From IMG/VR virus record IMGVR_UViG_3300015202_000044, positions 1 through 25,437 of that record: a stretch of DNA of 25,437 nucleotides; one strand, written 5' to 3'. Of this stretch, positions 1-25,437 are shown one piece after another. Each line of letters opens with the position of its first letter. Within the stretch, counting starts at the first letter, position 1. The notes below the pieces were generated by a model. It saw nothing but the letters and a program-made list of their open reading frames with translations. It was not told the origin of the DNA and made no database searches. The DNA is from a virus. A program made the translations under genes and the position numbers.

Positions 1-29
1 AGGATACCTACAAGGAGACGCGCAAGTGA
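1..29 (+). CDS. 3' end of an upstream gene (partial)
   Basis: Reading frame 3 runs from the window edge to a TGA at 27-29 and encodes a charged tail ending in DTYKETRK. The stop overlaps the GTG start of the next gene as GTGA. The same 4-base overlap joins the following genes, which is why I read this as the tail of a real gene. Only eight codons are visible, so nothing can be said about function. Confidence 0.4.
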
Positions 30-442
30 TCACCATCCACCTCCCCAACCTCCGCCTCAAAAACCCCCTCAACAATTCGCAGGGGATGACCCGCGGCGGC
101 AACATCGCGCGCAGTCGGGAGCGGAAGAAGATCCGGGTGACGGTGCGCGACGCCGTGTTCTGGGAGATCGTTGCCAGTGAGCGCAAGATCTCGCCGCGGC
201 CGCCGACGATGGCCTTGGCGCGCGGCGAAGGCGTCACCGTGCAGCTGACGCGCATATCGTCCGGTACACTCGACGCGTGGGATGGCCTTCCGGCGAGCCT
301 CAAGCCGGTGATTGATGGCATTGCAGACGCCTTCGCGCTGCCGGACAATGACGCTCGCTTCACCTGGCTCCCGCCGAAGCAGCAAAAATCCAAGCCGGGG
401 ATCTACGGCGTACGAATCGAGATTGAGACGAGGACGTCATGA
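26..442 (+). CDS. RusA-like Holliday junction resolvase family protein
   Basis: A 138-residue protein, close to the usual size of RusA-type endonucleases, which cut branched DNA during phage recombination and packaging. The C-terminal half carries the family pattern: a short acidic element (LDAWDGL, about residues 81-87), then a helix with LKPVIDGIADAF, then an acidic turn (PDNDARF) and a final strand pair (YGVRIEIE). In this family the Asp residues in the first and third elements coordinate metal. The N-terminal part is basic. The GTG start has a good ribosome site (AAGGAGA, 12-18) and overlaps the preceding stop. The 3' end overlaps the next gene as ATGA. It could be a catalytically altered relative, since the first acidic motif is shorter than the classical one. 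Confidence 0.55.
   Translation: MITIHLPNLRLKNPLNNSQGMTRGGNIARSRERKKIRVTVRDAVFWEIVASERKISPRPPTMALARGEGVTVQLTRISSGTLDAWDGLPASLKPVIDGIADAFALPDNDARFTWLPPKQQKSKPGIYGVRIEIETRTS
421..442 (+). repeat. junction repeat copy 1 (GATTGAGACGAGGACG)
   Basis: The 16-base sequence GATTGAGACGAGGACG at 421-436 ends one gene, supplies the purine-rich ribosome site for the next, and leads to the ATGA at 439-442. The same 16 bases recur at 642-657. Confidence 0.8.
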
Positions 443-663
443 ACCTATGGACCGAAGAGCAGGTCGAGAACCTACGCCGCTACCAGGCGTGTGAGTACGT
501 GCATCCGTTCACGTCGGCGGACGGCGGCAACCTAATCCCAACGAGCGAAGGCTGGGTCGAGGTTGAGGGTGGTCGCGTTGTTCAGGATTGGGCGCACGGT
601 GCGATGCTGGACGGGTCGATGCTGGAGACGGTCATGTCTCAGATTGAGACGAGGACGACATGA
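439..663 (+). CDS. small phage protein with HPFT...QDWAH signature
   Basis: A 74-residue protein whose start overlaps the previous stop as ATGA. It has the layout of a small family I recognise from phage early and late-early regions: an N-terminal helix (EEQVENLRRYQAC), the motif HPFT at about residues 22-25, a GW dipeptide, and QDWAH near residues 49-53. Typical relatives as I recall them carry two CxxC pairs in the two loops and look like a zinc ribbon; here those loops read SADGG and VEVEGG, so the metal ligands are gone. Its last codons (QIETRTT) nearly repeat the end of the upstream gene (IEIETRTS) because the DNA junction is duplicated. The molecular role is unknown. Confidence 0.65.
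   Translation: MNLWTEEQVENLRRYQACEYVHPFTSADGGNLIPTSEGWVEVEGGRVVQDWAHGAMLDGSMLETVMSQIETRTT
642..663 (+). repeat. junction repeat copy 2 (GATTGAGACGAGGACG)
   Basis: Identical 16 bases at 642-657 precede the ATGA at 660-663 and end the second gene with IETRT, as in copy 1. The duplicated junction suggests that a stop/start coupling element was copied along with insertion of a small gene. Confidence 0.8.
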
Positions 664-734
664 GCAAATTCCAGGTAGGTGATCGCGTCGCGCGGCTTCG
701 TGAGAGCGTTCGGCGGATGGGAGGGAAGGCGTGA
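660..734 (+). CDS. 24-residue ORF (FQVGDRV), possible remnant or coupling peptide
   Basis: The ATG at 660 overlaps the previous stop as ATGA, and its TGA (732-734) overlaps the next GTG start as GTGA. The product begins MSKFQVGDRVARL. FxVGDxV is the opening strand of many small SH3/KOW-like barrels, but only 24 codons remain, so this may be the start of a truncated gene or a leader whose translation brings ribosomes to the next start. The tight double overlap supports translation; an independent function is doubtful. Confidence 0.4.
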   Translation: MSKFQVGDRVARLRESVRRMGGKA

Positions 735-940
735 GCGACCTCATCAAAGCGCTGATGATTTTTCTGAAGTATCGGAACCCGGATTACCCAACACATTGCG
801 AGCACGACGTTCTGCAAATCATGGGCATTACCAAAGACGAGGTGTCCGCCGAAGACGCGGCCACACTTGAAGAACTCGGTTTTTTCTGGAGCCAAGAGGA
901 CGGCGGCGCATGGATCTCTTTTCGTTTCGGGTCGGCATGA
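731..940 (+). CDS. small conserved-looking acidic phage protein (CEHD...FRFGSA)
   Basis: A 69-residue protein from a GTG start coupled to the previous stop (GTGA). It opens with a helix (LIKALMIFLKY), then NPDYPTHCEHDVL, a helical middle rich in acidic residues, and ends SFRFGSA. I associate this arrangement with small uncharacterised actinophage and proteobacterial phage proteins, but I cannot name a function. The Cys-x-His pair in THCEHD might bind metal, although no partner cysteines are present. The end overlaps the following gene, again as ATGA if the downstream start is taken at 937. Confidence 0.6.
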   Translation: MSDLIKALMIFLKYRNPDYPTHCEHDVLQIMGITKDEVSAEDAATLEELGFFWSQEDGGAWISFRFGSA

Positions 941-1230
941 CCGGCAAGCCCTGGCTACCTGAGCACAATCACGACGACATCCGCGAGGAACTCACCGAGG
1001 CTGGCCACACCGAGGAATGGGTCGCGTTCTTCTGCGCCGCCCCCGCGATGGCGCGCGCGCTTTGCAGGCTTGAATACGGAACGCTCAAGGAATTCGACAA
1101 CCATCCGTCGTGCCCGTGGTGCGAGACCTTTGAGGGCGAAGGACATGATCCGGACTGCGAGATCGACTCTTCGTTAGCCGCCGCCGGGATCGACGCCGCT
1201 GCTCGCGAAGAAGTGCGGAGCAGGAAATGA
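937..1230 (+). CDS. small protein with CPWC...HDPDC metal-binding candidate
   Basis: I choose ATG 937, which overlaps the preceding TGA as ATGA in line with every other junction here; an in-frame ATG at 910 would add nine residues and overlap the neighbour by 31 bases. The 97-residue protein begins MTGKPWLPEHN and carries SCPWC followed some ten residues later by HDPDC, a spacing (CxxC...HxxxC) suited to one zinc ion. An Ala-rich helix containing four acidic residues follows. Small proteins of this kind are frequent in phage accessory operons; the function is unknown. The stop overlaps the next ATG. Confidence 0.6.
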   Translation: MTGKPWLPEHNHDDIREELTEAGHTEEWVAFFCAAPAMARALCRLEYGTLKEFDNHPSCPWCETFEGEGHDPDCEIDSSLAAAGIDAAAREEVRSRK

Positions 1231-1397
1231 TCGACCACTTCACCTGCGAAGAGTGCGGCGAGAGCGTCGACCCTAAGGGCACGCCGCATCAGTGTCCAGG
1301 AAGCGACAGCGATCGCATCTACGATCTTGAAAGACGCGTCGCGGAACTGGAAGAGTTTGTCGCGGAGCTGATCAAGGCTTGCGAGGTGAAAAATTGA
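1227..1397 (+). CDS. 56-residue zinc-ribbon plus coiled-coil protein
   Basis: The ATG at 1227 overlaps the preceding TGA as ATGA. The product has two parts. Residues 7-23 form a knuckle (CEEC, then HQC after ten residues) able to hold one metal ion. Residues 30-52 form an amphipathic helix with heptad spacing (IYDLERRVAELEEFVAELI) that should dimerise. Such short zinc/coiled-coil proteins are often regulators or adaptor subunits, but nothing in the sequence identifies a partner. Its TGA overlaps a TTG start of the next gene as TTGA. Confidence 0.6.
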   Translation: MIDHFTCEECGESVDPKGTPHQCPGSDSDRIYDLERRVAELEEFVAELIKACEVKN

Positions 1398-1555
1398 AAT
1401 CCCGCCCCTACGGCAAGCACCCGCCGCAACCCCGACCCTACGGATTCAACATGCGCCTCAGTGCCGAGGAATTCGATAAGCTTGAGGAGCGCGCCGCCGA
1501 GGAAGGCCTAACCCTCAGCGCGTGGCTGCGTCGGCAAATCGTAAAGACACACTAG
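1394..1555 (+). CDS. ribbon-helix-helix DNA-binding protein
   Basis: It reads from TTG 1394 (overlapping the preceding stop as TTGA) to TAG 1553-1555, 53 residues. A basic, Pro-rich arm (KSRPYGKHPPQPRPYG) is followed by a compact RHH domain: a short strand (FNMRLS) that would contact the major groove, helix A (AEEFDKLEERAAEEG) and helix B (TLSAWLRRQIV). This is the CopG/Arc/relaxosome-accessory fold, which binds palindromic operators as a dimer. An in-frame ATG at 1451 would leave only the RHH core. It lies directly upstream of a gap containing two inverted repeats, so autoregulation or control of the next gene is plausible but inferred. Confidence 0.7.
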   Translation: MKSRPYGKHPPQPRPYGFNMRLSAEEFDKLEERAAEEGLTLSAWLRRQIVKTH

Positions 1556-1594
1556 ACACTCGCTACGGCTCACGTACAACGAAAGCCCAAGCGC

Positions 1595-1631
1595 CAACCC
1601 GGCGTGATCTCGGGTTGCGAGCCGGTCTCGC
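1595..1631 (+). promoter_or_regulatory. two adjacent inverted repeats upstream of the 1644 gene
   Basis: CAACCCG (1595-1601) pairs with CGGGTTG (1611-1617) across nine bases, and GCGAG (1617-1621) pairs with CTCGC (1627-1631) across five. Both lie just upstream of a strong ribosome site (GAGGAGG, 1633-1639). No T-tract follows, so this is not an intrinsic terminator. They could be an operator for the neighbouring ribbon-helix-helix protein or an mRNA leader structure. Confidence 0.35.
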
Positions 1632-1643
1632 CGAGGAGGTCTC

Positions 1644-2351
1644 ATGTTAATACAGGCTGCGCGTGAGCTGTTCCTGGTGCCAATACCAACGCAGCAGCGT
1701 CTCGGCTCGGATCAATTCTCCAGCACCGACGTCGACGAGCTGACGTGGCGCTTCAATTCCGCCGAGGCGGACTTTGGCGTGCGGTCCACGCAGTCGGGCA
1801 TCGAGGCGACGCTGAACCGCCTGGCCATCGGTGAGGGCGCGGCGAAGGAAGAGCGTCGCGATCAATGCGAGCGCGGAGCAATGCGCCGCGAACTCGAAGC
1901 GATGGCGACGTTGTCGCGGGCCGCGATCGACCTTCGGCTCGACGACCAAACCATGTGCATCAGCGACGATTCGGGCGGTGGCGTGCTCGACCCGCTCGGC
2001 GAGGACATCGGACAGGTCGCGCGGCTGATGGCGAAGTGGCGACGGGTCGAGAAGCGGCTACATGCGATCGACTACCGGCACTACCAAGTACTTTACGCCG
2101 TTTACGGCCCCGCGCGCGGCGATGCGCAGACCAACACGCTGCTACGAAAGAAGTTTGCGAATCTCTTTGAGATCGTCGTGGTGTTCGTGGCCGCGGCCAG
2201 CGAGAGCGGCAACCTCGTCGAAGCGCGCGGAGCTGCATTGCGCAAGGCAAACGCTGACGAGAGCTTCGTCACGATGCAAAAAAAGCAGGCTGAAAAGCTG
2301 CTGAAAGAAGCGCAGGACGTTTACGGCAAGGCGAAGATTGCGTGGACCTGA
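1644..2351 (+). CDS. unknown 235-residue protein, possible late regulator
   Basis: The ATG has one of the best ribosome sites in the window (GAGGAGG, 1633-1639). The protein is mostly helical and charged, with no signal peptide or membrane segment. A central stretch (about residues 128-155) reads as a conserved helix pair with WRRVEKRL and YQVLYAVYGP, reminiscent of the region before the DNA-binding helix in phage late activators and sigma-region-4-like proteins, which also usually sit just before the terminase genes. The C-terminus is a lysine/glutamate-rich helix. That resemblance is weak, and I make no firm assignment. The end overlaps the next gene by 10 bases. Confidence 0.6.
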   Translation: MLIQAARELFLVPIPTQQRLGSDQFSSTDVDELTWRFNSAEADFGVRSTQSGIEATLNRLAIGEGAAKEERRDQCERGAMRRELEAMATLSRAAIDLRLDDQTMCISDDSGGGVLDPLGEDIGQVARLMAKWRRVEKRLHAIDYRHYQVLYAVYGPARGDAQTNTLLRKKFANLFEIVVVFVAAASESGNLVEARGAALRKANADESFVTMQKKQAEKLLKEAQDVYGKAKIAWT

Positions 2352-2620
2352 TCAAGCTCACGGATTACGCGGCCGAAAAGGGCCGCGACCCCGAAGAGAT
2401 CTGGACGGCGCTCTGCGCGGTCATTGAGACCGGACAAGCCCCCCAAGGACTCATCGTCGATCGAAAGAAAAGGGGCGCCGTTCGGTACATCGACCGTGAC
2501 GCCATCCGACTCGTGGACCTCAAGAACGAAGAGTCGCTCGCGGGTCGACTCACGCGTGTCGAGGTCCACATCGTCGACCTGCAAGAGCGTATGCAGAACG
2601 TCGAAGCTCGCGTGGCCTAG
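2342..2620 (+). CDS. small protein with C-terminal coiled coil
   Basis: A 92-residue protein from GTG 2342, overlapping the end of the previous gene by 10 bases. The N-terminal two thirds (DLIKLTDYAAEKGRDPEEIW onward, then VDRKKRGAVRYIDRDAIRLV) looks like a small winged or MerR-like helical fold with a basic wing. Residues 68-91 form a regular heptad helix (LTRVEVHIVDLQERMQNVEARV) suggesting dimerisation. A small DNA-binding or adaptor role is possible; the family is not recognised. Confidence 0.55.
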   Translation: MDLIKLTDYAAEKGRDPEEIWTALCAVIETGQAPQGLIVDRKKRGAVRYIDRDAIRLVDLKNEESLAGRLTRVEVHIVDLQERMQNVEARVA

Positions 2621-2630
2621 TGGAAGTTAG

Positions 2631-2650
2631 GCAATCCAAGGCAATCCAAG
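2631..2650 (+). repeat. tandem decamer GCAATCCAAG x2 before terminase
   Basis: Two perfect head-to-tail copies of GCAATCCAAG occupy 2631-2650. They are flanked by GTTAGG at 2626-2631 and again by GGTTAGG further down (about 2664-2670). The gap 2621-2763 has no other obvious content. Directly repeated short elements next to a small terminase gene can be terminase recognition (pac or cos-adjacent) sites; here that is inference from position only. Confidence 0.6.
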
Positions 2651-2763
2651 GCGCGTTACGCTAGGTTAGGGACTCATCACGCCGAAGCCCTCGGAGCTTG
2701 CCTGCGGGCGATCAGGGCGGCGTGACCCGCAATCTTCCGCCCCGAACATCAAGGGTGGCGAAC

Positions 2764-3228
2764 ATGGCCGCATCCAATCGAAACAACGACAAGAAGCAGC
2801 TCGACGCCAAAGAGTGGCGCGAACGCGCGATTCGGTTACGGCGCCAAGGCTTCACGATTCGCGAGATTGCGTCGAAGGTCGAGCGCTCCGCGTCGGTGGT
2901 CCACGATGCTTTGGACGCTGCTCGCAAAGCCGTTCCAGTCGAAGATGTCGAAGCGCTCCGCGAGCAGCAGGCCGATGAGATTCGGACGCTGAAGCGAAAG
3001 TGGCGGGACGCCGCGCATACGGGCGACAAGGACGCGGCCGATGTCTACCTCAAAGCGTGCGCGCGTGAGGCCAAGCTACTTGGGTTGGATGCGCCGATCA
3101 AAACTGAATTGTCGGGCGAAGTGAAAACGACGACCGCACATGACGAACTTCTCGCTCGCCTCGCTCGCCTCGCTGCCGCCGCAGCAACGGTCCGAGGTGA
3201 TTCGGGGCCTGACGGCACGAGAAGCTGA
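2764..3228 (+). CDS. terS: terminase small subunit (DNA recognition), candidate
   Basis: It lies directly before the large terminase subunit. Starting at ATG 2764 it is 154 residues; an upstream TTG at 2698 would add 22 residues that look non-coding (Gly/Pro/Arg). Residues 21-52 form a helix-turn-helix (IRLRRQGFTIREIASKVE then SASVVHDAL), the module by which small terminases bind viral DNA. A charged helical middle (about 60-105) fits the oligomerisation region. The C-terminus is Ala/Leu/Arg-rich and overlaps the large subunit by 89 bases in another frame. TerS recognises the packaging site and stimulates TerL. A generic phage HTH protein cannot be excluded, but position and size fit. Confidence 0.7.
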   Translation: MAASNRNNDKKQLDAKEWRERAIRLRRQGFTIREIASKVERSASVVHDALDAARKAVPVEDVEALREQQADEIRTLKRKWRDAAHTGDKDAADVYLKACAREAKLLGLDAPIKTELSGEVKTTTAHDELLARLARLAAAAATVRGDSGPDGTRS

Positions 3229-4468
3229 AGAGCTTCTTTATAGCTGGCGCGTTTGGGCTCGGCCCGAGCAGCTAGCGCCTGTTGGAGCCTGGGATGTATG
3301 GCTGATTCTCGCCGGTCGCGGCTTCGGGAAAACGCGAAGCGGCGCCGAGTGGGTCTGCGAACGCGCAAACCTCGGCGCTCTTCACATCTATCTGATCGGC
3401 GCGACGGCGAGCGATGTGCGCGACGTCATGGTGGAGGGCGAGAGCGGAATTATGGCGTGCTCGCCGCCGTGGAACATGCCGCATTACGAGCCTAGCAAGC
3501 GGCGCGTGACGTGGCCGAATGGCTGCCGCGCATCGACCTTCTCTGCTGACGAGCCAAACCGACTCCGCGGGCCTCAGGCCGATACGGCATGGGCCGACGA
3601 GCTTGCCGCCTGGCGCTACCCCGACGCCTGGGACCAGCTCTCCCTCGGCCTTCGCAGCGTCAAGAGCGGACTACTGCCGCAAGCGGTCGTCACGACGACG
3701 CCTAGGCCGACACCGATAATCAAGAGCCTCATTGCCGACCCGACTACGGTCGTCACGCGCGGATCGACGTACGATAACAAGGCGAACCTCGCTGGCGCGT
3801 TTCTTCGGAAGATTGAGCGCAAGTACGAAGGTACCCGCCTCGGACGTCAAGAGCTGTACGCCGAGGTTCTCGACGACAATCCGGGCGCGCTTTGGAAGCG
3901 TAAAAACATCGACGATCTCAGGGTCGTCAAGGCGCCGGAGATGCGCCGCGTCGTCGTCGCAATCGACCCTGCGGTGAGCTCCAACGCCGACAGCGCCGAG
4001 ACCGGCATCATCGTCGCGGGCTTAGGCGTCGACGGTCACGGCTACGTCCTTGCGGACTACAGCCTTTCCGACACGCCAGCGAAGTGGGGCCACGCGGTCA
4101 TCACGGCGTACAACGCACACCGCGCCAATACGATTATTGCTGAGACGAACAACGGCGGTGACCTGGTAGGCGCGAACGTGCTTATGGCAGCGGGCAACGC
4201 TGGCCAGCTTGTGCACTTTCAGAAAGTGCACGCGAGTCGCGGCAAGCAAGTACGCGCGGAGCCTGTTGCCGCAATCTACGAGCAGGGGCGTATCCACCAC
4301 GTTGGCGCATTTGCGCAGCTGGAGGACCAGCTTTGCGATTGGGATCCCGCCGGCGGCGGAGATTCACCCGACCGACTTGATGCGCTGGTTTGGGCGTTTT
4401 TTCATCTGATGGTCGAGCCGCGTGAGGTCAGTCGCCGCATCAACTTTACCAACTTCCCCCACGGATAA
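3140..4468 (+). CDS. terL: terminase large subunit
   Basis: The 442-residue packaging motor. The ATPase domain shows Walker A (GRGFGKTR, about 59-66), Walker B with the catalytic acid (TAWADELA, D153/E154) and a coupling motif (VVTTTPRP, 183-190). The nuclease domain shows RNase H-like acids: D276 in VVAIDPAVS, E335 in IIAETNNGGD, and D411/D414 in SPDRLDALVW. This is the Terminase_6-type layout. Ahead of Walker A the segment YSWRVWARPEQL matches the family's adenine-binding N-terminus. The ATG at 3140 overlaps terS by 89 bases; GTG 3197 in the same frame is an alternative. The enzyme docks on the portal, translocates DNA and cuts concatemers. Confidence 0.95.
   Translation: MTNFSLASLASLPPQQRSEVIRGLTAREAEELLYSWRVWARPEQLAPVGAWDVWLILAGRGFGKTRSGAEWVCERANLGALHIYLIGATASDVRDVMVEGESGIMACSPPWNMPHYEPSKRRVTWPNGCRASTFSADEPNRLRGPQADTAWADELAAWRYPDAWDQLSLGLRSVKSGLLPQAVVTTTPRPTPIIKSLIADPTTVVTRGSTYDNKANLAGAFLRKIERKYEGTRLGRQELYAEVLDDNPGALWKRKNIDDLRVVKAPEMRRVVVAIDPAVSSNADSAETGIIVAGLGVDGHGYVLADYSLSDTPAKWGHAVITAYNAHRANTIIAETNNGGDLVGANVLMAAGNAGQLVHFQKVHASRGKQVRAEPVAAIYEQGRIHHVGAFAQLEDQLCDWDPAGGGDSPDRLDALVWAFFHLMVEPREVSRRINFTNFPHG
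3151..3177 (+). repeat. 9-bp tandem repeat inside the terS/terL overlap
   Basis: CTCGCTCGC occurs twice in tandem (3151-3159, 3160-3168) and a third, diverged copy (CTCGCTGCC) follows. The unit is three codons long, so it is silent to frame in both overlapping genes: it encodes LAR-LAR-LAA in terS and SLA-SLA-SLP in terL. Confidence 0.7.
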
Positions 4469-6139
4469 ATGCCCAGCGTCCTCTACAAAATCCTCGCGCA
4501 GACCCACGCGGACTACACCCCCGCGCTCTGGCAGGAGCTGGACGATCTCTATCGCGGCGGCTACGCCATTCAGGCGCACGCAAAGTCTTACCTGCCGCTG
4601 CTGATGAACGAAGCGGGCCCGCGCCATGACGAGCGCATCCGCAGCTCTGGCTACGTCAACCATCTTGGTCGCATCATCGATGCTTTCGCTTCGGCGCTCT
4701 TCTCTCGCGAGTTGAGCGTCAAGTTACCCGCGGACGCGAGCGACCCATCCACTCCCGGCGTGGCGCCTACGCTACCCGCGCTCTACGCCGCGTTTACGAA
4801 AAACGCTGACCTCAGCTCCACGACATTCGTTGACGTCGAGAAGGCCATTTTTCGCACGGCCATCCTGAAGAAGCGCGCCATCCTCGCGATCGACTTTCCG
4901 AGCGCAGAGGAAATCGCCGCGCTCAATATCGTCAACGCTGCGGGCGAAGAGGCTGCAGGCATTCGCCCCTACGCCTTCGAAGTACAGCCAGAAGAGTTGA
5001 TCAACTGGAAACGCAAGCCGCGCGGCGCGGGCTTCGCGTGGGCCGTGCTCTATCGTCGCCGTCGCGATCAGGACAGCCCTACCGCCCTGCCCTCGGGCAT
5101 CATTCACGAGTGGAAGGTCTGGACGCTCAACGACGCGGGTTACGCGCACTGGGACCTGTACAAATCCCCCGAGCCGGAGAACGGCCAATTCGATCAAGAC
5201 TTCCCGATTCCTTGGGATAGTGGCGACGACACGAGCTTTATCGATATTCCGCTAATTGAGTTCGACCTGCCCGAAGGCTTATGGGTCGGAAACAAGATTG
5301 GATTGCTCTGCAAAGAGCACTATCAGCGACGAAGCGCGCTGGTTGCCGCCGAGAACAAAAGCCTAGTCGCCATTCCCGTGCTCAAGCGCGGGCCCGAGCT
5401 CGAGGCGGGCGGCGCGATTCCGAGCGACATCCAGCAGAATCCGAACCGCGGTGCACGTCCGGTTGCTCAATTCAATTCGGTCGGCTGGCTCGAAATCGGT
5501 TCCGGCGACGACTTGGTTTTTGCTGAGCCTGAGGGCAAGGCGTATGCGCTGGTTGATAGCCAGCTAAAAGATCTAAAAGACGAAATCTACCGTATCGTCG
5601 ATCAGCTGGCTGCAAGTGCAGACAACTCTTCTTCTTCGATGCGCCGAAGTGGCGAATCGAAAAAGCAAGACCGCTCGAGCGAATCTATTGTGCTTGGCGA
5701 ATTTGGCGTTCGCGTTCGCGCGCATGCCGTCAAGGTATTTACGGCTATCAGCTCCGCACGCAACGAAAACGTGGTCTGGGTCCCTTACGGTCTGGACGAT
5801 TACGATCAAGAGAGCCGCGCCGATATCCTCCAAGAAGCGATCAACGCGAGCAACGTGAGCATTCCCAGCGCGACGTTCTCCAAGATGTACAAGACGAAAT
5901 TGGCGACGGCGCTGGTGAGGATGCCGCCCGAGACGCAAGACGTCGTGCGGCAAGAGATTGAGGACGGCGTAGACGACGAGCTGGCGCAGAAGAAGGCGCT
6001 GCAAGATGCCGTCGCGGAAGCTGCGCAGAATCCGCCGACGACCGGCGAGAACGATCTGCCGAACAAAGGCGCGCCGTCGGCGCAAGCAGGTGCGAGCAAG
6101 AGCAAGGGCGGCAAACCCGCACCGAAAGGCGCGAAATAA
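4469..6139 (+). CDS. portal protein (DUF4055/SPP1-like)
   Basis: The ATG follows the terL stop without a gap. At 556 residues it has the length of phage portals, which form the dodecameric ring at the capsid vertex through which DNA passes. Features agree with DUF4055-type portals: an N-terminal segment with YLPLL followed by a helix around GYVNHLGRIIDAFASALFSR, a wing region with AILAIDFPS and RPYAFEVQPEELINWK, a core strand region (GARPVAQFNSVGWLEIGSG), and a long clip/stem helix part ending in a crown. The last 40 residues are Pro/Gly/Lys-rich and disordered. The alternative, a head-morphogenesis protein, is unlikely given the neighbours. Confidence 0.85.
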   Translation: MPSVLYKILAQTHADYTPALWQELDDLYRGGYAIQAHAKSYLPLLMNEAGPRHDERIRSSGYVNHLGRIIDAFASALFSRELSVKLPADASDPSTPGVAPTLPALYAAFTKNADLSSTTFVDVEKAIFRTAILKKRAILAIDFPSAEEIAALNIVNAAGEEAAGIRPYAFEVQPEELINWKRKPRGAGFAWAVLYRRRRDQDSPTALPSGIIHEWKVWTLNDAGYAHWDLYKSPEPENGQFDQDFPIPWDSGDDTSFIDIPLIEFDLPEGLWVGNKIGLLCKEHYQRRSALVAAENKSLVAIPVLKRGPELEAGGAIPSDIQQNPNRGARPVAQFNSVGWLEIGSGDDLVFAEPEGKAYALVDSQLKDLKDEIYRIVDQLAASADNSSSSMRRSGESKKQDRSSESIVLGEFGVRVRAHAVKVFTAISSARNENVVWVPYGLDDYDQESRADILQEAINASNVSIPSATFSKMYKTKLATALVRMPPETQDVVRQEIEDGVDDELAQKKALQDAVAEAAQNPPTTGENDLPNKGAPSAQAGASKSKGGKPAPKGAK

Positions 6140-6610
6140 ATGTTCTCACCGTACATCTTCAACGAATCGTCGCCGAACGCGCCGGGCGTTTCCGTCAGCA
6201 CGCAGCCCGTCTTTCAAAGCGCGTTGCCCGCCGGCATTGCCGGACCGCTGGATGACAGCGACTGCATTGTTTTCACCTGCGACCTTGTCGGTGCGACCGG
6301 CGGCACGCTGGATATCTACGTGCAGACGAGCCCCGACGGCGGCGCCAGCTGGTACGACCAGGTGCATCTTCCGCAGCTTGCTGCAGGCGCGCCGGTATCA
6401 AGGGCGGTTGCCAGCGTGTCGCTATTTACCAACAGCCCCACGACCAACGTCGTCGGCAAGGGCCTCGCGCCCGCGCTTGCGGCGAACACGATTATCAACG
6501 GCCCCTACAGCGACCGATGTCGCCTCGTATTCGTCGCGGGATCGGGCACTACTGCAGGCGCCGTCATTCGCGTTATCGCGATGATTCAACGCAGCCATCC
6601 TCGCAACTGA
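6140..6610 (+). CDS. small beta-rich structural protein, decoration candidate
   Basis: Starts immediately after the portal stop. The 156 residues are rich in Gly, Ala, Ser and Val with the strand pair GGTLDIYVQTSPDGGASWYD (about 54-73), a pattern seen in phage capsid-decoration or small structural beta-sandwich proteins. There is no signal peptide. Its position between portal and scaffold suggests a minor head protein. The assignment to decoration is inference; an adaptor role is possible. Confidence 0.65.
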   Translation: MFSPYIFNESSPNAPGVSVSTQPVFQSALPAGIAGPLDDSDCIVFTCDLVGATGGTLDIYVQTSPDGGASWYDQVHLPQLAAGAPVSRAVASVSLFTNSPTTNVVGKGLAPALAANTIINGPYSDRCRLVFVAGSGTTAGAVIRVIAMIQRSHPRN

Positions 6611-6612
6611 GC

Positions 6613-7119
6613 ATGAAGATTTTGCTCATGCGGCACGGATTTTCCGGCAATCAGCTGCTCGGCAAAGACAAGAACTCGCCCGAAGATCTCGCGCGCCCGT
6701 TAGAGCCGGAAGGCGCCCAGGACGTGGAGAACCTCGCGGCCTGGCTGCTCGACAATGACATGGTGCCTAGCGCGATACGCGCATCGACCGTCAAGCGCGC
6801 CAAACAGACCGCGAAGATCTTAGGCGATGCGTTCGGGATGAAGCCGATCATGGATGACAATCTGTACCCGACGAAGCCTGTGGAGCAGGTAATCCGCAAC
6901 CTGGCAGCCGACAAGGCGCAACACCGAGTGATGCTGATCACGCACTCCAACACGATTCAAGAAGCGCTTCGTGCGCTCAACTTCCTCGATGTCGACTACG
7001 TCGATCCGATTGCATGCGCTGAAATGCGCGTAATCAAGGTCCGGCGCAAAGATGGCGCGTGGAAAGAGTCGAAGCGCATCATGCCGACCGACCTCGGCAG
7101 CGAGAACGATCTGTATTGA
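6613..7119 (+). CDS. histidine phosphatase superfamily (SixA/phosphoglycerate-mutase-like)
   Basis: Starting at ATG 6613 the protein has 168 residues, the size of the compact SixA branch. The catalytic signature RHG sits at residues 7-9 (LLMRHGFSGN), with H8 the expected phosphohistidine. The substrate-binding arginine motif reads KRAKQTA (R62), and the second catalytic His is H111 in LITHSNT. The enzyme should remove phosphate from a phosphoprotein or small phospho-compound. No head assembly role is known for the family. The gene is translationally coupled to a kinase-like gene (TGATG) and the pair sits between head genes, which looks like inserted cargo (a moron). A longer upstream frame from 6517 overlaps the previous gene and is not needed. 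Confidence 0.9.
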   Translation: MKILLMRHGFSGNQLLGKDKNSPEDLARPLEPEGAQDVENLAAWLLDNDMVPSAIRASTVKRAKQTAKILGDAFGMKPIMDDNLYPTKPVEQVIRNLAADKAQHRVMLITHSNTIQEALRALNFLDVDYVDPIACAEMRVIKVRRKDGAWKESKRIMPTDLGSENDLY

Positions 7120-7550
7120 TGTTTGCATTGCCCGATAAGCGGGCGCATGCACTCGCAACACTTCTCGCGACCTACGATCGCGTGGCCATCGTCGGTGGCC
7201 CGCGCACCGGCAAGACCACGCTGAGCGAACGCGTCAACGCCGAGCTGAAAGACGATCGCTTCGTCTTGCACAACGACGACCTACTCAAGTCGTTCGATTG
7301 GACGTCGGCGCCGTTCGGCATCATCGAGCGGCTCGCGCCGTACACCCGCTTCGTGGTCGAAGGTGTCCAGACTGCCCGCGCATTGCGCAAGGGCCTCAAG
7401 GTCGACGCTGTAATCTATCTCGACGATCCGAAGGTCCTTCGCAACAAAGGCCAGGTCTCTATGGCGAAGGGAATTGCCACCGTGTTCGCCGAGTGGCGAG
7501 CTGCGCACCCGTTCGTTCCTCTCGTGCACCCTGATCGCGGACTTTACTAA
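7119..7550 (+). CDS. P-loop kinase-like protein
   Basis: The ATG at 7119 shares bases with the phosphatase stop. The product is 143 residues: a clear Walker A (GGPRTGKTT, 26-34) after a strand VAIV, then HNDD (51-54), then a strand ending in a Walker-B-like FVVEG (78-82), VDAVIYLDDP (95-104), and an Ala-rich C-terminal helix. Size and order resemble small nucleotide or nucleoside kinases, where the post-strand acidic residues place the substrate, but a clear lid with paired Arg residues is not visible. It could phosphorylate a small molecule or nucleic-acid end, or be a P-loop ATPase without kinase activity. Its partner is the adjacent phosphatase. Confidence 0.8.
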   Translation: MFALPDKRAHALATLLATYDRVAIVGGPRTGKTTLSERVNAELKDDRFVLHNDDLLKSFDWTSAPFGIIERLAPYTRFVVEGVQTARALRKGLKVDAVIYLDDPKVLRNKGQVSMAKGIATVFAEWRAAHPFVPLVHPDRGLY

Positions 7551-7637
7551 TTTTATTGAGCACCTGATGGCGCTCTGAACGCAACAAAAACCCACAGCGG
7601 CCTGAGCGTTGCTCTCGCCATCCGGAGAATTAAAAAA

Positions 7638-8594
7638 ATGGCTTCAGCGCTCTTTTCCCTTTCAGACGGCGGCGGCGCGGCAACGGCAGTCGGCGGCGCC
7701 GCACAACCCAACGGCCTCAACGTTACCGCAGGTAACGTCGTCAACGGCCAGATCACCGACATGGTCGGCGTGACCGGATTCCAGGTCCGCTCCGTGTACA
7801 ACACGGCTGGCATCGTCGACCAGAGCATCGTCTTCACTCAGAACGCCGTCACGGGCGCATTCTCGTTCCCAGCCGGTACGCAGGAAGGCGTCGGTTACGT
7901 CGTTCGCGTTGACATCCTCACGTACACGCAGACGCCGGCAATCGCGGTGTCCTACGCCGCCGTGTACGTCTCCGCGCAAGGCTCGATGCGCCTCGCCTTC
8001 CCGCTGAGCTCGACGATGATTCAGAGCCAGCTGAACGCTCTGCTACTCACGGCCTACAGCACTAGCCAGGGACCGAATCAGGACCCGAACGTCGCGTTCG
8101 TCACGAACGGATCGACGACCAACGCGCAGGGCGCGGGCGGTCCGACCAACGTCGCGCTTGTGCAGCTTGTCTGCAAAGGCTCCGGCGTATTTGACTACAT
8201 GGTCAGCGCTTCGGCGGCAGGCGCCGGCGGCGACGTCGTGACCTGGGCACTGCAATCGCAGACCGGTACCGGCGCGGCAGCCTATACGGGTGCCACGGCA
8301 GCACCAGGCTTGGGTGGACTCTACGCCTCCGGCGCAGCAGGCACCGGCATCGCCATCACCGGCGGCGGCGGCGGTGCACTCACGCAGCTCTCGCAAGTCC
8401 AGACGGTAGGAACCGCGGCTGTCGGCGCGGCGTTCTCCGCCTCCGGCACGCTGCACAACAGCGTTGTGGCCACGGTCGTCACGCCGTTCGTGCGCGGCCA
8501 GAACGTGTTCTTCGCTCTCCAGCTCACGGATAGCGCGACTAACCGCGCGGTGTCGGGCATCTCGCTCTCGCTCCGCGAGCGCCTCTCGTCGTAA
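7638..8594 (+). CDS. Gly/Ala/Ser-rich structural protein of the head region
   Basis: A 318-residue protein preceded by an 87-base gap with no strong promoter visible; the ribosome site is CGGAGAA ahead of an A-rich stretch. The composition is low in charge and rich in Gly, Ala, Thr, Val and Ser, with alternating strand-like segments and a Gly-rich run near residues 220-255. The final strand ends SGISLSLRERL. There is no signal peptide. Such beta-rich proteins near the capsid genes are usually head fibres, decoration proteins or appended surface proteins. I recognise no family. Its position upstream of the scaffold argues for a virion component. Confidence 0.65.
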   Translation: MASALFSLSDGGGAATAVGGAAQPNGLNVTAGNVVNGQITDMVGVTGFQVRSVYNTAGIVDQSIVFTQNAVTGAFSFPAGTQEGVGYVVRVDILTYTQTPAIAVSYAAVYVSAQGSMRLAFPLSSTMIQSQLNALLLTAYSTSQGPNQDPNVAFVTNGSTTNAQGAGGPTNVALVQLVCKGSGVFDYMVSASAAGAGGDVVTWALQSQTGTGAAAYTGATAAPGLGGLYASGAAGTGIAITGGGGGALTQLSQVQTVGTAAVGAAFSASGTLHNSVVATVVTPFVRGQNVFFALQLTDSATNRAVSGISLSLRERLSS

Positions 8595-8600
8595 GTCGCT

Positions 8601-8825
8601 ATGGCCTGGCGAGCGTCCAGCGGGCGAAGCCCGAACCGAGACATCGTATGGGCCAGCCGCGATGTGTGGCGCGAATTCTGGGACCGGTGGCTAGAGATTC
8701 AGCCACTGGTCACGCGCGGCGCGCATCCCGCCGATATCGAATTTCAACGCGACGAGCTGCGCGCGTGGGCCCGTGAACGGGTCAACGTCTACGGCATGCG
8801 CGGACTCTACCTTATTCCCGTATGA
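8601..8825 (+). CDS. small Trp/Arg-rich hypothetical protein
   Basis: A 74-residue protein beginning six bases after the preceding stop, without a good ribosome site, so it is probably translated by reinitiation. It is helical with many aromatics and arginines (RDVWREFWDRWLEIQP near 20-35, ELRAWARERVNVYGMRGLY near 52-70). The family is not recognised. Keeping an open frame in a tightly packed head operon supports it being real. Confidence 0.5.
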   Translation: MAWRASSGRSPNRDIVWASRDVWREFWDRWLEIQPLVTRGAHPADIEFQRDELRAWARERVNVYGMRGLYLIPV

Positions 8826-8835
8826 GGCTCCCTCA

Positions 8836-9069
8836 ATGCCGACCGAACCGACCGATCCCGTAGGCGCCGTTTATCTCATCCTCGGCGATACCAAGGATCA
8901 AAAGGATACCGAGCTCGGCCTGTTCTTCCACGCCGAACATGCGCAGTCGCATGCGGCGACGCTGCGCTCATGGCTCAACGTCCGCGTGGTGTCCGATACG
9001 CGAAAGCAGTCGGAGCTCCACCCGGCGCATCAGGGCCTAAGCCCGAAACCTTCACGGCAATACCGCTGA
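8836..9069 (+). CDS. small hypothetical protein, 77 residues
   Basis: The ATG at 8836 is preceded by GAGG at 8824-8827; a longer frame from 8773 would overlap the neighbour. The product starts with a strand (AVYLILGD), then a Lys/Asp turn, then FFHAEHAQSHAATLRSW, and ends in a basic tail. The strand-helix layout suggests a small alpha/beta fold, but no family is recognised. Confidence 0.5.
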   Translation: MPTEPTDPVGAVYLILGDTKDQKDTELGLFFHAEHAQSHAATLRSWLNVRVVSDTRKQSELHPAHQGLSPKPSRQYR

Positions 9070-9108
9070 TCTAAGCAGCGTCCACCACAACACAACACCA
9101 ACCAGTCT

Positions 9109-9131
9109 GCACGAGCCACGGCGGTTCGCGC
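9109..9131 (+). promoter_or_regulatory. hairpin in the scaffold gene leader
   Basis: GCACGAGCC (9109-9117) can pair with GGTTCGCGC (9123-9131) with one mismatch and one G-T, around the loop ACGGC. It ends seven bases before the Shine-Dalgarno GGAGGA (9138-9143) of the scaffold gene. There is no T-tract, so it is more likely an mRNA leader structure than a terminator. Confidence 0.35.
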
Positions 9132-9147
9132 GGAAACGGAGGACTCC

Positions 9148-9879
9148 ATGTCCGACAATATGCCGCCGGGGAATGGCTCCCCTAATTCGCCACCGGGCAC
9201 GAGTGCGCCCTTAGCACCCAATGCAGAAGAAATGACCGAGATGATCGCTCGTGTCGCCTCGCAGGTTGTCAATGCGGCGTGGACAGCACGATCGAAGAAG
9301 CTCCGCGAAGAGATTACGGCCGACTTCAAGACCGGCTTTGACGGCCTCAGCAAGCAAATGGCCGACATGGCGACCGCTCCCGAAGGAAAAGGGAAAAAAG
9401 GCGCTGCCAAAGAAGAACCTGACGACCCGAAGATGAACGGAATGCAGCGGCAACTCGCCGACATGCAGAAAGCGATCGACGATCGCGACCGCAAGCTCGC
9501 CGAGTCAGAGACGAAGTCCAAACAGCAAACGCTGCGCTCTACGCTCAACGAAGAGCTCGCGAAGGCCGGCATCACCGACCCGACGCGGCAACGCATCGCA
9601 AGCACGCACCTGATCTCGCAGGGATTCGTGTTCGCTGACGACGAAGGCAATCCAATCTTCGCCGAAAATCAAGACAGCCATCTCGACTTAGCAACCGGCG
9701 TTAGAGCCTGGAGCAAAGGCGAAGAGGCGAAAATTTTCCTGCCGACTTCTGGCGCTCGCGGTTCGGGCGACAGACCTGGGCAGGGCGGAACGAATCCTAA
9801 GGCGCCGAGTCCCCAAGACACGACGTCCACAGATCTCGGACTGGCCCTTATCGCAGCACACAACGCCATCGGCGTGTGA
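9148..9879 (+). CDS. capsid scaffolding protein
   Basis: It sits immediately before the major capsid gene and has a very strong ribosome site (GGAGGA, 9138-9143), as expected for a protein needed in hundreds of copies. The 243 residues have scaffold composition: a Pro/Gly/Asn-rich disordered start, a charged helical middle with a KGKKGAAK patch (about 75-82), a coiled coil (MQRQLADMQKAIDDRDRKL, about 99-117), then a C-terminal region with an ordered piece (DPTRQRIASTHLISQG) and a disordered Gly/Pro tail. Scaffolds nucleate the procapsid and are then removed. No protease domain is visible, so it is not the protease-scaffold fusion of many HK97-like phages. Confidence 0.8.
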   Translation: MSDNMPPGNGSPNSPPGTSAPLAPNAEEMTEMIARVASQVVNAAWTARSKKLREEITADFKTGFDGLSKQMADMATAPEGKGKKGAAKEEPDDPKMNGMQRQLADMQKAIDDRDRKLAESETKSKQQTLRSTLNEELAKAGITDPTRQRIASTHLISQGFVFADDEGNPIFAENQDSHLDLATGVRAWSKGEEAKIFLPTSGARGSGDRPGQGGTNPKAPSPQDTTSTDLGLALIAAHNAIGV

Positions 9880-9945
9880 GCCGCGAGAGGGCTTAGACCC
9901 GCGTAGTATCCATCCAACGAGCCGCACAAAGGAACGCGCACGCCC

Positions 9946-11037
9946 ATGGCTGCCGACATTCTCCCAAATATTCAGCCTGCGCTTGCGCAGACGTTCGCGA
10001 AGCGACTCGTCAAAGCCTGGAACCGTCAGGCTATTACCATTTCGCAAATCCCTGTCGTTAGCGACATGGGACAAGGCGATGCCAAGCAGATCGCTTGGGA
10101 CGTCGAATTCTCCGGCGCCGGCGCCGCAGCCTTCCTCGAAGGCAGTGACGTTGCGCAGTCCGAATTTCTCCAGGACCCGATCGTTCCTGCAGTCGTGCCG
10201 TGGGGCATGTACCGCTCGGCATTCAAGATCTCGAACCTCGAGATCAACGCCGCGTCCCGAAGCATCGCCAACGCGACTCAGCTTGGCGACATCGTCGGGC
10301 TTCGTCTCGAGAGCGCCATCACGAAGATGCTCTCGCGCATGAACGCGGACTTCTTCACGGGCACGGGCAGCGACGCGAACGGTAACCCGACGCTCGTCGG
10401 CCTGACCTCCGCGCTCTCCGCCACCGGCACGTACGCCGGTCTCTCGAAGGCGCAGTACCCGGAATGGGGCGGCAACGTCCTCTCCAACGGCGGCGTCACT
10501 CGTCCGCTTACCTTCGACCTGCTCGCCAACATGGAGCAGCTGATCTTTATCGCCTCTGGCCAAGAGCCGGACGCGATCATCACCTCGGCGGGTATCGCCC
10601 GTAAGTACGAAGGTCTCTTCGAGACGTCTCGTCAAGGTATGAACCAAGGTGATCAGAACTTCGGTGGAAGCTCCGGCGGCTACCAGGGTTCAACCGGTCC
10701 CGGCGTGACCGGACCGCGCACGAATCTCTACTGGCGCGGTAAGCCCGTTATCCGCGATCGCGATTGCCCGGCGAATCAGCTCTTTATGGTGAAGTGGTCC
10801 GAACTGGAAATGAAATACCTTCCGTTCATGCCGCTTAGCCCGGACGGTGTCAGCGTTATCAATCGCGCGATGCCGAGCGCGGACGGTACCAATTTCGTTC
10901 CGACCAACATCTCGGCGACGGTCTACCCGCTCGCGCGCGTCGGTTCGGCCATCCCGTGGGTTGCTGAAATCTACGTCCAATCGAAGACCGCCCGTGTTAA
11001 CGCCCACGGCTGGCTCAGCGATATCGCGGAGGTCTGA
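9946..11037 (+). CDS. major capsid protein (HK97 fold)
   Basis: The 363 residues follow the scaffold gene. Strand-rich segments fit an HK97 fold: an N-terminal arm, the E-loop region (DVEFSGAGAAAFLEGSDV, about 47-64), the long spine helix (LGDIVGLRLESAITKMLSRMNADFF, about 113-137), a P-domain and A-domain with a Gly/Ser-rich loop (about 228-250), and a C-terminal strand block (ATVYPLARVGSAIPWVAEIYV). No long cleavable delta domain is present upstream of the arm, consistent with a separate scaffold. The protein forms the icosahedral shell. Confidence 0.88.
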   Translation: MAADILPNIQPALAQTFAKRLVKAWNRQAITISQIPVVSDMGQGDAKQIAWDVEFSGAGAAAFLEGSDVAQSEFLQDPIVPAVVPWGMYRSAFKISNLEINAASRSIANATQLGDIVGLRLESAITKMLSRMNADFFTGTGSDANGNPTLVGLTSALSATGTYAGLSKAQYPEWGGNVLSNGGVTRPLTFDLLANMEQLIFIASGQEPDAIITSAGIARKYEGLFETSRQGMNQGDQNFGGSSGGYQGSTGPGVTGPRTNLYWRGKPVIRDRDCPANQLFMVKWSELEMKYLPFMPLSPDGVSVINRAMPSADGTNFVPTNISATVYPLARVGSAIPWVAEIYVQSKTARVNAHGWLSDIAEV

Positions 11038-11040
11038 CAA

Positions 11041-11628
11041 ATGGCCCTCTTTACTCGACGCGCCGCGGGGGCAGAGATGCCGCTCGCACTCGCGCAGGCG
11101 CACAACAGACTATGCGCGCAACCCGCGCTTGTCGGCGCGTTTTTCCACGCCGACATCACGTCGGTTACCACCGGCGACTTCATTAGCAAAGCGTCCACGC
11201 CGCTGCAGGTCACTGCAGCGATCGCGGCTGACTTGCCGACGTCGATCGCGCTGAGCAATCAGCTGACCGGATTCTTGAGAGTTCACATGGGCGAGGGTGC
11301 TAGTACGGACCCCTTCGCTTGCGGCGCTCACAAGATTCCTGACATCGCAAACACTTTGACGCTGCCCTCAGTGATCGTTGCGACCGGCGTTGCGGCGACT
11401 GACACGGCCTCCGTGATCGCGGCGCTGAACTTGATCAAAGTCAGCTTCAACCTGCATCTCGCGCAAGCTGGCGTGCACTACAACAATGACGGCACCAACA
11501 CGATCGCGGCAGCTAACGCCGTCGATCTTCCGTCGTCGATCACACTCGCGAACGCGGCGAAAACGTCTCTGAACGCTCACATCCTGAGCGGGCCCACGAC
11601 GCCGCAGATCAAGATTAACAACACCTAG
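11041..11628 (+). CDS. internally repeated head-region protein
   Basis: Begins three bases after the capsid gene's stop. The 195-residue protein contains three diverged repeats of a helix-turn unit: DLPTSIALSN...VHMGE (from about 64), TASVIAALN...NLHLAQAGVHYNND (from about 122) and DLPSSITLAN...NAHILSG (from about 162). Each helix ends in a conserved His (H82, H139, H180), and the second unit adds GVHYNND. Similar His-ending helical repeats occur in phage head or tail accessory proteins. A virion structural role is likely from position; the His residues could bind metal. The precise family is not identified. Confidence 0.6.
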   Translation: MALFTRRAAGAEMPLALAQAHNRLCAQPALVGAFFHADITSVTTGDFISKASTPLQVTAAIAADLPTSIALSNQLTGFLRVHMGEGASTDPFACGAHKIPDIANTLTLPSVIVATGVAATDTASVIAALNLIKVSFNLHLAQAGVHYNNDGTNTIAAANAVDLPSSITLANAAKTSLNAHILSGPTTPQIKINNT

Positions 11629-11655
11629 TCACTCCTAAGCACAAGACTTCGTCGA

Positions 11656-11685
11656 CCCAGCCGCCTCTCACATAGGCGCGCTGGG
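11656..11685 (+). promoter_or_regulatory. strong hairpin between head genes, no T-tract
   Basis: CCCAGC (11656-11661) plus CGCCT (11662-11666) pair with AGGCG (11674-11678) plus GCTGGG (11680-11685), one bulged C, loop CTCACAT. Eleven base pairs in a GC-rich stem. No run of T follows, so it is more likely an mRNA stabilising or processing structure, or a weak attenuator, than an intrinsic terminator. It lies 27 bases after the previous stop. Confidence 0.5.
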
Positions 11686-11722
11686 CGGCGGAGCTTTGTC
11701 CACCGAAAGAAGCCCCGCCACC

Positions 11723-12271
11723 ATGAACGACATTCGCACCCGCCATCAGCCAGTTAGCTACAAGACCGAAGAATTCACTACTTGGTTCAACCCTCTTCAG
11801 GTTGCGCAGCATGTTGATGTCTTTTACGGGAGCGGTTTCGCCAATGAGCCGCAAGCGACGCGGTTCACCGTGCAGCCCGGGCAAAAGCTTGATATCCCCT
11901 CGCGCTTTGATTACGCGATCCAAAAGGTCAGCTGCGACAAAGACGAGTGCAAGAAGAAGGCACCCGGCTTCTGCAGCAAGGGCCACTCCGGAACGATTCT
12001 AGGTGGTCTCGCGCCGCAGCTCGTGCGCGAAGGATCGCGCGCAGTGCTCGCCGAAGCGCTCGACCCGAGCCTCGCTGAGAAACGTCAGCAAGAAGCCAAG
12101 CTCGCAGCTGCGAACATCGCTCGCCACAACGCCGAGAACGCCATGCTGCTCGCCGAAGCGCGGCGCTTGGAGCTCGAGGCCGAAATCAAGGTCAAAGCGG
12201 AAGCCGAGAAGGGCGCTGCTGAGGCTGAGAGGCGCGAAGCTGACCGTAAGATGCAGCAAGGGAAGCGGTAA
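11723..12271 (+). CDS. head-region protein with C-terminal coiled coil
   Basis: From ATG 11723 the protein is 182 residues; TTG 11696 in frame would add nine. The N-terminal half (about 15-105) is strand-rich with a VQPGQKLDIPSRF turn and two Cys-containing loops (SCDKDECKK, GFCSKGH) that may bind metal. From about residue 118 to the end it is a long Ala/Glu/Lys/Arg helix with heptad character. The combination fits a virion structural or assembly protein that oligomerises through its tail. Family not recognised. Confidence 0.6.
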   Translation: MNDIRTRHQPVSYKTEEFTTWFNPLQVAQHVDVFYGSGFANEPQATRFTVQPGQKLDIPSRFDYAIQKVSCDKDECKKKAPGFCSKGHSGTILGGLAPQLVREGSRAVLAEALDPSLAEKRQQEAKLAAANIARHNAENAMLLAEARRLELEAEIKVKAEAEKGAAEAERREADRKMQQGKR

Positions 12272-12310
12272 CTACGAGGATCGGCGGGTCGCGCAGGGAG
12301 CAATTAATCC

Positions 12311-12730
12311 ATGGCAAGCTATTTGGAAAGCGACCGAGTTTCGGTGCGCGAGTACCTCGGATTTTCTTCATTATTCCTTCAAGCGGACCCCAGGCTCGAG
12401 TCAGCAATTACGGCCTCCCAAGCCATCGCCGACGGCGGCACGCGTCCCGATAACAGCCTGCAGCTGCGCGTGCTGACGATCGTCGCAGCGCTACAAGCTA
12501 TCGACGCTGCGATCGACAATCTTCTTATTCAGCAAGGCACGATGGAGCTCGCGGAAGCAAAGCTCAATTCGTACCGCGAGATGATTCGCCTCAAAGCGCG
12601 AGGTCGCATCTACGTGCACCGCTTAGCCCGCGTATTCGACACTTTGCCGCGCGCCGATTGCTTCGGTCCTGCGGTCGGACTCGAGGGCGAGTACCCGGCT
12701 TACCCGCGCACTGCGCGCATGGGTTACTAA
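12311..12730 (+). CDS. head-tail connector candidate
   Basis: A 139-residue, mainly helical protein with ribosome site GGGAG upstream. It begins MASYLESDRVSVREYLGFSSLFLQ and contains a long helical region with AAIDNLLIQQGTMELAEAKL. Small helical proteins of this size just after the capsid genes are usually connector (gp15/gp6-like) proteins that bind the portal ring and extend the neck. The assignment comes from size, helicity and order, not from a decisive motif. Confidence 0.55.
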   Translation: MASYLESDRVSVREYLGFSSLFLQADPRLESAITASQAIADGGTRPDNSLQLRVLTIVAALQAIDAAIDNLLIQQGTMELAEAKLNSYREMIRLKARGRIYVHRLARVFDTLPRADCFGPAVGLEGEYPAYPRTARMGY

Positions 12731-12731
12731 G

Positions 12732-12914
12732 GTGCGCCTCACGCTCTTCGGAGATGGGGAGCACGACGATGACGATGCGTGCCCGCATTGCTCCGTGCAC
12801 GTCTACCCGACCTACGGGCGATCGCACGAGCCGCTTCACGTCGAGTGCTGGTGCGATCCGCGCGTCCAAGAGACCGCGTCCGGCGTCCTCATCATTCACC
12901 GTGACCTTAACTGA
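12732..12914 (+). CDS. small zinc-binding candidate, 60 residues
   Basis: The GTG at 12732 starts one base after the connector stop. The protein has a poly-Asp turn (DGEHDDDDA), then CPHC, and about 18 residues later ECWC, with several His between; four Cys in two CxxC-like pairs can form a zinc knuckle. It sits inside the connector module, where such proteins are unusual. No DNA-binding basic patch is evident. Family not recognised. Confidence 0.5.
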   Translation: MRLTLFGDGEHDDDDACPHCSVHVYPTYGRSHEPLHVECWCDPRVQETASGVLIIHRDLN

Positions 12915-12926
12915 AAGCGAGACGTC

Positions 12927-13412
12927 ATGGCCGGAGGCGTAGCGACATTACGTAACGCACTTCTGCCGGCCCTTGACGCGATCCGAGGTATCTCGGGCGC
13001 GCTTGGAATGCGCCTCTTTACCGTTTCGGTGGTGCAGCGCACATGGTCCGGTTCGCGTGCCGGTATCGGCAACAGCACAGACTTGACGTCGGGCGTAAAG
13101 GTCGACCTTGGCATCTATCAGACCCGGGTCAGGCAAGTATCCATGCGTGAGATCGTCGCAAGCGGCGGATTTTACCAAGACCAGGACATGCTCGTTGGTC
13201 CGATCACGCCTCCGTTCGCAGGGTCCGCGTTAGACAACGACGCCATCACGGTTTTTGATCCTCTATCTATGAGCTTGCCTACTGAGATTTTCTTCAACAT
13301 CCAAGGTCCGGGGGCACCCGCAAACGGCTTTTGGTACAAGAAAATTAGCCAGGACGTCACGAAGGTTTTTGATTACACCTTCACGGTCAGGCGCACCGCG
13401 GAAATCCCATGA
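12927..13412 (+). CDS. neck/head-completion protein candidate
   Basis: A 161-residue beta-rich protein with a ribosome site (AAAGCGAGA) upstream. The middle (RLFTVSVVQRTWSGSRAGIG, about 29-48) and the strands that follow (VKVDLGIYQTRVRQVSMREIV) resemble the small beta-barrel head-completion proteins (SPP1 gp16/HK97 gp7 class) that plug the connector. The stop overlaps the next ATG by four bases (ATGA), and the next gene is an HK97-gp10-like protein, which supports a neck role. Not proven by motif. Confidence 0.6.
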   Translation: MAGGVATLRNALLPALDAIRGISGALGMRLFTVSVVQRTWSGSRAGIGNSTDLTSGVKVDLGIYQTRVRQVSMREIVASGGFYQDQDMLVGPITPPFAGSALDNDAITVFDPLSMSLPTEIFFNIQGPGAPANGFWYKKISQDVTKVFDYTFTVRRTAEIP

Positions 13413-13768
13413 GCAACGACGGGCAGACGTTTCGCTGGTCGATGGGCGCGCTGCTAGTGCGCATCACCACCGGAACGATTGAAGCCCTGCGCATCGCAGT
13501 AGCCGCCGCAGCGATCTCGGCCAAGTCCACACGCTTGTTCAATGACCGCACGGGTTATCTTCGCCAGAATATCAAAGGCGAGTCGTACGGCTTTAAAGGC
13601 CGCGTAATCGCACAAGCTAAGTACGCCGTATTTGTCGAGAACGGCCACCGGCCTCACACCGCGCCGCGACCGTTCATGGCCGAGGCCAAGATGATCGGCG
13701 AAGAGATTCTCGTGCTCGGGGTCAATAACGCACTCGAGTTTGCGATCGAAACATCGAAAAAAGTCTAA
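13409..13768 (+). CDS. HK97 gp10-like tail-completion protein
   Basis: 119 residues overlapping the previous gene as ATGA. It carries the hallmark C-terminal block of the HK97-gp10 family: DRTGYLRQNIKG, then VIAQAKYAVFVENGHRPH and RPFM. These proteins join head to tail or complete the tail top and nearly always lie between connectors and the tail terminator, as here. The N-terminal helix (TTGTIEALRIAVAAAAISAKS) fits the family's long first helix. Confidence 0.85.
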   Translation: MSNDGQTFRWSMGALLVRITTGTIEALRIAVAAAAISAKSTRLFNDRTGYLRQNIKGESYGFKGRVIAQAKYAVFVENGHRPHTAPRPFMAEAKMIGEEILVLGVNNALEFAIETSKKV

Positions 13769-15250
13769 GTGCCCGACTACAGCTCCTTTTCCCACGGCGG
13801 TTCCAGCTATCCGCTCACTTCGTCGACGACGAATAGCGCGCTTCAGGACGCTGATCCTTCCGTATTTTTTGCCATCGATTTTTTTCAAAGCGTCATCACG
13901 ACGTACATCGGCAGCCGGCTTCTTGCCGAGGTGGGCCGCGCGCCCGTTATCCAAAATATCACGAGCGCAGTCCAGCAGGTCGTTCCTTACGACCCGCAGC
14001 CGTACCTAACGCAAAATCAATTCAGGTTTCCGCTTCTCGCGGTGTACCGCCAAAAGTCGAAATACGATTGGCGCGCGCAATCGTGGATGCGGGATTCGGC
14101 GCTCTGGGTAGTCGAGTACATGCTCCCGCCGCTCACTCCCGGGCAGGTCGAGCGGCTTCGTCCGTTCTTGCACTCGGTCGAGATTGTTCTTCTTAACCGT
14201 ATCGAAAACATGTTTGACCCGAGCTATCAGGCGGGTCTCAAAGTATGGCAAGCCGCCGGCCTAGAAGAGATTCGCCTCGAGGAGTCGACGCAAGGCGCCT
14301 ACAGCGATGGCGGGTCGCTCGTCTTCCCGTCGATCAAGATGTTTCTCACGGTCAAAGAGCGCGACATGCCGCCTGCCGCGGGCACGTTCCAAGCACTCAT
14401 CGGCGTCGACAATGAGATCGATCTCGCGAGTCCCAACGATCCGCAGCTGTCCGACGTCGCGGACACGCAGATCACCTTCACGACGCTAACGGCGCCCACG
14501 ACGGTCCCCAATCTCGTCGCCTGGTACTCTAGCTTCACGGGACCCGTGACGGCCGTGGACGGCTACCACGTGGCCTCGTGGGTCGATCAGAGTGTGACGG
14601 CGCTAACGGCGACGGCCCCGGCCACGAACCTTCCGATTCTAGTGCCGCGCACCTTCGTCGTCGGTCTCGCGCAAACGCCCAAAGCTGCGCTTCGTTTCGA
14701 CGGCCTCACCAGCTACCAGCTATCGCCAGCCGTCGCGGCGCTCGCAGTCGATACCGGCTTCACGCTGATCGTCTTCAGTCGACTCGACAACACCGCGAAC
14801 CGGCAATGCCCCGCGGCCCGCACGCTCGCCAGCGACACCGGCGCGCATTCGTTCGGTCCCGAAGCCAATACGATCGGCACCGTCGGCAACCGCTTCGGCG
14901 TTCAGGCTGGAGGGTCGTCGTACGACACGCCAATCGGCACCGATCAGCAGTGGCACATGCATGTGCTGCGCGCGACCTCGACGGTCAACGGCACCGGCAT
15001 CGCCTCGACGCTGACCTACCGCCTCGACAGTACGCCGCAATCACTCGCCCTTCGTTCCGGCTCGGGCAACTGGCAAGGCATGGCGTCGAGCACGTTGATT
15101 GCCATCGGCGCCAACCCCGCGGCGCTCGCCTCGACAGCCTTCTCGGGCGACGTGGCCAGCGTGCTTGCGTACTCCCGCGCCTTGACTGACGGCGAGTGTC
15201 TGACGATCGAGATCGCGACCCGCGCATTTTTCGGATTCCCTAACCCTTAG
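13769..15250 (+). CDS. tail-terminator-like protein fused to a LamG/concanavalin-like domain
   Basis: A GTG start directly follows the previous stop. Residues about 30-200 look like a tail terminator: YRQKSKYDWRAQSW, a helix VERLRPFLHSVEIVLLNRIE and strands ending VFPSIKMFLTVKERDM. Genes in this position cap the tail and join it to the neck. From about 247 to 487 a second domain begins (LVAWYSSFTG) and shows the beta-sandwich pattern of concanavalin-A/LamG-like lectins: WVDQSVT, AALRFDGLTSYQ, GFTLIVFSRLD, a thumb region and GDVASVLAYSRALTDGE. Lectin-like modules in virion proteins usually bind host polysaccharide. The linker carries TTLTAPTT. The combination makes a 493-residue protein, far longer than normal terminators. 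Confidence 0.7.
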   Translation: MPDYSSFSHGGSSYPLTSSTTNSALQDADPSVFFAIDFFQSVITTYIGSRLLAEVGRAPVIQNITSAVQQVVPYDPQPYLTQNQFRFPLLAVYRQKSKYDWRAQSWMRDSALWVVEYMLPPLTPGQVERLRPFLHSVEIVLLNRIENMFDPSYQAGLKVWQAAGLEEIRLEESTQGAYSDGGSLVFPSIKMFLTVKERDMPPAAGTFQALIGVDNEIDLASPNDPQLSDVADTQITFTTLTAPTTVPNLVAWYSSFTGPVTAVDGYHVASWVDQSVTALTATAPATNLPILVPRTFVVGLAQTPKAALRFDGLTSYQLSPAVAALAVDTGFTLIVFSRLDNTANRQCPAARTLASDTGAHSFGPEANTIGTVGNRFGVQAGGSSYDTPIGTDQQWHMHVLRATSTVNGTGIASTLTYRLDSTPQSLALRSGSGNWQGMASSTLIAIGANPAALASTAFSGDVASVLAYSRALTDGECLTIEIATRAFFGFPNP

Positions 15251-15297
15251 TTATCTGCTGAACCCGCGACGCCGAGAGGCGCGCTCGGAGATCACCC

Positions 15298-15711
15298 ATG
15301 AAAAAAGTGCTGCGCCTCAAGGCGCGTGGCGCGGCAATGCAGCCTCATTTCGAGGCGCACGGTGCCGGGCAGCGTCGCTACGTCGGTCGGTCATTCGATC
15401 CGTCACTCGGTCACGCGTACCTCGACGAGAACAAGAATCGCCTGCTTACCGGCGGATGGCCCGCGCTTGCGGAAGGCGAGTCATTCGAATTCGACAGCGT
15501 CACTCAGCCCGACGCGAACGAGCATTTCTACCTTTACGTCGCTGCCGTGAAAGACGGTTCGTTGTGGCCCGCGGACGACGAGACCGCGCAGTTATGCGGC
15601 GTGAAGTGGGATCCGACCTTCGGCGGCGAATTCGATGCGCCAAAAGAGATCGAAGCACCGCGACCTACGCTTTTAGTTGCCTCGAAGTCCACCTCTAAGA
15701 GCGCGGAGTAA
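15298..15711 (+). CDS. unknown protein upstream of sheath
   Basis: 137 residues, ribosome site GGAG upstream. It opens with a basic stretch (MKKVLRLKARGAAM), then a loop with RRYVGRSFDPSLGHAY, a YLYVAAVKDGSLWPAD strand near the middle and a Lys/Ser tail. Small proteins here are often tail-region adaptors; I recognise no family. The coding frame is free of stops and precedes the sheath by three bases, so it is probably real. Confidence 0.6.
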   Translation: MKKVLRLKARGAAMQPHFEAHGAGQRRYVGRSFDPSLGHAYLDENKNRLLTGGWPALAEGESFEFDSVTQPDANEHFYLYVAAVKDGSLWPADDETAQLCGVKWDPTFGGEFDAPKEIEAPRPTLLVASKSTSKSAE

Positions 15712-15714
15712 CCG

Positions 15715-17256
15715 ATGCCTTCTTTCGCTGTATCCGTTCCCCTCACGGGACTCTCCGCAAATGATCCGGTCCCCGGTCAGTACGTCGAGGTCAACTTCGC
15801 GCAAGGCGCGGACTCGGCCGGTACAGGCTTGCGCGCCATCTTAATTATCGCCAACAAAAGCACCGCGGGCGACGCTACGGCCGACATCGCAATCTACGGT
15901 CCCCCGTCACCGTTCGTTCCGACGGCGCCTCAGCCGCTCGCAACGGTCCAGGATTCTATCAGTCGCTTCGGTCAAGGATCGGAAGCGCACCGCATGTACA
16001 AGCGGGTCGTCGCGGTCAACCAGACCACGCCCATCTACGTTATTTGTCCCCTGGAATCCGTGGGTGCAGCGGCAACGCTGGTCGTGACGTTCGCGGTCAC
16101 GGCGACTAACGCAGGATCAGTACGCACGTGGGTCGGCGACGATTTTATCGACTCGCCCATCAGCACCAACGACACGCCAACCGCCATCGCGGCTGCCGTC
16201 GCTGCAGCGATCAACTCAAAGCTAGATTGGGCCGCGAATGCGGTTGCAGCTGTCGGCGTCTTGACAATCACTGCCAAGAACAAAGGTCTGCGCGGCAACT
16301 GGCTCCGCGGTTCGTCGAACATCGTCGGCACTGGCGTCGGCACCACGTCAAGCGTCGCGATCCCGACGTTCTTCACCGGCGGCACCACGGCAGATAGCAA
16401 CGCCAACGCGCTCGCGACGATCCTCACGCAGCGCTTTTACTACGTCGTCTCGGCTGCCGAAGATGCCGCGCAACTCGGTGCGCTTCTCTCGCAGCTCGGA
16501 ACGCAGGCGCTCCCGACGCAAGGACTCCGGCAGTGCAGTTTTGCCGGCAGCATCGACACGCTCGCCAACGTCACGACAATCGCGACCGGAATCAATTCGG
16601 CACGATGCGAAATTCCGTGGCTCGCGCAAGCGGACCTTACGCCCGCTGAACTCGCTGCCAACTATGCCGCCGTATGCTCGCTCTATGAGTCGTCGACGAC
16701 CCCGCGCCTGAATCTATCGGGCTTCGGCCTCTCCGCCAACGATGCGGCCAACTGGAAGGTGCGCGCGCCGCGCTCTGGCGCCGTCCCGTCACGCTCGCAG
16801 CGCCTCACCGCGCTAAACAACGGCATCACCACGATCAACGTGCTGCCGACAGGCACGACCTACCTCGAGAAGCGCGTCACCACGCGCAGCTTGTCGGGAG
16901 CGAACAACGACTACCGTATCCGCGACCCTCACAAGGTCCGCGTATGCGACTTCTTCGCGGACGATTGGGTCGCGAAACAGCAAGCGCAGTTTCAGGGCAA
17001 AGTGATCGGCGACGATCCGGTGCCTGGTCAGCGTACGCCGGGCCCTCTCGTGCTTACTCCGCGCGTGATGAAAGCCGCCGCGTGGAAGCTTATTGACGAC
17101 TACGCCGACAAGTTCCTTCTGCAGAATCCCGACCAGATCAAGGCTGCCGTAATTTGCAATCGCGAGCCCGGCACGACCAGCCGAGTCAGTACACGCTTCG
17201 CTCTGCAAGTGATTGATATAGCCGACCAATTCGGAAGCGCGATCGATCAGATCTAA
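15715..17256 (+). CDS. tail sheath protein (Mu gpL-like)
   Basis: A 513-residue protein near the length of Mu gpL. It starts three bases after the preceding stop, with GGAG close by. The N-terminal domain (MPSFAVSVPLTGL...GQYVEVNF) and the polymorphic surface domain in the middle (TTSSVAIPTFFTGGTT) precede the conserved C-terminal core with KVRAPRSGAVPSRSQRL, ATTINVLPTG-like strands, YLEKRVTTRSLS and a final ICNREPGTTSRVS segment. The sheath polymerises around the tube and contracts during infection. It defines the phage as a contractile (myovirus-type) one. Confidence 0.93.
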   Translation: MPSFAVSVPLTGLSANDPVPGQYVEVNFAQGADSAGTGLRAILIIANKSTAGDATADIAIYGPPSPFVPTAPQPLATVQDSISRFGQGSEAHRMYKRVVAVNQTTPIYVICPLESVGAAATLVVTFAVTATNAGSVRTWVGDDFIDSPISTNDTPTAIAAAVAAAINSKLDWAANAVAAVGVLTITAKNKGLRGNWLRGSSNIVGTGVGTTSSVAIPTFFTGGTTADSNANALATILTQRFYYVVSAAEDAAQLGALLSQLGTQALPTQGLRQCSFAGSIDTLANVTTIATGINSARCEIPWLAQADLTPAELAANYAAVCSLYESSTTPRLNLSGFGLSANDAANWKVRAPRSGAVPSRSQRLTALNNGITTINVLPTGTTYLEKRVTTRSLSGANNDYRIRDPHKVRVCDFFADDWVAKQQAQFQGKVIGDDPVPGQRTPGPLVLTPRVMKAAAWKLIDDYADKFLLQNPDQIKAAVICNREPGTTSRVSTRFALQVIDIADQFGSAIDQI

Positions 17257-17323
17257 GCCAGGCAAACACGCAGGTCTAAGTAACCGCACACCCCTAAACA
17301 TTACAGTTTCTGGCGCACAAGAG

Positions 17324-17358
17324 AGCCGTCGTTCCTCACCGGAGCGGCGGCTTTTTTT
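17324..17358 (+). terminator. intrinsic terminator or attenuator between sheath and tube
   Basis: A 12-bp stem, AGCCGTCGTTCC (17324-17335) with GGAGCGGCGGCT (17341-17352), two G-U pairs, loop TCACC, followed by seven T (17352-17358). This is a textbook rho-independent terminator. It lies only about 24 bases upstream of the tube start, so it probably attenuates, adjusts transcript ends between sheath and downstream tail genes, or relies on readthrough. Confidence 0.9.
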
Positions 17359-17381
17359 CTAGGCGCTGAAGGAAAAGCGCC

Positions 17382-17753
17382 ATGGCGTTGCAGCTCTATA
17401 CTTTAGCATCGATTTTCGTAGACGGATCATTACTCGCCGAGGAAGTCAGCGTCGGCATTGATCGGAATATGCGTGTCCAGGAAGTGATGACCGTAGCCAA
17501 AGGGTTCGCTGGTATTTCCCCCGGCGCCGCTATGATCATGATTACCGTCGACAACGCGGTGCCTGCTGCTGACTTCGAGCTCAACCCCGGCGCCCGCATG
17601 AAGGGCTTGGCCGTGGTCGAACTCACGGTCTTTGCTGCCGGTCGCACGCTGACGTCGAAGGGCTTCTTTATCGAAGACAATTTCAGCCACGCGGTGAACA
17701 GCGAATCAAAGCTGAACATCAAGTTCGTTGGCGAAATGGCCGATTGGGTCTGA
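17382..17753 (+). CDS. tail tube protein (Mu gpM-like)
   Basis: 123 residues, about the length of Mu gpM, with ribosome site AAGGA (17369-17373). Strand-rich segments include IFVDGSLLAEEVSVGID, VMTVAKGFAGISPG, DFELNPGARMKGL and GFFIEDNFSHAVNSESKLNIKFVG. The tube is the inner cylinder through which DNA passes and which the sheath surrounds. Position after the sheath and before the tail chaperone matches Mu. Confidence 0.85.
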   Translation: MALQLYTLASIFVDGSLLAEEVSVGIDRNMRVQEVMTVAKGFAGISPGAAMIMITVDNAVPAADFELNPGARMKGLAVVELTVFAAGRTLTSKGFFIEDNFSHAVNSESKLNIKFVGEMADWV

Positions 17754-17758
17754 TCTAG

Positions 17759-18388
17759 ATGGCCGACGAAATGAAGCCGTCCGAACTTTGGGCGGAGATC
17801 ATCGCGCTCCCTCGCCCGTCCCGTGTCGTCGAGTTTCCGCGCAAGAAAGCGGACGGCGCTGCGGTCGGTGAGTTTTTGATGCAGGTGCTGAAGCAAGAAG
17901 AGCAAATGCTTTGCGCTGCCGCGGCAGAACGCTTTACGCGCAAACTTTTGAAAGATGACGCCCCGAAAAACGGCGACCTTGCACGCGGCTACAACGACAT
18001 CTATTCGAACGCCGCGGCAGTGGAAATCTTGTTTCGCGCGTGTCGCACGAAGGACGACTTGATCAAGCCGCTCTTTCCGTCGCCCGATGTGCTTCGTCAA
18101 AATTTAACGAATGACGAACTCGGCGTGCTGATGAGCATCTACTACACGGTGCAAACCGAGCTCGGCCCCATCGTCGCCTATCTTTCCGAAGAAGAAATCG
18201 AGGCATGGGTCGTGCGCCTGGTTGAAGGCGGCAGTAGCTACCCTTTAGATTCGCTGTCCTCGGAAGCGCAGAAACAATTGTTGATGCGTTTGGCATCCCG
18301 GCTGTACAAGCCACCGACGGACACATCCTTGCCTGGATCGCCAGCCGAAGAGGGCGCGACGAACTCATTGCCAAGCGAGACCGCTTGA
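17759..18388 (+). CDS. tail assembly chaperone (gpG-like, upstream frame)
   Basis: A 209-residue, charged helical protein between tube and tape measure, the place of tail assembly chaperones in nearly all long-tailed phages. It has helical blocks (KQEEQMLCAAAAERFTRKLL, near 41-60; YNDIYSNAAAVEILFRACR, near 76-94) and a possible disordered Pro/Gly/Ser end (about 188-209). A -1 slippery heptamer, CCCTTTA, lies at 18241-18247, near codon 163, so a second, longer chaperone is likely (separate entry). Chaperones coat the tape measure before tube assembly. The family name is inferred from position and the frameshift layout. Confidence 0.75.
   Translation: MADEMKPSELWAEIIALPRPSRVVEFPRKKADGAAVGEFLMQVLKQEEQMLCAAAAERFTRKLLKDDAPKNGDLARGYNDIYSNAAAVEILFRACRTKDDLIKPLFPSPDVLRQNLTNDELGVLMSIYYTVQTELGPIVAYLSEEEIEAWVVRLVEGGSSYPLDSLSSEAQKQLLMRLASRLYKPPTDTSLPGSPAEEGATNSLPSETA
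18241..18268 (+). promoter_or_regulatory. programmed -1 frameshift site (slippery heptamer plus weak hairpin)
   Basis: The heptamer C-CCT-TTA occupies 18241-18247. In the chaperone frame the codons are CCT and TTA; slipping back one base gives CCC and TTT, an exact X-XXY-YYZ pattern. The -1 frame has a stop at 18235-18237, six codons before useful slipping, and is open from 18238 to 18468. A small hairpin (CGCT 18252-18255 with AGCG 18265-18268, plus TC/GA inside) starts five bases downstream. The heptamer is strong evidence; the hairpin is weak. Confidence 0.7.
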
Positions 18389-18468
18389 CCGAAGACCAGG
18401 CCGCTACGAGGAAGCTCGGCGACCTTGGCATCGCATTGGCTAACCCGCCGTTCTGGAAGAAAGTCTAA
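18247..18468 (+). CDS. frameshift extension of the tail chaperone (gpGT-like, -1 frame)
   Basis: The reading frame after the slip runs 73 codons from 18247 to TAA 18466-18468, with the TAA overlapping the tape-measure ATG (TAATG). The predicted full fusion is 236 residues. The sequence looks coding: VDAFGIPAVQATDGHILAW, then RDRLTEDQAATRKLGDL and a closing NPPFWKKV, typical of a second chaperone half that touches the tape measure or tube. It has no ATG of its own. An alternative is a 27-codon gene starting at TTG 18385 (TTGA overlap), which would leave the upstream open part unexplained. Confidence 0.65.
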   Translation, partial: RFAVLGSAETIVDAFGIPAVQATDGHILAWIASRRGRDELIAKRDRLTEDQAATRKLGDLGIALANPPFWKKV

Positions 18469-20705
18469 TGCCCGCAAGCGTCGTCGTCGACTTTCAGGTG
18501 GCTGGTATCTCCAAGGTGCAGCAGGCTTTTGCGACCGTCGAGAAGGCCAGCATCAAAGCCGACAAGGCACGCACGCAAGCCGAAAAGACTGGCTCAAAAG
18601 AGCGCGAGCAAATCCTTGTCAAGGAAACGCGCGAAAAGGAGCGCGAGCTCCAGAAGCTTGGCCGTGAGGCGGACAAGTGGAGAAAAGAAGAGATTCGCGG
18701 CGCTGAGAAGGCTGAGCGCGCGAAGATCATCGAAGTCGAGCGATCGACGCGGATGATGAACCAAATCCGCGAGCGGTCGGCCACGATGGCGGGGCAGATT
18801 GCACGACGCGAGGCAGACGCCGAGATTCGAGAGATAAAGCGCGTGGCCGAAGCGCGTGGCCGATTTCGCAAAGCGATCGGCAGCGCAGGCGTCAACTCGG
18901 TAAAAGGAATGGCCGGCACTGCGATCGGAATGGCTGGCGGCGCTCTTGCGCTAGGCGGCGGATTCGCCATTGCCGACGCCGTTTCTGGTTACAGATCGGC
19001 AGACCGTGCGGCGGTGATGACCTCGAACGCCGGCTACATTCCAGGGCAGACTCCGCGCGTCGATCCCAAGATCATCATGGCCCAGGCGAGTGCCATCGCC
19101 ATTAAAACGGGACTCGACAAGACGGACGTCATTGGCGGCCTCGGGACTTATGCTGATCGATCTAGCGATCTCGCTGGCGGCATGAGGAATCTCGACTTCT
19201 TCTCGAAGCTATCCAAGGGCAGCGGCGCGAACTTCGGCGAAGTGATGGACGCCGCCGGCATGATGAAGGCGCAAAACGCCAACCTGTCCGACACTGAGAT
19301 GCAAAACATGATGCGCGGCATCGTCGGTCAAGGAAAACTTGGCGCGGTTTCGTTCAAGGAACTCGCGCATTCGGCCGCGGTCACAACTTCAACGTCGGGT
19401 ATGTACGCCGGCAACCAAGCGGAAAATCAGCGCAAGCTCCTCGGCTTGCAGCAGATCGCAGTGAAGACGGCTGGCAGCTCGGACGACGCGGCCACGGTCG
19501 TATCGCGATTCGGCTCCGACATCATGGCGCACACCCCTTTGCTCAAGAAGCACGGTGTGACGGCCACCGATAGCCAAGGCCAGCTTCTCGATGCCGGCAC
19601 GATCCTGGGTCAGATGTTCGACAAGTCGGGCGGAAACCTCAACACGATGCACGAGATGGGCGGGCTCGGAAAAGAGTCGGTCAAGCTCGCCGAAGCGCTT
19701 GCGCCGGTCTATCGCCTCGCGGAAGCAACGAAAAAGGGCAGCGGCGGCGCTGCGGTGACGGCCGAGGTCTCGAAATACGAGAAGGCCGGATACTCGCAGG
19801 AAGATATTGATAAGGATTTCTCAGAGGTGATGAAGACCTCCACGGAACGCATGGATCTCGCGACCACGCAGATCAAAGAGATTCTCGAGACGAAGTTGGC
19901 GCCGTATCTTGAGCGCTTCGCCGCGGCACTGCCTGGGCTCATGCCGAAGATCGAGCACCTGATCGACGCGTTCGATTCGCTCGCGAAAATCTTTCTCGAC
20001 AACCCCATCAAGGGAATCGGCGCCGTCATTGCCGCCAAGCTCACGGCGGAGCTCGCGAAGGCGGGAATAGCCGAACTGGTCAAAAGGATTTTTGCGGAAT
20101 CAGCTGCCGGAAAAACGGGCGGTGCACTTGTGGAGGCCGTGCTTGATGCGGGCACGACTGCAGGCGCCGGTGGTGGCGGCGGCGGACTGATCGCTGCGCT
20201 TGGCGGCGGAGCAAGCGTTGCGACCGCAGCGGGTGTCGGCGTTGTCCTCGCAGGCGCCGCCTACGGAACATACATGCAGAACGATCCTGGACAGAACGCC
20301 GCCGACGCGGAAGCCATGCGTCGATCCAACCCCGCGGAGTACGCACGTCAGGCATCGGCACGCGAGCAGCAAAATAACACGCTCGACAAGGGATCACGGG
20401 AGTACGCCGCGAACCTCGCCTTTATTCATGGCTCCGGCGGATCGGGCGGATTCGGCAAGGTCTCGGCAGGCGATCAAAGCATCATCAATACCTCGAACGA
20501 CAGAGGTGGCTTGACGGATTCCGCGCTAAGAAAAATGCAGTTTGGCGACGCATCTAGCAAGCAAAAGCTCAACGTCGACCAGCAGGAACTCACCCGGCAG
20601 CTGTCGGCGGCTCTCGGCGGCGCGGTGAATAATCAGAAGGGTAGCGTAAACGACCCATCGCGTAACGACAGTCTCGCTACGCGAGCTCGCGGCGGGGCGC
20701 AGTAA
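18468..20705 (+). CDS. tape measure protein
   Basis: The longest gene in the window (745 residues), starting in overlap with the chaperone-extension stop. Residues about 15-135 are a charged coiled coil; about 141-172 is a Gly/Ala-rich hydrophobic segment; a helical region with DVIGGLGTYADRSSDLAGG follows (about 215-235); another helical block precedes a second Gly-rich hydrophobic segment (about 560-605); the C-terminus is polar and disordered. Tape measures occupy the tube lumen, set tail length and help DNA cross the inner membrane. At 1.5 Angstrom per residue, 745 residues give about 110 nm of tail (an estimate from the usual rule). Confidence 0.92.
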   Translation: MPASVVVDFQVAGISKVQQAFATVEKASIKADKARTQAEKTGSKEREQILVKETREKERELQKLGREADKWRKEEIRGAEKAERAKIIEVERSTRMMNQIRERSATMAGQIARREADAEIREIKRVAEARGRFRKAIGSAGVNSVKGMAGTAIGMAGGALALGGGFAIADAVSGYRSADRAAVMTSNAGYIPGQTPRVDPKIIMAQASAIAIKTGLDKTDVIGGLGTYADRSSDLAGGMRNLDFFSKLSKGSGANFGEVMDAAGMMKAQNANLSDTEMQNMMRGIVGQGKLGAVSFKELAHSAAVTTSTSGMYAGNQAENQRKLLGLQQIAVKTAGSSDDAATVVSRFGSDIMAHTPLLKKHGVTATDSQGQLLDAGTILGQMFDKSGGNLNTMHEMGGLGKESVKLAEALAPVYRLAEATKKGSGGAAVTAEVSKYEKAGYSQEDIDKDFSEVMKTSTERMDLATTQIKEILETKLAPYLERFAAALPGLMPKIEHLIDAFDSLAKIFLDNPIKGIGAVIAAKLTAELAKAGIAELVKRIFAESAAGKTGGALVEAVLDAGTTAGAGGGGGGLIAALGGGASVATAAGVGVVLAGAAYGTYMQNDPGQNAADAEAMRRSNPAEYARQASAREQQNNTLDKGSREYAANLAFIHGSGGSGGFGKVSAGDQSIINTSNDRGGLTDSALRKMQFGDASSKQKLNVDQQELTRQLSAALGGAVNNQKGSVNDPSRNDSLATRARGGAQ

Positions 20706-20951
20706 CTACCGACGCGCGCGGACGAAGATAAGGGCTGCCGCGAAAGCCAGGAACGCCGTGACAATTTCGCCGTGAAATACGGTGTCCTCAGCTGCGCAAC
20801 CAGATGCGCCAGCGCAATAGGTCAGCATTCCGGAAAAGACTGCAAAGCAAAGGCAGGCGGAAAACGCAGCCGGAGCGACGCCAAGGCGGGCGCGTTCGGC
20901 CTCCTCGATTCGAACGCGCTCTTGAATTTCGCGACGCTCCTCGTCGTTCAT
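20706..20951 (-). CDS. small two-helix membrane protein
   Basis: Encoded on the minus strand, starting at 20951 with a 4-base overlap (ATGA) with the stop of the lipoprotein gene upstream. Its stop abuts the tape-measure stop tail to tail. The 81 residues hold an acidic/basic N-terminal helix (ERREIQERVRIEEAERARL), then two hydrophobic segments (about 28-48 and 60-77) and a basic end (VRARR). Possible roles: holin-like protein, superinfection-exclusion membrane partner, or an anchor for the lipoprotein. The sequence alone does not decide. The two cysteines and the loop between the helices (CAGASGCAAED) would face one side of the membrane. Confidence 0.7.
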   Translation of the reverse strand: MNDEERREIQERVRIEEAERARLGVAPAAFSACLCFAVFSGMLTYCAGASGCAAEDTVFHGEIVTAFLAFAAALIFVRARR

Positions 20952-21673
20952 GGCTGAATGCAGAGTTCCGCATCGCCGAGACTGCAGTCGACGACTTGAC
21001 CTGTCTCAAAAGAGAAGCAGACGCCGTCAGCGGCTGTAAACACCACGAAGGTCGACGCGACAAATACTTTCTGATCCCAGGTGGGCTGACAGTTGCTGTA
21101 GAGGGTTAGCCTCTGAAGCTCAGTAAGGGTCGGCCGCCGACTACCTGGATAATACGTCGAGCATGCGGGCAACCTCGTCGAGATGACATCTCGGTTCCAA
21201 ACGAGGCCAGTGGTGCCGTCCGTCGCGTGCTCGCCCACAATAGTCCAGCGCGATCCCGGGTCCGTGCAGCAGGCTTGGCTGTCGTCGGTAACCCACGCGG
21301 TGCCGTTGCACACCTGCTCCGAATAAGTCTTGCACCGAACGGCATTCGTCGCGCAGTACGGCGCGGCATCCGCGATCGATGCATCACTCGGATCGACGAT
21401 CCGAGCGTCGGTATCCGAAGCCGCGTCTGAAGCGTCAGCGATCTCGGCATCGAGTAGGCCCGCGTCAGCAACCGGATCGCCCGCATCGACATCAGCCGCG
21501 TCCCCATCGCCCTGAACGATGTAACGCGACGCGGCCGAGAGTACGCGTGACACGCCCGCATCCGCGGGGACAACGACCGTTCCGCCATCCGTTGCGGGCT
21601 CGTAACCAATAACCGCCGCCGACCCGCTGCACCCCACCAACGCGACCAACGAAACCCACCCCAATAAACGCAT
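20948..21673 (-). CDS. lipoprotein with Asp/Ala linker and DUF1566-like domain
   Basis: Minus-strand gene of 241 residues from ATG 21671-21673; a TTG nine bases further out is a less likely start. A short signal peptide ends in a lipobox LVGC with C15 as the lipidated residue. Residues 57-104 are a low-complexity Asp/Ala linker, then a Cys-rich domain (ten Cys from 107 on) with TGLVWNR and RRPTLTELQRL, the pattern of DUF1566-type proteins (about 143-241). The style is common in Myxococcota secreted lipoproteins. It would sit on the outer or inner membrane surface. Opposite orientation to the tail genes suggests an independently transcribed moron that changes the lysogen surface. No spanin-like coiled coil is seen. 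Confidence 0.85.
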   Translation of the reverse strand: MRLLGWVSLVALVGCSGSAAVIGYEPATDGGTVVVPADAGVSRVLSAASRYIVQGDGDAADVDAGDPVADAGLLDAEIADASDAASDTDARIVDPSDASIADAAPYCATNAVRCKTYSEQVCNGTAWVTDDSQACCTDPGSRWTIVGEHATDGTTGLVWNRDVISTRLPACSTYYPGSRRPTLTELQRLTLYSNCQPTWDQKVFVASTFVVFTAADGVCFSFETGQVVDCSLGDAELCIQP

Positions 21674-21708
21674 GGAACACAACGTACAGCTGTTCCGTGC
21701 TTCGCGAA
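21674..21708. promoter_or_regulatory. inverted repeats in the divergent lipoprotein/gpN-like gap
   Basis: GGAACA (21674-21679) and TGTTCC (21691-21696) form an imperfectly spaced dyad with 11 bases between, directly next to the lipoprotein start codon. Palindromes ACAGCTGT (21686-21693) and TTCGCGAA (21701-21708) lie inside and just beyond it. The 60-base gap separates two divergently transcribed genes, so an operator for the lipoprotein cassette is plausible. No clear -35/-10 pair could be assigned. Confidence 0.4.
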
Positions 21709-21733
21709 ACTGCGCAGCCTTTCAGGTGGGCAT

Positions 21734-22654
21734 ATGCCGGTAATTGCCGCATCTATTTTTGAGCAGCTTCGCGAGTTCTCCTTCCGAGGGATCGCATTTC
21801 CTGCCCAAACTACGCGGCTATCGTTCCGGCATTCGCACGTCCAGCACAAATGGGCTGACCGTGACGGCGCGCACGTCGAGGCTACTGGACGCGATCCTAT
21901 TGAGATCGACGTGTCGATTCCGATGAGGAATTTTATTTCGCCTGGTCCGATGGAGAGGTGGGTGGGCCCGCTATACCCGACTGTTTTCCGGGCACTTCTT
22001 ACTGCACTGCTCGACCGCACTACGGGCCTTCTGCGACACCCCGAGCTTGGTGGGCTCAAGTGCAAGCCGGTAAGTTGTGATGTGCGATGGGATCCGAACA
22101 AGCGCGATGGCGTCGACATCGACGCTCGCTTCGTCGAGTCGACCGACAACGCGACAACGATCGACACCGCGATCGCCTCAAAATCTCCAATTGCCAATGC
22201 CGTCCAGACGGGAGCGGATCTCGACAATCAGATTGCGTCGATTCCCTCGCTCCCGCAGACGCCTCCGGGCACCTTGAGTTTTGCCGACTCGATGCGCTCA
22301 CTGCAGGCAATCACTGATCAAGCGAGCCTTGTATCCGCGAAAGTTCAGGGAACGGTCAACGGCGTAATCTATCGACTAAACGTGATGGAGAACTCGGCAA
22401 TTGCCGCCAAGAACGCCAAGTATTGGCCGGTCATTACTTCGTGTGAGGCGCTCAAGTCGACTCTCCGCGACTTGCAGAAGTCGATGCTCGTCGCGACCCG
22501 GTCGATTCTTTTCTACGTCACGCCCGCTGTCATCACTCTCGGGCAAGTGTCGATAACTACCGGCGCCAAAATAGCTGACCTGATCGCACTCAACCCAACA
22601 CTCGCAGCTTCCGCGGCTATTCCTGCGCAGACGCTCGTTCGCTACTACGGCTGA
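21734..22654 (+). CDS. Mu gpN-like baseplate/DNA-circularization family protein
   Basis: 306 residues, ATG preceded by AGGTGGG. The N-terminal part (FRGIAFPAQTTRLSFRHSH, EATGRDPIEIDVSIPM, then WDPNKRDGVDIDARFVEST, about 15-135) matches the DNA-circularization N-terminal domain of Mu gpN-type proteins, which form a ring at the top of the baseplate hub. The centre is Ser/Ala-rich. The last 45 residues (VITLGQVSITTGAKIADLIALNPTL) look like a LysM-type carbohydrate/peptidoglycan-binding hairpin. It follows the tape measure, with the minus-strand cassette between, as in Mu gene order. Confidence 0.8.
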   Translation: MPVIAASIFEQLREFSFRGIAFPAQTTRLSFRHSHVQHKWADRDGAHVEATGRDPIEIDVSIPMRNFISPGPMERWVGPLYPTVFRALLTALLDRTTGLLRHPELGGLKCKPVSCDVRWDPNKRDGVDIDARFVESTDNATTIDTAIASKSPIANAVQTGADLDNQIASIPSLPQTPPGTLSFADSMRSLQAITDQASLVSAKVQGTVNGVIYRLNVMENSAIAAKNAKYWPVITSCEALKSTLRDLQKSMLVATRSILFYVTPAVITLGQVSITTGAKIADLIALNPTLAASAAIPAQTLVRYYG

Positions 22655-22656
22655 CC

Positions 22657-23973
22657 GTGGCAGACACTATCGTTAGCGGAGGATCCTCCGCCGGCCCGAT
22701 ACCGCCGTCAACTCCCGAGAATTGTGTTGTCAAGCTCGAGTTGCCCGCGCTCGGGCTCGCGATCGACACCTTCACGAGCTACGAATATTCGTCTCACTTT
22801 TTGACGCCATCAGACGGGTGGAGCTTCACGATCGGCAACGAAGATTTAATCCAAAGCGTCGCGAATCTCATCAAGCCCGGCATGCTCATCAATATGAGCA
22901 TCAACGGACACGTTCAAAGCAGCGGTTACGTGGACGGAATTGAGACGCATACGTCTCGAGCGTCGGGCACGGAATTTACTTTTCACGGACGCGATCGACT
23001 CGCCTATGCGGTCGACGCATGCGCAGATCCTAGGCTGCGATTGATGTCATCGCAGAGCCTGCAAGATGTCATGCAGGCGATCTTTGCTCCGTTCGGATTC
23101 AACGATTTCGTTGCCGATAACAACGCCAACCGAAATGTTGTCACGGGCACTAAGATCGGAATCAAAACGAGCAAGAAGGGCAAGCCCCTCAAGAGTCAGG
23201 TGATTCATCAGCTAAAACCGTACTCCGGCGAAGGTTGCTTTGCTTTTGCTGCGCGCGTTGCCCAGCGCTTAGGGTTGTGGATCTGGCTCTCGGCCGACGG
23301 TCAGCACGTCGTTGTATCCACGCCCGACTTCGCGCAGCAGCCGAGCTACAAGCTCGCGCAGAAACGCGGGCCCGCGGACATCTACAATAACGTGCTTTCT
23401 TCGCATGCGAGCATTGATATATCTGACCAGCCGTCTTGTATTATTGCGACTGGATTTGGCACCGGTGGCGAAAATCCGGTTAGTAACTTCTCCCTCGGAG
23501 TGCGCAACCCGGCAATCAATGCGGACATTAAAACGATCCTGAGCAGCTACAGGAACACTCTCTTTATTCCGTGGCCGGCAGATCCAGATTCGCCGGATCC
23601 ATCGATTCAAACAGCAACGTGGATTCCTGCGCCCGTCACGCAGGCTTTCGCAAGACCGCTGTTTTTACACGATGACGAAGCCCATACTATTCTTGAGCTC
23701 AAGTATTTTCTGAGACGAGAGATGAGCCTTCGGGTGCGCAAGACTCTGACGTACAACGTCGAAGTCGAGGGCCACGGCGTTTCTGTTTCGTCGAGCAACG
23801 TTGGATCGGGCGATATTATTATTTGGGGTGTCGATACCATCGTTGACGTGGACGACGACTACGCCAATGTCCACGAGCCGCTCTACGTGCTCGGGCGCAC
23901 ATTTACGAAGTCGCGCGATGGCGGAACGAAAACCCGGCTGGATCTAATCCGGCCCCATTCAATCGAGTTTTGA
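22657..23973 (+). CDS. baseplate hub protein (Mu gpP-like)
   Basis: 438 residues from GTG 22657, two bases after the previous stop. It shows a gp27/gpP-type layout: an N-terminal barrel with SHFLTPSDGWSFTIGNED, SGYVDGIETHTS and EFTFHGRDRLAYAVDA (about 46-120), a second barrel with RVAQRLGLWIWLSADGQHVVV (about 206-226) and strands to the C-terminus including YVLGRTFTKSRDGG. Hub proteins form a trimer that joins the tube to the central spike. Slightly longer than Mu gpP. Confidence 0.85.
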   Translation: MADTIVSGGSSAGPIPPSTPENCVVKLELPALGLAIDTFTSYEYSSHFLTPSDGWSFTIGNEDLIQSVANLIKPGMLINMSINGHVQSSGYVDGIETHTSRASGTEFTFHGRDRLAYAVDACADPRLRLMSSQSLQDVMQAIFAPFGFNDFVADNNANRNVVTGTKIGIKTSKKGKPLKSQVIHQLKPYSGEGCFAFAARVAQRLGLWIWLSADGQHVVVSTPDFAQQPSYKLAQKRGPADIYNNVLSSHASIDISDQPSCIIATGFGTGGENPVSNFSLGVRNPAINADIKTILSSYRNTLFIPWPADPDSPDPSIQTATWIPAPVTQAFARPLFLHDDEAHTILELKYFLRREMSLRVRKTLTYNVEVEGHGVSVSSSNVGSGDIIIWGVDTIVDVDDDYANVHEPLYVLGRTFTKSRDGGTKTRLDLIRPHSIEF

Positions 23974-23975
23974 TC

Positions 23976-24839
23976 ATGAGCGCACCGAGAATGTCATCGA
24001 TGTTCGCCGTGGGCGCGAACATATTAAATACGGTTACTGACCCGGTCACTGGGACCATTCTTGCGCAAACAGGAAGCGTGAACGAGGAGTATTCCGCGTC
24101 TGACAACGCCGAGTGGTGGCAGCACGTCGGCTTTGCTAGTCGCCCCGCGTTTCCTGTTGCCAAGTCGAGTGCCGCTGAGTGTATCGCCGTCCGTTGCTCT
24201 GATCGCGATCGCATCATCGCCACGCGCGACGTGCGCGGTCAGGCAATCTACGGCAACCTCGCAGACGGGGAATGCTGCGTATACGCGCCGATCGGCCAAG
24301 CCCGCATTTTGCTCAAGGTCGACGGCAGCGTTTCGATCGTCACGACGAGCGACAACACCGCGACGGGCAACACGCTCAAGCGATCGCTTTCGCCCGATCC
24401 GCTGCAAGGCGCCGTCGACTACACACCTTGGGGCTACGTCAAACTCAACTCGACCGGCTACCACGTGATGACATCGTCGGGTGCGCGCCTCGATGGCGGC
24501 GGCATGTCGGCGCCGGGCGTGCCCTCGGCGCTCGGATCGTACTGGTCGTTTAGCGCCGCGTCCGTTGGTCTGCAGGCTTCGGTGGTGACGCTTGGACCAA
24601 CACCCGCGGCTGCGCTGCCTGTGGCGCTGGCAACGCCGCTGCTGGCCTATCTGGCGTTGGTGCAGGCCACTTGCCAGGCGGTCTACAACTACGCGTTCGC
24701 GGTCGGCAGCACGCCCGCGGCCATTGGAACGGCGCCGAACCTCGCCCTTGCCGCGCTCATCGCGGCAGCCACTTCAGCGTTGAGCGCCACGTCAGCACCT
24801 CCAATCACGGTTACGTCGACCTCGACGAGCGCGAACTAA
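23976..24839 (+). CDS. central spike/baseplate assembly protein (Mu gp45-like)
   Basis: I take ATG 23976; TTG 23970 overlaps the previous TGA as TTGA and is an alternative. The 287-residue product has EWWQHVGFASRPAFP (about 47-61), then an OB-like barrel with ECIAVRCSDRDRIIATRD and ECCVYAPIGQARILLKVDGSVSIV, the pattern of gp45/gpV spikes that pierce the outer membrane. Beyond about 195 the sequence becomes Ala/Leu/Pro-rich and helical rather than a repetitive beta-helix, so the tip differs from standard spikes. The hub gene precedes it, as in Mu. Confidence 0.8.
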   Translation: MSAPRMSSMFAVGANILNTVTDPVTGTILAQTGSVNEEYSASDNAEWWQHVGFASRPAFPVAKSSAAECIAVRCSDRDRIIATRDVRGQAIYGNLADGECCVYAPIGQARILLKVDGSVSIVTTSDNTATGNTLKRSLSPDPLQGAVDYTPWGYVKLNSTGYHVMTSSGARLDGGGMSAPGVPSALGSYWSFSAASVGLQASVVTLGPTPAAALPVALATPLLAYLALVQATCQAVYNYAFAVGSTPAAIGTAPNLALAALIAAATSALSATSAPPITVTSTSTSAN

Positions 24840-25093
24840 TGGCGTGCATTAAATTCCCTTCGATTCCGTTGCCAACACTGCCCACTGGGTTTGGGTTTGG
24901 CGTGACGCTGCCGCCGATCGTGTTCAACGCAAATTTGTGCTGCAAGGTCCTCCCCTTCCCGATCGCGACTCCCCCGATCCCATTGAGCGTCGGCGTGCAG
25001 ATTCCGCCCGCGATCCTCGCCGCCGTTTCGCAAGCGACGCAGGTCCTTCTGGCCTACGTCGACCAACTGCAAATTAACTGCCCGCTGGAATAG
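24839..25093 (+). CDS. small Pro-rich hydrophobic protein after the spike
   Basis: From ATG 24839 (TAATG overlap with the spike stop) 84 residues. It is dominated by Pro, Ile, Leu, Phe and Val (FPSIPLPTLPTGFGFGV, PIATPPIPLSVGVQIPP), has a Cys pair (LCCK) and ends with a helical part (AILAAVSQATQVLLAYV) and CPLE. The repeated P-x-P/I-P pattern is unlike a membrane helix and more like an extended or polyproline arm. Placed between spike and wedge genes it may be a spike-associated or baseplate accessory protein. Function unknown. Confidence 0.65.
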   Translation: MACIKFPSIPLPTLPTGFGFGVTLPPIVFNANLCCKVLPFPIATPPIPLSVGVQIPPAILAAVSQATQVLLAYVDQLQINCPLE

Positions 25094-25100
25094 CCATCCC

Positions 25101-25437
25101 ATGCCCTTAGGACTCGGAGCCGCCCCCTTTGGTTCCAGTCTCTACGGCTACGGATCGATCGATGTCGGCATCGTTCCGGCTGCCGGCAACTACATCGATC
25201 CGGTGACGGGGCAACCGGTCGATACGCGCTTCATTCAGCAAAAAACTAAGACCTATGTCTTTGATTCGCAGGGCCGGATCTCCGGCATGCGCAGCGTCTA
25301 CCAGCTGGTACAGCTCGCCGTGATGACCGTAAAAAACTCATCGGCGATTGCAGGATTTGGAAGCAGCATAAGTCAAATTCAGACGATCGATCAGAACACG
25401 CAGCAGCGTGTCGAGGACGCGTACCGCGACTGTCTAA
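25101..25437 (+). CDS. gp25/Mu gp46-like baseplate wedge protein (5' part, truncated by window)
   Basis: Runs from ATG 25101, eight bases after the previous stop, open to the window edge (112 codons visible). It begins with a flexible Gly/Tyr-rich arm, then a strand-turn with DPVTGQP and KTYVFDSQGRI, then the helix SVYQLVQLAVMTVKNSSAIAGFG. The last is the typical start of the gp25/gpW-like (Mu gp46) wedge domain, which forms the baseplate ring and primes the sheath. The catalytic-looking EPR core usual in this family would be downstream of the window. Confidence 0.7.
   Translation, partial: MPLGLGAAPFGSSLYGYGSIDVGIVPAAGNYIDPVTGQPVDTRFIQQKTKTYVFDSQGRISGMRSVYQLVQLAVMTVKNSSAIAGFGSSISQIQTIDQNTQQRVEDAYRDCL

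Follow-up and report, generated by a model that had tools for sequence, protein, structure and literature searches.

Computational evidence for programmed −1 frameshifting in a tail assembly chaperone gene from a Mu-like phage with a contractile tail

Frameshifting in the tail assembly chaperone gene is textbook knowledge for long-tailed phages, and the conserved G/GT frameshift has been reviewed (PMC5009743). In the lambda gpG/gpGT system the gene lies before that of the tape measure, and the shift is in the −1 direction, at an in-phase X XXY YYZ site, into a downstream frame that has no start codon of its own (PMC5009743). For Mu, a −2 frameshift has been described in gene 41/42 (PMC5009743; PMC2628397, citing Xu 2004), and the Mu-like phage KS10 has been reported to have no recognisable frameshift site (PMC2628397). 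Among other Mu-like phages, ST405-OXA48phi1.1, SuMu, PBb002 and AH07 have a chaperone gene between the tube and tape measure genes with an in-phase heptamer, AAAAAAG or TTTTTTG/C, and in PBb002 and AH07 the chaperone can be read as a −1 fusion.

The locus described here was found in a virus record of 25,437 bases, analysed whole and referred to below as the window, which carries a Mu-like contractile-tail module. The features of this module and of the frameshift site are given on the + strand. The tail sheath gene (15715–17256; phrog_165, E 5e-62) is followed by that of the presumed tail tube protein (17382–17753). The latter has no Pfam or PHROG match and was assigned from its position and from 64% identical homologues at the corresponding position of related contigs. 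The 209-residue 0-frame chaperone (17759–18388; G-like) lies between the tube gene and the tape measure gene (18468–20705; phrog_794, E 8e-7; PhageMin_Tail, E 4e-4), and DNA-circularisation and gpP-like genes are found further downstream. The sheath, gpP and DNA-circularisation neighbours are Mu-like and the gene order is that of Mu, but the shift is −1 in the window and −2 in Mu.

No Pfam or PHROG match above cut-off, tail-chaperone families included, was obtained for the window chaperone or for 12 members of its family, and no PDB sequence match was found for the window chaperone. The first-pass annotation had called the gene a tail chaperone, a label that formerly rested on position. The 0-frame protein was modelled with AlphaFold (mean pLDDT 75, with most of residues 21 to 130 above 90 except in a loop) and the model was compared with known structures. 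Both searches ranked the HK97 tail assembly chaperone gp13 (PDB 2OB9) highest (Foldseek, probability 0.99 and E 0.07; VIA, Z 9.4, rmsd 3.8, 103/107 residues, 12% identity). The next matches were YqbN (Z 7.5), which we take to be a prophage protein, and a PICI-like element protein (Z 5.1); below Z 4 the folds were unrelated. The predicted N-terminal domain therefore has a known tail-chaperone fold, which supports the label. The likeness to HK97 gp13 is one of fold and not of sequence, and HK97 is a siphophage whereas the window phage has a contractile sheath.

The first-pass annotation had also claimed an in-phase CCCTTTA heptamer in the chaperone frame. This was borne out: the 0-frame codons TAC CCT TTA GAT place C CCT TTA, at 18241–18247, in the phase X XXY YYZ. 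Its further claim that the −1 frame is closed at 18235–18237 and stays open for 73 codons after the slip held on direct reading, and all of its coordinates are right. As the TAG at 18235–18237 shuts the −1 frame, any shift must follow it. From 18238 the frame is open, with 73 codons after the slip (18247–18465) and a TAA stop at 18466–18468, which overlaps the tape measure start (ATG 18468) in the sequence TAATG (18466–18470). The unshifted product would have 209 residues and the fusion 236, so that in the window the shift would extend a shorter protein at its C-terminus. By itself the 7-mer CCCTTTA is at chance level, with one copy seen and 0.82 expected per window.

Homologous loci were collected with the window tube protein, which found relatives, and then with an alignment of four chaperone fusions, which found more in viral contigs and in one Polyangiaceae MAG. 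A scan of Myxococcota added two genomic copies. Single-protein scans of the viral contig collection with the chaperone and with the sheath found nothing, a second alignment scan of it gave no new contigs, and the plasmid collection gave nothing. After removal of duplicates 22 distinct loci were kept, with identities down to about 28–30%. One further Myxococcota hit (L049, E 4e-11) was excluded, being without a matching −1 frame or motif. Among known phage records there was one clear relative, MW202476.1 (73981–75540; 30% identical), in which the chaperone is annotated as 'hypothetical protein' over the 0-frame only. That record is labelled Siphoviridae, yet a Mu-like contractile tail sheath is present in it. 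Assembly error was set aside, the same arrangement being seen in independent contigs.

At the equivalent codon 13 of the 22 loci have CCCTTTA, six CCCTTTC, one TTTTTTC and two CCCTATC. It is this conservation of CCCTTTA/C in 19 of the 22, and not the bare heptamer, that lifts the site far above chance. Codon usage in these sequences (63% G+C) points the same way: TTA makes up only 21 of 2132 Leu codons overall (1%) but all 13 of those at the slip site, and CCT 182 of 1251 Pro codons overall but all 21 at the slip site; the loci are related and these counts are not independent draws. In a tree of the loci the deepest split is fully supported, and CCCTTTA occurs on either side of it. CCCTTTC is found in a derived group, within which one locus (L013) has TTA. 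The first-pass annotation had named homologues without the heptamer and the −1 frame as the finding that would overturn it. Over this deep tree the heptamer, the −1 frame and its motif were instead found to be conserved.

The −1 extension (18247–18468, 73 codons plus TAA) is a T-like domain that could be aligned in all 22 loci and is predicted to be mostly helical. Its conserved core, about 35 codons (18247–18351 in the window, RFAVLG...FGIP...DGHILAWIASRR), lies within the 0-frame. The motif PFRFALLG...YGVP...LLDGH.LCW.AARR, at least in recognisable form, is present in every locus, with the general pattern P[FY]R-F-ALLG-x-x(E/D)-P-x-x-[FY]-[FY]-G-V-P-...-L-L-D-G-[HQ]-x-L-x-W-x-A-x-[RK]-[RK]. 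In the three most divergent loci there is a 22-codon insertion, present in both frames. The 73-codon length and the TAATG junction, both pointed out in the first-pass annotation, are present in the window but peculiar to its phage, the homologous −1 frames having 39–72 codons.

The variability of codon positions was compared, as mean pairwise difference, among the 19 loci whose alignment is free of gaps. Upstream of the slip, position 3 of the 0-frame is the most variable (0.56, against 0.41 and 0.37 for the others). In the overlap it is position 2 of the 0-frame, which is position 3 of the −1 frame (0.47, against 0.29 and 0.39). Sliding windows located this switch no more than about ten codons past the heptamer. 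In the overlap, identity at the amino-acid level was highest in the −1 frame (0.51), followed by the 0-frame (0.41) and the +1 frame (0.33). The downstream frame is −1 in 22/22 loci, and a Mu-type −2 (+1) downstream frame was not found.

These results bear on the possibility that the −1 frame constitutes a gene by itself, with a start codon of its own, or that it remains untranslated. The chance-level occurrence of the bare heptamer would fit such an explanation, as would a TTG at 18385 in the window. That TTG is the earliest possible start codon (ATG/GTG/TTG) in the frame, but it lies 48 codons past the slip codon and beyond the conserved core, so internal initiation there cannot make the core. 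Nor is there a start codon at a conserved place in the −1 frame among the 22 loci, so that the downstream frame is coding without a start of its own, and the core is conserved with the third-position variability of a translated frame. This explanation is largely refuted already by the conservation, and we consider it very improbable.

The conserved site, the −1 motif, the shift in variability, the usual presence of a Shine–Dalgarno (SD)-like element (see below) and the HK97 chaperone fold make it very probable that a genuine programmed −1 frameshift like that of lambda G/GT occurs here, in a sequence family that is new. The position between the tube and tape measure genes and the other in-phase heptamers in the corresponding gene of neighbouring Mu-like phages also speak for it. 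The frameshift interpretation of the first-pass annotation is supported by the same conservation of heptamer, −1 frame and motif, together with the tail-chaperone fold upstream. We conclude with high confidence that ribosomes make a programmed −1 shift at C CCU UUA in the chaperone gene of this Mu-like contractile-tailed phage.

Stimulatory elements were sought on both sides of the site. Across the 22 homologues an SD-like element lies mostly 8–12 nt upstream of the heptamer, with a mean anti-SD duplex energy of −8.5 kcal/mol; for control stretches of these genes the means were about −2.5 to −5. The upstream stimulator of dnaX is arranged in this way (PMC3711429). The element of the window (AAGGCGGC, 18225–18232) ends 8 nt before the heptamer and, at −5.5 kcal/mol, is among the weak ones, 13% of control stretches being as strong. 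A conserved downstream RNA structure was not supported: folding was hardly stronger than that of shuffled sequences (mean z −0.5 to −0.7), and no structure common to the loci was seen by eye. This result, the weak element of the window and the CCCTATC sites of two loci (see below) count against the frameshift interpretation.

With site, phase, conservation, −1 coding and fold established computationally, a mechanism may be proposed in which rate, product and division of labour follow the analogy with lambda (PMC5009743). Most ribosomes would make the 209-residue chaperone. A minority, aided by the upstream SD-like element, would slip back one base, with tRNA-Pro moving from CCU to CCC and tRNA-Leu from UUA to UUU in a tandem slip (tRNA-Leu or tRNA-Phe across the loci, at UUA/C). 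The shifted product would then have 236 residues, the last 73 from the −1 frame, and its junction would read Y-P-L-R if the A-site codon is decoded first. The predicted tryptic junction peptides are LVEGGSSYPLR for a slip after A-site decoding and LVEGGSSYPFR for a slip before it, with LVEGGSSYPLDSLSSEAQK for the unshifted protein. On the model of lambda G and GT, the N-terminal domain shared by both products would form a coat on the tape measure, and tube subunits would be recruited by the −1 extension.

A variant of this mechanism is that tRNA-Pro in the P site slips alone (CCU to CCC), the following codon contributing solely by being decoded slowly. The retention of CCT in 21/22 loci would suit it, and in the two loci with CCCTATC (L016, 4480–4486; L028, 2069–2075) TTA/TTC is replaced by ATC, which cannot re-pair well, so that pairing after a tandem slip would be poor, although the −1 frame is still conserved there. 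In L016 the site is overlapped by T TTC CCT; in L028 there is no good alternative and no SD-like element. These two sites, which misfit the rule in part, may reflect P-site slippage or simply be weaker sites. Against the variant, TTA/TTC is retained in 19/22 loci, both codons re-pairing as TTT and the rare TTA being among them, and in one further locus (L021, 3740–3760) both codons have changed together to TTTTTTC. We consider a P-site slip alone unlikely.

The slip site of L021 falls within nine consecutive T (TTTTTTTTTC), a stretch on which RNA polymerase could slip, and this raises the alternative that the −1 product arises by transcriptional slippage and not on the ribosome. The other 21 loci carry just CCC TTT or CCC TAT, which is too short for known polymerase slippage. 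Transcriptional slippage could occur alongside ribosomal frameshifting at the L021 site; as the source of the −1 product in its place it is extremely improbable.

While frameshifting into the −1 frame is supported, the relation of the two frames needs a fuller description than the first-pass annotation gave it, because the 0-frame tail after the slip (18248–18388 in the window) is also under constraint. The 0-frame is open through the −1 core in 22/22 loci; when the −1 protein was recoded synonymously it stayed open in 68% of cases on average. Four-fold third positions differed between pairs at 0.59 upstream of the slip, but at 0.41 (−1 frame) and 0.44 (0-frame) in the overlap, and column bootstraps separated the overlap from the upstream region in both frames (0.0005 and 0.001, respectively). 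Past the slip the 0-frame has 40–96 codons and the −1 frame 39–73 codons, and the 0-frame part is the longer in 19/22 loci. The window is one of the three exceptions, in which the fusion is longer. As the −1 core lies wholly inside a 0-frame tail that is itself constrained, frameshifting in 19/22 loci would exchange C-termini and not lengthen the protein. It may be, with somewhat less than even probability, that the frameshift is a C-terminus switch over a truly dual-coding stretch of about 40 codons, and that the tail of the unshifted protein, usually the longer of the two, has a function distinct from that of the T-like −1 domain and is not a mere ending.

In this respect the family differs from lambda, its 0-frame continuing for 40–96 codons past the slip and containing the whole T-like core, and from the four Mu-like phages above, in which the 0-frame stop lies 18–99 nt downstream of the point where the heptamer starts, compared with more than 120 nt here. 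Its heptamer, CCCTTT[AC], also sets it apart from both, and no relation to lambda gpG/gpGT was found at the level of Pfam or PHROG. A literature search for CCCTTTA as a frameshift site found no paper. What is new is the sequence family, its signature CCCTTT[AC] and a −1 core that is nested completely; frameshifting in tail chaperones was already known. The family adds to the frameshifting tail chaperones one without Pfam or PHROG match, from uncultivated phages and Myxococcota genomes. Gene callers miss half of its product, as in MW202476.1, and CCCTTT[AC] together with the motif DGH.L.W.A.R provides a search signature for the annotation of metagenomic phages. The fully nested dual-coding arrangement is also a clean natural case in which to study the role of the unshifted C-terminus.

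Some other genes of the window may be mentioned. Between the tape measure and DNA-circularisation genes, and opposite to the tail genes, lies an ORF of 244 codons (20948–21682, − strand) with a lipoprotein-like N-terminus and no Pfam match, which looks like an inserted cargo gene. In the head module, within the interval between the portal and capsid genes, a histidine phosphatase superfamily protein (6613–7119; His_Phos_1, E 1e-13) is followed by a P-loop kinase-like ORF (7113–7550).
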